From: Vulcanisaeta thermophila
GTDB taxonomy: Archaea > Thermoproteota > Thermoprotei > Thermoproteales > Thermocladiaceae
Length of the DNA: 64,000 nucleotides
NCBI RefSeq assembly: GCF_001748385.1
Contig: NZ_BCLI01000005.1
Coordinates: 1-64,000, forward strand
Reading direction: 5' to 3'
A program made the translations under genes and the position numbers. Below the pieces are notes generated by a model. The model was not told the origin of the DNA, did not search any database, and saw nothing but the letters and a program-made list of their open reading frames with translations. Positions 1-64,000 of the stretch are shown piece by piece (position 1 is the stretch's first letter; the number at the start of each line of letters is the position of its first letter).

Positions 1-147
1 AGTCATCTGCTGAACACCCTCAAGATTCCTAGCCATCCACTCAGCAACCCTCTCATCCCAAACCTCAGGATTCTGCAAAAAACAATCCTCATCCAAAACA
101 ACCCTCTTACCATCAACCTCATACTCACCTGGACACGTGACTGGCAT
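1..147 (-). CDS. dsrC: DsrC/TusE-like sulfur carrier, N-terminal part only (cut by window edge)
   Basis: Reading the minus strand from an ATG at 147 gives 49 residues that run off the window. They include 'EYEVDGKRVVLDEDCFLQN' and 'WDERVAEWMA', which match the N-terminal pattern of DsrC/TusE proteins (variable lead, V-D-G, D-E-x-G/C-(F/Y)-L-x-N, x-W-x-x-x-V-A-x-x-M-A). In sulfate reducers DsrC carries the sulfite-derived sulfur as a trisulfide between two C-terminal cysteines. Those cysteines lie outside the window, so active DsrC versus a TusE-like paralogue cannot be decided. It is the last visible gene of the minus-strand group that contains dsrAB. A TATA-like ACTTAAAGG lies near 174-182, about 30 nt upstream, so it may also have its own promoter. 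Confidence 0.8.
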   Translation of the reverse strand, partial: MPVTCPGEYEVDGKRVVLDEDCFLQNPEVWDERVAEWMARNLEGVQQMT

Positions 148-225
148 CTATACCACCGGGTAATGCCACGGGTGCCTTTAAGTTAAGGGTTATTTCCCAT
201 TAAATGTGAAATTTAAAATAAGTGA

Positions 226-1140
226 CTAAGCCTTTATTTTAAATAAGTCCTTAAATTGGTTTCTATAAAATAATGATTTACAACCATCATAATCCAACGT
301 ATTTAACAACCCTATCAATGAATTCTCCATAACCATGAGCAAGTCCGGATTAGACCCGGCCAGTCTCACGAGCCTTGGCCTTAGGCTTACGTAGGCCACC
401 GATCTAGCGGCTAATAACCTCTCCTCAATGGGATCCATAGCCTTACCATTTAGGTAATTCATAGTTAGTAGGTAACCGGGTTGTGGGTTCAGGAGAATAC
501 CCAGCCTCTTGGATGCCTCACTCACTGCCTCTATAACCCTCACCTCGGCATTCAACCTTTGCTGTAGGTACTTAATAAGTACCGAGTTAAAGTAATCTGC
601 CTGAACCATCACATTGGCATCACCATACTCCTCCAACAACTTACTAATGGATCTAGCCCTCAACTCGGACCTGAACCTTATCCTCCCCGAGTCAGCCCTA
701 GCATACTTAATGGTTAAGTTAACCAGCTTATCAAAATCATGCCTGGACCAGGCCAGTGAGTACTCACGCATTATATTGGCCATGTGAATCTCCATATATG
801 CAATGTACTTTTGAACATCACTTAATGACCCCATACTCAATTTATTCAATAGGTACTTCGATCTAATGGCCATGGAATACTCACCATATGGGTCCAGGGG
901 GATCACGCGCTTACCCTCCCTGGACATGTCCCTCAGTAATTCCAGGAACTTCCTCATGAACTTATAATCGTGAATCTCCACATCGAGCAATGCATCATCA
1001 AGCTCCCCATCATTATTGATAAACTTAATGACGCCCATGGAGCCCGCAAGCTCCGGAATCAATACGTCGAAATTCCTCGAGGCCTCCTTAAAATACCTAA
1101 GGTACTCAATCCTCATGGGCATTAGAAAAACGGTAATCAT
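226..1140 (-). CDS. Uncharacterised 304-residue protein between dsrB and dsrC
   Basis: I do not recognise this protein with confidence. It is soluble, has no signal peptide or membrane segment, and has a single cysteine near its C-terminus. The alternation of 'DVLIPELAGSMGVIKF', 'GKRVIPLDPYGEY' and 'RFRSELRARSISKLLEEYG' followed by 'DANVMVQADYFNSVLIKYL' faintly recalls the TIKI/TraB/ChaN superfamily (conserved E, then R...I, then G-x-x-H). The usual histidine is not evident, so this is only a suggestion. Start ATG at 1140 is followed by ATT ACC GTA. A TATA-like AATAAATCC lies about 25 nt upstream. The position between dsrB (90 bp upstream) and dsrC (78 bp downstream) suggests a sulfur-related role, by context only. 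Confidence 0.75.
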   Translation of the reverse strand: MITVFLMPMRIEYLRYFKEASRNFDVLIPELAGSMGVIKFINNDGELDDALLDVEIHDYKFMRKFLELLRDMSREGKRVIPLDPYGEYSMAIRSKYLLNKLSMGSLSDVQKYIAYMEIHMANIMREYSLAWSRHDFDKLVNLTIKYARADSGRIRFRSELRARSISKLLEEYGDANVMVQADYFNSVLIKYLQQRLNAEVRVIEAVSEASKRLGILLNPQPGYLLTMNYLNGKAMDPIEERLLAARSVAYVSLRPRLVRLAGSNPDLLMVMENSLIGLLNTLDYDGCKSLFYRNQFKDLFKIKA

Positions 1141-1230
1141 TAACCGTTAACCCTGAACCAGATTATTAGGATTTATTACACGGAAATTAATAAATAGTGT
1201 TTTGATTTTAATTATGGACTAAGACATTGA

Positions 1231-2358
1231 TTACATGTACGTTATGAACTGCCTAACACCGAAGTTCCAGGAGGCCTCCTCACACCTATTATGCCTAGTC
1301 CTTGGTACACCAAGGGCCTTCATGAACTCATCAATCCCAATCCTGTCTATGAAGTCCCCCAGTCTCTCCCCTGGTTTTGCACCCTGTCTCCATATGTCTA
1401 TTATCTTCCTCACAGCAGCCACTATTTCCTTGTACTCTGGTGGGTTTACTGGTAGCCATGGTATAACCTTGTATGGTAGCCTTGGGCCTGAGCCCGTGTT
1501 ACTGGTTTTTCCTCCTACGAATATTGCCACGCCAATCTTATTGGGATCCCAGTCGAAGTAATCACAGACATTCTTACACCTGCTACAGGCAATGCACTTC
1601 CTCTCATCAACCTCTATGCCCACTGTTCCGTCTGGTTTTCCGAAGACTTTAATGGCATTCACGGGACACACGGCGGCTACGTCAGGAACAGCCTTCTTAA
1701 GCGCCTCAGCACTGGCTGGTAGGCAGAACTTGATTCTTTCTGGGTCGGGTTTCGGTGCTTGCCCGTAGTGACCCACGATCACGATGTCGCCGGCCAATGT
1801 ACCGCCGCATACATTGGGGCATCCTGCCACGAATATCATGAGCTTAGCTGGCAGCTTTTCTTCTCCTGTGAAGTATGGTTTTAGGTGGTTGTAGAGTACT
1901 TGTGTTATTGATGGTGCGTCGACTACTGCTGTGGTGCATGTTAGAAACGCGGTGCACGATGTTATGTGCCACAGTGATGCTCCCCACCCACCCACTGGAA
2001 AGCCCAACTTCTCAACCTCCTCCTTAATCTTCAAAGCCTTATCAAGACTATCAGTAACAAACTCAAGATTCATACCCCTGGTGGCCCTAACAACCCTTAA
2101 TCCGTATGTGTCGGCAATCTCTATGAACTTCTTCAGTGTCTCAACACTGAGCCTTGAGTTTGGTGGTAAGCCTACCTTGACCGTGAATATCCTATCGCCA
2201 GTCTCCGAAATATGCTCAATAATACCACTACCATGGAATTTCCTATCGACCCATTTGCCGTAGTTGTTCCTAATGATCTCGGGTAACTGGGCTGCGTAAG
2301 GCATTGGCAATCTCTTATTCATCCTGTCCGAGGGTTCTGGGGTTATTGTGAGTGCCAT
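1231..2358 (-). CDS. dsrB: Dissimilatory sulfite reductase beta subunit
   Basis: DsrB pairs with DsrA in the A2B2 enzyme that reduces sulfite with siroheme. All expected ligands are present: C135-x5-C141 ('CTAFLTC') and C180-x3-C184 ('CPNVC') for the siroheme-coupled [4Fe-4S] cluster, then an inserted ferredoxin domain with C231-P and C255, C258, C261, C265 ('CIACSRCKNVC'). The length of 375 residues is normal for DsrB. I chose the ATG at 2358 rather than GTG 2367 or ATG 2364 because GGTGA at 2368-2364, which contains the dsrA stop codon, sits 5 nt before it as a ribosome-binding site. dsrA and dsrB are therefore translationally coupled. The complete cluster set here contrasts with DsrA. Confidence 0.98.
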   Translation of the reverse strand: MALTITPEPSDRMNKRLPMPYAAQLPEIIRNNYGKWVDRKFHGSGIIEHISETGDRIFTVKVGLPPNSRLSVETLKKFIEIADTYGLRVVRATRGMNLEFVTDSLDKALKIKEEVEKLGFPVGGWGASLWHITSCTAFLTCTTAVVDAPSITQVLYNHLKPYFTGEEKLPAKLMIFVAGCPNVCGGTLAGDIVIVGHYGQAPKPDPERIKFCLPASAEALKKAVPDVAAVCPVNAIKVFGKPDGTVGIEVDERKCIACSRCKNVCDYFDWDPNKIGVAIFVGGKTSNTGSGPRLPYKVIPWLPVNPPEYKEIVAAVRKIIDIWRQGAKPGERLGDFIDRIGIDEFMKALGVPRTRHNRCEEASWNFGVRQFITYM

Positions 2359-2363
2359 GCCCA

Positions 2364-3599
2364 TCACCCACCAAAGTACTCCTTAACAAGCTCCTTAGCC
2401 CAGTTCTCATACGCCTGTCTTTCATCATCTGTCAACACAGCGGCAATGGAAATTCTCAGGTGAGTTGATGGTGTGGCCTTGGGCTTGTTGGGCAGTGTCT
2501 TGTCCGCAACCTCACTAATCACCCTAAAGCCCCTCCTAATTATCATGTCACCGATCCTATGCCTACGTGGTGCTAACTCCATGTACTTATTAAGTGTTTC
2601 ATTAATGAATGGTATCGCCTCCTCAACGCTATCGAGTAATGCTACTGCCCTGGCTAGTTTTGGCCCGAAGTGCCCCTGTGCGTGGGCTCCCACGAGTAGT
2701 GCTATTTTCCTGTTCCTGCCCGGCTTTATTGCTGGGAATGCCCTCCTAATGCAATTCATTGCCTTTAGGCACTTACTGCCATCAATCCTTAACTCCTTCC
2801 TCTCTTCATCCCAGGTAATGGCCTTGGAGGGGCACTGCTCCACCAACTCCTTAGGATTAACCTTACCCTCCTCAATCATCTTCCTCAACAAGCCCTGATC
2901 CACCTCAGGAGCACCAAGCCAAGTACCAATAAAGGCAAAGTCAGCCCTAGAGTTCGCGGTTGCGCAGTCCAGGGGGCAACCACTGAACTTAAACTTGACT
3001 TTATACGGGAATAACTGGGTGTTTAAGTACCTGTAAATTGTTGGGTGACTCCTCACATAATCCATTGCGTATAATGTGTCGTAGAGCGCGAACTCACATA
3101 ATGCCGGCCCCGGACATGCATAAAGCTCCCTAACGGTATCCCCGGAGCCGCCCACATCACTACCCATTATGTTCCTAACGGCATCCACGGCTTCATCGGC
3201 CTTCTCACCCATTACGTTAATGACTAACGCACCCGTGTTACCACCAAGCTCCAGTAGTCCTATACCGTACTTCTCAGCAACCTCAACCACCTTCCTCAGG
3301 TAACTCGTGCTGTAGAACCTACCCGCTGGTGTGTAAGTTCTAAAGTGGATTTCTACGAATTTTCCATCCCTGCTTCTTCTTGCTAGTATTCCGCTGAATA
3401 CGTACTTTACTCTGAAGGATCCGCTGAGCCATGGTGTGTACTTCCTGGCTAAACCCTCGGCGTATGTCTCAATGGGGTACTTGGTCTTCCTAAGCTCCCT
3501 AACATAACTAGGCCAAGGACCACCCTCAAGATAATTAAGCATCTCCAAACCACGCTCAACATCGCTCTTACTTGGTGCTTGGGTTTCGGTTGTCATCAT
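2364..3599 (-). CDS. dsrA: Dissimilatory sulfite reductase alpha subunit, with an altered ferredoxin domain
   Basis: This 411-residue protein carries C162-x5-C168 ('CPGPALC') and C208-x3-C212 ('CPLDC'), the siroheme/[4Fe-4S] ligands of DsrA. The ferredoxin-like insert has C256-P ('QCPSKAI'), then C277, A280 and C283 in 'CLKAMNC'. In the DsrA sequences I know this segment reads C-x2-C-x2-C, so the central ligand is alanine here. The protein is otherwise intact. Two ATGs (3599 and 3596) begin the frame. A TATA-like TTATCTTAAAAAC near 3611-3623 may give dsrA its own promoter besides read-through from the SQR/DUF1641 genes. The TGA stop is part of the ribosome-binding site of dsrB. Confidence 0.98.
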   Translation of the reverse strand: MMTTETQAPSKSDVERGLEMLNYLEGGPWPSYVRELRKTKYPIETYAEGLARKYTPWLSGSFRVKYVFSGILARRSRDGKFVEIHFRTYTPAGRFYSTSYLRKVVEVAEKYGIGLLELGGNTGALVINVMGEKADEAVDAVRNIMGSDVGGSGDTVRELYACPGPALCEFALYDTLYAMDYVRSHPTIYRYLNTQLFPYKVKFKFSGCPLDCATANSRADFAFIGTWLGAPEVDQGLLRKMIEEGKVNPKELVEQCPSKAITWDEERKELRIDGSKCLKAMNCIRRAFPAIKPGRNRKIALLVGAHAQGHFGPKLARAVALLDSVEEAIPFINETLNKYMELAPRRHRIGDMIIRRGFRVISEVADKTLPNKPKATPSTHLRISIAAVLTDDERQAYENWAKELVKEYFGG

Positions 3600-3650
3600 G
3601 TGATTTTATGGTGTTTTTAAGATAAGAATTATTTCACGTGCCTCGTAAAG

Positions 3651-4103
3651 CTACCTCTTGCCCATGCTCTCTACATATTTCCTGAAGTTGATGCCCATGG
3701 CCTTCATTATCACTAGGAATATGTAGAGGCCCGTGAGCACGTCGGGGTCCCTCATTAGGCTTATTATTTGGGAGAGCCCAATCTTTCTATCCTTAATGCT
3801 TAATAACGCCCTATCCACCTCAGGGTCATTTATGGAGTCACTCACAACCTTAACAACGGGGTTACCAACAACATTACCCACAATCCCCAATAAATCCCTA
3901 ATCATCACTGCAATGTTATCAACCATATCGTCAGTAATAACAGAACTAATATTCTTCAAAGTCAATGCCAAATCAACGAGTGTGTCCAGTGCCCCCGACT
4001 CACTGAGGATTAGTAGTTTATCCATTGATTCCAGGACTGCCTTATCCTTATCCATGTCCTTAACCCTCTCCTCAAGAACCCTCCTTGGTATCTCAATGCT
4101 CAT
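3651..4103 (-). CDS. DUF1641 family protein, partner of the SQR-like flavoprotein
   Basis: This 150-residue helical protein matches the DUF1641 pattern: an N-terminal helix-rich part ('ESMDKLLILSESGALDTLVD'), then 'IGLSQIISLMRDPDVLTGLY' and a short hydrophobic C-terminal helix 'GLYIFLVIMKAMGI'. It has no cysteines and no signal peptide. DUF1641 proteins are commonly encoded beside sulfide:quinone oxidoreductase-like flavoproteins in Sulfolobales and Thermoproteales. Their molecular role is unclear; help in membrane or quinone-site assembly is a guess. The gene overlaps the SQR-like gene by 4 bp, so the two are almost certainly co-translated. dsrA starts 51 bp further downstream. Confidence 0.8.
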   Translation of the reverse strand: MSIEIPRRVLEERVKDMDKDKAVLESMDKLLILSESGALDTLVDLALTLKNISSVITDDMVDNIAVMIRDLLGIVGNVVGNPVVKVVSDSINDPEVDRALLSIKDRKIGLSQIISLMRDPDVLTGLYIFLVIMKAMGINFRKYVESMGKR

Positions 4104-5290
4104 AACAAACCACCCCTAACCGACGTGGGTATTGATATGTAGAACAACCTGATGAACCACCAATCAAACCTCGTGGTTATGAACGGGGCCTCATTAACCC
4201 TGTAATTCCACCAGGGTAGCCAAGCCCTACCCCTACCCTGCTGCGTGTATAGGTTACTGAGCATTGGGCATATGGTCTCACCCCTAAAAACCTTCCTGAC
4301 ACCAGTCCCGTGTATGTCAGATACTATGTTCTCCACAACCACGTCAGATTGGTAGTGAGCCACGGAGGCGGCCTTAGCAGTTTCCAAAGCCGTGGCATCA
4401 CCGATTACGTAAACCTCATCATACCTCTCCCTCCCCCTCCTATACTGAAGCGTGTACCTGTCGCATGGGACGAAGCCATACGGGTCACCAATACCCGATT
4501 CCCTAATGGCCTTGGCACCCCTGTGTGGTGGTATTGTGATTAGTAGGTCGTACTTTACCTTCTCACCCTTATCACTAATCACCACCTTCTCCTCAGCCCT
4601 CACCTCGGACACGGTGAAGTTAAAGATGTACTTAACGCCCCTATCCTCGAGCATGATCTTACCGAGTTTATTAACCTCCGGCTGGGCGTGGAGGTGATCC
4701 GTTGGGTATAGTAATACTATGTCGACATTACCCCTAACGCCCCTATCCCTGAGGTAATCATCGAGTAACAAGCCAAACTTGAGTGGTGCTATGGGGCATT
4801 TTATGGGTGGCTCAACGAATAATTGGACTATGGTCCCCTTACTAAAGCTGGACAATATACTCCTCAACTCCAGGGCACCCTCCAGGGTGTAATAGGTGTG
4901 GTAATCCTTGAGTAGGCCGGGAACCTCCTCGGGCACGTAATCAGTGCCCGTGGCTATGACCAGATAGTCATAATTATACTTACTGCCGTCCCTGAACCTC
5001 AACTCCCTATTCCTAAGATCAATACCAACCAACTCCCCCTTATCCCCATGGTAAAACCTCACCCTGGGGTCCAGAACACCCTCCTTACTAAACCTTGAAT
5101 GTTCCTCACCCAATGAGTTGAGTGTTAATAGTGGGAATGTTGCCTGTATAATGAAGTCATTGTTTTTATCAAAAACAGCGATCTCCACATCACCCTTAGC
5201 CAACTCCCACCTCAACCTCCTGGCTAGCTTATTCGCAACCACAGCCCCCGAGAAGTTACCCCCAATTATCGCAATCCTCTTCACTCTCAA
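4100..5290 (-). CDS. Sulfide:quinone oxidoreductase-like FAD protein
   Basis: The 396-residue protein begins with an FAD dinucleotide-binding fold ('IAIIGGNFSGAVVANKLARR'), has the mid-domain 'YDYLVIATGTDYVPEEVPG' and the FAD-contact motif 'EVYVIGDATAL'. C165 in 'PPIKCPIAPLK' and C341 in 'GETICPML' match the catalytic cysteine pair of SQR. The third cysteine of classical SQRs near residue 125-135 is absent, and C276 is extra. The C-terminal 'FDWWFIRLFYI' is aromatic and amphipathic, as in the membrane-binding tail of SQR. SQR passes electrons from sulfide to quinone. In a dsr operon it could also run in reverse or handle persulfides. Start is TTG at 5290; no ATG in frame fits better. Confidence 0.82.
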   Translation of the reverse strand: MRVKRIAIIGGNFSGAVVANKLARRLRWELAKGDVEIAVFDKNNDFIIQATFPLLTLNSLGEEHSRFSKEGVLDPRVRFYHGDKGELVGIDLRNRELRFRDGSKYNYDYLVIATGTDYVPEEVPGLLKDYHTYYTLEGALELRSILSSFSKGTIVQLFVEPPIKCPIAPLKFGLLLDDYLRDRGVRGNVDIVLLYPTDHLHAQPEVNKLGKIMLEDRGVKYIFNFTVSEVRAEEKVVISDKGEKVKYDLLITIPPHRGAKAIRESGIGDPYGFVPCDRYTLQYRRGRERYDEVYVIGDATALETAKAASVAHYQSDVVVENIVSDIHGTGVRKVFRGETICPMLSNLYTQQGRGRAWLPWWNYRVNEAPFITTRFDWWFIRLFYISIPTSVRGGLL

Positions 5291-5316
5291 TCATTAAACC
5301 GTGAACCTTAATTGAT

Positions 5317-5865
5317 TTATTTCACATTTGCCGTGGAATTACCACCCTGGGAATACTTCATAAGTAATAATCCGATTAATTGGTTGAAGTACGCATCATA
5401 GTTGAAATCAAGATCCTCGAGCAACCCCTCCACAAAGCCCTCATTAAATAATTCCCTGCGCGTCGCGGTCTTCACCCCAAGTACTACGTACATCACGTTC
5501 CTGGGCTCATCAATCCTCACGGGGAATAGGAAGGGTATTACCGAACCGCTCATGCTTTGGTAGCTTAATTCGGTTGTTATGTCCTCAAGCCTATTAAAGT
5601 CCTCCTTTATACGGGGCATGGCGTCCATGGGCACGGCATCGATTAGGTTGAGATCCAGCACAGCCAGCGACACGTAATCCCCCTCAACGGCCGCGTTAAA
5701 TAGGGCAGGCGGTAAGCCCTGCCTATATAGTATTGCATTGACCTCGGAGGTTGAGTTCAGTATGGCATTTACCAAATCACCCACACTGTAGAACTCCAGG
5801 AAACCAGCACTCCGGGCCCTATTTAACACCTCAGCGGCCTCGCTAGGTCCAACATCACCTGCCAC
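5317..5865 (-). CDS. Uncharacterised 182-residue protein heading the SQR-dsrAB group
   Basis: I do not recognise this protein. It is acidic and soluble, has no cysteine, no signal peptide and no membrane segment, and looks mixed alpha/beta ('RNVMYVVLGVKTATRRELF' is a likely strand-turn-helix). The start is GTG at 5865, preceded by AGGTAATC as a weak ribosome-binding site. The repeated TAAATAAATAAG at about 5898-5909 could be its promoter. It is the first gene of the minus-strand group, 26 bp ahead of the SQR-like gene and divergent from dsrM, so it may be co-expressed with dsrAB. The link to sulfur metabolism is by context only. Confidence 0.7.
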   Translation of the reverse strand: MAGDVGPSEAAEVLNRARSAGFLEFYSVGDLVNAILNSTSEVNAILYRQGLPPALFNAAVEGDYVSLAVLDLNLIDAVPMDAMPRIKEDFNRLEDITTELSYQSMSGSVIPFLFPVRIDEPRNVMYVVLGVKTATRRELFNEGFVEGLLEDLDFNYDAYFNQLIGLLLMKYSQGGNSTANVK

Positions 5866-5936
5866 ACTGATTACCTTAGTGCTTTACCCACACCCCTTAT
5901 TTATTTATTTACTTACACGGACCATGTGCAACCACA

Positions 5937-5943
5937 CTTAAGT
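5937..5943 (+). promoter_or_regulatory. Candidate TATA box of dsrMK
   Basis: CTTAAGT is centred about 28 nt before the dsrM ATG at 5968, the spacing expected for a leaderless archaeal transcript. It lies in the short divergent intergenic region shared with the minus-strand 182-residue ORF. Confidence 0.45.
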
Positions 5944-5967
5944 ACTCAGTTATGGGGTTAAGAATTG

Positions 5968-6777
5968 ATGTCTGTATCCCCAGCCTTTTTGATTGTCTTT
6001 GGGTATGTGCCATATGCCGTGGTCCTAACGTTCATAGCGGGCATCATCTTTAGGCTCGTCAGGTGGCTAATGCCCAGGCAACTAACGGGGCTCTACAACG
6101 TAAACGCCACGGTAAATGACTACAGTTACCCAAGGATAACCGTGGAAATACTAAAGAGGATATTCCTATTCTACACGCTGCCGGGCACGGACAACACACT
6201 CTTCGTGGGAAGCCTACTCTTCCACTGGGGGATTTGGATAGCCCTAGTGGGGCACCTGGGTGTTGTACTACCGCCCCAGGTTCTGGAATCCATGGGCGTG
6301 ACCCCATCACTACACGTACTACTTGCCATGGTAGTGGGCGGTCTAGGTGGCACCATGGCACTAGTGGGCATGTTAATACTACTCGCGAGGAGACTGAGCA
6401 CTAGGACTATTAAGGTTGGGAGCTTTACTGTCAAACTTCCCATTAGATCCTACAGCTTTCTTGATGATTACTTCGCAGATGTAGTATTACTCCTAATAAT
6501 AATATTTGGATTAATACAGACGTTGTACTTAGAATTCACAACGCCGGGGTTCTTTGAGAATACTGTAGCACCTTGGATAGGCTACCTAGTATCATTTAAT
6601 ATAACCCGTGCAGTTACCTACCTGTTAAATGCACCCTCCATTACCCTAATCCACATAATACTGGCCATGGTATTCATAGCCTACTTCCCATGGAGTAAGA
6701 TGATGCATCTATTCAGTTTCATATACATATCACCAACAATAGCGAGGCCATCGATTAGGATCAGGGTTCCGGGGTGA
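5968..6777 (+). CDS. dsrM: DsrM, membrane cytochrome b subunit of the DsrMK complex
   Basis: The 269-residue protein is a NarI-type diheme b quinol oxidase subunit. Five membrane segments are visible, near residues 5-30, 70-93, 102-130, 160-182 and 215-240. Candidate heme histidines lie in 'LLFHWGIW', 'VGHLG', 'SLHVLL' and 'LIHIILA'. It should draw electrons from menaquinol and pass them to DsrK. I prefer ATG 5968 over the in-frame TTG 5965. Its stop TGA forms part of the GGTGA ribosome-binding site of dsrK, so the two are coupled. No dsrJ, dsrO or dsrP is nearby, so this resembles the minimal two-subunit DsrMK form. Confidence 0.92.
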   Translation: MSVSPAFLIVFGYVPYAVVLTFIAGIIFRLVRWLMPRQLTGLYNVNATVNDYSYPRITVEILKRIFLFYTLPGTDNTLFVGSLLFHWGIWIALVGHLGVVLPPQVLESMGVTPSLHVLLAMVVGGLGGTMALVGMLILLARRLSTRTIKVGSFTVKLPIRSYSFLDDYFADVVLLLIIIFGLIQTLYLEFTTPGFFENTVAPWIGYLVSFNITRAVTYLLNAPSITLIHIILAMVFIAYFPWSKMMHLFSFIYISPTIARPSIRIRVPG

Positions 6778-6782
6778 TGGGC

Positions 6783-8183
6783 ATGGCGCATAAATTACCC
6801 GAATTCAGGTATGGGGATACATCGAACTTCAAGCCCTTCAAGGCGGACGCAAAACTCCTGGAAACCCTAAACTCAAGAATAGGCTTCAAGGCGCCAACGG
6901 GCATTAACAAGGTTGATTACTTCAGGAAGAGGCTCCTTGAGGAGTTCGAGAGTAATAGGAATATTAAGCTGGCCATAGAATCATGCGTACACTGCGGCGC
7001 ATGCCTAAGTGTATGCCCCACGTACATAACCACGGGCGACATCAAAAACTCACCACTGGGTAGGGCCGAGATGGTAAGGGCAATCATAAAGGCTGAGAAA
7101 CCCAGCGGCAAGGTATTCGGCAGGGCCGTGAACGCCATGAAGAACTTCGACGAGAATTACCTAGAGATGCTCTACACATACTACTGGCAGTGCCTACTAT
7201 GCCGTAAGTGCGCCACCTTCTGCCCCTTCGGCGTGGACCAATCCGCATTAACCAGGACGGTGAGGTCCATACTATATGAACTGGGCATGGCACAGAGGTT
7301 CGTGGCAACTACCATAAACAACATGGAGAGGACGGGCAACAACATGGCACTAACCCCAGCCGCGATTAGGAACATACTGGACTTCGTAAAGAACGAGATT
7401 AAGGAGGAGAAGGGGGTGGAGATCAAGGTCAAGGTGGACGAGCCCGCGGAAATACTACTCCTACCATCATCCGCGGACTTCTTCATGAACATAGAAACCC
7501 TAAAGGGACACCTACTATTCATGCACGCAATAGGCGCAGACTACACAATAAGCACCAAGGCAACCGAAGTGGCAAACTTTGGGTACTTCATGGATCCAAG
7601 GCACCTCAGGTACATCGGCGAGATATACGTAAACGCAGCCAGGGAACTCAAGGTAAAGAAGGCCGTATTCTGCGAATGCGGCCACGGTTGGTTCGCCTTC
7701 AAGAACTACGTAATACCAAGGCTTAGGGAGTACGGCATAGAGGGAATGCACATATTCCACCTCGTGGTTGACGCTATAAAGAAGGGCAGGATAAAACTGA
7801 ACCCAGAGGCCAACGGAGACATAGTCTACATGTACCAGGACCCAGACTACTACGTGAGGGGCGGCGACCTGACTGAGGAGCCCAGGTTCATAATGAAACA
7901 CGTGGTGAAAAAATACGTGGACCTGAACTATGGCAGGGAGAAAACATGGTGCTGTGGTGGGCAGGGCGGTATGCTGACGGATGAAATGCTACCACTAGCC
8001 ATACAATACGCGAGGCTATGGTACGAAGACGCCCTCAGACACGGTGCCCAGTGGGTTGTGAGACCCTGCTCCATATGCAAGGCACAACTGAGCCATGTGG
8101 TTCCACACCTGAACAAGATGTATGGTAAGGATATTAAGTACTCGGGGCTTATGGATCTGGTGTATAAGGCTCTAGTGGTTTAA
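6783..8183 (+). CDS. dsrK: DsrK, HdrD-like iron-sulfur subunit of DsrMK
   Basis: This 466-residue cytoplasmic protein has two ferredoxin-type clusters: C68, C71, C74, C78 ('CVHCGACLSVCP') and C137, C140, C143, C147 ('CLLCRKCATFCP'). It ends with one CCG domain ('FCECGHGW', 'WCCGGQGGM', 'CSICKAQL') that binds the noncubane [4Fe-4S] cluster of heterodisulfide reductases. In the Dsr pathway DsrK is thought to reduce the DsrC trisulfide. ATG 6783 is chosen over GTG 6774 and ATG 6777 because GGTGA, which carries the dsrM stop, lies 5 nt before it. No other gene follows within the transcript; an AT-rich gap separates it from the regulator. Confidence 0.95.
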   Translation: MAHKLPEFRYGDTSNFKPFKADAKLLETLNSRIGFKAPTGINKVDYFRKRLLEEFESNRNIKLAIESCVHCGACLSVCPTYITTGDIKNSPLGRAEMVRAIIKAEKPSGKVFGRAVNAMKNFDENYLEMLYTYYWQCLLCRKCATFCPFGVDQSALTRTVRSILYELGMAQRFVATTINNMERTGNNMALTPAAIRNILDFVKNEIKEEKGVEIKVKVDEPAEILLLPSSADFFMNIETLKGHLLFMHAIGADYTISTKATEVANFGYFMDPRHLRYIGEIYVNAARELKVKKAVFCECGHGWFAFKNYVIPRLREYGIEGMHIFHLVVDAIKKGRIKLNPEANGDIVYMYQDPDYYVRGGDLTEEPRFIMKHVVKKYVDLNYGREKTWCCGGQGGMLTDEMLPLAIQYARLWYEDALRHGAQWVVRPCSICKAQLSHVVPHLNKMYGKDIKYSGLMDLVYKALVV

Positions 8184-8277
8184 ATTCAGTTAAATAACTA
8201 TAAGCATTTAAATTACTAAATTGTTTGTTTAACTAATGACGTAAGTAATGCAGAATTTGCACTTAATAATAGAGTAT

Positions 8278-8293
8278 ATATTCAACTGAATAT
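8278..8293. promoter_or_regulatory. Perfect inverted repeat ATATTC-AACT-GAATAT before the winged-helix gene
   Basis: A 6-bp perfect inverted repeat with a 4-nt spacer lies 11 nt before the GTG start of the regulator. The same hexamer recurs in the control region of the aprM-like/aprBA genes at 9133, 9158 and 9192. The placement is that of an autoregulatory operator. The local AT content is high, so chance occurrence of one copy is possible; the recurrence on both sides of the regulator is what carries weight. Confidence 0.45.
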
Positions 8294-8304
8294 AATGCAT
8301 AGAT

Positions 8305-9081
8305 GTGATCGGGGGTACATCCTTAACTGAGGAAATACCTGAGACATTAAGGAATGAGATTAAACACATTATCAACGTGGACTTTGATAAGGCCATGAAC
8401 GACATACTAGCATACATAATACTGCATGAACCCGTATCACTGTACAAAATAACCAGGGACACCCCATACGGAATATCCTCCGTTTATAAGAAGGCCAAGC
8501 GCATGATAAATGATGGGTTAATCAAGTCCTCACTAAATCATAATATCAGTGATAAGAGGTGCAGGAACCTCTATGAGGCAACGGTTAAGGGCATCCTAAC
8601 GTGCATGGCATATAAATGCCTAGACGATGAAGTACTACTTAATAAACTGAGGATTAAGTGGCAATTAAAGACATTCTGCAGCCAAAGAATAGTATCAATA
8701 CTAAAGCTACTGCCCCAAATCATTAAGATCTCAAATGATTCAGAGGTTATTGAAAACCCAAGGGCACTAATGGTACTCATACTAACATTTGCAAGCGATC
8801 ATGCACACACTAAGAACCTAGAGATGAACCAAGTGATTAGGGATGCCTATGCGGCGGCCCTTTATTATATAATCAATAGGTTGATACTTGATAAATCATT
8901 AAACGATGAGGTAATAATTGGTCACAAGGACTTCCTCATTGGTATGGACAGTAATAGGGGAAGGGTAATCATATACTCATGCAAATTATGCAATAAGAAC
9001 TGCTTCCTAATTGATGGTAATAATGGCTGTAACATACTCCGAGAAGCAAGGAGAAAGATTACCGAAATACTAATGCTATGA
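8305..9081 (+). CDS. Winged-helix transcription factor with cysteine-rich C-terminus
   Basis: The 258-residue protein opens with a winged-helix domain at about residues 25-80 ('ILAYIILHEPVSLYKITRDT', then 'YGISSVYKKAKRMINDGLI' as recognition helix). Its C-terminus holds 'CKLCNKNC' followed 11 residues later by a fourth cysteine in 'GC'. Further cysteines sit at 'RCRN', 'LTCMAYKC' and 'FCSQ'. The C-x2-C-x3-C-x11-C arrangement could bind zinc or an Fe-S cluster and make the protein a redox or sulfur sensor; that is inference. The start is GTG, since the upstream ATG is closed by TGA. It is more AT-rich than its neighbours. Lying between dsrMK and aprMBA, it is the obvious candidate regulator of this locus. 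Confidence 0.8.
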   Translation: MIGGTSLTEEIPETLRNEIKHIINVDFDKAMNDILAYIILHEPVSLYKITRDTPYGISSVYKKAKRMINDGLIKSSLNHNISDKRCRNLYEATVKGILTCMAYKCLDDEVLLNKLRIKWQLKTFCSQRIVSILKLLPQIIKISNDSEVIENPRALMVLILTFASDHAHTKNLEMNQVIRDAYAAALYYIINRLILDKSLNDEVIIGHKDFLIGMDSNRGRVIIYSCKLCNKNCFLIDGNNGCNILREARRKITEILML

Positions 9082-9131
9082 TATTTAACTATGATGACAA
9101 TTCCCATATTAACCCTTCATCATATTTTGCA

Positions 9132-9197
9132 AATATTCATTCTATATATAATGTAGAATATTCATATCTATGCATCTAAATATAACTACTCATATTC
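9132..9197. promoter_or_regulatory. Repeated AATATTCAT sites upstream of the aprM-like/aprBA operon
   Basis: AATATTCAT occurs at 9132-9140 and again at 9157-9165, exactly 25 bp apart. The second copy is part of the palindrome GAATATTC (9156-9163). A further ATATTC is at 9192-9197. The core is the same as in the inverted repeat before the neighbouring regulator gene. The sites lie roughly 65-130 bp before the aprM-like start and upstream of its TATA-like box, a position suited to activation or looping. Confidence 0.45.
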
Positions 9198-9235
9198 CAT
9201 GGATATAAGCTAACCCATGTGAAATAAAGGATTAC

Positions 9236-9243
9236 TTTTATTA
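9236..9243 (+). promoter_or_regulatory. Candidate TATA box of the aprM-like/aprBA operon
   Basis: TTTTATTA is centred about 23 nt before the ATG at 9262. Together with the absence of a purine-rich ribosome-binding site this suggests a nearly leaderless message. Confidence 0.45.
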
Positions 9244-9261
9244 CATCACAATGATAATACG

Positions 9262-10107
9262 ATGACATTCCAACTAAGCCTACCTATACCGCACCCATGG
9301 ATAATTTATGGTGCGGTGGTCCTAGTTATTGAGATGGTAATAGGCTTCGCAGTACAGTTTAAGCGCGGCGTTTTGTCCCTCCATTACCTAAGCACCGTAT
9401 TGCCTATCAAAGGCCCCACTGGTAATTGGGGTTCTGGGGCTGCCTTCATCGTGGGGCTGCTCACAGCCGTTGCGTATCCATTCTACGGGGCACCCATGAC
9501 CTCATGCCACACCCAGTCAGATTACTTAAGAAAGCCCAGGCTTAAGGCCGTGGCGCATGCACTTGTTTGGTGGGGTTTCGTATTCGCGGCTATATCCACC
9601 GTGTTGGGTTTCATATTTGATGAGTGGGTTAACGAGACCACCTTCATACCCGGCGGTACACTGGGCCCTATGGGCCCATATGCCGTAATAGGAACCGGCA
9701 CCCTAGGTGGCATTTTAATAATAATAGGTTTTGCATTAATGATGGCTGCCAGGTGGCAGGGTACAAGGCCCATTGGTGAGTCCGCCATGACCGATTTCTT
9801 CCTATGGACAGCCTTCTTCACCTCACTCAGCGGCTTCGCATTAATGGGTGTCGAATTAACGGTACCCAACAACTTCTACGCAGTATCAACGGCATTTACG
9901 GTACACATGTTCATAGTCACCATGATGTTCGCCACGATGCCCTGGTCCAAATTCGGCCATGCAATACTAACGCCGTTATGGGTACTCTACGACAAGTACA
10001 AAACACTCAAAGGCCCGCAGCCCAGGCTGCTCGGTCCCTGGAGCGGTGAGTTAGCTGAGAAAGCCCTTGAGTCGCACGTACCAAGTCATCCAAAGAGGGT
10101 CCACTGA
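9262..10107 (+). CDS. aprM: AprM/QmoC-like membrane subunit, putative quinone link for AprBA
   Basis: This 281-residue protein has about five to six membrane segments ('WIIYGAVVLVIEMVIGFAVQ', 'AHALVWWGFVFAAISTVLGF', 'YAVIGTGTLGGILIIIGFAL', 'FFLWTAFFTSLSGFALMGVE', 'TVHMFIVTMMFATMPWSKFG'). Histidines at 'VAHALVWW', 'FTVHMF' and 'FGHAIL' could ligate heme b. Its overall plan resembles the NarI-like membrane part of QmoC and the AprM anchor known next to aprBA in some sulfur oxidisers. Directly preceding aprB in the order M-B-A, it probably exchanges electrons between quinol and AprBA. The symbol rests on order and topology rather than on clear sequence identity. No qmoA or qmoB is in the window. 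Confidence 0.7.
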   Translation: MTFQLSLPIPHPWIIYGAVVLVIEMVIGFAVQFKRGVLSLHYLSTVLPIKGPTGNWGSGAAFIVGLLTAVAYPFYGAPMTSCHTQSDYLRKPRLKAVAHALVWWGFVFAAISTVLGFIFDEWVNETTFIPGGTLGPMGPYAVIGTGTLGGILIIIGFALMMAARWQGTRPIGESAMTDFFLWTAFFTSLSGFALMGVELTVPNNFYAVSTAFTVHMFIVTMMFATMPWSKFGHAILTPLWVLYDKYKTLKGPQPRLLGPWSGELAEKALESHVPSHPKRVH

Positions 10108-10117
10108 GGTGGTGGGT

Positions 10118-10606
10118 ATGCCCTCGTACGTAATCCCCGCAAAGTGCACGGGGTGTGGGGACTGCGTGAACATTTGCCCAAGCCACATAATGAGGTTCAC
10201 TAAATCGGGGCTTTTTGGGAGGAAGGCCTACAATGCGGAGCCCGAGATGTGCTGGGAGTGCTACAACTGTGTGAAGCACTGTCCACAGGGTGCCGTGCAG
10301 ATAAGGGGTTACCAGGACTTCACCCCGATGGGTGGTGCAGTGGAGGTTTATAGGGACGAGAAGACGAACAGGGTCTACTGGACCATTAGGTATAGGAACG
10401 GCACTATTAAGTACTTCGTATTCCCAATAAGAACAACACCCTGGGGCTCAATAAAGCCACCCACTGAATACCCAGAGCCACCCAAGGAGTTACTGAGGAC
10501 TCCGTACTTGTCCTGCGAGCATGAGCAGCTAGGCGGTAATAAACTAGGCGTTGAGTTACCCAGGTATAAGGTTCCCGAGGTTGTGAAGGTGGAGGTGAGG
10601 GGGTGA
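10118..10606 (+). CDS. aprB: Adenylylsulfate reductase beta subunit
   Basis: The 162-residue protein holds two [4Fe-4S] clusters, C10-C13-C16-C20 ('CTGCGDCVNICP') and C45-C48-C51-C55 ('CWECYNCVKHCP'). The C-terminal extension that wraps around AprA follows ('EYPEPPKELLRTPYLSCEHE'). AprB delivers electrons to the AprA flavin. The true start is ATG 10118, preceded by GAGGTGGTGGG; a longer frame from 10067 would overlap the previous gene by 41 bp and lacks support. The stop TGA at 10604-10606 is part of GGGTGA, the ribosome-binding site for aprA. Confidence 0.96.
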   Translation: MPSYVIPAKCTGCGDCVNICPSHIMRFTKSGLFGRKAYNAEPEMCWECYNCVKHCPQGAVQIRGYQDFTPMGGAVEVYRDEKTNRVYWTIRYRNGTIKYFVFPIRTTPWGSIKPPTEYPEPPKELLRTPYLSCEHEQLGGNKLGVELPRYKVPEVVKVEVRG

Positions 10607-10610
10607 GAGC

Positions 10611-12515
10611 ATGGTGAGGGTTAGGTACGTAGACGCGGACATATTAATAATCGGCGGTGGAATGGCGGGCTCAGGGGCCGCCTGGGAGGCAAGGTACTGG
10701 TGCAGGAATTGCAGGGTTGTGATTGCCGAGAAAGCCAACATAAACAGGAGTGGTGCAGTGGCCATGGGCTTATCGGCAATAAACACTTACATGGGCCTTA
10801 AGTGCAAGGAGAACACTGTCGAGGACTACGTTAAGTACGTGAGGGGCGACCTAATGGGTATTGTGAGGGAGGACCTGGTTTATGACTATGCGAGGCACGT
10901 TGACTCCACGGTACACCTCTTCGACGAGTGGGGCCTGCCAATATGGCCAAACCCACAGACGGGGTGCTACGTTAGGGAGGGTAAGTGGCAGATAATGATA
11001 CACGGAGAGTCATACAAGGCCATTGTGGCAGAGGCCGCAAGGAAGGCTGTGGGTGAGGAGAACGTGTTCAATAGGGTAATGGTGACGCACCTACTCAAGA
11101 GCCCAAGTAACCCCAACAGGGTAGTGGGTGCCATAGGCTTCAACGTGAATGACGGCACAGTATACGTATTCAGGGCGAAGGCAACCATAGTGAGTGCTGG
11201 TGGTGGATCACACGTCTATAGGCCTAGGTCACAGGGCGAGGGCTTGGGCAGGGCTTGGTACCCACCATGGTCCTCAGCATCATCTTACGGCTTGATGATA
11301 GAGGCCGGCGCGGTAATGACCATGATGGAGGCTAGGTTCGTGGTCCCAAGGTTCAAGGATGGGTATGGGCCAGTGGGGGCATACCAACTGTTGCTAAAGA
11401 CCAAGATAACCAATGCATATGGTCAGGACTTCTGGAAGCCGCATTACGAGGAGATAAAGAAGTTGTACAGTGGTAAGGGTAACTACCCAGACCTACCAAT
11501 AACACCAACAACACTAAGGGTATACGCACAAAGGCTTGAGTGGATGGCCGGCCGTGGACCAAGTCTAATGAGGACTGAGGAGACCGTTAAGAAGGGCACA
11601 GAGAGTGAGGCCATTGCCTACGAGGACTTCCTGGACATGACCATAAGCCAGGTGGTCATATGGGCTGGGCAGAACCATGAGCCTGCCGAGAGGCCCTATG
11701 AGGTAATCACCACGGAGCCCTACGTAATGGGTAGCCACGCCACGGAATGCGGTGCATGGGCCTCGGGACCTGACGACCTGGCTCCAAAGAAGATTGAGGG
11801 ATTACCCGATGACAGGGGTTACCAGTACTACTGGGGTTACAACAGGATGACGACGCTCGACGGCTTATTCTGCGCGGGTGATGGTTGTGGGGCTAACCCG
11901 CACAAGTTCAGTAGTGGTTCATTCACAGAGGGTAGGCTAGCCGCTAAGTCTGCGGTGCTCTTCATAATGGATCATAGTGATGAGAAGATAGAGGTTGACA
12001 AGGCCCAGGTGGACTCGATAATTACTAAGTTGATGGAGCCCCTGGAGAGGTACGAACGTGGTAAGTACACGGTGGTCACAGGCCCAAGCTACATGCACCC
12101 AATAGACCCAACCAAGATGTATTGGAAGCAGGGCTTGTTCAGGCTTCAGAAGATCATGGATGAGTACGCGGGTGGTTGGTCAACAATGTACGTAACCAAT
12201 GAGTGGATGTTGAATAGGGCCTTGGAGCTGCTTCAATTCCTTAAGGAGGACTTCATAAACTACGCAGCGGCCCAGGACTGGCATGAGTTAATGAGGGTTT
12301 GGGAGCTCTGGCACAGGATACTCACAGCGGAGGCCGTGGTTAGGCACATGCTCTTTAGGAAGGAGACTAGGTGGCCAGGCTACTACGTAAGGGCCGACTA
12401 CCCAGCCCTTGACGATGAGAATTGGCATGTATTCGTTAACTCGAGGTATGATGCCAAGACAGGTAAGTGGGAGCTCTGGAAGGTGCCTGTGATACACATA
12501 ATACCATTCCCATAA
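10611..12515 (+). CDS. aprA: Adenylylsulfate reductase alpha subunit
   Basis: AprA reduces APS to sulfite and AMP on FAD. The 634-residue length is usual. The N-terminal FAD fold 'DILIIGGGMAGSGAAWEARY' is followed by 'INRSGAVAMGLSAINTYMG', a hallmark of AprA, and later by 'GLFCAGDGCGANPHKFSSG', the C-terminal FAD contact. 'MGSHATECGAWASGP' and 'GRGPSLMRTEE' are also typical of the family. The start ATG is 4 nt after the aprB stop, with GGGTGA overlapping that stop. Together with sat this makes the APS branch of sulfate reduction; AprA also works in reverse in sulfur oxidisers, so direction is not proven by this gene alone. Confidence 0.98.
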   Translation: MVRVRYVDADILIIGGGMAGSGAAWEARYWCRNCRVVIAEKANINRSGAVAMGLSAINTYMGLKCKENTVEDYVKYVRGDLMGIVREDLVYDYARHVDSTVHLFDEWGLPIWPNPQTGCYVREGKWQIMIHGESYKAIVAEAARKAVGEENVFNRVMVTHLLKSPSNPNRVVGAIGFNVNDGTVYVFRAKATIVSAGGGSHVYRPRSQGEGLGRAWYPPWSSASSYGLMIEAGAVMTMMEARFVVPRFKDGYGPVGAYQLLLKTKITNAYGQDFWKPHYEEIKKLYSGKGNYPDLPITPTTLRVYAQRLEWMAGRGPSLMRTEETVKKGTESEAIAYEDFLDMTISQVVIWAGQNHEPAERPYEVITTEPYVMGSHATECGAWASGPDDLAPKKIEGLPDDRGYQYYWGYNRMTTLDGLFCAGDGCGANPHKFSSGSFTEGRLAAKSAVLFIMDHSDEKIEVDKAQVDSIITKLMEPLERYERGKYTVVTGPSYMHPIDPTKMYWKQGLFRLQKIMDEYAGGWSTMYVTNEWMLNRALELLQFLKEDFINYAAAQDWHELMRVWELWHRILTAEAVVRHMLFRKETRWPGYYVRADYPALDDENWHVFVNSRYDAKTGKWELWKVPVIHIIPFP

Positions 12516-12632
12516 TGCTAAATTAATGTTAAAAATTTAAAAGAATATCCTTAAAAACTCTTATAAAAACATATAACCATCCTCATCATAATTAATTATT
12601 TTATGTATTGATCAACAATATGTGGAATAAGG

Positions 12633-12640
12633 TTTTTATT
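12633..12640 (+). promoter_or_regulatory. Candidate TATA box of sat
   Basis: TTTTTATT lies about 28 nt before the sat ATG at 12665. The 149-bp gap after aprA also has a second AT-rich box (TTATAAAAAC near 12562) and one isolated GAATAT at 12542-12547, so sat probably has its own promoter. Confidence 0.45.
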
Positions 12641-12664
12641 AGTAATTACCATTGATGATGATGT

Positions 12665-14041
12665 ATGAGTCTTAAGGTGTACATGCCACCACCACATGGT
12701 GGGAAGCTTGTTGATGCAGTTATTAGGGATAAGGACAAAGCAGTCAGTATGGCCGCGGGCGCCGTGCCCTATGACATAAGGGCTACGAGGGATCCCGTGA
12801 GTGGTATGCCCATTAGGAATGTTTATAGGGAGATAATGAGCATAGCCTATGGCTTCTTCAGCCCACTGGATAGGTTCATGACGAGGAATGAGGTTGAGAG
12901 TGTGCTTAAGGAGAGGAGGCTCCTTGATGGTTGGTTGTTCCCATTCCCAATAATATTTGACATAGCCGAGGATGACCTTAGGAAGCTCGGTGTTAAGGAG
13001 GGCGATAGATTACTGCTTAGGCTTAAGGGTGAACCCTTCGCGGTACTTGATATTGAGGAGATTTGGAGGTTTGACCCCAAGGACATTGCGGACAGAACCT
13101 TCGGAACCCCGGAGAAGAATGGTGAGGTGGTTAAGAGGAGATTTGATGAGAAGCACCCTGGCTGGTTGATTTACAGGAGCATGACTGGCACAGCCATTGC
13201 TGGCAAGGTCTTCGTTATAAACGAGCCTGTTTTCAAGGATCCCTACAACAGGTTCTGGTACCCACCCGCCAAGAGTAGGGAGGAGATTCAGAGGAGGGGT
13301 TGGAGGACCGTCATAGCTCACCAGACTAGGAATGTGCCCCACACAGGCCATGAACACCTAATGAAGAACGCAGCCTACCTGGGCGATATAGAACCAGCCC
13401 ACGGCATACTGGTTAATGCAATCATTGGTGCCAAGAGGCTTGGGGACTTCGTTGACGAGGCTATTTTAGAAGGTCACGAGGCCATTAATAAGTATGGTTA
13501 CATAAGCCCCAGGAGGCATATGGTTACAATGACCCTGTGGGACATGAGGTATGGAAACCCACTGGAGTCGTTGTTGCATGGCATAATTAGGCAGAATATG
13601 GGCTGCACGCACCATATGTTTGGCCGTGACCACGCAGCCGTGGGTGATTACTACGACCCATACGCAACCCAGATACTGTGGGAGAGGGGGTTGCCTAGCT
13701 ATGGACTTAATGCACCACCTTATGATCTAGATAAGGGGCTTAAGATAAGGCCCGTGAATATAAAGGAGTTCTGGTACTGCCCCAAGTGTGGTGAAATAGC
13801 CTACAGCGACACGTGCGGTCATGCCGATATTGCCCAGAGGTTTAGTGGTTCCTTCATTAGGGGTTTGATTGCCGAGGGTATTGAGCCACCACCAATAATC
13901 TTCAGGCCCGAGGTTTACAGGGTTATTGTTAAGTGGTGGAGGGTGTATGGCTACCCATTCGTTAATAAGAAGTACCTTGAGTTAAAAGAGAGGGAGCTCG
14001 AGGTTGATGTACCCAAGTTGGAAGTACCCGTGAAGAGGTGA
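12665..14041 (+). CDS. sat: Sulfate adenylyltransferase (ATP sulfurylase)
   Basis: Sat forms APS from ATP and sulfate; the reverse reaction makes ATP in sulfur oxidisers. The 458-residue protein has the nucleotide/sulfate motif Q220-T-R-N-V-P-H226-T-G-H229 and the second motif 'GRDHAAVGDYY' (320-330). A zinc-binding set C372, C375, C384, H386 ('CPKCGEIAYSDTCGH') is typical of dissimilatory and archaeal Sat. No APS kinase domain is attached. The TGA stop at 14039-14041 is shared with the GGTGA ribosome-binding site of the next small gene. Confidence 0.98.
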   Translation: MSLKVYMPPPHGGKLVDAVIRDKDKAVSMAAGAVPYDIRATRDPVSGMPIRNVYREIMSIAYGFFSPLDRFMTRNEVESVLKERRLLDGWLFPFPIIFDIAEDDLRKLGVKEGDRLLLRLKGEPFAVLDIEEIWRFDPKDIADRTFGTPEKNGEVVKRRFDEKHPGWLIYRSMTGTAIAGKVFVINEPVFKDPYNRFWYPPAKSREEIQRRGWRTVIAHQTRNVPHTGHEHLMKNAAYLGDIEPAHGILVNAIIGAKRLGDFVDEAILEGHEAINKYGYISPRRHMVTMTLWDMRYGNPLESLLHGIIRQNMGCTHHMFGRDHAAVGDYYDPYATQILWERGLPSYGLNAPPYDLDKGLKIRPVNIKEFWYCPKCGEIAYSDTCGHADIAQRFSGSFIRGLIAEGIEPPPIIFRPEVYRVIVKWWRVYGYPFVNKKYLELKERELEVDVPKLEVPVKR

Positions 14042-14046
14042 TGGGC

Positions 14047-14418
14047 ATGCCCTACAAGATGGCGGTAATACTCGACAAGGCCAGGCTTGAGAGAATCAAG
14101 GGAACACAACTGGAGAAGCTTGTGAAGGACCTCTACGGTGGTTACCTGAAGGTTATTGAGTTGGAGGTGCCTGATGATATTGCCCAGAGGATTCTTAAGG
14201 AGTTTCCGAGGGCTAGGATTGACGCCAGGGGCTTCATTGAGGAGACGCCCGTGGTCTTCAAGAGGGAGTTGTTCGAGGTTATTGCACAACTCAAGAGCGT
14301 GGGTAGGGAGGTTTTTGAGGAGTTACTAAAGCCCGAGAGACTCAGTAAGATTAAGGAGTATGCGGCTAAGGAGGAGGAGTACCTGCCACCACCTGAGCTG
14401 CCTGAGGAGAAGAAGTGA
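14047..14418 (+). CDS. Uncharacterised 123-residue protein coupled to sat
   Basis: This small charged protein is not one I recognise. It has no cysteine, no signal peptide and no membrane segment. The N-terminal two thirds alternate strand and helix ('KMAVILDKARLERI', 'LKVIELEVPDDIAQRILKEF'). The C-terminal part is helical and ends in a Glu/Pro/Lys-rich tail. Start ATG 14047 is set by GGTGA, overlapping the sat stop, 5 nt upstream, so translation depends on sat. Such coupling usually means fixed stoichiometry, which points to a Sat partner or an adaptor between Sat and AprBA. That role is inference. Confidence 0.82.
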   Translation: MPYKMAVILDKARLERIKGTQLEKLVKDLYGGYLKVIELEVPDDIAQRILKEFPRARIDARGFIEETPVVFKRELFEVIAQLKSVGREVFEELLKPERLSKIKEYAAKEEEYLPPPELPEEKK

Positions 14419-14489
14419 TTATTAATTAGTCCTTTGTCAACTTAAAATTATTAGCAATGATTTTTTAATACCCAGCAATAATAAATTCC

Positions 14490-15053
14490 GTGGCACTGAA
14501 GAGGGAGTTCATTGATTTAGTAAAGGCCGAATCCGTAGGGTTGGGTGTTGATTTAGATGAATTAATTAAGGAGTTAGAGCCCTGCATTAATGAGCTAACG
14601 AGAGTTAATGTGACAATTGATGAGGCTAGGGAGCTCGTGAAAATGATCATTGGCTCATTATACAGGGATTGGAGGTACACATACATTGGTTGTAGGGATG
14701 TGGGGCAGATACTAAGTTACGTGAATACCTGCGGTGTCAATGGGATGTCAATGCGTAGGTATGACTCGATACTCTGCCCCATAATTATACCTGAGGGTAT
14801 GCTCGGTGTTACGAACATAAAGTTATTATCCACGAAGCCCGTCTCGGTATTCGTTAAGAAGCTGGGCGAACCCTTGGGTGGTGTCTATGTGAGTGAGGGT
14901 ATGTCCCTATTTAGTTACTTCGATGTGATGGAGTTTTCAGTGCCCATGAGGCTGAGGCCTGGTTTTTACGTTGTTGAGTTGTATAATTGTTGTAATGTTG
15001 ATGTCAATGTTACGTTTCACGTAACATCCTGCGTAATCAGGGCTAGGAAATAA
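14490..15053 (+). CDS. Uncharacterised 187-residue protein
   Basis: I do not recognise this protein. The N-terminal 60 residues are helical ('EFIDLVKAESVGLGVDLDEL', 'IDEARELVKMIIGSLYRDWR'). The rest looks like a beta-sandwich with seven cysteines, including 'YNCCNVDVNVTFHVTSC'. There is no signal peptide, so these cysteines are cytoplasmic and might bind metal or form disulfides, as is common in hot crenarchaea. The start is GTG 14490; no ATG fits. Its 3' end overlaps the convergent HTH-TPR gene by 11 bp. Being next to the sat operon is its only functional hint. Confidence 0.7.
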   Translation: MALKREFIDLVKAESVGLGVDLDELIKELEPCINELTRVNVTIDEARELVKMIIGSLYRDWRYTYIGCRDVGQILSYVNTCGVNGMSMRRYDSILCPIIIPEGMLGVTNIKLLSTKPVSVFVKKLGEPLGGVYVSEGMSLFSYFDVMEFSVPMRLRPGFYVVELYNCCNVDVNVTFHVTSCVIRARK

Positions 15054-16485
15054 CCAGCAATGCCTTAAGTACCTGGCAGTGGAGGAGCCTCATTAACGAA
15101 TCCGCGAGGTCGCCGTGGACAACACCAACGTTGCCCCTGGCCCTCCATCGAAGGATCCTTAACGCCGAGTTAACGAGGTGCGCGAGATCCGCAAGTCTCC
15201 TGTCGTTGTATTCCACGGGGATCTCATTAACCAAGCCCTGGAGAGCCCTCGCCAGTTCCAGAACGAATCTGCCTGGTTCGTTGTTCACGGGGGAGGCCAC
15301 TTCAATGGCTTCTGAGTACCTGCGGGTGCTTAGTAGTAGTATTGAGAGTAGTATCCTGACCTTATACTCATTACCCGCATCCTTAACACTGCTGAAGTAC
15401 TTAATCGAGTCCTGAAGGCTAACGCCAAGTACGGGGTTTATTAGCTCGGCATAGTCGCTGCAGTCCGTGCTCATTAATGCCCTAGACTTTATGTAATTAT
15501 GCACCGCCGAGGAGGCGAAGGCCCTATTACCCCTGGCCAGGGATTTCTCAAGTACGAACATGAAGTCCCCCGCGGCATCCCTGAAGTTGCCAGTGAGGTA
15601 ATTTAGGACCCCTCGTTTATCCCTAAGGCTTATCTGCATGTCAATACCCAACCCTGTATTGCCAAGGCACCTACCCACGAGGTCCAGGGCGTTTGCGAGT
15701 GTTGTGTTGGCCTCGTCATACCTGCCCAGGTTTATTTGGGCCGCCGCCTTGGTCTCCATCAACCTGGCAATTAAGTAGCATGTTTCCTCATCATTGGGGG
15801 ACTGGCTGAATAACCTCAGCCCCTGGTCCACGTACCTGAGGGTCTCCAGGACATAACCACTGTTCATTAGCGCCTCGGCCGTGCGTAGCATCAGGCTCGC
15901 GTACTCCCGCGGGTACCTACTCACCACCTCATCGCTTAGCTCCGCCGCTGCCTTTATGTATGGGTAGATGGTGAGTATGTTATCTATCCTACTCACCGCG
16001 TAGCTTAAGCCCTCTAGGGCTGCGTCGTAGCGACCAACCCTCATGCCCATTAGGAACGCCTTGACGCCATATCTACGTGCAAGTTCCGGTGAGTTTGCCT
16101 CAAAGCCGAACCTGGCAAGTCTTAGGCATGTGCTTAATACCTCATTGAGCACCTCCGGGTCGTTGTAATTGACGTGTTCGAGGTATGAAGACCCATACTC
16201 AGCAATGGCTACATCCCTCTCGAGGCTGCGGGGCTTGGATTTATAGTGACCATAAAGCCTCCTAAACGCCATTGTTTCGTACTCCCTTGCTACACTCCTT
16301 ACATAGTCCCTGCCCTTATCCGTTAGGGTAACCTCCCCATCCTTAATTGTTAAGTAACCTCCCTCTAACCCACGGCTAATGGCTTCATCACTAAAACCCA
16401 TCTCGTGGAGCATGGTAGTACTTACATTGCCCAGTATCTCAATGGCCTTTAGCATTATGGCCACCTCGTCGTAATTGGCATTCAT
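15043..16485 (-). CDS. Winged-helix/TPR-type protein, possible regulator
   Basis: The 480-residue protein starts with a winged-helix-like region at about 5-65 ('IMLKAIEILGNVSTTMLHEM', 'GYLTIKDGEVTLTDKGRDYV'). The rest is an all-helical solenoid with recurrent TPR-like units, for instance 'LARRYGVKAFLMGMRVGRYD', 'EALMNSGYVLETLRYVDQGL' and 'AAAQINLGRYDEANTTLANA'. Such proteins act as regulators or assembly scaffolds that bind partners through the TPR groove. No ligand can be named. It is convergent with the preceding ORF and divergent from the tetrapyrrole methyltransferase gene, 152 bp away. ATG 16485 is used as start. Confidence 0.75.
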   Translation of the reverse strand: MNANYDEVAIMLKAIEILGNVSTTMLHEMGFSDEAISRGLEGGYLTIKDGEVTLTDKGRDYVRSVAREYETMAFRRLYGHYKSKPRSLERDVAIAEYGSSYLEHVNYNDPEVLNEVLSTCLRLARFGFEANSPELARRYGVKAFLMGMRVGRYDAALEGLSYAVSRIDNILTIYPYIKAAAELSDEVVSRYPREYASLMLRTAEALMNSGYVLETLRYVDQGLRLFSQSPNDEETCYLIARLMETKAAAQINLGRYDEANTTLANALDLVGRCLGNTGLGIDMQISLRDKRGVLNYLTGNFRDAAGDFMFVLEKSLARGNRAFASSAVHNYIKSRALMSTDCSDYAELINPVLGVSLQDSIKYFSSVKDAGNEYKVRILLSILLLSTRRYSEAIEVASPVNNEPGRFVLELARALQGLVNEIPVEYNDRRLADLAHLVNSALRILRWRARGNVGVVHGDLADSLMRLLHCQVLKALLVIS

Positions 16486-16637
16486 TGTTCGTTTTCACGG
16501 TTCCACGTTAATAAGCTTTTATTGTTAAATCCCCAATCAATGGCGTTAGATGCCTTGTTTCTGGTAATCATTGGTATTCCACATGGGTTGTGTAATAACA
16601 AGTATTATTTACTATATTAATGCATACATGAACTTTA

Positions 16638-17291
16638 ATGCCCATTTACGTGGTTGGCGCTGGCCCCTGGGATCCGGACCTAATTACGTTAAAGGCTGTT
16701 AAAGTATTGGTTAAGGCTGATGTGGTATACTTTGGCTCCTTAATTAATGAGGAGATAATCAGTAGGTACGCACCGAGGGCCAGGAGGATTTACATGGGGC
16801 ATGTTAGGGGTGAGGATCATGAAAGGTTCGTTAGGGAAGCCATCAAATTGGCTAAGGAGGGCCTCAACGTGGTCTTCCTAAAGAATGGTGACCCCACGAT
16901 ATTTGGTAGGGGTATTGAAATTTGTAGGGAGGCTATTAAGGAGGGTGTTGATTGTGAGATTGTGCCAGGCGTTAGCAGCTTCACCGCAGCGGCCGCCAGA
17001 TACCTCATTGAGTTTGGCAGAAGCATAGCCCTTGTGGCATACCCAAACCTGGAGGTCCTTGGGGAGCTTGGTAATGTGGATACGAAGGTCGTCTTCATGT
17101 CCACCGAGGCCATAAACCAGGTCTTAAGGTTTCTTAGGGGTGATGAGGAGTTGATCGTGATAAGCAGGGCCACGTACCCCGATGAGAACATGGTGGTCAT
17201 TAACGGGGAGGTCAAGGGAGACCTAGAGGGTATTAAGAGACCATCAATAATCATAATTAGGAAGAAGGTGGTGAGGGATGAGGGTCATTAA
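16638..17291 (+). CDS. SAM-dependent tetrapyrrole methyltransferase (CobA/SUMT-like)
   Basis: The 217-residue protein has the N-terminal SAM-site loop 'VVGAGPWDPDLITLKA' and the substrate-binding segments 'NGDPTIFGRGIEI' and 'EIVPGVSSFTAAAA'. The 'GDPxIFGRG' form is that of uroporphyrinogen-III C-methyltransferase (siroheme/B12 entry enzyme). 'YFGSLINEEII' is closer to precorrin-4 methylases, so the exact step is open. It is shorter than most SUMTs (about 240-260). It overlaps the CbiA/DsrN-like gene by 14 bp. Next to a Dsr locus the likely product is siroheme for DsrAB. Confidence 0.82.
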   Translation: MPIYVVGAGPWDPDLITLKAVKVLVKADVVYFGSLINEEIISRYAPRARRIYMGHVRGEDHERFVREAIKLAKEGLNVVFLKNGDPTIFGRGIEICREAIKEGVDCEIVPGVSSFTAAAARYLIEFGRSIALVAYPNLEVLGELGNVDTKVVFMSTEAINQVLRFLRGDEELIVISRATYPDENMVVINGEVKGDLEGIKRPSIIIIRKKVVRDEGH

Positions 17292-18648
17292 TACGGTGCC
17301 CAGGCTCGTGATAGCATCCTACAAGGGTAAGGTGGGTAAGACCACTGCAACCCTGGCCATAGCGATGGCGCTGAGCATGAGGGGCCACAGGGTTTCCATG
17401 TTTAAGGTGGGGCCTGACTTCATAGACCCATCATACCACAGAGCAATCACCGGAACCTACAGTAGGAACCTGGACTATATCTTAATGGGTGAGAAGGTAC
17501 TCAGTAGGTTCCATAGGTACTCCCAGGGAAGTGACATAGCAATAATCGAGGGTGTGGGTGGGATTTACGACAGTCCCGACGGCGAGAGCGAAATCGGTAG
17601 TACGGCGCACCTGGCCAAGATGCTCAGGGCCCCAGTGGCCCTGGTGATTAATGGGGAGAGGATAAACAGGACGGTGAGGGCCCTGGTGAGGGGGTTGAGG
17701 GACTTTGATAGGGATGTTAGGATAGTGGGTGCGGTACTGACTAACGTGACCCAGAGGCAGGTTGATAAGTTGGTGAGGGCTGTGGAGTCCGAGGGCATTC
17801 AATTCCTAGGCTACATACCCAGGGATGAGGGGGTTGAAGGCGCCATGCAGTACAGGCACTTGGGGCTTGTCCATGCCGATGAGGTTGATGTGTCCAGGCT
17901 TAGGTCCATCTACACCAGGGTGAGTGAGTATGTGAATGTGGAGGCCATTATCAAGATTGCCAGGGAGTACTCAGAACCACTGGATATAAGCATTGATGAT
18001 GAGGGCAGGCTGGAGCATGAGAAGATAAGGATAGCCATACTCACGGGCAGAGCATTCACATTCTACTACCCAGAGACCCTGGAGATAGCCCATGAAGTTG
18101 GCCATGTAAATTACGTAAATCCTGAGACTGACCAGGAATTGGGAAACCCAGACCTTGTACTGATTGGTGGGGGTTTCCCGGAGGTTTACGGGGAGTACCT
18201 GGAGCGTAATAGGCCCTTTAGGAGGTCCATTAGGGATTATGTGGAACGCGGCGGGTACCTCTACGCTGAGTGCGGTGGCTTGATGTACCTCACTAAATCC
18301 ATAGTGTACAATAATGAGGAGTACGAAATGGTGGGGCTCATAGACGCGGTGACCATAATGAACAGGAGGCCCCTGTGGTACGGCTACGCCAAGGCCCACT
18401 TCCTAAGGGACACACCAATAGCTCCGAGGGGCTCGGTCATTGTGGGGCATGAATTCCACTACTCAAGGACAATACCACTGGGTAAGTATGAGTTCGCCAT
18501 TAAGTACGAGAGGGGCTTTGGCATTAATGGGTTTGATGGGATTCAAATAAACAACGCCTACGCCCACTACCTACACATACACCCAGACACGTACAACTAC
18601 ATAACCGCACTAACAAGGAGAATCACCGCATCACTACAGAAAACCTAA
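17278..18648 (+). CDS. dsrN: CbiA/CobB-type amidase, probable DsrN (siroheme amidation)
   Basis: The 456-residue protein has an N-terminal ATPase domain with the modified P-loop 'SYKGKVGKTTATLA' and 'KVGPDFIDPSYH', and a C-terminal class I glutamine amidotransferase domain. There 'YAECGGLMYL' holds the catalytic cysteine and 'VGHEFHYS' lies near the active site. The family makes cobyrinic acid a,c-diamide. In Dsr loci the homologue DsrN amidates siroheme to the siroamide found in DsrAB. It is co-translated with the methyltransferase upstream (14-bp overlap), and no other cobalamin gene is in the window, which favours DsrN over CbiA. The symbol is by context. Confidence 0.78.
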   Translation: MRVINTVPRLVIASYKGKVGKTTATLAIAMALSMRGHRVSMFKVGPDFIDPSYHRAITGTYSRNLDYILMGEKVLSRFHRYSQGSDIAIIEGVGGIYDSPDGESEIGSTAHLAKMLRAPVALVINGERINRTVRALVRGLRDFDRDVRIVGAVLTNVTQRQVDKLVRAVESEGIQFLGYIPRDEGVEGAMQYRHLGLVHADEVDVSRLRSIYTRVSEYVNVEAIIKIAREYSEPLDISIDDEGRLEHEKIRIAILTGRAFTFYYPETLEIAHEVGHVNYVNPETDQELGNPDLVLIGGGFPEVYGEYLERNRPFRRSIRDYVERGGYLYAECGGLMYLTKSIVYNNEEYEMVGLIDAVTIMNRRPLWYGYAKAHFLRDTPIAPRGSVIVGHEFHYSRTIPLGKYEFAIKYERGFGINGFDGIQINNAYAHYLHIHPDTYNYITALTRRITASLQKT

Positions 18649-18999
18649 TCAGCCGCATATCACGACACTTCATCGATAGGGCTCATGGGCCAAGGTTTAA
18701 ATTAAGGCTGGGCCTGTAATTCGCAGTGGCGATACATTGCAGTACTGAGTATTGATGAAACTGACCTGCGCGGACTAACCCTCACCGCCTTGGTGCCAAT
18801 ACGAGTACAGAGCTTTATGAATACAGGTACGGTGATACGCTGATTATAGTGCGTTTAAAGATGCCACAGAGGGGATTTAGGTAATAAAGCCGTTGGTCCT
18901 ATGATCCCCTGTTTTTATGTTGCGTACACGGTATGAATGTGTAACCCCAATCCTTAAGTTCAAAATCCAAGCCCCTTCTTCTCACTCCTCCTAATCATA

Positions 19000-19049
19000 A
19001 TGATGTCTCCCTGGCCACGCTAATTAATGATGTAGGAGGAGCCCGCTGA
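19000..19049 (+). ncRNA. Candidate box C/D guide RNA
   Basis: The order is ATGATGT (19000-19006), 13 nt, CTAA (19020-19023), a short spacer, ATGATGT (19027-19033), 12 nt, CTGA (19046-19049). This matches the C - guide - D' - C' - guide - D plan of archaeal C/D sRNAs with 12-13-nt guides. Both C-type boxes differ from RTGATGA in the last base and D' is CTAA instead of CTGA. No terminal stem is evident. The targets are not known to me. Confidence 0.3.
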
Positions 19050-19104
19050 TTCCCCACGCCCCCTCCGTGTTTATGAATAATAATTCCCTATATTGCTGAA
19101 GTAC

Positions 19105-19171
19105 ACCCCACGTGGGGTTTATGGGCCTGGTTTATCTAGGCACCCATGTTATGGTACCTGTGTAGTACCAT
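19105..19171. repeat. Palindrome and hairpin downstream of the AIM24-like gene
   Basis: ACCCCACGTGGGGT at 19105-19118 is a perfect 14-bp palindrome followed by TTT on the plus strand. ATGGTAC (19151-19157) pairs perfectly with GTACCAT (19165-19171) around a 7-nt loop. Both lie within about 115 bp after the stop of the minus-strand AIM24-like gene and could be 3' RNA structures or protein sites. No long U-tract follows on the minus strand, so a classic terminator is not shown. Confidence 0.35.
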
Positions 19172-19218
19172 CAGCTGCTTAGTGGCATGTTCATTAATGG
19201 TGGTTTTTGTTTTAAGTT

Positions 19219-19899
19219 TTATGTGGACCTGACCACCTGGGCTAGTTCGGGCATTAGTCCCATTATTATTTGCTGCCTGCTTAGTGTCCTTAGCCACACC
19301 CTGCCTGGGCCCTCTATGTGTGCTAGCCATATGCCCTCCTCGCCGAATAGCATTGTCCTTAGTCCGCCGACCCTCCTTATTGTTGCCTTCATGCCCTCCT
19401 CGAAGGCTAGTACGTGACCTGCCTCCACGTCTATTGACTCCCCTGGCCCGAGCTCCATGCTTATGGCATCCCCTATGGCGTGTAGGAATACCCTGCCCCT
19501 CCCGCGTAGCCTGGCCATGAGTAGTCCCTCACCGCCCAGCCAGCCGAAGCCCAGGCCCACTAGCTTTGCGTCGTAGTCCACCGTGGACTCGGCCACCAGG
19601 AATGACCTGTGCTCCGCAAGTACTCCCCTGGTTCCGTCCATGTTTATCTCCACTATCCTGCCCGGTGCGAAGCCCGCGAAGTCCGCCTCCCCAGGCCCCT
19701 GCACCTCGAGTACGAAGAATGAGGCCCCGGTCAAAGCCCTCTCTAGGGATCTCAGGATCCCTCCCCTGGCCCTCGCGGTTAGGTTCACGGTGGAGCTCTT
19801 CCAGATTAGGTGACCGCCCTCCCCCCACACGACCTCGTTTTCGCCCAGTCTAACGAGCACGTGTTGTATATCATTGCCCATTATTTTGAATTCAGGCAT
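19219..19899 (-). CDS. AIM24/TIGR00266 family beta-sheet protein
   Basis: This 226-residue all-beta protein matches the AIM24 (TIGR00266) family. It has the N-terminal 'EFKIMGNDIQHVLVRL', 'VVWGEGGHLIWKSSTVNLTA', the Gly-rich centre and 'VEAGHVLAFEEGMKATIRRV' near the end. The molecular function of the family is unknown; the yeast member is mitochondrial. It has no cysteine and no signal peptide. The start ATG 19899 has GCTTATAAGG (TATA) about 25 nt upstream, just after the stop of the 41-residue ORF, so it has its own leaderless promoter. Confidence 0.85.
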   Translation of the reverse strand: MPEFKIMGNDIQHVLVRLGENEVVWGEGGHLIWKSSTVNLTARARGGILRSLERALTGASFFVLEVQGPGEADFAGFAPGRIVEINMDGTRGVLAEHRSFLVAESTVDYDAKLVGLGFGWLGGEGLLMARLRGRGRVFLHAIGDAISMELGPGESIDVEAGHVLAFEEGMKATIRRVGGLRTMLFGEEGIWLAHIEGPGRVWLRTLSRQQIIMGLMPELAQVVRST

Positions 19900-19934
19900 G
19901 TTTCCTAATCGACACGCCCCTTATAAGCTTAACG

Positions 19935-20060
19935 TCACCCCCTACCTCTGTTTCCTCCCTTCTTCTCCATCTTCTCGAGGATCTCTACCCAGGTTAGGAA
20001 GCAATCGGCCACTACGCTTCCGGTGGGTCTGCCGCTTTTCTTCTCGTCTTCATTCCCCAT
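19935..20060 (-). CDS. 41-residue small protein coupled to the dienelactone hydrolase gene
   Basis: Reading the minus strand from ATG 20060 gives 41 residues: an acidic/basic start 'MGNEDEKKSGRPTGSVVADC', the amphipathic helix 'FLTWVEILEKMEKK' and a basic GGNRGRG tail. GGTGA, overlapping the stop of the dienelactone hydrolase gene, lies 5 nt before this ATG, exactly the layout used at other coupled junctions in the window. A second ATG at 20066 is also possible. There is one cysteine. I recognise no family. The regulatory layout is the main support. Confidence 0.55.
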   Translation of the reverse strand: MGNEDEKKSGRPTGSVVADCFLTWVEILEKMEKKGGNRGRG

Positions 20061-20065
20061 TACCA

Positions 20066-20851
20066 TCACCCCAGGTACTTCCTGAGGAAGTTCACAGTCC
20101 TCTCCCAGGCGTCCTTGGCCGCGGCCTCATTGTACGTTGGCCCTCCCTCCGTGGCGAAGGCGTGGTATGTTCCTGGGTAGAAGGCCATTTCAAACCTAAC
20201 CTTATGTGTTATCACGGCCCTTATCAGGTCAGGTAGTCCCTGGTTTATGGCTGGGTCCTCCCCCGCGTATATGCCCAGCAGCGCCTTGACTTTGGCCACG
20301 TCGTTTATGTTCCTTGGGTTTCTACCGTAGTAAACTATTGTGGCATCGAATGGGACTCTGGTGGATGCCTCGAAGGCCAACCCACCGCCCATGCAGAAGC
20401 CCATTATGCCTATCTTGCTGGGTTTGTGTGTTTGTTGTATGTAGTTGTAGGTGTCCACTATGTCCCTGACCATCCTCTCCTCGGTCCTATCCCTATTGAT
20501 CACCAGCTCCTCCACAATCTCCCTCTCGGTGGGTGTTAGGCTCTTCATGAACTCACCCAGTGCGCTTGGGTCTGTGCGCTTATCCGGTGGTAGTGACCAG
20601 AACCTCCTCATGACGCTCATTATGTTCTGCTCCGTGAGTAGGTCAGCCCTTCTTGAGTATAGGTTTGGGGCTATGGCCAGGTAGCCCAGGCCCGCCAGCC
20701 TCCTGGTTACGTTTCTTATGAATTCCGTTATTCCGAAGATTTCGTGTATCACTATGATTGCTGATTTAAATGGTGTGTCGGGTATTACCTGGAATGCCGT
20801 TAACTCGGCCCCATCACTGGCCCTGTACTTTACGTACTCCTCCCTGGGCAT
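20066..20851 (-). CDS. Dienelactone hydrolase family protein
   Basis: This 261-residue alpha/beta-hydrolase has the family nucleophile motif G-F-C-M-G-G ('GIMGFCMGGGLAFEAS'), 'VIHEIFGITEFIRNVTRRLA' near the N-terminus, an acid in 'GIYAGEDPAI' and the catalytic histidine in 'YPGTYHAFATEGG'. Dienelactone hydrolases open lactones; archaeal members have broad ester or lactone substrates, so the physiological one is unknown. It is cytoplasmic. A doubled TTTATAAGTATT stretch at 20874-20900 supplies a TATA box about 26 nt before ATG 20851. The stop is fused to the ribosome-binding site of the 41-residue ORF. Confidence 0.92.
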   Translation of the reverse strand: MPREEYVKYRASDGAELTAFQVIPDTPFKSAIIVIHEIFGITEFIRNVTRRLAGLGYLAIAPNLYSRRADLLTEQNIMSVMRRFWSLPPDKRTDPSALGEFMKSLTPTEREIVEELVINRDRTEERMVRDIVDTYNYIQQTHKPSKIGIMGFCMGGGLAFEASTRVPFDATIVYYGRNPRNINDVAKVKALLGIYAGEDPAINQGLPDLIRAVITHKVRFEMAFYPGTYHAFATEGGPTYNEAAAKDAWERTVNFLRKYLG

Positions 20852-20872
20852 GGTTTACCCATTATTAATTCG

Positions 20873-20952
20873 GTTTTATAAGTATTTTTATAAGTATTCC
20901 ATTATCGCTAAAAACACCCTGTGCGTTGCTTAACATGGGAATTAAGTTTTTA
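20873..20952. promoter_or_regulatory. Divergent promoter region between dienelactone hydrolase and FttA genes
   Basis: For the minus strand, the repeated TTTATAAGTATT at about 20875-20899 holds two overlapping TATA-like boxes, the nearer one about 26 nt from ATG 20851. For the plus strand, GTTTTTAAG at about 20946-20954 could be the FttA TATA box. It lies about 45 nt from that start, so FttA would have a short leader, unlike most genes here. Confidence 0.4.
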
Positions 20953-20993
20953 AGTGCCGCCCTGTGCCTTAACGTGGGTTTTGGGTTTTCGGT

Positions 20994-22925
20994 ATGTCAT
21001 CCTTAAGGGATGAGGTGGAGAAGAAGATTATGGAGATCCTACCCCCAGAGGCCAAGTTCTCCAGGGTGGATTTTGAGGGCCCCAACGTGATAATATACGT
21101 GATGAACCCCAGGTACTTGATGGAGCACAGTGAGTACATTAAGACCCTGGCCAAGGAGTTGAAGAAGTACATAATCATTAGGGGCGACCCCAAGGTTAGG
21201 GTTAAGGATTTGGATAAGCTTAGGAAGATGATAATAGACGTGGTCACGAGGGACGTGGGTAGCAACGTGGTTGATGACGTGGTTATTGACGAGCCAGCCG
21301 GCGAGGTTTACATATACCTAAAGAGGCCCGTTAGGGAGAGGGGGAAGATTGAGAAGGACATACTCGCGGAGACAGGTTGGAAGCCCTGGGTAATACCCAC
21401 GGCGTTGGAAATGGCCTCTGGCCTTCCCAGGTCCGACATCGAGGCCGTTAAGAAGATCCAAGCCTCCACTGCCAGGGATAGGGTGGAGTTCCTCAGGGCG
21501 TTGGGTATGAGAATTCACAGGGAGCCCATTTTCAAGGATGCCAGGGTCACCGTGACGGGACTCGGGGCCCAGATGGAGGTGGGTAGGAGCGCCATACTGG
21601 TTAGGACCAGGGAGAGCAGTGTGCTCCTGGACTGCGGTATAAAGCCCTCTTTGGGTGGTGACGAGGCGCCCCTACTCGATGACCTGGACCTGGACTCGCT
21701 GGATGCCGTGGTCATTACCCACGCCCACATGGACCACATAGGCTTTGTCCCGTACCTGTTTAAGTATGGTTATAAGGGGCCCGTTTACATGACGGAGCCC
21801 ACTAAGTACCTAATGGAGATACTACTCACGGATTACATAGAGCAGGCGGAGTCAGAGGGTAGGGTGCCACCGTACAGTAGGCAGGACCTAGCCCAGGCGC
21901 TTTACCACACAATAACCCTGGAGTACGCGGACCACCCCACGGACATATCCCCAGACATTAAGTTAATGCTTTATGACGCTGGTCACGAGATTGGTTCCTC
22001 AGTGGTTCACTTACACATTGGTAATGGGCTTTACAACATTGTCTACACAGGCGACATGAAGTTCAGCCCCACCAGGCTCCTGAACCCAGCCCATAATAGG
22101 TTTAAGAGGGCTGAGTTGTTAATAATGGAGAGTACCTACGGTAGTAAGGAGGACATTCAACCACCCAGACAGGAGAGTGAGAGGAGGCTCATTGAGTTGG
22201 TGAGCCACACTGTGGAGCGCGGTGGTAAGGTGTTGATACCCGTCTTCAGTACTGGTAGGGCCCAGGAGATACTCCTGGTCCTTAATGAGGCCATTAATAA
22301 TAAGCAGTTGCCCAAGATACCCATTTACGTGGATGGCATGGTCCTGGAAACCCTGAACGTGCACCTAATGTTCCCAGACTACCTCAATAGGAACCTCAGG
22401 GAGTTGATCTACGATGGCGTTAACCCATTCCTAAGTGAGTTCGTTAAGCCCATTGAGAGGGCTAAGGACCCGGAGAGGCGTAAGGAGCAGGTTGCTGAGA
22501 TAATGCAGGGACCACCAGCCGTGATACTGGCCCCACATGGCATGCTCAATGGGGGTCCCATAATGGATTACTTCATAAACGCCGCCGATGATGAGAAGAA
22601 CACCCTGATCTTCGTCTCGTACCAGGCAGAGAACACGCTGGGTAGGCGTATACAGCAGGGTGAGAGGAGGTTAACCGTTAGGTACTACTCGGATAAGGTC
22701 ACAGTGGACGTTAGGATGAGGGTTGAGTCCATACCTGGGTTCAGTGGGCATAGTGATAGGAGGCAGTTGATTGAGTATGTTAGGAGGATGGAGCCCAGGC
22801 CGGGCAAGGTTATGCTGGTTCATGGGGAGCCCGCCAAGATAATGAACCTGGCCCTAGCCCTAGAGCTACAGCTTAAGTTGACCACGGTGGTCATGAATAA
22901 CGGGGAAACCCTGAGGCTCGTTTAA
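20994..22925 (+). CDS. fttA: Transcription termination factor FttA (aCPSF1, beta-CASP ribonuclease)
   Basis: The 643-residue protein has two N-terminal KH-like regions (about 1-140, 'ILPPEAKFSRVDFEGPNVII'), a metallo-beta-lactamase core with 'THAHMDHIGFVPYL', and a beta-CASP domain with 'STYGSKEDIQ', 'VFSTGRAQEILLVL' and the C-terminal 'PGFSGHSDRRQL' and 'VHGEPAKIMNLA'. This is the archaeal CPSF73 homologue that cuts nascent RNA behind polymerase and terminates transcription. Length and motifs are complete, so it should be active. Its last 35 bp overlap the convergent GH15-like gene. Confidence 0.96.
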   Translation: MSSLRDEVEKKIMEILPPEAKFSRVDFEGPNVIIYVMNPRYLMEHSEYIKTLAKELKKYIIIRGDPKVRVKDLDKLRKMIIDVVTRDVGSNVVDDVVIDEPAGEVYIYLKRPVRERGKIEKDILAETGWKPWVIPTALEMASGLPRSDIEAVKKIQASTARDRVEFLRALGMRIHREPIFKDARVTVTGLGAQMEVGRSAILVRTRESSVLLDCGIKPSLGGDEAPLLDDLDLDSLDAVVITHAHMDHIGFVPYLFKYGYKGPVYMTEPTKYLMEILLTDYIEQAESEGRVPPYSRQDLAQALYHTITLEYADHPTDISPDIKLMLYDAGHEIGSSVVHLHIGNGLYNIVYTGDMKFSPTRLLNPAHNRFKRAELLIMESTYGSKEDIQPPRQESERRLIELVSHTVERGGKVLIPVFSTGRAQEILLVLNEAINNKQLPKIPIYVDGMVLETLNVHLMFPDYLNRNLRELIYDGVNPFLSEFVKPIERAKDPERRKEQVAEIMQGPPAVILAPHGMLNGGPIMDYFINAADDEKNTLIFVSYQAENTLGRRIQQGERRLTVRYYSDKVTVDVRMRVESIPGFSGHSDRRQLIEYVRRMEPRPGKVMLVHGEPAKIMNLALALELQLKLTTVVMNNGETLRLV

Positions 22926-24867
22926 CACCCTGCCTACCATACACCACCAGGAGAAGCACCGCCAGGGACACCAGGGCCAGGGAGACCAGGAGTAGAATAA
23001 ATCCACTGAATCCCGGGTTTTGCGGCCCCCTGTAGTTCAGCGCTGCAATTACGTACATGGCCGCTGACCAAGTCAGTGGTGATGTTGTGGGTAGTGGCTC
23101 CAGGGTGTTTGGGTCCAGGGCCTCAGGTAGCAGCCCATGTTGTGAGTGCTCCACGCACCAAGTCATTAATTCATAAGCCCCAGTGTAATTGCCAATGTCC
23201 TCGTAGTAGAGGGCTAGGAATAATGTGGTTATTATCCAGGGTGGGTCAGGGCCGCTGCTATCGTATAGGTACTCTGTGTAGTGGTAGTAATCCCCTGGGA
23301 ACCTGGCGAGGCCTCCCTTAACCATTAACTTACTAATTATGAAGTTGACCGTGGACTCGGCAACGCTACTCCTTGGATTTATGAGGCCCAGGGCTATGGG
23401 TAGTATGACTGAGGAGTCCGGGATGCCGTTAGGTACCAATTCGGTGACGGAGCCGTTAGGCGTGAATAATGTGGTTGTGGTTAGGGCCTGGGATATGAAG
23501 CCCCTGGAGTAGAAGTAATGCATTATAGCGCCGTGCAACTCATTGGCTAGGTTCAGCACCCCAGTGTTGTTCATGCCCAGTGCTTCGTAGATCCTGGCCG
23601 TGTCGTAAAGCCCAAGGTCATCCACCGCCTGGGTCCAGAAGTTGTATGCGTAGTTATCCTCCCAGATGCTTAGGTCCTTGGGTATTAGGCCGCCGTTCTT
23701 GGGTATCTCCGTTGCCTCCCACGCTATGGATTTCTCTATGCAGGGTAGTACCGAGGCCAGGAATGACCTGTTGCCCGTATCCTCATAGAACCCCCAAACG
23801 CCCATTTGGAATAGCCCAATGCTGTCATACTCCGGTATCCCGAAGGTGGTGTCTGGCTTGCCATCCCAGAAGTTGTACCTTGTGTACCATGTTCCCGTGG
23901 AGTTTTGGGCACTGCACATCCACAGCCAGTACTTCATGGCGTATTTGTAAAGCCCAGCGTCCTGGAGCGCCATGGCGGAGAATGAGGAGTCCCTGACCCA
24001 GGAGTAGAAGTATACGGGTTCCGGCGAGGCCACGAACTCACCAGTGACTGGGTTCTGGTTATCAAGCAGTAGTAATAGGCTTAGGTAGTACTCCTGAAGC
24101 AGCAAGCCACCTAGCCCTGGCTTCCTGGCCTCCGATAGTACGGTTTTAACGCCCACGTAATCCTCCATCATTAATTCATTAATGCTCGGTGGTTTTTCAT
24201 TGCCTAGGGTCACTATGAGGGACCCATTGGTTAGTTCCACCTCGACCACCGTGAACCCATCAACCCAGGTCACCGAGGGCCTTACCGTCGATGTTAATTT
24301 GATTATTGGGGTTGTGTTCAGGATTACGGTGTCATTCTCAATCTCATAATTAACGTGGCCGCCCACGAAGGCCCTGATACTCACGGGTTTGTTGGAGACC
24401 TGTATAATGGCTAGTGATGTGGAGTTGGGCGGTAGTACAATGGTGGTCTCACCGCTGGTTTCCTGAATGACCACGGTATTGTTAAGCGTTAGGTATGCGC
24501 TTTTCGTGGGGCCCGTGCCGTACAGTGTTATGTTCATGTTTAGCAGTCCGTAATTGCCGTAGTAAAGGGTGATTATTGAGGGTGGTAGTGAGTGCTCCCC
24601 ATTGAGTTGGGGCTTGGGTATTGGGTAACCGGTGGATATGTAGATGCTTAGGTTGTTCCAGTTGCTTAGTAGTAGGTATGAGGGTGATGAGTAGTTTATT
24701 GAGTATATGGATTGGGTAACACCCTGTTTGATAAACGCCATTACCAATAACGATATACCTATGATTATCAATATAAAACCCAGGATTAAGAATAATGATT
24801 GCGCCCTCATCCCAACCCTAATCAACCAACCTCTTAAATGCATTACCCACTTAATTCGCTTACCCAT
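22891..24867 (-). CDS. Membrane-anchored GH15-like (glucoamylase-type) protein
   Basis: The protein of about 658 residues has an N-terminal membrane segment ('LFLILGFILIIIGISLLVMA'), an extracytoplasmic beta-sandwich (about 50-250), an (alpha/alpha)6 domain and a C-terminal membrane segment ('GFILLLVSLALVSLAVLLLV') followed by a basic tail. 'YFYSWVRDSSFSAMALQDAG' and 'SIWEDN' match GH15 motifs, and 'GLLPEALDPNT' resembles the second acid site. It probably cleaves alpha-glucosidic bonds outside the cell, or trims surface glycans; the substrate is open. Several N-x-S/T sites support export. ATG 24867 has AATTAAAGG 26 nt upstream. It is convergent with fttA. Confidence 0.8.
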   Translation of the reverse strand: MGKRIKWVMHLRGWLIRVGMRAQSLFLILGFILIIIGISLLVMAFIKQGVTQSIYSINYSSPSYLLLSNWNNLSIYISTGYPIPKPQLNGEHSLPPSIITLYYGNYGLLNMNITLYGTGPTKSAYLTLNNTVVIQETSGETTIVLPPNSTSLAIIQVSNKPVSIRAFVGGHVNYEIENDTVILNTTPIIKLTSTVRPSVTWVDGFTVVEVELTNGSLIVTLGNEKPPSINELMMEDYVGVKTVLSEARKPGLGGLLLQEYYLSLLLLLDNQNPVTGEFVASPEPVYFYSWVRDSSFSAMALQDAGLYKYAMKYWLWMCSAQNSTGTWYTRYNFWDGKPDTTFGIPEYDSIGLFQMGVWGFYEDTGNRSFLASVLPCIEKSIAWEATEIPKNGGLIPKDLSIWEDNYAYNFWTQAVDDLGLYDTARIYEALGMNNTGVLNLANELHGAIMHYFYSRGFISQALTTTTLFTPNGSVTELVPNGIPDSSVILPIALGLINPRSSVAESTVNFIISKLMVKGGLARFPGDYYHYTEYLYDSSGPDPPWIITTLFLALYYEDIGNYTGAYELMTWCVEHSQHGLLPEALDPNTLEPLPTTSPLTWSAAMYVIAALNYRGPQNPGFSGFILLLVSLALVSLAVLLLVVYGRQGVKRASGFPRYS

Positions 24868-24962
24868 TTCCACACTTCACGACAAGTCCTTTAATTACTT
24901 CTAATGAATTTAACCCGTGTGGGAAATGCCTTATAAATTGCTATTGTGTGCATGTTCATGCC

Positions 24963-25796
24963 GTGCCCTACGAAGTATTGGGTATTGCATTGGCTCTGGG
25001 AGCCTCGGTGCTTTGGTCACTATCACCCATACTCTATAAAGTGGGTGCCAGTGATGACGCCCTCGATGACCTATTCTCAAACTCCCTTGGGGCATTCATA
25101 CTCGCTGTGCCGCTCATTGCCTTGAGTCCGCCGCTCAATTTAAATGCCTGGCTCTACGCCTCCCTATTCTCAATACTGGGCCCTGTGCTGGGTACCTACG
25201 TGTTCCTCATCTCCATTAGGTATGCCGATGTGGGTATTACTAATGCTTTGTCATATGCTTATATAGTCTTTTTACCCCTGATAATGTCCATGGTAAGCCC
25301 TGGCTACTTAGTCTACCTATGGCCTGGATCCCTGGTCCTAATGGGCATATTACTGATAATGCACTCCGGCAGGGGTAGGTTGATTGGTTACTCCCTGGCC
25401 CTGCTCTCGGCACTTCTCTACGCCCTCTCCTTCTACGCCATGTACCTGGCCTACGACTACACTAACGCCTGGGGTATCATATTCATAAGGGGCTTAATAC
25501 TCATGGCAGCATCATTAATGCTCAAGGTGGCCCTGGGGAAACCAAGGTTTACAATCAGTCGTAAGATACTAATGGCCGGTATCCTAAGCTACGGCATTGG
25601 TGGGCCCCTCTACGTGGCTTCAGTCCAATATGCAGGCATTGTGCTACCCACCCTAATAACGTCACTGTCACCGGTAATAACCGAGGCCCTGGCCGCCGTT
25701 GGGCTTGGTGAGAGGCTGGGCGTTAAGTCAGCGGTTGGCTTCATCCTGGTTGTCACGGGTGTAGTGATTGCGTCAATAATGACACCACAGACTTAA
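24963..25796 (+). CDS. EamA/DMT family transporter
   Basis: This hydrophobic protein of about 277 residues has ten membrane helices in two repeats of five, as in the EamA (DMT) family. The first repeat opens with 'LGIALALGASVLWSLSPILY' and the second with 'LIGYSLALLSALLYALSFYA'. The end 'SAVGFILVVTGVVIAS' is typical. The substrate cannot be told from sequence. TTATAAAT at 24931-24938 would place a leaderless start near 24960, so I chose GTG 24963; an in-frame GTG at 24948 gives five more residues but is too close to the TATA box. It is divergent from the GH15-like gene. Confidence 0.85.
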   Translation: MPYEVLGIALALGASVLWSLSPILYKVGASDDALDDLFSNSLGAFILAVPLIALSPPLNLNAWLYASLFSILGPVLGTYVFLISIRYADVGITNALSYAYIVFLPLIMSMVSPGYLVYLWPGSLVLMGILLIMHSGRGRLIGYSLALLSALLYALSFYAMYLAYDYTNAWGIIFIRGLILMAASLMLKVALGKPRFTISRKILMAGILSYGIGGPLYVASVQYAGIVLPTLITSLSPVITEALAAVGLGERLGVKSAVGFILVVTGVVIASIMTPQT

Positions 25797-25951
25797 TAAA
25801 CCAGGGGGTACATGAGTGGTTGTATGATGATGGGTCGATGAGTGGATGATGGGTGATTGGGGAAGAGACGAGCTGATCCGTTTATCAAATGTAAAAGTGG
25901 GGACGCACATAATGCTTAAAAATTTGATTGATATAATGTTAGTGATTAAAT

Positions 25952-27703
25952 ATGTCCTCTGTCTTGAGGGAATTCCTCGGCACTAGGGATTTCCTACTTA
26001 ATGTGGGGAGTTATGAGGAGGCCCGTGCAGGGTTTAAGTGGCCAGGTCCAGGGGACTTCAACTGGGCTGTGGATTACTTCGACAATTACCTGGCGGAGAA
26101 TGCCACGAACCCAGGCCTGATTTACATAAATGATGAGTTGCTGGACACGGGGGATTACAGGGCCTTTAGTTATGCTGAATTGAGGGCTCGCTCCAACAAG
26201 CTGGCTAATGCGCTTAGTGAGTTGGGTGTTGGTAGGGGTGACGTGGTCATGGTAATGCTCAACAACAGGCCGGAGCTCTTTGAGAGTTTCCTGGCCCTCA
26301 TGAAGATTGGAGCCGTGATATCACCCGCAACCACCCTACTCATGCCCGGTGATATTGAGGATAGGGTTGCCAGGGCCAGGATCAAGGCGTTGATTGTGGA
26401 CCCCGAGGTTGTGGGGAAGGTTAACCAGATCATGGATAAGCTGGCGGGGCTTGGGGTTAAGTACTTCATAACCCTGGGCAAGCCAGGCCCTGGGTGGTTG
26501 GATTACGGCGAGTTGGTGAGCGGTAAGTCCGAGAACTTCAGGGGTGTTGGGACCAGGACCACGGATACCTTGTTGATTTACTTCACCTCGGGCACAACGG
26601 CCAAGCCCAAGATGGTCATACACACCCACTCCAGCTACCCAATTGGTCACCTAACGACAATGTACTGGATCGGTGTCAAGCCAGGTTTTAGGCACATGAA
26701 CATCTCAAGCCCGGGCTGGGCCAAGTGGGCCTGGTCCACATTCTTCTCACCATTCAATGCGGGGGCCACAACGGTGGTTTACGATTATAAGGGCAGGTTC
26801 AACGCATCAAGGCACCTAAAGGTCCTTGAGGACTATAAGGTAGACACACTATGCGCACCACCCACGGTGTGGAGGTTAATAATACTCGAGGACCTCAGCA
26901 AGTACAACTTCGACAATATCAAGGGCTTCGTGAGCGCCGGGGAGCCGCTTAACCCTGAGGTCATTGAGAGGGTTCAGAGGGCCACTGGTAAGGTTATAAG
27001 GGATGGTTATGGGCAGACCGAGACCACACTAATGGTTGGTAACTTCCCAGGGATGAAGGTGAAGCCAGGCAGTATGGGTAAACCAGCCCCTGGATATGAG
27101 ATAGTGCTTGTGGATGAGGATGGGAACCCAGTGGGCGTTAATAAGGATGGGCACATAACCGTTAGGACAAGCCCCACAAGGCCCCTGGGCCTCATGGTGG
27201 GTTATGACGATGAGAATAAGAATAGGGAGGTGTTTAGGCTTGGTCTTTACTTCACGGGTGATGTTGCATTTATGGATGAAGAGGGTTATCTATATTTCGT
27301 GGGTAGGGCCGATGACGTTTTCAAGTCCAGTGATTACAGGATATCACCCTTTGAGTTAGAGAGCGAGTTGCTCAGGCACCCAGCCATTGCCGAGGCCGCT
27401 GTGGTTTCCTCACCAGACCCCATTAGGGGTTTCGTGCCCAAGGCCTTCATAGTACTCAAGCCTGGTTTCCAGCCCAGTAGGGAGTTGGCCCATGACATAT
27501 TTAGGTTCATTAGGCTTAACATTGCGCCCTATAAGCGCCCCAGGATTATCGAGTTCGTGAATGAGTTGCCTAAGACCATTAGTGGTAAGATTAGGAGGGT
27601 TGAGTTGAGGGGTATTGAGAGGGAGAGGAGGAGCAAGGGTGTTAAGGGTGAGTTTGAGTTCTTTGAGGATGAGTTCCCCGATATCAAGTCCATGAGGGTT
27701 TAA
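25952..27703 (+). CDS. AMP-forming acyl-CoA synthetase (medium-chain/aryl type)
   Basis: The 583-residue enzyme activates a carboxylic acid with ATP and CoA. The phosphate-binding loop is 'LIYFTSGTTAKPKMV', followed by 'DGYGQTETTLMVGNFPGMKV' (A5), 'GLYFTGDVAFMDEEGYLYFV' (A7) and 'GRADDVFKSSDYRISPFELE' (A8 hinge). The C-terminal lysine sits in 'ELPKTISGKIRRVELR'. The layout resembles ACSM-type acyl-CoA or benzoate-CoA ligases more than acetyl-CoA synthetase. The acid is unknown. It is a single gene about 155 bp after the EamA gene; TTAAAAATTTGATT lies about 30 nt before the start. Confidence 0.9.
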   Translation: MSSVLREFLGTRDFLLNVGSYEEARAGFKWPGPGDFNWAVDYFDNYLAENATNPGLIYINDELLDTGDYRAFSYAELRARSNKLANALSELGVGRGDVVMVMLNNRPELFESFLALMKIGAVISPATTLLMPGDIEDRVARARIKALIVDPEVVGKVNQIMDKLAGLGVKYFITLGKPGPGWLDYGELVSGKSENFRGVGTRTTDTLLIYFTSGTTAKPKMVIHTHSSYPIGHLTTMYWIGVKPGFRHMNISSPGWAKWAWSTFFSPFNAGATTVVYDYKGRFNASRHLKVLEDYKVDTLCAPPTVWRLIILEDLSKYNFDNIKGFVSAGEPLNPEVIERVQRATGKVIRDGYGQTETTLMVGNFPGMKVKPGSMGKPAPGYEIVLVDEDGNPVGVNKDGHITVRTSPTRPLGLMVGYDDENKNREVFRLGLYFTGDVAFMDEEGYLYFVGRADDVFKSSDYRISPFELESELLRHPAIAEAAVVSSPDPIRGFVPKAFIVLKPGFQPSRELAHDIFRFIRLNIAPYKRPRIIEFVNELPKTISGKIRRVELRGIERERRSKGVKGEFEFFEDEFPDIKSMRV

Positions 27704-27743
27704 CAGTAAGTTTTTAATTTAACAAGCCAGGGTTAAAACAAGC

Positions 27744-28616
27744 ATGTCATTAACCATTAAGAGGGTTTCTCTGGGCGTGGACTTCCTGGACTATGCATTG
27801 CTTGGGGGCGTCCCCAGGGGTAATTGGTTACTGGTCACTGGGGAGCCTGGGGTGGGTAAGAGCATCCTGGCTATTGAGGCCGCGGGCGCCAATGCGGACT
27901 CCATGCCCGTGGTCTTCGTATCCACAGAGACCAGGTTCTTCGACGTAATAAGGCAGGCGAGGCAGTTCGGTATAGACCTTAGTGATGCTGTGAACCTAAG
28001 CGATGTGATAAGTGGGAAGGTGAAGGAGGTCAAGTCAAACCTCGTGGTCATTGACCTATTCGGCCTCGCCAGGGAGTACCGCGAACTCCTAAAGGCGGGT
28101 GAGGAAGAGGCGGGTAAGGGTAAGAAGCCCGCGAGCCCCTTATCCAGTGACGTGGTCCTGGCCAGCATAGAGAGGGCCTACGACGCGCTGGGCGTGACGG
28201 AGGGCGGTAAGGACGTCTTGGTGATCATTGACTCCCTGGCCCCCATGTGGAGCCATGCACCAGCAATGGCTAGGCTCATTACCTACAGGCTTAGGCAGAG
28301 GCTTTACAGGAGTAATGTCACTGTCATAATGACTAATCAGTTCGCCCCGACCACGGGCATGACCTTTGGGTTCGGTGCCGAGCACATCGCTGACGCCATA
28401 ATTCACATGTGGATTGAGGAGCCAGAGAGGAAGAAGGAGATTGTGAGGTGGATGATTATTAAGAAGGCAAGGCTCACAAACCACTACAGGAAGGCCATGA
28501 GGTTCGAGATAGAGCCAGGGAAGGGACTAACACTCATCGAGCCCTCGATTGAAGAGCTCAGGAAGTGGTATGAGGAGAATACGAAGCCTCAATCCCCTGG
28601 CAAGGGCGGTGAGTAG
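27744..28616 (+). CDS. KaiC/RadA-type RecA-fold ATPase
   Basis: The 290-residue single-domain protein has the KaiC-like opening 'LGVDFLDYALLGGVPRGNWL', Walker A 'GEPGVGKSILAIEA', Walker B 'VLVIIDSLAPMW' and 'NVTVIMTNQFAPTTGMTFGF', then 'EHIADAIIHMWIEE', the usual KaiC ending of gvehvaDgii. Archaeal single-domain KaiC-like ATPases are linked to signalling and protein phosphorylation, but specific partners are mostly unknown. It differs from recombinase RadA in lacking the N-terminal HhH domain. The next ORF begins 3 nt after its stop, with GGTGA near the junction, so they form an operon. Confidence 0.85.
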   Translation: MSLTIKRVSLGVDFLDYALLGGVPRGNWLLVTGEPGVGKSILAIEAAGANADSMPVVFVSTETRFFDVIRQARQFGIDLSDAVNLSDVISGKVKEVKSNLVVIDLFGLAREYRELLKAGEEEAGKGKKPASPLSSDVVLASIERAYDALGVTEGGKDVLVIIDSLAPMWSHAPAMARLITYRLRQRLYRSNVTVIMTNQFAPTTGMTFGFGAEHIADAIIHMWIEEPERKKEIVRWMIIKKARLTNHYRKAMRFEIEPGKGLTLIEPSIEELRKWYEENTKPQSPGKGGE

Positions 28617-28619
28617 TGC

Positions 28620-29084
28620 GTGGGCTCGTCTGGGTGCTACGCCAGGGTTATTAGGTTAATGGAGGGTTTCCTGGGGGCCAGGGCTAGGGGTTTAGATGGT
28701 GGGTCCGTTGTTGATGAGTTGAGGGCCCTGTCCAGTGAGTGTGGGGATTATGTTAAGCCCTTTATTGATGCCGTAAATGGTGTGGAGCCCACGGGCTTAT
28801 CATCAGCCATCTCATACTACATGTACGTATCCTACATGATGGGTAGGGTTAGGGTTAATAAGAAGTACATCAATGGGTTGAGTATGGAGGGTAATCCTGA
28901 GAATCTTTATGGTGAGGTTTATGCCAGGTTGGTCATGGCGTTAAGAGACGGCGACTACACCACCGCGTCATTCCTGGCGGACCTGGCGTTTATAGCCAGG
29001 TCCCTAGCCCTTTGTAAGGGTGAGGGATGCGGTTGGTTGAGGGATGCCCTTGTTAATAGGTTGTTGATTTTGATGAATTACTAG
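28620..29084 (+). CDS. Uncharacterised 154-residue helical protein after the KaiC-like gene
   Basis: I do not recognise this protein. It is almost entirely helical ('VIRLMEGFLGARARGLDGGS', 'YARLVMALRDGDYTTASFLA') with four cysteines, two of them in 'LCKGEGCGW'. There is no signal peptide or clear membrane segment. It starts with GTG 3 nt after the KaiC-like gene, so it is probably co-translated and may be an adaptor or modulator of that ATPase, by context only. It overlaps the convergent DUF35 gene by 4 bp. Confidence 0.7.
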   Translation: MGSSGCYARVIRLMEGFLGARARGLDGGSVVDELRALSSECGDYVKPFIDAVNGVEPTGLSSAISYYMYVSYMMGRVRVNKKYINGLSMEGNPENLYGEVYARLVMALRDGDYTTASFLADLAFIARSLALCKGEGCGWLRDALVNRLLILMNY

Positions 29085-29491
29085 CAGGAGTTTAGGGGTC
29101 TGAATTTATAGCCGTAGTTTATTATCCCGTAGTTACCATCCATCTTAACCATCCTAAACACAACCTCCACATCAATACCAGGGCTTAGCTTTGATGGGTC
29201 TGGGCAATCCACGATCTGACCCATGACCCTGACGCCCCCAAGGTCCACAATGCCTATTACCAGGGGCTTCATCTTCTCAAACTCCGAGGGCACTGAGTAA
29301 AGCACCGTGTAGTTTATTAGCTTGCCCACGCTTGGTAATGGGTATGCCCTGAACTCCCTGGACCCACACTCACAGACCGCCCTGGGTGGGTAGTAAATCC
29401 TACCGCACTTAACGCACTGAACACCCTCAAGCCTGTAGTACTGGGGTATCCTCCTCCAGTACCTGGGGACCGATAACTTCTGATCCACCAT
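29081..29491 (-). CDS. DUF35 OB-fold/zinc-ribbon partner of the thiolase-like protein
   Basis: The 136-residue protein has an N-terminal helix 'YWRRIPQYYRLEG', a rubredoxin-like zinc ribbon ('CVKCGRIYYPPRAVCECG') and an OB-fold ('GKLINYTVLYSVPSEFEKMK'). DUF35 proteins bridge thiolase-fold enzymes with partner enzymes and channel acyl-CoA intermediates; in archaea one joins acetoacetyl-CoA thiolase to HMG-CoA synthase. It starts 1 bp after the thiolase-like gene ends, so the two are co-translated. HMG-CoA synthase itself is not in the window. Confidence 0.9.
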   Translation of the reverse strand: MVDQKLSVPRYWRRIPQYYRLEGVQCVKCGRIYYPPRAVCECGSREFRAYPLPSVGKLINYTVLYSVPSEFEKMKPLVIGIVDLGGVRVMGQIVDCPDPSKLSPGIDVEVVFRMVKMDGNYGIINYGYKFRPLNSC

Positions 29492-29492
29492 G

Positions 29493-30647
29493 TCAGCTCA
29501 CCCTCCTGAGTAGTATCACTGTTGATGTTAAGTCGAAACCTGACATATCCTGAACAAGGCCCACCTCCGCGTTTAGGTTATCGAAGGGCTTGGTGCCCAT
29601 TAACTCCATGTGCATGGAAACCAACTCATACATGCCAGAGGCACCCCCTGGGAATCCCATGGATTTAAGTCCACCGCTGGCATTAACAACAACCCTACCA
29701 CCTGGGTCCAATTGACCCAGGGACAGGGCCCTTGGGGTTTCCCCAGGCCTTGTGATGCCCATGGACTCCAGCGCCAGTATGCCCAGTATGCTGTATGTAT
29801 CATGAACCTCCACGGCATTCACAGAACCCACCTCGGTATTCGCCATTCTAAGGGCCATGTTCGTGGCATCAGCCACCGAGTGAAGCATCGTTAACTCACT
29901 CCTCTGCCCAATGTACGTGCCGTTGGAGCCTACGCCCACGCCATCAACCCTAACCACGGCATCGTTCTTAAGGGGCTTGTTGCAGAGTATCACGGTACCG
30001 GCACCATCAACCGCCGGCGCCGTGTCGTAGAGCCTCAGGGGCTCTGACACCACCTCCGAGTCCATCACATCCTTCAGGGATATCTTCCTCCTCATATACG
30101 CAAGTGGGTTGGCGCTGCCCCTCTCGTGCATTTTCACGGGCCATATCGCCATGTCCTCATAATCATAGTTATACTTACTCATGTACTCCTTCATTGCCAA
30201 GGCCGAAATAGCTGCGGGGGTTACTCCGAAGAATCCCTCGTACTCGTAATCCGTTATTGTTGCCAGGGCCTTATTCAACCTTATACTGGTCACATCACTC
30301 ATCTTCTCCACACCACTAACCGCAACGCAGTCGTAAATTCCCGACCTAATCATGTTGTAGGCCTCCAGGAATGCCAAACCACTGGATCCATCACCACCCT
30401 CAATCCTAATGGCCGGCGTCTTCCTCAACCCAACGTAATCCGCCAGGTAGGCGCCCAGGACACCCTGGTCCTGGAGGGACTCTGCAAATGCATTGGCCAC
30501 GTAAATAGCCCCAACCCCTGGGTTCCCAGCATTATCTAGTGCCTTTAGGAAGGACTCTGCGAACAACTCCTTAAGGCCCTTTTCGTAATGCCTACCTCCC
30601 TGGACCAGGGAACTGGCTACGATGTACACCCCTGTCGTATTAAACAC
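29493..30647 (-). CDS. Thiolase-fold protein lacking the usual nucleophile cysteine
   Basis: The fold is clearly that of archaeal/SCPx-type thiolases ('AYNMIRSGIYDCVAVSGVEK', 'VEVHDTYSILGILALESMG', 'VVVNASGGLKSMGFPGGASG'). The catalytic segment E-x-A-C-A-S-G reads 'IEGGDGSSG' here, putting aspartate where the nucleophilic cysteine belongs. The G-H-P motif reads G-F-P, removing the second catalytic histidine; H284 of 'EVHDTY' remains. It may thus not be a Claisen-condensing thiolase; the Ltp2-type thiolase-fold aldolases, which also lack the cysteine and pair with a DUF35 protein, are a model. Start GTG 30647 fits the shared TATA box; TTG 30653 is possible. Confidence 0.88.
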   Translation of the reverse strand: MFNTTGVYIVASSLVQGGRHYEKGLKELFAESFLKALDNAGNPGVGAIYVANAFAESLQDQGVLGAYLADYVGLRKTPAIRIEGGDGSSGLAFLEAYNMIRSGIYDCVAVSGVEKMSDVTSIRLNKALATITDYEYEGFFGVTPAAISALAMKEYMSKYNYDYEDMAIWPVKMHERGSANPLAYMRRKISLKDVMDSEVVSEPLRLYDTAPAVDGAGTVILCNKPLKNDAVVRVDGVGVGSNGTYIGQRSELTMLHSVADATNMALRMANTEVGSVNAVEVHDTYSILGILALESMGITRPGETPRALSLGQLDPGGRVVVNASGGLKSMGFPGGASGMYELVSMHMELMGTKPFDNLNAEVGLVQDMSGFDLTSTVILLRRVS

Positions 30648-30670
30648 CAGCAATTGCCATATTGGTGAAG

Positions 30671-30680
30671 TTTTTAAGTA
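30671..30680. promoter_or_regulatory. Single TATA-like box shared by divergent thiolase-like and HMG-CoA reductase genes
   Basis: TTTTTAAGTA is the only good TATA-like box in the short divergent region. Its centre is about 25 nt from the HMG-CoA reductase ATG (30700) and about 28 nt from the thiolase-like GTG (30647). Read on the minus strand it is TACTTAAAAA. Both distances fit leaderless starts. Confidence 0.5.
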
Positions 30681-30699
30681 TTCCCTGTATTTAGGCGTA

Positions 30700-31941
30700 A
30701 TGGTTGAGGAGCTGGGGATTGAGGATTTGCTCAGGAAGGTTGAGGTTGGTGAATTGAAGCTTCACGAGCTCGATAAGGTGCTTGGGGACTCCAACAAAGC
30801 CACCGAGGTTAGGAGGCGATTCTTAGAGAGGAGGTTTAATGTTAAGTTGACGGGCATTGGTAGTACGGTGATTGACTTCAACACCGTGGTGGGTAGGAAC
30901 ATAGAGAACACAATAGGGGCTGCCCAAATACCCATGGGCATCGCCGGACCACTACTGGTCAGGGGTGACTACGCCAACGGGCTTTACTACGTACCCCTAG
31001 CCACCACCGAGGGCGCCCTGGTGGCGTCCGTAAATAGGGGCGCTAAGTTAATCACGGAGTCCGGTGGTGCCAGGAGCAAGGTTATTAATGATGGCATGAC
31101 CAGGGCGCCCGTGCTCACGGTGCCCAGTGTGGTTGATGCCGTGGAGTTGGTGAACTGGGTTAATGAGCACTTCCAGGAGATTAAGTCCGTGGCTGAGTCC
31201 ACGAGCAGGCACGCCAAGCTCCTCTCAATACAACCATTCATCGTGGGTAATAACGTGTGGCTCAGGTTTAAGTTCACCACGGGGGATGCCATGGGCATGA
31301 ACATGGTCACAATAGCCGTGGACAGGGCTGTGAAGTACATAACCACCAACTTCCCCAAGGCCAGGTTAGTGGCGCTGAGCGGTAACATGTGCGTGGATAA
31401 GAAGGCCAACGCCGTCAACTTCCTACTGGGTAGGGGTAAGACGGTCGTTAGCGAGGCCGTCATTAAGAGGGAGGTTTTAGAGAAGATGGGTGTGACAGCT
31501 GAGGATGTTGTTGAGGTTAATAACAGGAAGAACCTACTGGGCTCCGCACTGGCCCATGCCTACGGATTCAACGCGCACTTCGCAAACATAATAGCAGCCA
31601 TATTCATAGCCACTGGGCAGGACGTGGCCCAGGTGGTGGAGTCGAGCATGGGTATTAGCTGGATGGAGGCCCTGGAAAACGGGGACCTATACGCCTCGGT
31701 AACCCTACCAAGCCTTGAGGTGGGCACCGTGGGCGGTGGCACTGGGTTACCAACCCAGAGGGAGGCCCTGCAATTACTGGGTGTTTATGGATCAGGTAAT
31801 CCACCGGGCACCAACGCCATTAAGTTTGCCGAGATAGTGGGCGCGGCCGTGCTCGCTGGCGAGGTTAACCTGGTCCTTGCACTGGCTAGGGATGAGCTTG
31901 CCAGGGCCCATGAAATGCTGGGTAGGGGTAGGGCCCGTTGA
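30700..31941 (+). CDS. hmgA: 3-hydroxy-3-methylglutaryl-CoA reductase (class I)
   Basis: The 413-residue enzyme makes mevalonate for archaeal isoprenoid lipids using NADPH. Visible motifs are 'ENTIGAAQIPMGIAGPL' (CoA binding), 'TTEGALVASVNRG' with the catalytic glutamate, 'DAMGMNMV' (NADPH), 'DKKANAVNFLLGRGK' with the catalytic lysine, 'GQDVAQVVESS' with the aspartate, 'GTVGGGTGLPTQ' and the C-terminal 'LARAHEMLGRG' with the histidine. All catalytic residues are present. ATG 30700 is chosen because of the TATA-like box 25 nt before it; the longer frame from 30622 would start upstream of that box. Confidence 0.96.
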   Translation: MVEELGIEDLLRKVEVGELKLHELDKVLGDSNKATEVRRRFLERRFNVKLTGIGSTVIDFNTVVGRNIENTIGAAQIPMGIAGPLLVRGDYANGLYYVPLATTEGALVASVNRGAKLITESGGARSKVINDGMTRAPVLTVPSVVDAVELVNWVNEHFQEIKSVAESTSRHAKLLSIQPFIVGNNVWLRFKFTTGDAMGMNMVTIAVDRAVKYITTNFPKARLVALSGNMCVDKKANAVNFLLGRGKTVVSEAVIKREVLEKMGVTAEDVVEVNNRKNLLGSALAHAYGFNAHFANIIAAIFIATGQDVAQVVESSMGISWMEALENGDLYASVTLPSLEVGTVGGGTGLPTQREALQLLGVYGSGNPPGTNAIKFAEIVGAAVLAGEVNLVLALARDELARAHEMLGRGRAR

Positions 31942-32018
31942 TTTCTTTATATTCCCCGTCTATATTCTATATACCTTATTGATTAATAAATATATTAAAT
32001 AGAGCTTGGTTAATAAGA

Positions 32019-32028
32019 TTTATAAATA
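32019..32028 (+). promoter_or_regulatory. TATA box of the roadblock-like gene
   Basis: TTTATAAATA is a near-consensus archaeal TATA box, about 22-25 nt before ATG 32046. The whole gap from 31942 is AT-rich. Confidence 0.5.
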
Positions 32029-32045
32029 CCTAAAATGATTAGTTA

Positions 32046-32465
32046 ATGGGGATTAGCTTGGTAATTTACGTATCGCCGGATAAAAAAGTTGTTGAGAAGA
32101 CCTTGCAGACGGAGCTTAAGCGGATGATGCTCTCGGAGCTCATAGACGGTGAGGTAATTACCGGGGCCGCTATTATTGATTCAAATGGTGTACCACTTAT
32201 TTATCACCTCCCAAACACCCTCACCGTTAAATCCCTTAAAAACCTCCTCTCCCTCATAGAGCTCGTTGATCACACCGCTAAAATCAATGATGACCTCCTC
32301 GGTCCCTACCAATACCTCATAATTCGTTTCTCAAACTTCAAAATTGCCTTCTTCGAAATGGGTTCCCGGGGTTGGTTCGTGGTCTTCGTGAACCCCATGT
32401 GGCACGTGGAGAATGTAATGTCCAAGATTAAGCAGTTCATGGTTAAAATACAAAGAATGATTTAA
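32046..32465 (+). CDS. Roadblock/LC7-like domain protein
   Basis: This 139-residue protein shows a roadblock/longin-type pattern: an N-terminal helix 'VVEKTLQTELKRMMLSELID', then 'VITGAAIIDSNGVPLIYHLP', a helix 'SLKNLLSLIELVDHTA' and strands 'YQYLIIRFSNFKIAFFEMG' and 'GWFVVFVNP'. Such proteins commonly regulate small GTPases (MglB-like) or act as scaffolds. No GTPase gene is adjacent. It is cytoplasmic, has no cysteine and is more AT-rich than its neighbours. It stands alone with its own promoter. Confidence 0.65.
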   Translation: MGISLVIYVSPDKKVVEKTLQTELKRMMLSELIDGEVITGAAIIDSNGVPLIYHLPNTLTVKSLKNLLSLIELVDHTAKINDDLLGPYQYLIIRFSNFKIAFFEMGSRGWFVVFVNPMWHVENVMSKIKQFMVKIQRMI

Positions 32466-32519
32466 AACCGGCATAATTTGCCACACCAGCTTAAAAAAGA
32501 GGCTGTTCTGTATCGCCCC

Positions 32520-33143
32520 ATGGCAAAGATAGGCGGTACCGTTAAAATCCCAGAGATGGAGGTTAAGGAGGAGTTGGTTCTGGACCCCACCAGGACTGCG
32601 GTTGTGGTTGTGGATATGCAGAATGACTTCGTAAGGCCCAACGGAAAGCTCTACGTACCCACGGCCGAGGCCACAATACCCGCGATAAAGCGCCTCATTG
32701 AGAAGGCCAGGGATGCCAATGTACCCGTGATATACACCCAGGACTGGCACTTCAAGAATGATCCCGAGTTTAGGATTTGGGGTGAGCACTGCGTAATGGG
32801 TACATGGGGCGCCGAGATAGTGGATGAACTTAAGCCACTACCCAATGACATAGTGATTAGGAAGCGTAGGTACGATGCATTCTTCGGTACGGACCTGGAC
32901 TACGTACTTAGGCATGTGGTTAAGGCCGACACCCTCGTGATCACGGGCACCGTGGCCAACATATGCGTATTACACACGGCCGGGAGCGCGGCGCTCAATT
33001 GGTACAACGTGGTGATCCCCATTGATGGTATATCAGCCCTTAATGAGTTTGACTACTACGTGGCCCTCAGGCAGGTGGACTTTCTATACAAGGGGCTACT
33101 AACCAGGGTCGACGCCATAAGGTTTGAAAGGGCTAGGTCGTAA
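32520..33143 (+). CDS. Isochorismatase-family hydrolase, probable nicotinamidase
   Basis: The 207-residue protein has the catalytic triad of the family: aspartate in 'VVVVDMQNDFVRPNGKLY', lysine in 'VIRKRRYDAFFGTDLDYVL' and cysteine in 'TGTVANICVLHTAGSAA'. The metal-site pattern 'TQDWHFKNDPEF' (D-x-H) supports nicotinamidase, which deaminates nicotinamide for NAD salvage. It is of normal length. ATG 32520 fits TTAAAAAAG at 32491-32499, about 26 nt upstream; the longer frame from 32478 is therefore not used. Confidence 0.85.
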   Translation: MAKIGGTVKIPEMEVKEELVLDPTRTAVVVVDMQNDFVRPNGKLYVPTAEATIPAIKRLIEKARDANVPVIYTQDWHFKNDPEFRIWGEHCVMGTWGAEIVDELKPLPNDIVIRKRRYDAFFGTDLDYVLRHVVKADTLVITGTVANICVLHTAGSAALNWYNVVIPIDGISALNEFDYYVALRQVDFLYKGLLTRVDAIRFERARS

Positions 33144-33197
33144 GTACCAGGTGTCCAGGGAGGTTGAGCATTTAAAAGGGGATGTGATGCCCCATAA

Positions 33198-34196
33198 TTG
33201 TTGGGCTCTAGAGGATACACCGAGCGTGATACTCTGAGGGACGTGGCCTTTGTGGTAGTTTCCATAGCCACCATAGCAGTAACCATACTAATCCTAGTCC
33301 ATGCGGGACTTGCCAAGTTAGTGTATGAGATCCCAAGGTACCCCCTGTACCTGGTGCTTGCGGAGGTTATCTACATCATTCAATTATTAATTGTTGGTCT
33401 CAGACTCAGTATAATCTTCAATAGGGGTATGGGGTATAGGGTGGGTATTGGTGAGTTGTTTCAGTTGGCCATGGCCCAAACCTTCGCCTCATTAATAGTG
33501 CCGGGTTTCTACATTGGTGGTGAGGCAATCTCAATAACATACCTAACCCAAAGGGGCTTACCCACCACTAGGGCCACAGAGGGCATACTAATGAGGTATA
33601 CCCTGGACACACTGGTGGTCTCAGCCACAACAATCACATTATTACTAACACTATACCCAGGTAAATTTGTCATAACGTTGATAGTGGCCCTCGTACTATT
33701 CATAGCATACCTCGTACTCCTCCTCTCGATAATCAGCATGAGGCTTGGACAATTGATTGAGAGGATTATGAGGTGGCTCACGGGTAAATTCGCATCCCTA
33801 AGGAAGTACATAGTGCTAACTGAGAATGAAGTATACGGCATGAAATTCGCACACAGAGACCTTGCAGCGCTAATACTCCTAACAGTTATACAGTGGTTCC
33901 TGTCAGGCCTAACAGTAACGTTAATATTCAAGTCCCTTGGCGTCAACGTTGGTTTCATAACGGGCCTATTAGTCTCGGCATCATACGTGGTGCTCACCTA
34001 CGTATCCATACTACCCGGCTCCGCGGGGATTGGCGAGCTGGCGAACCTATACCTATTGAGTGTCCTGGGATTATCCACGTACTTCGTTAGTTACGACGTT
34101 TGGTTTAGGGTGGTTACGTACATAGCACCCCTAATCCTCCTACTACCGCAATTCCTCCACTTCACTAGGAGGATTATGAATGTGGTGCGGTATTAG
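33198..34196 (+). CDS. UPF0104 / lysylphosphatidylglycerol synthase-type membrane protein
   Basis: This 332-residue integral membrane protein has about eight helices and matches the UPF0104 (LPG synthase transmembrane) family. Typical pieces are 'GELFQLAMAQTFASLIVPGF', 'GGEAISITYLTQRGLPTTRA' and 'YVSILPGSAGIGELANLYLL'. Members act as lipid or polyprenyl-linked glycan flippases or are of unknown function. No aminoacyl-transfer domain is attached. TTG 33198 or TTG 33201 starts the frame, with TTTAAAA at 33171-33177, about 25 nt upstream. Its stop overlaps the end of the convergent helicase gene by 4 bp. Confidence 0.82.
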   Translation: MLGSRGYTERDTLRDVAFVVVSIATIAVTILILVHAGLAKLVYEIPRYPLYLVLAEVIYIIQLLIVGLRLSIIFNRGMGYRVGIGELFQLAMAQTFASLIVPGFYIGGEAISITYLTQRGLPTTRATEGILMRYTLDTLVVSATTITLLLTLYPGKFVITLIVALVLFIAYLVLLLSIISMRLGQLIERIMRWLTGKFASLRKYIVLTENEVYGMKFAHRDLAALILLTVIQWFLSGLTVTLIFKSLGVNVGFITGLLVSASYVVLTYVSILPGSAGIGELANLYLLSVLGLSTYFVSYDVWFRVVTYIAPLILLLPQFLHFTRRIMNVVRY

Positions 34197-36478
34197 TCAT
34201 AGGGACCAACACTGGGTAGCTTGCTCACCTCCCCGGGTGTGTTGTTTATTATGGCCTCGGCAACCTTAATGGCATTCCTCCTTGACAGGTAATGATTGTC
34301 ATTACCACAGTAGGGTGAGTAGACGCACCTTGGGCATCCATCTGTGCAGGAGCAATGGGTTAGTATACTCAATGAGATGTTCAAGTCCTCCTTAAGCCTA
34401 CTGATCAGCATCTTACTGGCCCCTGAACCCCCTGGGTATGAGTCGTAAATCACAATGTGCCCCGTGGGGAAGGAGATACCACCCATGTCAGTGGGCCCTG
34501 CACCCACTAGGGTTTCGCCCACCATTATCATTATGTGCTCAAGCGCGTGGTAAGCCTTCCCCCTCTCAAGTTCATCAACTGCGTCGAATGGTGTGAACCT
34601 AATGAGTGGTGCGTAGATAACAATGCCCTTGGTCCTGAACTCATAGGTTAATGGCTCCTGAAGCCTCCTTGTGGCCACCACCTCACCGCTGGATAGTCTC
34701 TTCACCACGTACCCATAGACCACCTCCTTAATTGTGAGGTCCGCGTATTGGTAAGGCGTACTGTAGAGCTTACCCTCACTTATCACGGTGTTTATCCTGG
34801 GCTCTGAGTAGTGTAGGGCGGTGGTGTAGAGGTCGTAATCATTGGGCAGCGCCCTGACGTGGGCCACCCTCTTGCTAAGGTCTAGCCTCGTTACCTCGTA
34901 AATCCTACCACCATGCATGTACACGGCACCCTCATGCAACTCCTTAAGTGCCATGGGTAACTCCCTATGCCCAATGACCCTATTCCTCTCATTAACAATC
35001 CTAACCACATCACCAATACCCCTAATACCCCTCAGGGCCCTGATGAGCTCCTTACCTTTCGGCGTAACCACGTAGTAATTACCCCTAACCTCCACGTAGC
35101 CCTCGCCCATGAGTAGCTTAAGCACGTACTCGCAGAAGTCATTTAGGGAGCCAACCCTCACGGGCCTCTCGTAGGTCATGAGGAGGCAGTGGGCCCTGGC
35201 AATATCCTCGTTCCTACTCTCCACGAAGAGTGGCTCTGGGCTCCTGTTGTAGAACTCCCTGGGGTTTGATGTGTAGTACGTGCTCATGGGGTCATCACCA
35301 AGTATCTGGATTACATAGGAGGTTTGGCCCCTACGACCAACCCTACCACTCCTCTGCAGGTACTTGGAGTAGCTTGGTGGTATTGTTGCCATGACGGCGA
35401 CGTCCACGTCACCAATGTCTATGCCAAGCTCCAGGGTTGGTGTGGTGAGTAGGACCAAGTACTTACCCATCTTAAATCCATCCTCAACCTCATGCCTCTC
35501 CTCAACGGTCAAGCCAGCCCTATGAACCCTAACCACATCACCAAACCCAGCCCTGTCCACCATCCTCTTCATAAGCTCCACGAACCTATGACTGTCAGCA
35601 AAGACAAGGCACTTCCTACCCTCCCTAACGCAGACCCTGGCCAACTCCACAGCCTCCGCAATCCTACCCCTACCAATGGGCTTAATGAGTAGGTGCCTAA
35701 CAATGCCCCTCCTACCCATGGGTCCCTGGATAAGCCTTAGATCATCAACGCCGAGGAGCTCCCTGGCGAACTCCAGGGGGTTACCCACGGTGGCCGTGGA
35801 AACCACAAACTGGGTACTCCTCATAAACCTACCCAGCCTCCTCAGTACGTAATGGACATGGGCACCAAAGACGCCGTTGTAGACGTGGAAGTCGTCCAGA
35901 ACCACGATACTGTACTTACTAATTAACTCCCTGAACTTACCCACGTGAGCCAGGGCCTCACTGATCATGTCTGGGTTCGTTATTAATATGCTCGGTGGGT
36001 CACCATAGACCCTAGCCCTGACATCACTGGGTGTGTCACCATCGTAGGGTAGTGCGCTTATCCCAAGGGGCCTCACGTAGGTGTTTATCCTACCCAGTTG
36101 GTCACGGGCTAGGGCCTTCGTTGGATAAATAATCAATGCCCTATCGCTATTCTTCACAATCCTCATTATTATGGGCAGTAGGAATGCCTCGGTCTTACCC
36201 ACGCCAGTACCAGCCATCACGACAACGCTCTCCCCATTAACAATGGACCTATAACTCTCCCACTGGAATTCATAAAGCCTCTCTACGCCCATGGAAACCA
36301 GGACATCAACCAACTGCTTAGGAAGCCCCAACTCCCCCACCGAGGGGCCCATCCTAACCTCCACGGGTTTCTCCTCATTTACGTAGAGTATCACGTGGGC
36401 CCTATCACCACTAAGCTCCTTAATGAAGTCATCCGAGAGTATGTACTTAACCACGGTCAGCCTATCACTATTAATCAC
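34193..36478 (-). CDS. DEAD/DEAH-type superfamily 2 helicase with DUF1998 zinc domain
   Basis: The 761-residue helicase has Walker A 'AGTGVGKTEAFLLP' (P-loop 90-96), motif Ia 'LIIYPTKALARDQLGRI', motif II 'VLDDFHVYNGVFGAHVHYVL' (D-D-F-H in place of D-E-x-H), motif III 'VVSTATVGNP' and motif VI 'YLQRSGRVGRRGQTSYVIQI'. The C-terminal DUF1998-like domain carries four cysteines in 'CSCTDGCPRCVYSPYCG'. This resembles MrfA/Hrq1-type helicases, which act in DNA repair. The aspartate in motif II departs from the usual glutamate. ATG or GTG near 36478; the next gene on the same strand ends 37 bp upstream. Confidence 0.9.
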   Translation of the reverse strand: MINSDRLTVVKYILSDDFIKELSGDRAHVILYVNEEKPVEVRMGPSVGELGLPKQLVDVLVSMGVERLYEFQWESYRSIVNGESVVVMAGTGVGKTEAFLLPIIMRIVKNSDRALIIYPTKALARDQLGRINTYVRPLGISALPYDGDTPSDVRARVYGDPPSILITNPDMISEALAHVGKFRELISKYSIVVLDDFHVYNGVFGAHVHYVLRRLGRFMRSTQFVVSTATVGNPLEFARELLGVDDLRLIQGPMGRRGIVRHLLIKPIGRGRIAEAVELARVCVREGRKCLVFADSHRFVELMKRMVDRAGFGDVVRVHRAGLTVEERHEVEDGFKMGKYLVLLTTPTLELGIDIGDVDVAVMATIPPSYSKYLQRSGRVGRRGQTSYVIQILGDDPMSTYYTSNPREFYNRSPEPLFVESRNEDIARAHCLLMTYERPVRVGSLNDFCEYVLKLLMGEGYVEVRGNYYVVTPKGKELIRALRGIRGIGDVVRIVNERNRVIGHRELPMALKELHEGAVYMHGGRIYEVTRLDLSKRVAHVRALPNDYDLYTTALHYSEPRINTVISEGKLYSTPYQYADLTIKEVVYGYVVKRLSSGEVVATRRLQEPLTYEFRTKGIVIYAPLIRFTPFDAVDELERGKAYHALEHIMIMVGETLVGAGPTDMGGISFPTGHIVIYDSYPGGSGASKMLISRLKEDLNISLSILTHCSCTDGCPRCVYSPYCGNDNHYLSRRNAIKVAEAIINNTPGEVSKLPSVGPYD

Positions 36479-36514
36479 ACAGTAATGTGTGGGTCAGTCC
36501 CTTAATCAAGCTTT

Positions 36515-37387
36515 TCACACCATTACAATGCCTGGCGCCCTATCCCTCATGAGGCTAATCTCATCACGAGCCTTAAGCCTCACTATCCTAGGATCCACAG
36601 CCTCCAATGAACCCCACGACTTAATCACAGGCCTAAGCTTACCACCACACCTGGGGCACTTCCTAAGCTCCCTACCACTCATGTAATCCACGTAGCAATT
36701 AACGCACCTAAACACATTAAGGGCGTTGGCCCCGTCAACGCCCAGGGAGACCAGGATGGGCACCTCATTAATCACAACACCATCAACCACACCAACAAGC
36801 CCCCTGAGAAACGCACTCGATAAACCCTCCACACCGAGGAATACCAGGAACTCCACATTACCGTAAAGACCCCTAACACGCTCCCTAAAGGCCAATAACC
36901 ACCGGGTATCCATGGGAGGATCCGTGAGGACCACACCATAAACACCCTCGGCATTCCTGGGAAGACCATCAACACTACTCACAACTAAATAGCCAGGGCT
37001 TGAACCACTGGGCCTTGTATTAACAACACCTATTAAACCCTGGGTTGGATCGCCATCACTGCTTATCAACCCATCAACATTACCAGCTAGGGCAGCCCTA
37101 ACGAAATCCTCAACGGACTCGCTGAGTACGGCGTCTGTTACGAAGACCCTAAACCCCAGCTTCTTAGCCCAGGCAATGGCCGTTGCCAGCGAAATGACAC
37201 CCCTCAACCTACTAATCACGCCCCTCATCGCTGTCAAATCCGCATTACTAACCTCCGCTATGGGCTCCAGCGGAGCCACTGGTGTGGCGTCCTTAACGTA
37301 CTTAGTAACCCCAACACCACTGAGTAGCCACGTCCCAGCGAACATGCACCAATCAAAGCCACACCACCTAACGTAAATCCTCATCAA
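36515..37387 (-). CDS. Uncharacterised protein with C-terminal zinc ribbon
   Basis: The 290-residue protein has alternating strands and helices suggestive of a Rossmann-like fold ('VVLTDPPMDTRWLLAFRERV', 'VEFLVFLGVEGLSSAFLRGL') and ends with a zinc ribbon 'CVNC' - 13 residues - 'CPRCGGKLRP'. The N-terminus 'IYVRWCGFDWCMFAGTWLLS' holds two more cysteines. An Rpn/sirtuin-like Zn site or an NAD-binding role can be imagined but I do not name a function. It lies 36 bp before the helicase on the same strand, so both may be co-expressed, and is divergent from uridine phosphorylase. Confidence 0.72.
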   Translation of the reverse strand: MMRIYVRWCGFDWCMFAGTWLLSGVGVTKYVKDATPVAPLEPIAEVSNADLTAMRGVISRLRGVISLATAIAWAKKLGFRVFVTDAVLSESVEDFVRAALAGNVDGLISSDGDPTQGLIGVVNTRPSGSSPGYLVVSSVDGLPRNAEGVYGVVLTDPPMDTRWLLAFRERVRGLYGNVEFLVFLGVEGLSSAFLRGLVGVVDGVVINEVPILVSLGVDGANALNVFRCVNCYVDYMSGRELRKCPRCGGKLRPVIKSWGSLEAVDPRIVRLKARDEISLMRDRAPGIVMV

Positions 37388-37465
37388 TACTCACTGAGTA
37401 TGGCGGTTATTAAAGCCTGATGGAAGCGGGTTACGCCTTTAAAGACGTTTCCTAATCATAACTCA

Positions 37466-38302
37466 ATGTCTGCGTCAAGACCCATGGTGGGCGGTAAGGT
37501 TTACCACCTAATGGCTGGTCCAGGCGATGTAGCACCCTACGTATTAACGCCAGGGGACCCTGACAGGGTGCCCAGGATAGCCAAGTACTGGAATGAGGCG
37601 AGGCCCGTGGCAACCCATAGGGAGTACGTAACATACACGGGGAAGTACAGGGGAGCCCCAATATCCGCCGTGTCCACGGGTATTGGAGGCCCCGCAGCGG
37701 CCATAGCCATTGAGGAACTACTAACCCTGGGGGCCCACACATTCATAAGGGTGGGGACCACGGGGGCCCTCCAGGAATGGATAAGGGTTGGTGATGTTAT
37801 AATAAACACCGGCGCCGTGAGGTTCGACGGCGCGAGCAACGCCTACGCAATGCCCGAGTACCCGGCTGTGGCCAGTTACGAGGTTGTCCTGGCGTTGGTA
37901 ACGGCGGCTGAGGAACTAAATGTTAGGTATCACGTGGGGTTGGCGGCATCCACGGCGGACTTCTACGTGGGGCAGGGAAGGCCTGGGTTTAATAATTACC
38001 AGCCGCCATGGGCCAGGGACATAGTTAATACGTTATCCTCAATGAACGTGCTCAACTTCGAGATGGAGGCAGCCACAATATACACAATAGCCAATGTGCA
38101 CGGGGCCAGGGCAGGTGGGGTCATGGCAGCCATAGCCAACAGGAAAACCAATGAATTCGTACCAGACGCGGGTGTTGATGACGCCATAAGGGTGGCTAAT
38201 GAAGCCGTTAGGATACTACACGAGTGGGACCAGATTAAGCAGGGCCTTAACCTGAGGTACCTCACAATGAATGTGATTAGACAGTGGATAATGAAGCGAT
38301 GA
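37466..38302 (+). CDS. udp: Uridine phosphorylase-type nucleoside phosphorylase
   Basis: The 278-residue enzyme cleaves a nucleoside with phosphate. It shows 'YVLTPGDPDRVPRIAKYW' (phosphate loop), 'STGIGGPAAAIAIEELLTLG', 'FIRVGTTGALQEWIRVGDVI' and 'VLNFEMEAATIYTIANVHGA' (ribose-binding M-E-x-E). The pattern fits the uridine phosphorylase branch, but purine nucleosides are not excluded without experiment. ATG 37466 follows CCTTTAAAG about 28 nt upstream. A transporter fragment of the NCS1 type follows, consistent with nucleobase salvage. Confidence 0.9.
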   Translation: MSASRPMVGGKVYHLMAGPGDVAPYVLTPGDPDRVPRIAKYWNEARPVATHREYVTYTGKYRGAPISAVSTGIGGPAAAIAIEELLTLGAHTFIRVGTTGALQEWIRVGDVIINTGAVRFDGASNAYAMPEYPAVASYEVVLALVTAAEELNVRYHVGLAASTADFYVGQGRPGFNNYQPPWARDIVNTLSSMNVLNFEMEAATIYTIANVHGARAGGVMAAIANRKTNEFVPDAGVDDAIRVANEAVRILHEWDQIKQGLNLRYLTMNVIRQWIMKR

Positions 38303-38332
38303 CTCACGGGCTAAGTTAATACTTTAAAAAGC

Positions 38333-38971
38333 ATGGGCATACTGGGATTTGCCGGGCAGTACTACGCGAATAATTGGAATGTGGCTGCCCTATCATTCCC
38401 ACCATCAACACCCTGGTGGGTCCTGGTGGCTGCCCTGGGCGCCTCACTGGCCATAATACACACGAACGCCATGAACCTATACCCATCAGCCATAGACCTA
38501 CTCGTGGCCATAGACCCCGTGATAAGGAGGTTCAGGAGTGAGTTTAGGATTAGGCTCACGCAGCTCATCGCCATAGTAATCCTCGGGGTCACCTCAATAT
38601 TAGTCTCATACTGGATACTCTCGGTAATAGAGGGCTTCCTAAACCTAGTGGGCTTAACAATATTCCCACTAACCTTCATACTAATCTTCGACTGGTACCT
38701 AAGGCTGAAGAATAATGTGCACACACTGAATGACGTAAGGAATTACTTCTACTCAATACCCAGGGACCCACTGAGGCACATTGGTATAGCGGCCATAGTA
38801 TCCTTCATAGTGGGTAGCCTACTCATGAATTACCTACCCACACTCGCGCCATCCGTGTTTTCACGTTACCTACCGCCGGAGTTCACGGGGGCGTTGGTGG
38901 GTGGGCTGTTGTACCTCATACTCATGACCCTGGGATTAAGGGTTAAGAGACTCTCCTGGCTACTACCCTGA
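38333..38971 (+). pseudogene. Half-length NCS1-type nucleobase permease, C-terminal half
   Basis: The 212 residues form about five to six membrane helices. 'IHTNAMNLYPSAIDLLVAID' followed by 'LTFILIFDWYLRLKN' resembles the eighth-to-tenth helix region of NCS1 cytosine/uracil permeases ('DNNLYSAxL' and 'ixaDYx'). Full NCS1 proteins are about 430-500 residues, so the N-terminal half with the first helices is missing; no matching frame is found upstream, where the uridine phosphorylase gene ends. TTTAAAAAG lies only 5 nt before ATG 38333, too close for a leaderless start. It may be a remnant, or a short form that works as a dimer. Confidence 0.55.
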
Positions 38972-38974
38972 GGC

Positions 38975-40378
38975 TCAACGGGTCAGTAATGACGTGTAAA
39001 CGCCAATGAAGCTGAGCACTGCGGATATTGCCAGGGTTATCCTGAGACCCATCATGAAGTCGCCCGTCACTGCAACACTCGAGGGCAAAACCCCAGTGAA
39101 TAGGTAAAGGGATGCGTACGCACCTATGTAGTGAATGAGTACTGAGCTCGCCAATGTTATACTCAACAACTGCCCGGTGAACCTCATCGTGCCCAGGACA
39201 CCCGAGGCTATGCCATACCTATCAGGTGGTACCGAACCCATGACTGAGTTCGTGTTAGGTGCCGAGAAGAGCCCGAAGCCAATGCCGAGTATTGATAGTG
39301 GTATCACTATGTTGATTAGTTGGTGGGTGTTTAAAACCGCCAATAAAGTTAGAGCCACGCCTATGATGCCCATGCCCAGGGCAGCAATCACCCTGGGCGA
39401 GTACCTATCTGATAATGAGCCACTAAATGGTGATAACGCGGCCATGAACACAGGCTCGGCAACAAGCACTAACCCGGCCATGAAGGGGGAGAAACCAAGC
39501 AGTGATTGTAGGTATAGTGAGAATAGGAATGGTATGGAGAAGGTGCTGATGTAATTAAGGAGCGCCGTTATGTTACCCGCGGCGAACATTATGTTCTTTG
39601 TGAACATTGATAGGTCGAGCATGGGGTTCGTAACCCTATCCTCAATGTACACGAACAATGCCAGTGATAATAAACCAATTATTAATAGATAGATTAAGTG
39701 AACCCAACCATAAATATTACCTAGTATTAAGTATGTGGTCACGGCCACCAGGGCCGTGGTGAATGTTGCCGAACCCAGGTAATCAATACCCACATGACCC
39801 AGCCTAAATTCCACGTTGCGCATTGAGAATAGGGATATGAGGAGTCCCAGGAGGGCCATTACGAAGCTTATGAGTAGGTTAGCCCTCCACCCCAGGAACT
39901 CCGTGATTAAACCACCCACGAATGGTGCCGAGGTGAGCCCCAGGTAAACGGCCATGGCGTTAATCCCCAGTGCAAATCCACGGCGCCTGGTGGGGTAGAC
40001 CTGGCTAACTATTGCGGCGGTTCCCGGTGAGAGTATTGATGAGCCAAGGCCCATTATGAGGGATGAGACTATTAATACATAGACATTTGGCGCCAGGTAA
40101 CCAATCAACGAACCCACCAGGTAGAGGATGAAGCCAATCCTGAAGAACAAAACCCTACCCCTCAAATCAGCCAGCCTACCCAGCAACACCATCAGGGATG
40201 CCAGTGGTATTAGGAATACAATGGGCACGTAAACCAACAGGTAAAGCGAGGCGTGGAAAGTCCTCCCCAGGACTGGTATTATGAATGAGAGTATTGTTGA
40301 TGTGAATGGGGTCAGGAAGGCGCCTATGGACGTGGTCGTCAGTATGAGCCTTCTTTGTTGATCAGTGATTACGGGCAT
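38975..40378 (-). CDS. Major facilitator superfamily transporter (DHA2-like exporter)
   Basis: This 467-residue membrane protein has 13-14 helices. 'LLGRLADLRGRVLFFRIGFI' is MFS motif A after the second helix, and 'GLGSSILSPGTAAIVSQVYP' and 'GFALGINAMAVYLGLTSAPF' match motifs of the DHA2 (14-helix) drug exporter branch. The compound exported is unknown. It is convergent with the NCS1-like fragment (3 bp apart). A TTAAAAGGGT stretch about 27 nt before the ATG at 40378 may be its promoter. Confidence 0.88.
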   Translation of the reverse strand: MPVITDQQRRLILTTTSIGAFLTPFTSTILSFIIPVLGRTFHASLYLLVYVPIVFLIPLASLMVLLGRLADLRGRVLFFRIGFILYLVGSLIGYLAPNVYVLIVSSLIMGLGSSILSPGTAAIVSQVYPTRRRGFALGINAMAVYLGLTSAPFVGGLITEFLGWRANLLISFVMALLGLLISLFSMRNVEFRLGHVGIDYLGSATFTTALVAVTTYLILGNIYGWVHLIYLLIIGLLSLALFVYIEDRVTNPMLDLSMFTKNIMFAAGNITALLNYISTFSIPFLFSLYLQSLLGFSPFMAGLVLVAEPVFMAALSPFSGSLSDRYSPRVIAALGMGIIGVALTLLAVLNTHQLINIVIPLSILGIGFGLFSAPNTNSVMGSVPPDRYGIASGVLGTMRFTGQLLSITLASSVLIHYIGAYASLYLFTGVLPSSVAVTGDFMMGLRITLAISAVLSFIGVYTSLLTR

Positions 40379-40413
40379 GCGAATATCTATACTGATATCG
40401 ACCCTTTTAAGAA

Positions 40414-41070
40414 TTATTCCCCCGACTCCGTGTACCTCATCCTCACGAAGGAGACGGGGATGACGGGTTTCATCCTAACAACACCCTTCTCCTTAGTCAC
40501 CACGTAAAGAACCTGGTGTATCCTCCCCTCCTCAAGGGGTATCACCATGATCCCATCATCACTCAACTGCTCAAGGAGCTTTGGAGGTACTTTGGGCGCC
40601 GCGGCGGTCACCAAAATCCTATCAAAGGGCGCGTACTGGGGTAAACCCCTCGACCCATCACCAACAAAAACCCTCACAACATTGAGATAACCGAGCTTCG
40701 CCAGGTTCTGAACGGCGTATAGGGCAAGCCCTGGGTAATACTCAATGGTGTAAACCTCCCCCCTCCTCTCCATGACCTCGGCAACCACTGCGGCGTGGTA
40801 ACCAGTGCCCGTACCCACCTCGAGGACCTTAAGCCCAGGCCTTAGGTTCAGGAGCTCGCACATCATGGCCACCATGTGCGGTGCGGATATGGTCTGCTTA
40901 TACATAACCTCAAGCGGGTAATCCTCATAGGCATAGAGCCTCAGGTAGCTTGGTAGGAATTCCTCCCTGGGCACAGTGAGCATCGCCCTCTCCACAGCCT
41001 TACTGGTAATGAAGCCCTCATTAACCAAATCCATCACAAGCCTAGCCCTAGCCTCACTATAATTAATCAT
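40414..41070 (-). CDS. pcm: Protein-L-isoaspartate O-methyltransferase
   Basis: The 218-residue enzyme repairs isoaspartyl residues by SAM-dependent methylation. It has 'VPREEFLPSYLRLYAYEDYP', 'QTISAPHMVAMMCELLNL', motif I 'VLEVGTGTGYHAAVVAE' and 'FDRILVTAAAPKVPPKLLEQ', all standard for Pcm. ATG 41070 is chosen over an in-frame TTG 15 nt upstream, since TTTAAAAAG near 41089-41096 lies about 25 nt before it. Such repair enzymes are common in hyperthermophiles. Confidence 0.93.
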   Translation of the reverse strand: MINYSEARARLVMDLVNEGFITSKAVERAMLTVPREEFLPSYLRLYAYEDYPLEVMYKQTISAPHMVAMMCELLNLRPGLKVLEVGTGTGYHAAVVAEVMERRGEVYTIEYYPGLALYAVQNLAKLGYLNVVRVFVGDGSRGLPQYAPFDRILVTAAAPKVPPKLLEQLSDDGIMVIPLEEGRIHQVLYVVTKEKGVVRMKPVIPVSFVRMRYTESGE

Positions 41071-41104
41071 CAGGTAATAAGCCAACCCTTTTTAAATAAA
41101 TTAA

Positions 41105-41476
41105 TTACTCCATGGCCAGGTTCTTGGGCAATGATAGTTTAAATTTCTTAAACCCAAGCCTAAGCCTCACACCCTCAAGAACATCCAGCGAAAAGGAATC
41201 ATCAACAGCACCGTTGAGGGGCTCCACCTTCAGCGTGAGTACCCACCCATTGTATGACTCCGCCAGGTTACGTTCAATGTAAAAGGGCACACCCTCAACC
41301 CTACCCACCTCCACATAATCACTACCAACTATGAAATCACTGGTGCGGTAGATCTCAGGCTCAGTTGGGGAGCAGCACCCATGGCCCAGTATTATGATTA
41401 TGTCACCATACTTCTCCCTCATGTTCCTTATCAATTCCTTAACATCATCCCCATACTCAATACTAATATCAAACAC
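41105..41476 (-). CDS. DUF779 family protein linked to aldehyde dehydrogenase
   Basis: The 123-residue protein has 'IIIILGHGCCSPTEPEIYR' near the N-terminus and 'VEGVPFYIERNLAESYNGW' after it, matching the DUF779 family, in which a C-C pair is conserved. DUF779 genes often neighbour NAD-dependent aldehyde dehydrogenases. The biochemical role is unknown. It lies downstream of the aldehyde dehydrogenase gene on the same strand, 123 bp apart. GTTTTTAAG at 41498-41506 about 26 nt before GTG 41476 suggests a separate promoter. Confidence 0.75.
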   Translation of the reverse strand: MFDISIEYGDDVKELIRNMREKYGDIIIILGHGCCSPTEPEIYRTSDFIVGSDYVEVGRVEGVPFYIERNLAESYNGWVLTLKVEPLNGAVDDSFSLDVLEGVRLRLGFKKFKLSLPKNLAME

Positions 41477-41599
41477 ACCCCCAACACCCAGTGGATGCTT
41501 AAAAACCTTACCCTAAAATGTTTAGGCTGCTCACAAGCTATTATCCATATTATTCACAATATGATTATTTAATTTAATAATTTTTAGTGGGGCATTGAT

Positions 41600-43141
41600 T
41601 CATAACTTGTCAATTTTCATCACAGTACGCCAGTGCGGGCGGTCTAGGCTACCTGTGGTATCAACATAGACCTGCTTAATCTCCAGGAACTCCTCAAGAC
41701 CATAGAGCCCCAGCTCACGCCCAATACCGCTCTGCTTGTACCCACCCCAAATACCCTCCACTGGTTGTGTGTATGCGTCATTAATCCAGACGGTACCCGC
41801 CTGCAACTTCCTAGCCACCCTAAGGGCCCTTGCTGGGTCCTTTGTGAAGATTGAGGCCGTGAGTCCGTAAATCACATTATTCGCTATCTCAATGGCCTCC
41901 TGCTCGGTCCTGAAGGGTATCACAGCTATGACGGGCCCGAAGATCTCCTCCTGGGCAAGTCTGGACTTGGGGTCCACGTTATCGAATATCACGGGGCTGA
42001 CGAAGTAACCCTTATCATAAATACCACCGCTCAGTTTACCACCGTCTAAAGCCACTTTGAAGCCGGCCTCCTTGCCAAACTGTATGTAACTAAGCACCTT
42101 CTCCTCCTGCGCCTTAGAGATCAGTGGTCCCATGTCCGTGTTATCATCGAGGGGTTCGCCAATGACGAGGGACTTGGAAACCTCAACAAGCCTACTCACA
42201 AGCTTATCATGAACGCTCTCGTGAACCAGGACCCTAGATATGGCACCACACGCCTGCCCAGCATTTCTCAACCCACCAAAGACTATAGCCCTGACAGCCT
42301 CCTCAATATTGGCATCCTCAAAGACAAGCCCTGGGTTCTTACCGCCAAGCTCAAGCCCAATCCTCTTAATACCAGCGGCTGCCTGCTGCATTATGAGCTT
42401 ACCCGTGGTGGTCTCCCCCGTGAAGCTCACGTAGTCAACCTTTGGATGCTTAACCAACTCATTACCAACAGTAGCCCCTGGACCATACACAACATTGACC
42501 ACGCCCTTGGGCAGGCCCGCCTTGGCCAACGCCCTGTATATCTCCATGGCGGACATGGGTGTGTAACTGGCTGGTTTCCAAACCACCGTACAACCAGCGG
42601 CCAGGGCCGGGGCTATCTTACGGGCTGCCTGGGTCAGTGGGAAGTTCCATGGGGACACCGCGGCCACCACGCCCACAGGCTCCTTAAATAGGAGCGTTAC
42701 ATTCCCATTATTCAACACGATGGATTCGCCGTAAAGCTTATCCGCAAGCCCCGCGTAGAACTCAAAGACATCCGCTGCGGCTAGCACATGGGACTTTGCC
42801 TGCCTCATGGGCATGCCGTTCTCAAGGGCCACGGTCATCGCAATCCTCTCAGCCTCCTCCCTGAGGATCTCCGCGGTCTTGTAAAGGATCCTTATCCTCT
42901 GCCTATAATTAGTGACCCAGGAATACTTATCCTTATCGAAAACCTCCCTGGCAATATCCACGGCCCTGTTTAGGTCATCTATGGAGGCCTCCTCAACAAT
43001 AGCCAGCGTCTGGTCAATATGCGCCGGGTTCTCCCTCGTGAAGGTTCTTCCCCTGCTTGAGGGTACCTCCTCACCATCTATAAACAACTTAACCCTTACA
43101 GGTAATTCCACTGTGTATTTTCCATATGATACGGAAACCAT
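41600..43141 (-). CDS. NAD(P)-dependent aldehyde dehydrogenase
   Basis: The 513-residue enzyme oxidises an aldehyde to its acid. 'VSPWNFPLTQAARKIAPALA' and 'FTGETTTGKLIMQQAA' form the cofactor site, 'LELGGKNPGLVFEDANIEEA' holds the general base, and the nucleophile cysteine is in 'NAGQACGAISRVLVHE'. 'EEIFGPVIAVIPF' and 'YGLTASIFTKDPARAL' follow. ATG 43141 is used since CTTTATTAAC at 43163-43172 is about 27 nt upstream; the frame opens 63 nt earlier at 43204 but that start lies upstream of the box. The DUF779 gene downstream is a usual companion. Confidence 0.93.
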   Translation of the reverse strand: MVSVSYGKYTVELPVRVKLFIDGEEVPSSRGRTFTRENPAHIDQTLAIVEEASIDDLNRAVDIAREVFDKDKYSWVTNYRQRIRILYKTAEILREEAERIAMTVALENGMPMRQAKSHVLAAADVFEFYAGLADKLYGESIVLNNGNVTLLFKEPVGVVAAVSPWNFPLTQAARKIAPALAAGCTVVWKPASYTPMSAMEIYRALAKAGLPKGVVNVVYGPGATVGNELVKHPKVDYVSFTGETTTGKLIMQQAAAGIKRIGLELGGKNPGLVFEDANIEEAVRAIVFGGLRNAGQACGAISRVLVHESVHDKLVSRLVEVSKSLVIGEPLDDNTDMGPLISKAQEEKVLSYIQFGKEAGFKVALDGGKLSGGIYDKGYFVSPVIFDNVDPKSRLAQEEIFGPVIAVIPFRTEQEAIEIANNVIYGLTASIFTKDPARALRVARKLQAGTVWINDAYTQPVEGIWGGYKQSGIGRELGLYGLEEFLEIKQVYVDTTGSLDRPHWRTVMKIDKL

Positions 43142-43256
43142 TAATGAATTATTTCTTAGGATGTTAATAAAGTTTTCTCGGAATGTTTTCCTAAGGCAAC
43201 CCATATATATAGATAATTAACCTATAATAAATGCAATAAATGAAGAATTACCTAAA

Positions 43257-43586
43257 TCATTCGTAGTTACAATTAAAAATTTCCTTCATGTTCCCATTGT
43301 AGTAGTTGAACAATGCATCCGCTGGGTTCCTGGACACTATGAAGATCATATCCCTAACTTCACCATTCACATTAACGCCTACCCTAATCACCAGGTCATC
43401 CTCGTAGGCCAGCGCGGCGGCATTCAACACCTTGGCATTGTCCAGGGCTAGTCTTGGTATTATTACGTTGTTGATGAGCCTCTTAACCCCATCACATCCC
43501 TCATTTCTAACGTTCAACGCCTCCTCAACCCTCAGGCCATCAATCCTCTGGAACTTATCCTCATAGTACACCCAGGGTAGTGCCAT
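43257..43586 (-). CDS. Uncharacterised 109-residue protein
   Basis: This small protein is not one I recognise. It is mixed alpha/beta, with 'YEDDLVIRVGVNVNGEVRDM' and 'IFIVSRNPADALFNYYNGN' as probable strands and a turn, and ends with a cysteine in 'IFNCNYE'. No signal peptide. It follows the 310-residue unknown gene by 32 bp on the same strand, so the two are probably co-transcribed. Confidence 0.65.
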   Translation of the reverse strand: MALPWVYYEDKFQRIDGLRVEEALNVRNEGCDGVKRLINNVIIPRLALDNAKVLNAAALAYEDDLVIRVGVNVNGEVRDMIFIVSRNPADALFNYYNGNMKEIFNCNYE

Positions 43587-43618
43587 TGGTTGTGTAAATC
43601 CTGGGTTTATTATAAGAA

Positions 43619-44551
43619 TTACTGACCCCTCACTAGGAATTTCAGGTTGTTAATGATTAATGACCTACTCATGCCCACGGTTGGTGACCTGCGTGGGAGC
43701 TCGTTTATCCTGGGCCACTTATAAAATAGGACACTATCCTCCGCAACAACGGCGTAGCCCGCATTGACTATCCTGGGCTTATTCAATATGTTATTAACCA
43801 CCTCCTCATGGAACCTGGGCCCCACATAACCATGAACTATCAATGCATAGTCAAAACCACTCATTAAGTAATCCTCAACCGCCGAGTAACCCCTGTGCAC
43901 AGTCCTGTTGGGGTCCAGGATCCTATGGGCTATTATTGAGTGGTCGTTGGTCATTACCAGTAGATCCACGGGCGTTCTGAACACCACCTGGTTCATCAGC
44001 CCCAGGGACTTTACATTAACCCCCACGTAGATTACCTTACCACTTATGTAACTACCCAGGGACCTTAACCTATGATAAACATGGGCCACAAAGTCCTCGT
44101 AATCATACTCCTCAATCTCCTTGCCCACGGGGGCCGCCATGTACATGGGGCTCGGCCTAACCTGGTACTCACCATAATAGTCAGCCTCGTCGTCTGTGCA
44201 TATTCCGTTGATTACGTCACCCAGTGCGTTGTACCACTGCATCATTAGTGGAACGGTGACACTGCCCCTCAAATCCACACTGGCAATGCCCAGCTCCACT
44301 AGTCCGTGGATTAGTGAATCGTACTCCTGGGACCAGTCCATGAAGGTTACGGTGCCCAGGGGGTCTATGGTGACCTTGGCATTCTCAATAATGCCCAGGT
44401 TGATCCACCTACAGAGGGTTTTTAGATCGTCAGTTTCTAAATTCCTTATTTTAACGATGAGCCTTGTTAAATCGGTGGTTTCGTTGATGGGGCGCCGTGT
44501 TTGGTAATGCTCCTCAATAATCGATTTACCTACTTTGTCAAATGAACCCAT
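43619..44551 (-). CDS. Uncharacterised 310-residue protein
   Basis: I do not recognise this protein. It is acidic and soluble with three domains or subregions: a helical start, a central part with 'GTVTFMDWSQEYDSLIHGLV', and an alpha/beta part 'GKVIYVGVNVKSLGLMNQVV' / 'VDLLVMTNDHSIIAHRILDP' / 'GFDYALIVHGYVGPRFHEEV'. The last part recalls Rossmann-like strand-helix units but lacks a known motif. The preceding 285-bp gap contains the end of cysS and a strong inverted repeat. It starts at ATG 44551. Confidence 0.68.
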   Translation of the reverse strand: MGSFDKVGKSIIEEHYQTRRPINETTDLTRLIVKIRNLETDDLKTLCRWINLGIIENAKVTIDPLGTVTFMDWSQEYDSLIHGLVELGIASVDLRGSVTVPLMMQWYNALGDVINGICTDDEADYYGEYQVRPSPMYMAAPVGKEIEEYDYEDFVAHVYHRLRSLGSYISGKVIYVGVNVKSLGLMNQVVFRTPVDLLVMTNDHSIIAHRILDPNRTVHRGYSAVEDYLMSGFDYALIVHGYVGPRFHEEVVNNILNKPRIVNAGYAVVAEDSVLFYKWPRINELPRRSPTVGMSRSLIINNLKFLVRGQ

Positions 44552-44639
44552 CGATCAAGCCGTACAGGAAGCATTAATAAACCTTACCCTTTAATTAAGT
44601 GCCAATGATGAGGACTACCTGAATGAGTGGTGATTAATT

Positions 44640-44703
44640 ATGAGCCAGCTGATGATCAGTGGCGAGAAGATTTCAATCACCCATCATCAAAGTCCTGGCT
44701 CAT
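44640..44703. repeat. Long inverted repeat between cysS and the 310-residue ORF
   Basis: ATGAGCCAG (44640-44648) and CTGGCTCAT (44695-44703) are perfect inverse complements; GATGAT (44651-44656) can pair with ATCATC (44683-44688), and GGTG (44629-44632) with CACC (44704-44707) on the outside. The intervening loop is about 25-45 nt. The strand is not clear. On the plus strand ATGATGA (44596-44602), GTGATTA (44630-44636) and CTGA (44649-44652) also resemble box C/D elements, with irregular spacing. It may be a 3' element of cysS, a small RNA or a protein site. Confidence 0.35.
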
Positions 44704-44836
44704 CACCAACCCCCCTCTATAATTCCCCTTTTGTTATTCCTTTCCCTCACTGCTTAAGTTCGTGACTTACCCACCACCCTTTGATTTATTGACCAACCCT
44801 AACCACTAATTGTGTAATGAGTAAGTAACCTACGGG

Positions 44837-46318
44837 TTACTTAATCCTGTCCCTGTCAATGTACCAGTAGGTCTTATTACCCACATCACTCACCACCACA
44901 CCCAGTTTGCCGAGTTCATCCCTTATTTGGTCAGCGAGGTCGTACATCTTCCTAGCCCTTAACTGTGACCTAACATTAATGAGGGCCGTCACCAGGTTCA
45001 TTAGGGTGGGCGATAACTTGGTCCTGTTGAGTAAACCTATTATTCCGGCTAGGTCCATGAAGCCCTCCAGGGCCTTCGTCAAAGCCTGCTTTGAGTAGTG
45101 CTCTGCATTGTAAATTACGTTTGATGTTATGTACCTGGAGAACTCCATTAGTGATGCCACGGCCTCGCCAGTGTTCATGTCATTATTCATGGATGCCTCG
45201 AAGGAGTTTATGAAGTTGTTGACCCTGGTTAGTAACTCCTGGTCCCTACCCCCGGTCTCGGGGGCTTCGTTTATTACCTCGAGTAATTCATCATACGCCG
45301 CGTATAGGCTCATTAGTGCATTCCTTATGTTGCCCAGGGCGTCTGGGTCGAAGTCCATGGGCTTCCTGTACTGGGTCATGGCGTAGTATAGCCTCAGTAC
45401 CTCACCATCGTACTTACTGAGTACGTCCATTATGGGTATTATGTTCCCCAGGGACTTACTCATCTTCTGCCCCTTAATGGTAACGAGCCCCACATGGACC
45501 CAGTACCTGGCGAAGTAGTCTATGCCGTAGTAAACCCTGGCTATTGCGATCTCATTCTCATGGTGTGGGAATATCAGGTCCTGGCCACCACCGTGTATGT
45601 CAAAGGGTACTCCTAGGTACTTACTGGACATAACCACGCACTCCAGGTGCCAACCAGGCCTCCCCGGGCTCCAGGGACTACTCCACCAAGGCTCGCCCTC
45701 GCTCCAGGACTTCCAAAGTGCAAAGTCCAGTGGGTTTTTCTTACCAGGTTCTGGCTGTACCCTGGCCCCAGCTATCAACTCCTCAATCCTCTGACCCGAG
45801 AACTCACCATACCTGGGCACCCTGGTTATGTCGAAGTACACGGACCCGTCTGGGCTCACGTAGGCCAGCCCCCTATTAACTAGGTCCTGGATCCACTTGA
45901 TCATGTCGTTAATGTTCTCGGTGACCTTCGGGTATGCATAGGCCCTCTTAATGTATAGTTTATCCATGGCATCGAAGAACTCCCTAATGTACCTACTGGG
46001 CACCTCATACCACCTATTGATGAGGTTATCCCCAAACTCCTGCCTAGCCCTGTTTATGATCTTATCATCAATGTCCGTGAAGTTCGTGACAAACCTAACC
46101 TCAAGGCCCAGGTACTCCAGGTAACGCCTGAATATGTCGAAAAACACGAAGACCCTGGCATGCCCCACGTGCATTGAGTCATAGGGTGTGAGCCCACAGG
46201 TGTAAATCCTAACCAAACCAGGCCTCTGCAGGGTTAGCCTCTCGATGCTCCTAGACGCCGTGTTGTAAATGTTTATGGGTAGCTCCCTGGAATTCACGTA
46301 CGCACCCTTACTGGGCAA
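44837..46318 (-). CDS. cysS: Cysteinyl-tRNA synthetase
   Basis: The class I synthetase of 493 residues charges tRNA-Cys. The HIGH motif is 'PYDSMHVGHARVFVFFDIFR', preceded by the zinc ligand in 'YTCGLTPYD'. Other zinc ligands are in 'WHLECVVMSSKYLG' and 'GGQDLIFPHHENEIA', and the KMSKS loop is 'GQKMSKSLGNII'. The C-terminal helical anticodon domain is complete ('SQLRARKMYDLADQIRDELG'). The frame starts with TTG 46318; a GTG seven codons in is an alternative. Its presence shows that the direct route of Cys-tRNA formation exists in this organism. Confidence 0.96.
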   Translation of the reverse strand: MPSKGAYVNSRELPINIYNTASRSIERLTLQRPGLVRIYTCGLTPYDSMHVGHARVFVFFDIFRRYLEYLGLEVRFVTNFTDIDDKIINRARQEFGDNLINRWYEVPSRYIREFFDAMDKLYIKRAYAYPKVTENINDMIKWIQDLVNRGLAYVSPDGSVYFDITRVPRYGEFSGQRIEELIAGARVQPEPGKKNPLDFALWKSWSEGEPWWSSPWSPGRPGWHLECVVMSSKYLGVPFDIHGGGQDLIFPHHENEIAIARVYYGIDYFARYWVHVGLVTIKGQKMSKSLGNIIPIMDVLSKYDGEVLRLYYAMTQYRKPMDFDPDALGNIRNALMSLYAAYDELLEVINEAPETGGRDQELLTRVNNFINSFEASMNNDMNTGEAVASLMEFSRYITSNVIYNAEHYSKQALTKALEGFMDLAGIIGLLNRTKLSPTLMNLVTALINVRSQLRARKMYDLADQIRDELGKLGVVVSDVGNKTYWYIDRDRIK

Positions 46319-46423
46319 ATAATAATCACCACAACCCCCTCACGGGCGAGTTTATAAACATAATCCGAGAACCCACAGGGGAATTATTTTTATAAATTTA
46401 TTAGGATTAGTAATAATTAGGTA

Positions 46424-46999
46424 ATGGCCGAGGAAATAACGGCATTACTAATGCTTAGGAACCACGGGAGAATGGGCAGGTACCTACTAAGCAGCATCTC
46501 AGGAATGGGCGAGGGAATAGCCAGGAGGGTCCTGGAGAACCTGAGGAAAAACGGCGCCATTAAGGTCAGTAGGGGCGGGGCTGAAATCACGGATAAGGGC
46601 GAGGAATTACTTAGGGATTTGCTCAGGGGCATTGGGGTGAAGAATATAAGTGAGGTTAGTGGGTTCAATAAGGTCCTCAAGTGCGAGTGCAGTAGGTGCA
46701 TAGCCGCAGTGCTCAGCACCGCAATAATGGAGGACCACCTAATGAGGCTCAGGGACGAGGCCATTAAGGGTGGTTCAGACGCTGTACTCTTCATGAGGTA
46801 CACATGCCCTGAGGGTAGGTTCATGATTTACAGGTTGGGCAGTTACCTTGGGGACTTCGATAGGGATGCCGAGGAGAATTTGAGGAGGTCTCTGACCCCT
46901 GATTGTGATGATGATGTGGTGGTTCTCTGTGGTGGTAATTACTACCGTGTAATTAAGTCCCTGGTGCACATAATGGGTTTCATCACTAAGCAGCCTTAA
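46424..46999 (+). CDS. DUF4443-like winged-helix protein
   Basis: The 191-residue protein starts with a winged-helix domain ('EITALLMLRNHGRMGRYLLS', 'GIARRVLENLRKNGAIKVSR', 'GGAEITDKGEELLRDLLRGI'). The C-terminal half contains 'CECSRCIAAV', 'AIKGGSDAVLFMRYTCPEGR' and 'PDCDDDVVVLCGGNYYRVIK', as in archaeal DUF4443 proteins. A ligand-sensing or metal-binding role is likely but unproven. TTTTTATAAATT about 28 nt before ATG 46424 is a clear TATA region, divergent from cysS. Its end overlaps atpA by 14 bp convergently. Confidence 0.75.
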   Translation: MAEEITALLMLRNHGRMGRYLLSSISGMGEGIARRVLENLRKNGAIKVSRGGAEITDKGEELLRDLLRGIGVKNISEVSGFNKVLKCECSRCIAAVLSTAIMEDHLMRLRDEAIKGGSDAVLFMRYTCPEGRFMIYRLGSYLGDFDRDAEENLRRSLTPDCDDDVVVLCGGNYYRVIKSLVHIMGFITKQP

Positions 47000-48806
47000 C
47001 CAGCGCCTGGCTCTCGTACTGCCTCTCCAGATTCTCAATGGCCTCAACCAGGGCCTTCTCATAATCAATCAGCTTCTGGTACTCCTCATTCCTAACCTCC
47101 ATCCTAAGCCTAGGAAGCCTCTTAACCAGGTCAAGCTCCCTCAGGGCGCTTGCCGGAACACCCTTACTAATGGCCTCTAGCCCCTTCCTATAGAACGTAA
47201 TTATCAACCTAAGGAGCCAGTACTGCTTTGGAGGCAGGGATTTAACATCCACTGGGTGGTAGGCGTCCTGCTTCAGGAAGCCCTCCCTAATTATGAAAGC
47301 CGTGTTTAGTATGTGCTTCTCCTGCTCGCTCAAAGCCTCGGTACCCAGTATCCTAACAACCTCCTGAAGCTCGGCCTCCCTCGTAAGTACCCTCATGGCC
47401 TCGTCCCTAAGCTCCCTCCAGTCAGGGGCCACGTTCTTATGGTACCACTGGGCCACTGTGTCCACGTACCTACTGAACCCCATGAGCCAATTAATGGCTG
47501 GGTAGTGCCTTGAGTAGGCGAGCCTGGCATCCAACGGCCAAAAGGCGCCTACGAACCTCAATGTGTGGCTGGTCACGGGTTCGGTAAAGTCACCGCCTGG
47601 TGGGCTCACGGAGGCAGCTATGGTGACGGAACCAAGCCTCTCCCCACTACCCAACGTAATAACCCTACCAGACCTCTCATAAAACTCCGCCAACCTAGTG
47701 GGTAAGTACGCGGGGAATCCCTCCTCACTTGGCATCTCACCGATTCTCAGGGCTACCTCCCTCATAGCCTCAGCCCAGCGGCTTGTGGAGTCAGCCATTA
47801 GGAATGCGTCATAGCCCTGGTCCCTTATGTACTCGGCTATTGTGACCCCCATGTAAATTGAAGCCTCCCTGGCGGCCACGGGCATGTTGGACGTATTAAC
47901 AATTATCGTTGTCCTCTCCATCAATGGCCTACCTGTGTTGGGATCCACCAGCTTAAGAAGGCCCTGCAATGCATCGGCAGCCTCGTTACCACGCTCGCCA
48001 CACAGGACTGGGATTACGTACCTAGCCTCACTATACATGGCCAGTGTACGGATGGTCACGGTCTTTCCACTCCCGAAAGGCCCTGGGATGGATGCGGCTC
48101 CCCCTATGGCTATTGGGAATAGTGTGTCTATGACCCTGATACCCGTTATTAAGGGTTGTACTGGTGGTAGCTTCTCCTTGAATGGTCTAGGCCTCCTCAC
48201 AGGCCATTTATGCCACATCTTAACCTTTACCGTGCCCTCCTTAGTCTCCACCTCAGCTATTACATCATCTATTGTGTACTCCCCCTCTGGAGCTATGTAC
48301 TTAACAACACCGCCGGCCCTGTAGATGGGTGGGTATAGTATCCTGTGCTCGAAGAGTGGGGTTTCTGGGACCACACCCAGTATGTCGCCCACCTCAACCT
48401 TATCACCAACCTTGACCTTGGGTATCCACTTCCACTTCCTCTTGAAGTCCAGTGGTGGTGCCTTATCGTAATTAATACCCCTAGCCACAAACGGCCTCTT
48501 GGTCAGGTCGAAAATCAATGGGAGCGGTCTTTGGACACCATCATAAACCCTATTGACTATTCCAGGGCCGAGCCATGCACTGAGGGGCTCGCCAGTCCTT
48601 ATCACGGGCTCCCCAGGCCTTAAGCCCGTGGTCTCCTCATAAACCTGTATGAAGGCTGTGTTCCCCTGTATCCTAACCACCTCACCGAAGAGTCCCAATT
48701 CGCCTACGAAGACTAACTCATAGAGCAATGCACCGGGTAGTTCTGCCTTGACCACGGGGCCGCTTATGTAGATTATCTTACCCTTCTCACTGGACACGGG
48801 GTACAC
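46986..48806 (-). CDS. atpA: A-type ATP synthase catalytic subunit A
   Basis: The 606-residue catalytic subunit has the P-loop 'GPFGSGKT' at 242-249, the non-homologous bulge region at about 110-200, 'YPTRLAEFYERSGRVITLGS'-like 'AYLPTRLAEFYERSGR' and 'SVTIAASVSPPGGDFTEPVT'. No intein interrupts the P-loop, though inteins are frequent at this spot in archaea. The start is GTG 48806 or GTG three codons later. Upstream lies the subunit E gene (103 bp away) and then F; subunits B, D, C, I and K are not in the window, so the ATPase genes are dispersed. Confidence 0.97.
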   Translation of the reverse strand: MYPVSSEKGKIIYISGPVVKAELPGALLYELVFVGELGLFGEVVRIQGNTAFIQVYEETTGLRPGEPVIRTGEPLSAWLGPGIVNRVYDGVQRPLPLIFDLTKRPFVARGINYDKAPPLDFKRKWKWIPKVKVGDKVEVGDILGVVPETPLFEHRILYPPIYRAGGVVKYIAPEGEYTIDDVIAEVETKEGTVKVKMWHKWPVRRPRPFKEKLPPVQPLITGIRVIDTLFPIAIGGAASIPGPFGSGKTVTIRTLAMYSEARYVIPVLCGERGNEAADALQGLLKLVDPNTGRPLMERTTIIVNTSNMPVAAREASIYMGVTIAEYIRDQGYDAFLMADSTSRWAEAMREVALRIGEMPSEEGFPAYLPTRLAEFYERSGRVITLGSGERLGSVTIAASVSPPGGDFTEPVTSHTLRFVGAFWPLDARLAYSRHYPAINWLMGFSRYVDTVAQWYHKNVAPDWRELRDEAMRVLTREAELQEVVRILGTEALSEQEKHILNTAFIIREGFLKQDAYHPVDVKSLPPKQYWLLRLIITFYRKGLEAISKGVPASALRELDLVKRLPRLRMEVRNEEYQKLIDYEKALVEAIENLERQYESQALVKAA

Positions 48807-48908
48807 ACTCCTGCTTTGCTATATTTAAAATTAATTTCCCATGGGTTCAGGTCCAAGGGCCCGTGCGAGTCGTGCATGGCCTTTGTTAATTTATGGATTT
48901 TTGACTGG

Positions 48909-49511
48909 TTATGCCGTCTTCGCGGCTTCCTGGGCCAGTAGGGTCTTTATTTGGTGCTCCATGAGCCTTATTCTAGCGTCCAGTGTGGCGTCGACTGTGA
49001 CCGCCCTGTCCCTGGTCTCCACAATGAGTCCTACTATTTCGTTGTTCTCCAGGGACTTCACGTCAGCCGTGAGCCCCAGTTCTGTGGCTACCTCCTTCAC
49101 GACACCCTCATCAGCCTTGCTCGTGTATATTATTACGTCGTTTGAGCCAACTATTGAGATTGCCCACATGAGGGTGTTCTTGATGAAGGCCTTGTAATCA
49201 TCGGTGCCCCTCATACCCCTTATCCTCTCCTTAACCTTGTTTATGAGGCTCTCGTAGGCCTGATCCAGTATTTTTAATCTCTCCCTCTTGGCCCTCATTA
49301 TCTCGTTGTAGAGCCTGTACTCCCTTTCCAGGTTCAATTCCCTATCAACATTCGACAACGCGTTTGAGTACTTATCAACAACCGCCCTGGCACTCTCGTA
49401 CAATTCAGCCTCGGCCTTCAGCCTCAGGTTGTTGCTCCATTGGTTTATCTCCTCGGTGAGTTTATTAACTATGTTATTGATTAGCCTCTGTGATAATTCC
49501 TGCTCGGACAC
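48909..49511 (-). CDS. atpE: A-type ATP synthase subunit E
   Basis: The 200-residue peripheral-stalk subunit begins with a long charged helix ('QRLINNIVNKLTEEINQWSN' to about residue 95) and ends with a globular alpha/beta part ('NDVIIYTSKADEGVVKEVAT', 'GLIVETRDRAVTVDATLDAR', 'IRLMEHQIKTLL'), the standard subunit E plan. It follows subunit F by 45 bp and precedes subunit A on the same strand, giving the order F-E-A. Confidence 0.88.
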   Translation of the reverse strand: MSEQELSQRLINNIVNKLTEEINQWSNNLRLKAEAELYESARAVVDKYSNALSNVDRELNLEREYRLYNEIMRAKRERLKILDQAYESLINKVKERIRGMRGTDDYKAFIKNTLMWAISIVGSNDVIIYTSKADEGVVKEVATELGLTADVKSLENNEIVGLIVETRDRAVTVDATLDARIRLMEHQIKTLLAQEAAKTA

Positions 49512-49556
49512 GCCAAATCATTGTACATTTGTATTTAAAAGCTTTCTTTCACGGGA

Positions 49557-49856
49557 CTAGATGCCCAGTGTGCTCCTTAGTATGGCTAGGTAATTAATCT
49601 CCTCGCGCTTAACCTCCCTTAGTGTGGGTATCTCGATTAGGAGTGGTTTCCTCATCTTCATCCTCAGCTTGTTGAATTCATCTCTGAATTTAGCGGTTAG
49701 TTCGTTGGTGACCATTATGACCCCCACATCCTCCTCGAGGCTCAACTCCCTAATGACCCTTATTAAATCCTCATTTTTACCCAAAACCCTCCCCTCAAAT
49801 CCCATCATCCTTAGTGCGTATACCGTGTGCTCATCACCAATAACTATGGCGCGCAC
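49557..49856 (-). CDS. atpF: A-type ATP synthase subunit F
   Basis: This 99-residue central-stalk subunit has the family opening 'AIVIGDEHTVYALRMMGFEG', the middle 'DVGVIMVTNELTAKFRDEFN' and the usual strand 'KPLLIEIPTLREVKREEINY'. Length is normal. The start codon is GTG 49856. Together with subunits E and A downstream it forms a three-gene group. Confidence 0.88.
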   Translation of the reverse strand: MRAIVIGDEHTVYALRMMGFEGRVLGKNEDLIRVIRELSLEEDVGVIMVTNELTAKFRDEFNKLRMKMRKPLLIEIPTLREVKREEINYLAILRSTLGI

Positions 49857-49901
49857 AGCAGTCCCCTGTCAAGGCCCTTATTAAACTTAATTCCAAGGTG
49901 C

Positions 49902-50438
49902 TTACCAAGGCTCCCTCTTAAGCCCCAGTAGGTATGCTATGGCGTTCGTGGCCAGGTGTATGGGTGGTGTTATTATGACTGCCAGTATGGCGTAGATGGG
50001 CTTAAGCACCTGGGGCTGTATTAACCAAAGGGCCAGTAGCGCCATTAGTAGGAAGTCCAGTTGGTCGAGTAGGGGTGCGGGCGCGCCCCTTGGTAGTCCC
50101 AGCCTCCTCTTTATGAAGGCTCCTATTAAGTCGCCCACTAACGCCATGAGGCACATGAGGGCCACGGCGGGTGTGCTGGGTAGGTTGGGACTGAGTCCCA
50201 GGGGTTTTATGGCTAGGTACGTTAACTCCCCAATTATGAAGCCCGCGAGGAAGCCCGTTATGAAGCCCTCGTAGGTCTTCCCATCACCAAATACCCTCTT
50301 ACCGTCTATGAAGTTTCTTCCGAAGTCCATGGGAGTTCTTCTCCTAAAGACCTTGCCTGCGATTACTGGTGTGGCGTTGGATACGTAGGGTGGCCATATG
50401 ATTAGTATCGTTATTAATAAGTCACTTGCTATGCCCAT
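49902..50438 (-). CDS. carS: CDP-archaeol synthase (CarS)
   Basis: CarS joins CTP to unsaturated archaetidic acid (2,3-di-O-geranylgeranylglyceryl phosphate) for archaeal membrane lipids. The 178-residue membrane protein has 'WPPYVSNATPVIAGKVF', 'PMDFGRNFIDGKRVFGDGKT' with 'YEGFITGFLAGFIIG', and 'ALVGDLIGAFIKRRLGLPRG' with 'APLLDQLDFL', which are all family hallmarks (DUF46). The C2H2 zinc-finger gene ends 4 bp upstream on the same strand, with GGAGTGAGG before the ATG. The UbiA-type enzyme acting one step earlier may be the gene at 53720-54595. Confidence 0.95.
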   Translation of the reverse strand: MGIASDLLITILIIWPPYVSNATPVIAGKVFRRRTPMDFGRNFIDGKRVFGDGKTYEGFITGFLAGFIIGELTYLAIKPLGLSPNLPSTPAVALMCLMALVGDLIGAFIKRRLGLPRGAPAPLLDQLDFLLMALLALWLIQPQVLKPIYAILAVIITPPIHLATNAIAYLLGLKREPW

Positions 50439-50442
50439 TGCC

Positions 50443-50841
50443 TCACTCCGCCTCGTGCTTACTGCGTATGTGGGCTAGGGCTGAGTTCTTGGTTATGAAC
50501 TCCTGACCACAGACTAGGCAGTAGTACACCGTCAAGCCGCCGCGCCTCACGGAGAGTAGTAGGTGCTCCTTAACATGCCTTAGGAATGCGCCCTCACCGT
50601 TGAGTTTCGCGCCGCATATGTCGCATGTCCATGTCTTACCGCCGATCCTAGCGTGCTTCCTGAGGTGTGTTGCGAATTCCTCACTCCTTACCTCCACACC
50701 ACACTTAGGGCATTTGAGGACCGGCGTGGGTGTTGCGTTCCTTAGTGAGTCGAATACCTTACCTGCGTCATCACCCAGGTAACCACAGAGTGGGCACATC
50801 ACCACCTTGGTCACGGCCTTAACCTCAATGCCCTGGCTCAC
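50443..50841 (-). CDS. Archaeal protein with three C2H2 zinc fingers
   Basis: The 132-residue protein carries an N-terminal 'CPLC' pair (C16, C19) and three classical C2H2 fingers: C44, C47, H59, H63; C73, C76, H89, H93; and C108, C111, H124, H129. The last, 'CLVCGQEFITKNSALAHIRS' plus KH, is close to the eukaryotic consensus. Linkers are longer than TGEKP. The protein likely binds DNA or RNA, or mediates protein contacts. GTG 50841 is the start. It is divergent from the following ORF and co-directional with carS, 4 bp apart. Confidence 0.85.
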   Translation of the reverse strand: MSQGIEVKAVTKVVMCPLCGYLGDDAGKVFDSLRNATPTPVLKCPKCGVEVRSEEFATHLRKHARIGGKTWTCDICGAKLNGEGAFLRHVKEHLLLSVRRGGLTVYYCLVCGQEFITKNSALAHIRSKHEAE

Positions 50842-50870
50842 GGTTTGCCTAGGGGAGAACCCGTTTTTAA

Positions 50871-51452
50871 ATGCAACCTAACCTACCAACTGTGGTCAGG
50901 GTGGTTGGTTTATCCATGCCCCACTGGGAGACGGGGTTTGTGGGCTATGTGGGCGGTCCTGAAGGTGATGTGGAGCGTGAGTATGAGGAGGTGATGGGTA
51001 GGTGCTACCCACTGGGTTTTGACCTGCTCAGGGAGCCCAAGGGCAAGGTCATCTGTATCCTGGACCTGCTCAGTCGTGGTGTTTCCGTGAGTATGGTGGC
51101 CTTTCACCTGGACCCTTACGGTGTTGCTAATGAGTTGGGCTCACGGTTTGGTGTGAATAGGCAGTTGATAATTAATGAGGCCCTTAGGTGGTTCGTGGAT
51201 TACCTGGTGGGTAATGGTTACCTGGGCCCTAATGATCATGTGGAGGTTGATGAGGAGCTCGCGGTGTTGAGGAGCTACGTGGGCAACGTGAGGATTGGCG
51301 GGCACGCGTCCTCACTGGCCTCTATGGTGGCTTCAATACCAAGCCTAAGGATGGCCAGGGGGTATGAGTTGCCTGTGAGGGTTGTTGACCTGAAAGACAC
51401 CATTACTAGGCACGTCAGTGAGAGGGTTAGGTCGTGGGGTTCAAATCAGTAG
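50871..51452 (+). CDS. Uncharacterised 193-residue protein
   Basis: I do not recognise this protein. It is soluble and mostly helical, with 'ILDLLSRGVSVSMVAFHLDP' and 'FGVNRQLIINEALRWFVDYL' suggesting helix-turn-helix-like packing, though no clear DNA-binding motif is present. Two cysteines. The first ATG at 50871 follows CCGTTTTTAAATG, so the TATA-like box is very close and the real start could be the ATG at 50916 in 'GLSMPHWETGFVGYVGG'. It is divergent from the C2H2 gene. Confidence 0.6.
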   Translation: MQPNLPTVVRVVGLSMPHWETGFVGYVGGPEGDVEREYEEVMGRCYPLGFDLLREPKGKVICILDLLSRGVSVSMVAFHLDPYGVANELGSRFGVNRQLIINEALRWFVDYLVGNGYLGPNDHVEVDEELAVLRSYVGNVRIGGHASSLASMVASIPSLRMARGYELPVRVVDLKDTITRHVSERVRSWGSNQ

Positions 51453-51583
51453 TTCCGGCATTGATCACCCATCACCCAAATGCCTCCTCATCACCGGGCG
51501 TAGGTAATATGTTATGCTTAATAAAGTTGTTGCGGTCCCTGGGGGTACTGCTTAAATATTCACTTGGATTACTTATTATTCAT

Positions 51584-52096
51584 ATGGTTGGTGGGACACC
51601 CATTAAGGAGAGTGAGGTTAAGAATTACCCGCATGAGGAATGGTTAAAGCCATTTCAATACAACGTGACCGCGGGCACGGCATACTCCAAGTTCCTGGAG
51701 GGTCTTAAAAGCGGTAAGATACTCGGCACGTACTGCAGGGTTTGTGGGAACGTATTCGTACCACCCAAGATGTACTGCCCCTACTGCTTCCGCCCTGTTG
51801 ATGGTTGGGTTGAGGTTAAGGATGAAGGTACGGTGGTCACGGCAGTGGTGAGCTACATAAGCAGCACCAGGGAGCCCCTTAAGGAACCCAGGGTTGTTGG
51901 TGTTGTGAAGCTCGACGTACCAGGCAGGGAGTTCAGCGAGCATAGGTTCCCAGGGATCATGCACTACCTCTGCGTGGATCCCGAAGTCGTTAAGTCCATG
52001 AAGGTCTTCGGCATGAGGGTCAAGGCCCGTTGGAAGCCTGAGAACCAGAGAGTGGGTTCTGTACTGGATATTGAGTGTTTCGAGCCCGTGGGGTGA
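51584..52096 (+). CDS. DUF35 OB-fold/zinc-ribbon protein, first of a tandem pair
   Basis: The 170-residue protein has an N-terminal helix, the zinc ribbon 'CRVCGNVFVPPKMYCPYC' and an OB-fold ('GTVVTAVVSYISSTREPLKE', 'PRVVGVVKLDVPG'). Such proteins associate with thiolase- or hydratase-type acyl-CoA enzymes. I chose ATG 51584, since CTTAAATATTC at 51551-51561 lies about 28 nt upstream; the frame opens at 51434 but that is before the box. The partner DUF35 gene follows and is coupled through GGTGA. Confidence 0.85.
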   Translation: MVGGTPIKESEVKNYPHEEWLKPFQYNVTAGTAYSKFLEGLKSGKILGTYCRVCGNVFVPPKMYCPYCFRPVDGWVEVKDEGTVVTAVVSYISSTREPLKEPRVVGVVKLDVPGREFSEHRFPGIMHYLCVDPEVVKSMKVFGMRVKARWKPENQRVGSVLDIECFEPVG

Positions 52097-52101
52097 TGGG
52101 C

Positions 52102-52569
52102 ATGTCCCATGAGAAGCTGGGCATAAATAAGGACGTAAGGCATTGGCTACACACCATTGAGCAGGGTTACAGGTACACGGCGGGGCCCATTGGGAGTAAG
52201 TTCCTGGAGGGACTGAGGAGTGGTAAGTTGCTGGCGGGTAAATGCTCCGTGTGCGGCCGCCTATTAATACCGCCAAAGGCCTTTTGTCAGTACGATTTTG
52301 GTGAGGTTAAGGAGCTAGTTGAGGTGGCGCCCGTGGGTACCCTGAGGACGTTCACCGTAGTTTACGAGGACTCCTACGGCAATAAACTACCCAATCCCGT
52401 AATAATAGGCTTCATAACATTCCCCAACACGGTGGGTGGTATCGTGCATTACATAATAAACGCAAAGCCCGAGAGGTTGAGGATTGGCATGCTTGTGAGG
52501 CCCGTGTTTAAGCCCGAGGGTGAAAGGAGGGGTTCATTGACGGATATCGTGGGCTTCGAACCAGCTTGA
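52102..52569 (+). CDS. DUF35 OB-fold/zinc-ribbon protein, second of a tandem pair
   Basis: This 155-residue paralogue has 'GSKFLEGLRSGKLLAGKCSV', ribbon cysteines in 'CSVCGRLLIPPKAFC' (the fourth ligand position is Q-Y-D, so one cysteine is lost) and the OB-fold 'GTLRTFTVVYEDSYGNKLPN'. ATG 52102 is set by GGTGA, overlapping the previous stop, 5 nt upstream. Two divergent copies in tandem may form a heterodimer. No thiolase gene is next to them; the nearest is about 21 kb away. Confidence 0.85.
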   Translation: MSHEKLGINKDVRHWLHTIEQGYRYTAGPIGSKFLEGLRSGKLLAGKCSVCGRLLIPPKAFCQYDFGEVKELVEVAPVGTLRTFTVVYEDSYGNKLPNPVIIGFITFPNTVGGIVHYIINAKPERLRIGMLVRPVFKPEGERRGSLTDIVGFEPA

Positions 52570-52584
52570 GCCCCGGCGTAAATG

Positions 52585-52591
52585 TTTTAAA
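52585..52591 (+). promoter_or_regulatory. TATA box of the uS3-uL29-Rnp1 operon
   Basis: TTTTAAA lies about 27 nt before the rpsC ATG at 52615, between the DUF35 stop and rpsC. It shows that this ribosomal-protein string starts a transcript here and is not a continuation of an rplV-type operon. Confidence 0.5.
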
Positions 52592-52614
52592 GGGGGTTTG
52601 TTACTTGCCCCTGG

Positions 52615-53301
52615 ATGAGTATACAACAGAAGCGGTTGCCCGTTTACAAGAAGATACTGCAGGATAAGGTTAAGGAGTGGATGATCAAGGAATTCCTAAA
52701 CTATAGACTGGCTAAGCAGGGCTACGTGGACTCCGACGTCATGAGGACCCCACTGGGTACCAGGGTCATTATATATGCCGAGAGGCCCAATAGGATTATT
52801 GGTAGGAAGGGCCTAATAGTTAAGGAGCTCCAGGAACTACTTAGTAAGAAGCTTAATGTTGAGAACCCAGTCATCGACGTGACCCCGGTACAAAACCCTG
52901 AGTTGAACCCCAAGATAATAGCCAATAGGATTGCCTGGGCAATGACCAAGGGTGTTAAGTTCAGGAGGGCTGGTATGATAGCCATTAGGCAGATAATGGA
53001 TGGTGGGGCCAGGGGCGCCGAGATAACAATAAGCGGTAAGCTAACCAGTGAAAGGGCTAGGTTTGAGAAGTACGTGTTCGGCACCATCTACAAGAATGGC
53101 TATGACTCCAAGTCCAAGGTCCAGAGGTTCGTGGGACAGGTACTACTTAAGCCTGGGCTCTACGGTATAGAGGTCAGGATACTACCGCCGGTTAAGGCCA
53201 GTGATGAGTTCACAATAAAGCCACCAGCCAGGGAGGTACCCGCGGAGGTTCAGGGAGTGAGCACGGAGGGTGGTTCTGGTGGCGAGCAGGCAAAGGCTTA
53301 A
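52615..53301 (+). CDS. rpsC: Small-subunit ribosomal protein uS3
   Basis: The 228-residue protein has the KH domain of uS3 ('TRVIIYAERPNRIIGRKGLI' with GRKG, 'ENPVIDVTPVQNPELNPKII') and the C-terminal domain 'ARGAEITISGKLTSERARFE' and 'VLLKPGLYGIEVRILPP'. A short Glu/Gly-rich tail follows. It sits at the mRNA entry of the 30S subunit. Its last codons overlap the uL29 frame. In most archaea uS19 and uL22 genes precede it; here two DUF35 genes do. Confidence 0.96.
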   Translation: MSIQQKRLPVYKKILQDKVKEWMIKEFLNYRLAKQGYVDSDVMRTPLGTRVIIYAERPNRIIGRKGLIVKELQELLSKKLNVENPVIDVTPVQNPELNPKIIANRIAWAMTKGVKFRRAGMIAIRQIMDGGARGAEITISGKLTSERARFEKYVFGTIYKNGYDSKSKVQRFVGQVLLKPGLYGIEVRILPPVKASDEFTIKPPAREVPAEVQGVSTEGGSGGEQAKA

Positions 53302-53500
53302 TGCAAAGACCATTAGGAACATGAAGCCCGAGGACAGGGCCAAGCTACTAAACGACCTAAGGAACGAATTACTGAGACTCCAAACCCAGAGGGCAAGGGG
53401 TACTCTTGACAACCCAGGTAGGTTGAGGGCGATTAGGAGGGCCATCGCCAGGATATTAACGATAATGAATGAGGAGGCCCGTAAGGCGGCCTCCCAATGA
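53270..53500 (+). CDS. rpmC: Large-subunit ribosomal protein uL29
   Basis: The 76-residue frame contains the uL29 core 'KTIRNMKPEDRAKLLNDLRN' and 'ELLRLQTQRARGTLDNPGRL', then 'RAIRRAIARILTIMNEEARK'. There is no ATG at the front. GTG 53270 or GTG 53279 starts it within the end of rpsC, with GGAGGGTGG upstream. It binds 23S rRNA near the exit tunnel. The overlap of at least 20 bp with rpsC and of 4 bp with the next gene marks a tight operon. Confidence 0.88.
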   Translation: MVLVASRQRLNAKTIRNMKPEDRAKLLNDLRNELLRLQTQRARGTLDNPGRLRAIRRAIARILTIMNEEARKAASQ

Positions 53501-53730
53501 GGAGGACCATAAGGTCCATTATCTTTAAGGTAGTATCCACTGTAAATTGCAGGAATAGGGATGCTAATGGTATCGAGGGCATAGTCATTGAGGAGACCAG
53601 GAACACCATAAAGGTGCTCACAATGACAGGCTCTGTAAAGACCATTATTAAGGAGGACTGCTGGTTCTACGTGAACGACGGGGACTGCACATACCTAGTG
53701 CCCGGTCATAAATTAATCCTCAGGGAATAA
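53497..53730 (+). CDS. rnp1: Ribonuclease P protein component 1 (Rpp29-like), short form
   Basis: The 77-residue protein has the Sm-like Rpp29 pattern 'GIEGIVIEETRNTIKVLTMT', 'SVKTIIKEDCWFYV' and 'YLVPGHKLILRE'. Most archaeal Rpp29 proteins are about 90-105 residues; here both the basic N-terminal extension and the C-terminal helix are reduced. Its place after uL29 is the usual archaeal order and supports the call. The next gene in that order (uS17) is missing and the UbiA gene converges on it with an 11-bp overlap. Confidence 0.8.
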   Translation: MRRTIRSIIFKVVSTVNCRNRDANGIEGIVIEETRNTIKVLTMTGSVKTIIKEDCWFYVNDGDCTYLVPGHKLILRE

Positions 53731-54595
53731 CCACCTGCAGCAATGCCATTACTAAGTAGGTGATTATTGTTATGGACATAGCCAGCAGGGCACCACCCCT
53801 AAACCTACCTAGGTAGTCCTCCCTCCTCATAACCATCACACTTAGGTATGCGAGGATCACGTCGGTTATTAAGACGCCGGTTATGAAGACATAGCCAAAG
53901 CGCAGGTTCAGTGAGTACAGGATTAGTAGGGTTGATGTTAGTATTGCCGCTACCGTGAAGGCAACGGCCATGGACACCGCGCGCCTAGTTCCGTAAGTAT
54001 TGGCCACGGTCCTAACACCCACCAACTCATCACCCCTTATGTCCAGAACGCCCTTGATTAGCTCCCTGCCCATGGTGGCCAGCGCGGAGGTTATGAATAG
54101 CGCGTAGGGTAGTGCGTAGAGTGGGGTTTCGACCACGGAGTATAGCCCGTATAGGAGTGTTAGTGATGATGTTATTGAGACAAGGATATTATTCACGAGT
54201 AAAACCCTCTTTAGGCGGTAATTATAGAGGTAACCCATTAGTAACGCCGCAATTAGTACCAACAGGCTCCAGGGACTTAAACCAAGCAGTAACACGCCCA
54301 GTAGGTTCACCACTATTGACAGTGCCACGGACACCAACGCCAGCGCCCAGGCCACGCCCATGCCCACATCACCCCTAACCAGGGGTGCATCGGGCCTATT
54401 CACACGGTCCTCCCCCACGTTGTGTATGTCGTTTGTTACGAATAGGAAGACCTCGGCCAGTAGTGTTGATAGGAATAGGGCCAGCGAGCCCAGTGGGTTC
54501 GTGCCCCCGCATATGAAGTATGTGGCCACCACTATGAGCCCCGCCAACACTCCGTGCTCAATCCTGGCGAGTTTCAGTATGGGTTTGATGCCCAC
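53720..54595 (-). CDS. UbiA-family prenyltransferase, probable geranylgeranylglyceryl phosphate prenyltransferase
   Basis: This 291-residue membrane protein has nine helices. The first Asp-rich motif reads 'NDIHNVGEDRVNRPDAPL' and the second 'DIRGDELVGVRTVANTYG'. The family motif is N-D-x2-D-x3-D-x2-N-R-P; here asparagine replaces the first aspartate after N-D, while the second aspartate stays. The N-R-P-D-A-P-L ending and length match archaeal digeranylgeranylglyceryl phosphate synthase, which adds the second isoprenoid chain of archaeol. Other UbiA activities (for quinones or heme) are possible. It converges on rnp1. Confidence 0.85.
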   Translation of the reverse strand: MGIKPILKLARIEHGVLAGLIVVATYFICGGTNPLGSLALFLSTLLAEVFLFVTNDIHNVGEDRVNRPDAPLVRGDVGMGVAWALALVSVALSIVVNLLGVLLLGLSPWSLLVLIAALLMGYLYNYRLKRVLLVNNILVSITSSLTLLYGLYSVVETPLYALPYALFITSALATMGRELIKGVLDIRGDELVGVRTVANTYGTRRAVSMAVAFTVAAILTSTLLILYSLNLRFGYVFITGVLITDVILAYLSVMVMRREDYLGRFRGGALLAMSITIITYLVMALLQVVIP

Positions 54596-54632
54596 GCTAT
54601 ACCCGTGAACTGCATCCTTTTAAAAGGATGAC

Positions 54633-56018
54633 TTAGTAATTTGATGAGTAAACGTACGGTATCGAGAACATCTCCGCCACATCCCTATCCAGGGCGGCCA
54701 CATCCTCCTTCCAATTCAGCTCCTTAATATCATACTTACCCAGGGCTGAAACGAGCATTTGTGTCTCCTCCTTAATGGCCTCTATGTAGTTCAAAACACC
54801 CCTTTCACCATTGACCATGGCTGCTATCAGGAATGGCCTGGCCATGTAAACCCCAGAGGTCCCCAGGGCTATGGACTTAACAATGTGAGACCCATTATAG
54901 AGCCTACCGGCAATGAGTAGTGACAGGTCGTTAATGCCCAGTTTCCTGGCGTCATGAATCTTCTTCAGGGCCACTAGGGTTGGGTAGCCCAGGTGCTTCA
55001 GCGCCATTGATGGCGCCATTCCAGTACCACCCTCCTTACCATCAATAACCACCGCGTCGGCACCCTCCTCATGGGCTATGCTAATGACCCTATCCACATC
55101 CCTGTACGGGCCCAGTTTTATCCATATCCTGGCCCTTGGGTACGCAGTCTTCATGAACCTTATCATGCCCCTTAGGATGTCCTCCGTGAAGGTTCCAGGT
55201 ACTGAGTACCTCGTTATGTACTTATCCTTAACCCTCTCCGGGTCCACCTCGAAGTGGTACTTAGCCTTCAACCTAATGGCTTCCTCCCTGGGTATTTTAA
55301 TAACCCCACCAAGGCCGGGCTTGGCACCCTGCCCCATCTTAATCTCAAAGCCCACAAGCCCCTCCTCAATGTACGGCTCCACATCCTTATCACTGTAAAC
55401 CTTGTTCCAGAGCTCATCATAGGCATCCTCCACGTTCTGCTGAATAATGACACCACCGTACTTACCCACATTCGTTAAGTACGCCATAAGCCTCTCCTTA
55501 AAGCTTGGGTGCCCCCTGGAGTACCTCCTGGAGTAACCCCTGACAGTGGCCACGTTCTCCCCAATACCCATGACAATACCAGCCTTAGCCGCGGCCCTGG
55601 CAATATCAAGGCTAAACTTACTGGCTATTGATGTGGAGCCCATGGAGCCCACAACCACGGGCATGGAAACCTTAAAACCACCCAACGTGGTCTCCAGGTT
55701 AACATCCATGAAGGTGGTCTCCCTAAGCAACTCAGTCATCTTCTCAAGCCTCCTTGGCGTGAATGCGGGCGGTGTGAGTATCACCGTGTCATCCAGCGTC
55801 TTAAACCTGGGAATGCCCTTACTCTCATACACATTGGATCCGAGGACCGCGGTTCCGTAGGACGCCATCTCACCGAATGGGTAAACGGCATCCCGGCCCT
55901 TTAGGGCTTTGAGGGCTATCTCATCAAATGGGTAATCATTTATGAACTCCCTGAGCCCCCTAATCATGGCCCAGTAAGCCCTGAGCCTTATGAATATCCT
56001 GGTTAAGGCTAATGACAT
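54633..56018 (-). CDS. Glutamate synthase-like FMN-binding protein
   Basis: The 461-residue protein matches the FMN/synthase domain of GltB-type glutamate synthases and archaeal stand-alone versions: 'TTLGGFKVSMPVVVGSMGST', 'GVIIQQNVEDAYDELWNKVY', 'FEIKMGQGAKPGLGGVI', 'DAVVIDGKEGGTGMAPSMAL' and 'GTSGVYMARPFLIAAM'. It has no cysteine, so the [3Fe-4S] ligands of true glutamate synthase are absent and so is the amidotransferase domain. It may instead be a flavin-dependent oxidoreductase acting on another substrate. ATG 56018. Confidence 0.85.
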   Translation of the reverse strand: MSLALTRIFIRLRAYWAMIRGLREFINDYPFDEIALKALKGRDAVYPFGEMASYGTAVLGSNVYESKGIPRFKTLDDTVILTPPAFTPRRLEKMTELLRETTFMDVNLETTLGGFKVSMPVVVGSMGSTSIASKFSLDIARAAAKAGIVMGIGENVATVRGYSRRYSRGHPSFKERLMAYLTNVGKYGGVIIQQNVEDAYDELWNKVYSDKDVEPYIEEGLVGFEIKMGQGAKPGLGGVIKIPREEAIRLKAKYHFEVDPERVKDKYITRYSVPGTFTEDILRGMIRFMKTAYPRARIWIKLGPYRDVDRVISIAHEEGADAVVIDGKEGGTGMAPSMALKHLGYPTLVALKKIHDARKLGINDLSLLIAGRLYNGSHIVKSIALGTSGVYMARPFLIAAMVNGERGVLNYIEAIKEETQMLVSALGKYDIKELNWKEDVAALDRDVAEMFSIPYVYSSNY

Positions 56019-56169
56019 TAACCCCTCAATTTGTGTTTGTACTTAAATTCTTGATTGACAATTAGCCTAAAAACCACATGGTATGGAAATCAATAATAAT
56101 GAGAGGGTAAGTCATTGCCGTGGCGTGAATACTGGTGTAATTGCCTAGGTAATTGTTATTTTGGCATGG

Positions 56170-58167
56170 TCATTGTGGCTTCCATATTACCTCACCCACG
56201 TCATTGGGCACCTTATAGCCAGGGAGCCTCTCCAAAGCCCTCCTAAACTCATCACTCCTCAAAACCTCCAGGAAAGCCTTCACACTATCCTTATCAAGCC
56301 TGTCAATGGGTATGGCGAAGTCATAGTGCTCCCAACCCAGTGGTATGAAGTCCAGTCCGTACATGGCCGCGGCGGCCCTGATACCAACACCCACGTCAGC
56401 CCTACCCTGAGCAATTGCCGCGGCCACTGCGGTGTGTGTCTTTACCTCGTAGTAGTAACCATCTATTCGCTTAATCAACTCCTCAAAACCAACACCCATT
56501 TTGTTGGCTATCTCCCTGAGCTTCATATCCAGGAGGAACCTGGTCCCAGCGCCCTTATTCCTGTTCACTATCCTAATGCCTCCCTGTACCAAATCCTCAA
56601 TACCCCTTATACCCCTGGGATTACCCTTAGGCAGTATTAACCCCTGCTCCCTCAGGTAACCCCTCACGAGTACTGCCTTCCTAACCTCGTACTTAACCAT
56701 GAATGGTATGTTGTACTCGCCAGTAGCCTCATCTATTAGGTGCATCCCGGCCACGTCAGCCTCCCCACGCTTTACGGCGTAGAGCCCGCCCATGGAGCCC
56801 ACGTTAATGACCTTAGTCCTCACGAACCCAGGCAGCATGGGTATTAGTACGTCCAGGCCTATGTCGTGGCTCCCTATTATGTATAGGTTCGCGGGCATGT
56901 ACTGGTGCGTGAATAGCGTCACCTCAACCTCCTCACCACCCTCCATGTAATCCACGGTCTCGGGAATCACCATGTAGCCGTCCGCAAAGGCCAATGTGCT
57001 AATTGCACCGGACTCCGCGGGTAGTGGGTAAGCCACCACTCCATGACCAGTGTCCACCAGGCTCACTGGGTAGAGGGCCCTCCTACCCCTGGCTCCCTCG
57101 GCCCTCATTGCCAGCCTTGCCCTTATCCTTGTTTCATCAAGCCCCATGCAGAGCATCCTCGCTATTATGGGCTTAACTACTATGTTGAATATCATCAATG
57201 CGGAGCTGGGGTATCCTGGGAGTCCAATTACCAATTTACCATCCCTGGAAACGGCAACCACCGTGGGCTTCCCAGGCTTTACCTTGAGCCCATGGATTAT
57301 TATGCCAGGTGGCCCAATCTCATCGAGGACTTTATACGTCAAGTCCGCAAGCCCCGCTGAGGTGCCCCCTGAGAGGAGCACCATGTCGTGGTCCTTTAGG
57401 GCCCTCTCCACGGCCTCCCTCATTTCGTTTATGTCGTCCCTTACGATGCCCATTATGTGTGGTTGTGCGCCCATGGATTGAACGGCGTGCGCTATGGTGT
57501 ACGTGTTTATGTCGTATATCTTACCCGGGCCCAGCTTCTCACCGGGGCTTACCAACTCATTGCCCGTGGATATAATGGCTATGCTGGGCCTACGGAACAC
57601 CTCAACCTCACGCACACCCACAGCGGCCAGGAGCCCCACCTCCCTCTCCCTAATCACCGTGCACTTCCTCAGTATGGTCTCCCCAAGCATCACGTCTGAA
57701 CCTGCGGACATCACGTTCTCCCCAGGGGTCACTGACCTATAGACCGTCAACTCATCACCAACCCTCTTGGTGTACTCCACCATGACCACAGCATTGGCAC
57801 CAGGGGGTAGAGGCGCACCCGTGGCTATCTCCACAGCCTCCCCCCTATTAACCACAGGCAACTGCTCCGCCCCAGTCTCCACATTACCAACAACCCTCAA
57901 CTTCACAGGGTTCAGTTCATCAGCTCCGAAGGTATCCTCAGCCCTGACCGCGAATCCATCCATTGTGGACCTGTCAAAGGGCGGCACGTCTATTGTTGCG
58001 TAGACATCCCTAGCGAGCACCCTGCCGTAACTATCCTCAATGCGCACCCTCTCCACACCCACAGGCTTCACCTCCACGGTGTCGAATATCTTCCTCAGCG
58101 CCTCCTCGGGCGTTAGTAATTCGTGAAATATGATCCTCTTACCCTGCTCACCCATTGATCTCAACAA
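56170..58167 (-). CDS. moeA: MoeA molybdopterin molybdenumtransferase fused to a periplasmic-binding-type domain
   Basis: The first part (about 10-415) is MoeA: 'DVPPFDRSTMDGFAVRAEDT', 'ATGAPLPPGANAVVMVEYTK', 'ISTGNELVSPGEKLGPGKIY' and 'VLLSGGTSAGLADLTYKVL'. The second part (about 435-660) is a type-2 periplasmic-binding fold ('GSHDIGLDVLIPMLPGFVRT', 'GIRIVNRNKGAGTRFLLDMK', 'GRADVGVGIRAAAAMYGLDF') like those of molybdate/tungstate sensors. MoeA inserts Mo or W into molybdopterin; the fused domain may bind the oxyanion or sense it. This fusion is common in archaea. It has no signal peptide and acts in the cytoplasm. Confidence 0.93.
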   Translation of the reverse strand: MLRSMGEQGKRIIFHELLTPEEALRKIFDTVEVKPVGVERVRIEDSYGRVLARDVYATIDVPPFDRSTMDGFAVRAEDTFGADELNPVKLRVVGNVETGAEQLPVVNRGEAVEIATGAPLPPGANAVVMVEYTKRVGDELTVYRSVTPGENVMSAGSDVMLGETILRKCTVIREREVGLLAAVGVREVEVFRRPSIAIISTGNELVSPGEKLGPGKIYDINTYTIAHAVQSMGAQPHIMGIVRDDINEMREAVERALKDHDMVLLSGGTSAGLADLTYKVLDEIGPPGIIIHGLKVKPGKPTVVAVSRDGKLVIGLPGYPSSALMIFNIVVKPIIARMLCMGLDETRIRARLAMRAEGARGRRALYPVSLVDTGHGVVAYPLPAESGAISTLAFADGYMVIPETVDYMEGGEEVEVTLFTHQYMPANLYIIGSHDIGLDVLIPMLPGFVRTKVINVGSMGGLYAVKRGEADVAGMHLIDEATGEYNIPFMVKYEVRKAVLVRGYLREQGLILPKGNPRGIRGIEDLVQGGIRIVNRNKGAGTRFLLDMKLREIANKMGVGFEELIKRIDGYYYEVKTHTAVAAAIAQGRADVGVGIRAAAAMYGLDFIPLGWEHYDFAIPIDRLDKDSVKAFLEVLRSDEFRRALERLPGYKVPNDVGEVIWKPQ

Positions 58168-58346
58168 TAAAGTCCGGGAATTTATTTATTCCCAGCCTAA
58201 ACTCTAGTTTTTACCATGCGGATGTTGTTAAATACCCTGCCTAGGAATGATGACCCGGTTTACTCACCACCGAGGCTATTATCATTAGATCCAGCTCAAG
58301 CTCACCCCCGGTTAAGGCCACTATTTTGGGTTTGCCGGTGATTAAC

Positions 58347-58937
58347 TCATTTCCTTGCGTACCTTCTTAATTTGTAGTAACCCGATGCCGCGTATACGTG
58401 ACCCACGAATATTAGTAATGCACCCACTAGTAATATGAATGTCAGTGCCCCGTACCAGTACCACTTGGCTGCTTCGTTGAAGTCACCTATGCCGCTCGCA
58501 TTCGCCAGCCCCGTGTATGCCTCCCTTAGGAACCAATAGGTGATCAGGACGACTGCGTAGAATACCACCCAGAGTGCGGTCACCAGGGTTATTGCAAGGA
58601 CTGGGGTTGGTGGGCCTATGTAGCATAGTTGGGGTTGGATTGGGGAGTTGGTGATGCAGGTTGTGCGTTTGAAGCCCGCTAGGGTGATTATGAATACTAT
58701 TGCCGTGCCACCCACTATGTTCGTCAACACACCGTAGAGCGCCTTCCTGTAGATTCCAGGGTTGTTGAAGGCCCTCGAGAGTTTGCCGAGGGCTATTAGG
58801 ATTATTGCGAGGCCTATTAGACCTGGAGCTGCCCAGGTACGTGGTGACACCACAACTGGTATTGATATTACCACTAGGATCACTCCAATGAGGCCCAGCA
58901 AACCCGCAGTCCTCACATCCTCAATGTTTAATGCCAT
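58347..58937 (-). CDS. DUF996-like membrane protein
   Basis: The 196-residue protein has five to six membrane segments ('GLLGLIGVILVVISIPVVVS', 'APGLIGLAIILIALGKLSRA', 'IVGGTAIVFIITLAGF', 'VLAITLVTALWVVFYAVVLI', 'YGALTFILLVGALLIFVGHV'). 'ALGKLSRAFNNPGIYRKALY' is typical of DUF996, an archaeal family of unknown function. Two cysteines in the long loop between the third and fourth segments ('TTCITNSPIQPQLCY') may form an extracytoplasmic disulfide, which would suit the VKOR encoded nearby. ATG 58937. Confidence 0.7.
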   Translation of the reverse strand: MALNIEDVRTAGLLGLIGVILVVISIPVVVSPRTWAAPGLIGLAIILIALGKLSRAFNNPGIYRKALYGVLTNIVGGTAIVFIITLAGFKRTTCITNSPIQPQLCYIGPPTPVLAITLVTALWVVFYAVVLITYWFLREAYTGLANASGIGDFNEAAKWYWYGALTFILLVGALLIFVGHVYAASGYYKLRRYARK

Positions 58938-59334
58938 ACGCTAATGTATAATTATTTCTCATTTTGAATTTTAAATTTTACCGTTGCTAACGACTGTTCT
59001 TAGGATTTTATGTTGTTGTGCCAGCCTTCATTCAGTGGTCTATGATCCACCGGTGGTTTGTGCATGTCAGGTTCAAACCTAGGGTATGGACCTGCCCTGG
59101 ATGCAGCTAGGAAGGAGTGCTCTATTTCATGCTCAGGGATAACGTTGCCATGTTATTCGTAGAAACTATTCGTCATTGATACCCACCGAGGTGCTAATTC
59201 TCCATGAGCCTAACCAACCCCTGAGGGACCCTTTGAGTGTGGTTGTGAACATAGGAACCTTACCTTAAAGCAGGGAGGTTCAGCGAATCTTCCGTGAGTA
59301 ATTTATTTAAGTGCAATGTTCTTAAGGGAAAGTG
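58938..59334. other. Intergenic stretch before the VKOR gene
   Basis: About 397 bp without a convincing gene. It holds the minus-strand promoter of the DUF996-like gene in the AT-rich stretch 58950-58985, and TTATTTAA at 59303-59310, the likely TATA box of the VKOR gene. A 32-residue ORF (59064-59162) with three cysteines is present but weakly supported. No tRNA or repeat is seen. Confidence 0.5.
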
Positions 59335-59808
59335 ATGGGTAGATTGACGACCAAGTGGTTGACTCTCCTCCTCACGTTCTCCGTCGTGGGTCTCTTCGCG
59401 TCAGCTGTGGTTGTTTACACCTATTACTACCTACGCACACTACCACCGTTTTGCACAAGTTTTAAGTCGCCGTTTCCAGGGGTCACGGCTGACTGTGAGG
59501 TGGTTCTATCGAGCAGGTACTCAGACGTTGGTGGTGTGCCCCTTGATGTGCTCGCCGCTGTTTGGTTCGTTATCAACATAGTTTTGGTGATTGTTTACGA
59601 CCTGGCGGGTGGCTCCCTTGCTTTGTTGGCCATTAGGTTTTTGTATTTTTGGAGGTTCATTGGTATTGTTGTTGTGCCTTACCTAATCTACGTGGAGTTC
59701 TTCATACTCCATGCCATCTGCATATACTGCACTGTGATGCACATAATGATAATAGTGGACTTCGTAGCGCTAACACTATACCTAGCGTTAAATAAGCCCC
59801 TTAGGTAG
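59335..59808 (+). CDS. Vitamin K epoxide reductase (VKOR) family disulfide-forming protein
   Basis: The 157-residue membrane protein has four to five helices. It has the loop cysteines in 'LPPFC' and 'ADCEVVLSSRYSDVGGVPLD' and the redox C-x-x-C in 'HAICIYCTVMHIMIIVD' at the start of the last helix. VKOR passes electrons from an extracytoplasmic thioredoxin-like oxidant to quinone, making disulfide bonds in exported proteins. No fused thioredoxin domain and no DsbA-like gene is adjacent. I prefer ATG 59335 to GTG 59332. It overlaps the convergent HAD gene by 21 bp. Confidence 0.88.
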   Translation: MGRLTTKWLTLLLTFSVVGLFASAVVVYTYYYLRTLPPFCTSFKSPFPGVTADCEVVLSSRYSDVGGVPLDVLAAVWFVINIVLVIVYDLAGGSLALLAIRFLYFWRFIGIVVVPYLIYVEFFILHAICIYCTVMHIMIIVDFVALTLYLALNKPLR

Positions 59809-60477
59809 GATGCGCCTTAGGAGGTCCAGGAGCTCCAGGGTGTTGCTAACCATGTAATCCGGCCTGACACCCCTGAGGTCAATGCCCCAGATGTCGAGCA
59901 CATACTTAACCCTGGACTCCCAATTACCCACGAATATAGTCCTTAAACCATAAATTGATGGGTAGTAAACATCGAAGAGTGGGTTGTCCCCAATCATTGC
60001 AGAGGCACCCCTGAAGAATTCCCCACAATTCTTGGGGCACCCGATAAGGTCTGGGGTTCTAATCTCACTTATGTACTTGGAGATGCCAAGCTCCCTAATG
60101 ACGATGGACTGATACTTACTAAACCCATTGGTGGCTATGGCAACTTCATGATTAAACTCCCTGAGGAGCCTGAGGATGTCGAACACCCCATCAAAGAGCC
60201 TAAAACCCCCAACGAACTCCATGAGTGAGGACTCCACAACATCAGGGCTTAACTTAACCCCGTACCTCCTGGCCACCTCACCAAAAACGTAATCCCAATC
60301 AAAAGCCCTTACGTCGAACCTCCTCATCAACTCCCTATTCAACGCCTTAGCCTCAGCGTAGACCTGGGCCTCGGGCACCCCAGCCTCCCTGGCTATTAAC
60401 TCACTGACCCTGTGAAACACGGGCTCCCAGGCATCGAGGGGTAGGAGCGTCCCGTCCAGGTCTATGAGAATAAGCAC
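59788..60477 (-). CDS. HAD-superfamily hydrolase
   Basis: The protein of about 229 residues has motif I 'ILIDLDGTLLPLDAW' (nucleophile and acid/base aspartates), motif II 'EVAIATNGFSKYQSIVIREL', a lysine/cap region and motif IV 'SAMIGDNPLFDVYYPSIYGL'. The cap is a helical C1 type, as in phosphoglycolate phosphatase and noncanonical pyrimidine nucleotidases. The substrate is unknown. The frame opens with TTG 60489; GTG 60477 ('VLILIDLDG') is a better start since HAD proteins begin just before motif I. Confidence 0.85.
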   Translation of the reverse strand: MLILIDLDGTLLPLDAWEPVFHRVSELIAREAGVPEAQVYAEAKALNRELMRRFDVRAFDWDYVFGEVARRYGVKLSPDVVESSLMEFVGGFRLFDGVFDILRLLREFNHEVAIATNGFSKYQSIVIRELGISKYISEIRTPDLIGCPKNCGEFFRGASAMIGDNPLFDVYYPSIYGLRTIFVGNWESRVKYVLDIWGIDLRGVRPDYMVSNTLELLDLLRRILPKGLI

Positions 60478-60585
60478 AACCCACAACAACCACGCAGCCT
60501 TTTAATCATTTACCCATGGTTTCTGCAGGTTTCACGTGAAGTTTCAGGGGATTCCTTAATAATAACCCTCCACTCCCCACCAACG

Positions 60586-61737
60586 ATGACCAGGGCACAG
60601 GAAGTGGTGGCTTCAACCCTGCTGGTAACAATGACGGCAGTACTAATAGTAACAATAGCCCTAACACTAAACCCAGCACTGGCCCTAACCAGCAGCAACA
60701 CCACAAACTCCACGGTACCCACCAACGTAACAGTAACCAACACAACATGCCCACCTGGACTACTCGTGGCAGTGAACGCGAACCTATACATTGATGAGGA
60801 GTGGCTAATGAGGGCTGGGGTTAATGTTAGCATGAGCAATGTGACGGGTTACGGTAATGTAACCGAAATCAACGGAACCATAACGAACTCCACCGCACAG
60901 ACCAACGAAACAATAACCACAGGCACAAACATAACCAACTACCCACTCCCACCCATAAGCCCCAACACAACACTAACACCAGCACTCCTAAAGAATATAA
61001 CCAATTACTACGTGAGTAAGGGTGAGTGCCTCCTGGCACTACAATTCCTAGTACACCTAAGGCACTTGGTGGTCCATGAATTCGTACTTGAGAAGCACGC
61101 GGAGATACTAAACAAGACCCTAACCTACAGGTTAATGCTACTAAATAACACGCTCACGAAGCTCGAAAGCCAGGGACTGATAAACACCACACAGGCCTCG
61201 GAAATCTACAACCTACTATCCCAATTGGAGAGAGCAATAACCAGCGGCAACTACACATACGCCTCCCAATTACTGAGGGAGTACGAATCACTCACAAGCA
61301 ACATAACCAAGACCTACAACACCACCCAGGCCCGTGAATTCACCCACAGGATCAACCATGAACTAAACCATTACTTAATACAAATAATTAAGAAATCCGC
61401 ATCACTCGAAGACGTACTGACACAATTGGGGTTATTGAATAAGGAATTAGACATCCTGGGCAACATCACTGGCCTGAACATAACAGAGGTAGGGGAACTG
61501 CATAAATTATTCAAGGAGTTAAATACCCTGTACCTGAAGGCCCACGGCAATAAGACGCTGGAGGCCCAATTACTTCAATCACTTAAGCAGGGTAAGAATA
61601 TCGACGACGTACTTAACCACTTAAATTCGCAAATACAAGCCACGACACACGGCAAGGGTAAGGGCGGTGAGAATAATAATACGCATGGTGGGGGCGGCAA
61701 TGGGAACAGCAGCAACAAAGGGGGTAAGCATCAGTAG
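60586..61737 (+). CDS. Secreted, sequon-rich helical protein with Gly/Asn/His/Lys tail
   Basis: The 383-residue protein has an N-terminal hydrophobic segment ('VVASTLLVTMTAVLIVTIAL') ending in a plausible A-L-A signal cleavage site. About 20 N-x-S/T sites follow in residues 38-150, a pattern of a heavily glycosylated archaeal surface protein. Residues 150-350 are helical and coiled-coil-like ('EILNKTLTYRLMLLNNTLTK', 'HKLFKELNTLYLKAHGNKTL'). The end is a low-complexity 'GKGKGGENNNTHGGGGNGNS' tail. No family is recognised. It may bind the cell surface or metal. ATG 60586 lies about 96 bp from the divergent HAD gene. Confidence 0.72.
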   Translation: MTRAQEVVASTLLVTMTAVLIVTIALTLNPALALTSSNTTNSTVPTNVTVTNTTCPPGLLVAVNANLYIDEEWLMRAGVNVSMSNVTGYGNVTEINGTITNSTAQTNETITTGTNITNYPLPPISPNTTLTPALLKNITNYYVSKGECLLALQFLVHLRHLVVHEFVLEKHAEILNKTLTYRLMLLNNTLTKLESQGLINTTQASEIYNLLSQLERAITSGNYTYASQLLREYESLTSNITKTYNTTQAREFTHRINHELNHYLIQIIKKSASLEDVLTQLGLLNKELDILGNITGLNITEVGELHKLFKELNTLYLKAHGNKTLEAQLLQSLKQGKNIDDVLNHLNSQIQATTHGKGKGGENNNTHGGGGNGNSSNKGGKHQ

Positions 61738-61887
61738 CGTTGCTCATTATTAACTGGGCCTCACTAATAACCTCTGGCGATTAAAAATAAAGATCGTTTT
61801 CATTCACCACATTATCCTTATAATTATTCTCTTCACCATGTATGAGAAATTGAAGCAATACTTTTAAACCAGTACTTTAATTACCCC

Positions 61888-62739
61888 ATGATGTTGCCAT
61901 TACTCATCGTATCGGTGATGGTTTACCTCCTTGGGAATAGCTCAACGGTGATTATGAACATAACAGTCACGCAACCCACAGCAATACTCAACGTATCACT
62001 ACCCATAACACCCCTGGGACCCGTAACAGTCACCAACGCAAGCGGCTACCCAGTACCCTCATTACTAGTTGATAACCACCTGTTAATCCCGGTCTTCGGT
62101 AATGGATCATTCACAATTAAGTACACGCCAGTGGTTAATGTACTACCCAACGGCCTCCTAAGCATCAACATCTCATCAAAATACCCAGTGAACCTGTACG
62201 TGAGCAACGTACTACTCTCAAGCATACCCATAAACCTAATAACGAACTTCACGAAGGTAAGCAATGGCCTCATAATCCAACTGGCACCTGGTAATTACAC
62301 CATAGAATTCACCCCAGAAATACCCACAGCACCACGCGTAACCACAACAACCACAGTAACAAACACCACAAGCCCACCAACCACAGCGCCAAGCACCGTT
62401 AAGGTTACCAAGGGCACTGAGCCGGGCATTGTCGTGTATATAATACCCATAGTCATAGTGGCGGTGGCGGCACTCCTAATCTACCTCCTCCTGACCAGGA
62501 GGAGGTCAGGCGCCCCAGAGCCCGTGGTTGTTGAGGGCCTTAACCCAACGGATAGGGAGGTTCTAAAGGCCATAATTGAGATGGGGGGTGATGTTTACCA
62601 GGCGGATTTACAGAGGAGGCTTAACATGCCCAAGGCAACCCTGTGGAGGAGTATTAGGAGGCTTGAGACTGCTGGTTATGTCAGGGTAATCAGGGAGGGC
62701 AAGTACAATAGGATAAAGCTACTGAAAAGGCCCGAGTAG
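61888..62739 (+). CDS. Membrane-spanning winged-helix regulator with glycosylated ectodomain
   Basis: The 283-residue protein has an N-terminal hydrophobic segment (2-16), an extracytoplasmic beta-rich domain (about 20-150, many N-x-S/T sites), a Thr/Pro-rich linker, one clear membrane helix ('GIVVYIIPIVIVAVAALLIY'), the basic stop 'TRRRS' and a cytoplasmic winged helix (about 215-280: 'TDREVLKAIIEMGGDVYQAD', 'LNMPKATLWRSIRRLETAGY'). It should sense something outside and bind DNA inside as a one-component system. CTTTTAAA at 61861-61868 lies about 23 nt before ATG 61888. The secreted protein upstream may be its ligand or target. Confidence 0.88.
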   Translation: MMLPLLIVSVMVYLLGNSSTVIMNITVTQPTAILNVSLPITPLGPVTVTNASGYPVPSLLVDNHLLIPVFGNGSFTIKYTPVVNVLPNGLLSINISSKYPVNLYVSNVLLSSIPINLITNFTKVSNGLIIQLAPGNYTIEFTPEIPTAPRVTTTTTVTNTTSPPTTAPSTVKVTKGTEPGIVVYIIPIVIVAVAALLIYLLLTRRRSGAPEPVVVEGLNPTDREVLKAIIEMGGDVYQADLQRRLNMPKATLWRSIRRLETAGYVRVIREGKYNRIKLLKRPE

Positions 62740-62743
62740 GGAA

Positions 62744-63460
62744 TTACTGGGTGTTTTCGAGGATCCTCACCAACGGTCCATTACCACCAACCCTAAGCTC
62801 ATCAAGAGCCTCCGTGGCCAGTTTCATGGCCTCCCTCCCAGTCCTCCCAATGCCCACCCCAATCCTGGCGTTCAGTGCCTTGGCCAGGGGCATTAGCGCG
62901 TCTGTGTTTTTTATGGGTTTTATTACGGAGACTATGTTGTCACCGCCTAGGTAGAAGGTGAGCCCTCCTAAACTCGTTACGTGATTATTCACCAGACCCA
63001 ATGCGGACCAAACCCTCTCATAAAGCCAGTAACTGGAATTCCTAATGGTGCCCAGTGTGGAGTTTACCAGGTCTATGTGGGCTATGCAGACCAGGTCATC
63101 ACCACCAGCCTCATCACCCACAACATTCCATGGGCCAGCTAGGTGGGACAGCTTAAAGGCGCCCTGCTCAGCAACCCTGGGCTCCTCATGGGAGTGGGTA
63201 CCCCCTGAAATGGGTACTGGGCTAACCTCCCTCAACTCCCTCATCAATTCCCTAATCTCCTCATTCCTCAATCCATTGCTTATCACGAACATGTAGTCAT
63301 ACCTAAAGGGGTGCGCCCATGCATTACGCCCTGAGAAGAGGCTTACTAGGCGGTTGTAGAGTGATGCCTGCACCCCCTGTATTATGTGCTCCCTATCTGG
63401 CCCCAGGGTCTCCGTCCACTCACGGTAGCCTATCAACCTGAGGATCGTTACTTGAACCAA
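62744..63460 (-). CDS. GTP cyclohydrolase III
   Basis: The 238-residue protein aligns along its length with the archaeal GTP cyclohydrolase III (MJ0145 type), which turns GTP into a formamidopyrimidine (FAPy) for riboflavin and F420. Matching parts are 'VQVTILRLIGYREWTETLGP', 'LYNRLVSLFSGRNAWA', 'IAHIDLVNSTLGT', 'TFYLGGDNIVSVIKP' (G-G-D-N metal site) and 'ARIGVGIGRTGREAMKLATE'. The fold is related to GGDEF/adenylate cyclase domains. It is convergent with the membrane regulator, 4 bp apart. Confidence 0.9.
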   Translation of the reverse strand: MVQVTILRLIGYREWTETLGPDREHIIQGVQASLYNRLVSLFSGRNAWAHPFRYDYMFVISNGLRNEEIRELMRELREVSPVPISGGTHSHEEPRVAEQGAFKLSHLAGPWNVVGDEAGGDDLVCIAHIDLVNSTLGTIRNSSYWLYERVWSALGLVNNHVTSLGGLTFYLGGDNIVSVIKPIKNTDALMPLAKALNARIGVGIGRTGREAMKLATEALDELRVGGNGPLVRILENTQ

Positions 63461-63514
63461 AGGTTTAACACCGAGCCGTTGGGTAAACCTAAGTTTAAAA
63501 ACATTACCCAGAAA

Positions 63515-63979
63515 TCACCTAAGCATCAACGCAACCCTAACCTTATTAATAACCGCATCCACATTATAATCACGCCTAAAAACCACCCTAGCAGCACCAA
63601 GCACGTAACCCCTTATGAAGGATACGTCGGTATCCAGGTCCAGTGGGTCCAGAAACTCCATGCTAATGCGAGACCCCTCTGGATCAATGGTTATGTTCTC
63701 CACCCTCCTGACCAGGTTCATGGCCACGAGCATGTTAACCACGGCCTCCAAAACCCTGGGCTTAGACGAATCACCCACCCCATACCTACTCCTCATCATC
63801 ACCGCAGCCAACGAACCACCCATCTCTTGCCCCAACCTACTTAGGAATGAGGAGACATCAACGCCGCCCTCCCTCATACGACTCAGCACGCCCCTCAGGG
63901 AGTCCCTGTCAAAGCCCACGAGCTCCAGGGGCGCCTCGTGACTAGCCCACACATCATTCACACCGTTTATCCTCATCAA
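63515..63979 (-). CDS. Uncharacterised protein, possibly cut by window edge
   Basis: I do not recognise this protein. The visible 154 residues include 'DSLRGVLSRMREGGVDVSSF', 'VLEAVVNMLVAMNLVRRVEN' (helix), and a C-terminal beta part 'RISMEFLDPLDLDTDVSFIR'. The TTG or ATG near 63979 gives a plausible start, but the frame stays open to the edge of the window (P-I-E-A-I-N-K-L before it), so the gene may extend further. It has no cysteine or membrane segment. It is 54 bp upstream of the GTP cyclohydrolase III gene on the same strand. Confidence 0.6.
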   Translation of the reverse strand: MMRINGVNDVWASHEAPLELVGFDRDSLRGVLSRMREGGVDVSSFLSRLGQEMGGSLAAVMMRSRYGVGDSSKPRVLEAVVNMLVAMNLVRRVENITIDPEGSRISMEFLDPLDLDTDVSFIRGYVLGAARVVFRRDYNVDAVINKVRVALMLR

Positions 63980-64000
63980 CTTGTTAATGGCCTCTATGGG

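Follow-up and report, generated by a model that had tools for sequence, protein, structure and literature searches.

A winged-helix protein and three promoter motifs as candidate elements for the control of dissimilatory sulfur metabolism in Vulcanisaeta

The 64-kb window analysed here comes from a Vulcanisaeta genome of 2.02 Mb, in which it forms the beginning of contig 5, and it opens with a sulfate-reduction gene cluster. The gene order is dsrC (cut at the contig end), a 304-aa open reading frame (ORF), dsrB, dsrA, a DUF1641 protein gene, an SQR-like gene, a 182-aa ORF, dsrM, dsrK, the putative regulator gene REG, aprM, aprB, aprA, sat, DUF6955, a 187-aa ORF, a TPR-like gene, a tetrapyrrole methyltransferase gene and a gene for a CobB-type protein. 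DsrC, whose ATG lies at 147, was identified from its translation and Pfam, and the tetrapyrrole methyltransferase, which matches TP_methylase, is of the uroporphyrinogen-III/sirohaem type. The product of aprM (9262-10107) weakly matches the QmoC/DsrM and nitrate-reductase gamma families, so that the label "aprM-like" is fair but unproven. The features discussed below are collected in Table 1.

Table 1. Positions in the window of REG and of the sequence elements near the sulfate-reduction genes.
Feature	Position	Strand	Remarks
Motif B before dsrC	190..211	-	22.8 bits
Motif B before dsrA	3629..3650	-	20.6 bits
Motif B before SQR-like gene	5317..5338	-	exact consensus, 20.0 bits
Degenerate motif B before dsrM	5913..5934	+	11.6 bits; orthologous to strong G004/G011 dsrM sites
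Motif C, TGCA-GAATT-TGCACT	8249..8263	.	18 nt before the core of motif A
Candidate TATA box TATATATT	8275..8282	+	26-27 nt before GTG 8305; by sequence inspection
Motif A palindrome ATATTC-AACT-GAATAT (ATATTCAACTGAATAT)	8278..8293	.	overlaps or just follows TATA-like TATATATT; unique in genome
REG	8305..9081	+	258-aa putative regulator, GTG start 8305, N-terminal winged helix, C-terminal cysteines
AATATTCAT repeats of the initial annotation, 25 bp apart	9132..9165	+	copies at 9132 and 9157; arrangement not conserved
Weak B-like dyad TTCTATATATAATGTAGAATAT	9140..9161	+	8.8 bits, near null maximum, not significant alone
Degenerate motif B before aprM	9206..9227	+	7.0 bits, not significant alone
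GAATAT, aprA-sat gap	12543..12548	+	chance occurrence; p 0.28 in shuffles
Motif B before sirohaem/tetrapyrrole methyltransferase gene	16577..16598	+	exact consensus; 15.4/17.8 bits

The locus was compared with those of same-genus relatives, including Vulcanisaeta sp. JCM 14467, JCM 16159 and V. distributa JCM 11216, in which the order dsrM-dsrK-REG1-aprM-aprB-aprA-sat-DUF6955 is conserved. Since sat begins about 13 bp past aprA in these relatives, they have no separate sat promoter region. Many genes in the assemblies G005, G002 and G003 are split by apparent frameshifts (tblastn matches in abutting pieces), which suggests low-quality draft sequence. The genome studied here also carries a second dsr gene set, split over two contig ends (C1:1-5500 and C6:1-3000). 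The former holds DsrE, dsrM, dsrK and a REG paralogue that follows dsrK and has no promoter of its own; the latter holds TusA and a second dsrAB, its dsrA being 77% identical. The DsrE and TusA genes of this set are preceded by motif C.

The AlphaFold2 model of REG comprises a confident winged-helix region, with a helix-turn-helix at about residues 11-70 (block pLDDT mostly 88-97), and, after a helical central part, a C-terminus that is poorly modelled (low confidence above about residue 195). A DNA-binding domain is indicated by the winged-helix pLDDT (mostly >90), by Foldseek matches to winged-helix regulators and by weak Pfam helix-turn-helix matches. The latter were to F-93_WHD, at E 8e-4, and to PadR, at E 0.02. 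Neither reached its gathering threshold: REG scored 19.9 bits where F-93 winged-helix (PF22194) requires 28, and 15.4 bits where PadR (PF03551) requires 27. Its match is confined to the N-terminal helix-turn-helix, and its additional helical middle and cysteine-bearing C-terminus lie outside those models. The best Foldseek matches were MarR-type regulators, in which a winged helix is likewise joined to helices; with a best E of 0.017, a TM (query) of about 0.28 and a C-terminal part that is poorly modelled, REG cannot be assigned to that type. REG had no match in NCBIfam, and a sequence search of solved structures returned nothing relevant. In the REG alignment, cysteines are invariant at residues 100, 105, 226, 229 and 233 and near-invariant at 242, and none occurs before residue 86. 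The C-terminal pattern, C226-x2-C229-x3-C233 (CxLCxxxC...C), may serve in sulfur or redox sensing.

Relatives of REG were found by an alignment-based genome scan; a scan with the single protein found none. Most relatives within the genus have REG twice, the additional gene, REG2, being flanked by the 187-aa ORF on one side and the sirohaem methyltransferase gene on the other; REG1 and REG2 proteins share only about 40% identity. REG2 is absent from the genome studied here, which has instead the paralogue on contig 1, 30% identical to REG, behind the second dsrM-dsrK pair. The TPR-like gene (15043-16485, - strand), which has no NCBIfam name, fills the position of REG2, and a 28%-identical homologue of it follows the contig 1 paralogue (L043:4191-5012). 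In a tree with several poorly supported deep nodes REG branches outside both the REG1 and REG2 clades, as would be expected if it were near the single-copy state. Distant homologues in other genera of Thermoproteales adjoin dsrB, dsrA, dsrM, sat-DUF6955, cobB, dsrC or TusA. The presence of REG and dsrA agrees in 50 of 61 genomes (26 with both, 24 with neither) and disagrees in 11, eight having REG only and three dsrA only (Fisher p 4e-7, uncorrected for phylogeny). REG thus belongs to a Thermoproteales family whose genes lie next to dsr, apr, sat or sirohaem genes. A 33%-identical homologue (L187:8001-8777) lies on a 122-kb contig of a metagenome-assembled genome titled Thaumarchaeota archaeon, where none of the queried sulfur genes is nearby; misbinning or transfer may account for it.

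An initial annotation of this DNA had drawn attention to the inverted repeat ATATTC-AACT-GAATAT (motif A) 11 nt before the start codon of REG, and the repeat is indeed there. It occurs once in the 2.02-Mb genome, and shuffling the 121-bp region upstream of REG 5000 times, with dinucleotide composition preserved, never produced the full palindrome (p 0.0002). Alignment of REG promoters revealed a common arrangement in which a dyad C, TGCAN5TGCA(CT), is followed by 17-18 nt containing a TATA box and then by dyad A, ATTCANNTGAAT. The TATA-like TATATATT of REG aligns with TTTTATA/TTAATA of the REG1 relatives and is the candidate TATA box of REG. Dyad A is complete at REG itself, at the basal REG1 of G006 (R1b) and in 7/7 REG2 promoters, with a centre that varies (CAACTG, CAGTTG, CAGCTG or CATCTG). 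The other (crown) REG1 promoters keep C and only the right arm of A, the left arm being just the TATA box, and a few promoters have a C with degenerate sequence or altered spacing. A conserved operator-like dyad is accordingly present in REG's own promoter, and on this comparison the palindrome is a genuine, evolutionarily conserved candidate control site. At REG homologues of other genera the A module was not found; no exact palindrome is common to them, and no meaningful pattern was seen outside the genus.

Both dyads recur at sulfur-relay genes. The C-A module precedes a DsrE-TusA-SQR operon in the relatives G004, G008 and G011, with A also present there in G002 and G003, and A together with a further motif, B, precedes a DsrE-TusA-Hdr operon in G011, G005, G002 and G001. 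Genome-wide counts of the motifs were obtained by exact or one-mismatch pattern searches and, because genomes of one genus share ancestry, are not independent of one another. Complete genomes contain three to six A matches per strand. Some A matches are intragenic. In the genome studied here REG, one TusA gene and three DsrE-family genes each have a C site 44-59 nt upstream, and these genes account for five of the 13 genomic C matches where about 0.003 would be expected, assuming a dozen such genes. Dyads of the A or C type also occur in several species in the divergent promoter of an Nre-family DNA-repair gene and a DUF981 membrane protein gene, neither of them an obvious sulfur gene (C1:757597-757613, L077, in this genome; also L253, L256, L260 and L292). 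In two species an A-like palindrome is kept between ABC-transporter-like and malic-enzyme-like genes (G004:C1:1754856, L082; G006:C48:14436, L088).

The reductase operons carry a different dyad. Motif B has the consensus TTnCAC-N6-YGTGnAATAA, which may also be written TTTCACA-N5-TGTGAAATAA, and lies 23-42 nt before aprM, dsrM, dsrA, dsrC, SQR-like, DsrE-like and sirohaem methyltransferase genes. Sites for Rex, of the TTGTGA...TCACAA type, have their halves in the opposite order. Searches with the B consensus gave about 4-10 distinct sites per complete genome, of which those within the 20-kb dsr/apr cluster numbered 7/10 in G011, 6/8 in G004 and 4/5 in G008 (binomial p from 3e-13 to 3e-8). A weight matrix trained on the relatives' sites only was then used to scan the whole window, and its top ranks fell before dsrC, dsrA, the SQR-like gene, the sirohaem methyltransferase gene and dsrM; in simulated windows the maximum score averaged 8.3 bits and reached 15.0 at the highest. 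As B was first glimpsed in a comparison of the window with its relatives, matrix and test are not wholly independent. The sirohaem methyltransferase site can also be read on the - strand, at 16574. At aprM the right half of the site, ATGTGAAATAA, is intact, in register with the conserved TTTCACAATCTATGTGAAATAA of the relatives, and the left half is lost. A strong match of 22.0 bits lies far from sulfur genes (C4:122821-122842; L264:2821-2842), 32 nt before a gene for an 85-aa protein weakly matching the winged-helix domain DUF6293_C; it is possibly a chance occurrence, or possibly marks a B-binding protein that regulates itself.

In a second genus of the family B was found before sirohaem, dsrA/dsrB, dsrM-like and DsrE genes. 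Other-genus genomes are here called Thermoproteus and Pyrobaculum on our own assumption, as leads only. Two high-scoring matches beside sulfur genes in the Pyrobaculum-type genomes suggest that B perhaps persists there. Motif B, a putative mark of sulfate-reduction operons, is by these comparisons even better conserved than the REG palindrome. A location between TATA box and start in all promoters is disfavoured by the distances to the start codon, and B more probably sits at the BRE/TATA region, overlapping it or immediately ahead of it, although the relatives' aprM also has a TATA-like CATATAAAC in front of B.

The conservation, placement and gene specificity of these motifs, together with the fold and the linkage of REG, lead us to a reading that we hold to be probable, though well short of assured: REG would regulate dissimilatory sulfur metabolism, controlling itself through a C-A promoter that it shares with the sulfur relay, and the reductases would form a parallel B regulon. 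As a DNA-binding regulator dedicated to this metabolism, REG would govern its own gene through the compound promoter of dyad C, TATA box and dyad A. With a TATA-like sequence 26-27 nt before the GTG the transcript is probably leaderless, so that A, which overlaps the TATA box and extends between it and the expected start, would occupy DNA needed by TBP/TFB and polymerase. Any protein bound there would block them, and negative feedback through A is the sign of regulation that we infer. Lying about 14 nt above the TATA box, dyad C is suitably placed either for activation or for blocking TFB. The same C-A module would drive the DsrE-TusA-SQR sulfur-relay operon in relatives, C alone being present before DsrE and TusA genes in this genome, and in parallel B, next to BRE/TATA, would control dsrC, dsrAB, dsrMK, aprMBA, SQR and the sirohaem methyltransferase gene. 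Most probably REG regulates itself through the palindrome module. The simplest picture is that REG, dedicated to sulfur, controls itself by binding A and/or C, and that B is read by the REG family or a partner.

One alternative, which we rate as possible but tentative, is that REG also or mainly binds B, so that one dedicated regulator family would act on the reductase operons and also on itself by way of its own promoter. Vulcanisaeta REG genes are always found among B-marked operons, the DsrE-TusA-Hdr promoters hold A and B together, and TGAA is common to the halves of both; the dyad spacings nevertheless differ (TTCA-2-TGAA in A, TTCA-9-TGAA in B), and Vulcanisaeta REG promoters contain no B. 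In four genomes of the second genus, the region between the divergent REG and dsrC genes contains a B-like dyad next to the TATA box, which suggests a link between REG and B; the dyad is strong in one of them (13.4 bits, G021) but weak in the other three (best scores 1.6-7.9), and the Thermoproteus genomes with REG have no B site at one mismatch.

We think it unlikely that a regulator other than REG occupies A and C, or that the two are features of the core promoter, with REG acting elsewhere. REG is tied to these sites only by gene position and the logic of autoregulation, and C in this genome stands mostly at DsrE/TusA genes distant from REG, as such an explanation would allow. Against it, almost every REG promoter, in diverged paralogues too, retains A and C at fixed spacing, and these dyads are no part of ordinary TATA promoters, as the small number of A matches in complete genomes attests.

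The initial annotation had gone further, taking GAATAT/ATATTC as a REG operator common to the regulator, aprMBA and sat, and this model we now consider very improbable. It had counted the core three times before aprM. The strings are present, and four hexamer hits in the 180-bp apr upstream region against 0.63 expected in shuffles (p 0.004) represent a local excess; TATTCA repeats also occur in some relatives ahead of the aprM TATA region. The second AATATTCAT copy, however, lies within the palindrome GAATATTC (9156-9163), which leaves 9133, 9156/9158 and 9192 as the real sites, and the GAATAT at 9156 is itself included in the weak B-like dyad of Table 1. Neither the copies nor their 25-bp spacing are conserved in the relatives, G005 and G006b having none, and TTTCACAATCTATGTGAAATAA is conserved upstream of aprM in place of any GAATAT arrangement. 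The GAATAT reported near sat exists, at chance level. Conservation therefore rejects the hexamer as a common regulon motif: the aprMBA and dsr operons have their own shared dyad, B, and it is with DsrE-TusA operons that the REG-type motif is shared in relatives. What endures is the proposal of an autoregulated local regulator, in that a winged-helix family stands beside the dsr/apr/sat/sirohaem genes with a palindrome conserved at the TATA box of its own promoter. Chance palindromes in AT-rich DNA (the region is 22% GC) are a reading that stands for 12543 but is already refuted for 8278-8293, where a unique palindrome, absent from shuffles and conserved across paralogues and species, makes it negligible.

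Among known systems the closest parallel to the favoured reading is SurR of Thermococcales, a sulfur-responsive, autoregulated winged-helix regulator whose sulfur-energy-metabolism regulon has a defining promoter motif (PMC12162507). REG resembles it as an archaeal winged helix with a cysteine motif, and autoregulation and a motif-defined sulfur regulon are proposed for REG as well. SurR recognises GTTn3AAC(n5GTT), has its CxxC in the N-terminal DNA-binding domain and possesses a second, C-terminal winged helix (PMC12162507), whereas REG has a C-terminal CxLCxxxC...C and no CxxC in its N-terminal winged helix, is associated with other motifs and has candidate targets in sulfate/sulfite reduction; SurR was not among its matches in the search of solved structures. 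In Desulfovibrio vulgaris the repressor Rex acts at sat, a sulfate-reduction promoter (PMC7531388). The likeness lies in a regulator at such a promoter, Rex itself being an NADH/NAD-sensing bacterial repressor, a family absent from the Pfam and NCBIfam output for REG.

How dissimilatory sulfate reduction is switched on and off in archaea appears to be undescribed, and our literature search, whose coverage took in few subscription papers, returned no regulator of this process in Thermoproteales. What the present analysis adds is a family of candidate regulators, together with three short motifs whose positions are precise and whose target genes are defined; two of these motifs (B and C) were not in the initial annotation. 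The question thereby becomes directly testable in cultivated Vulcanisaeta. Taken together, the A/C and B sites outline a first candidate code by which these hot-spring archaea may regulate sulfate reduction. That REG represents a new archaeal family, whose C-terminal cysteines sense sulfide, polysulfide or redox state and which directly controls the whole dissimilatory sulfate-reduction programme of Thermoproteales, using C-A for itself and the sulfur relay genes and B for the reductases, strikes us as rather unlikely; were it true, this would be the first described archaeal sulfate-reduction regulon.
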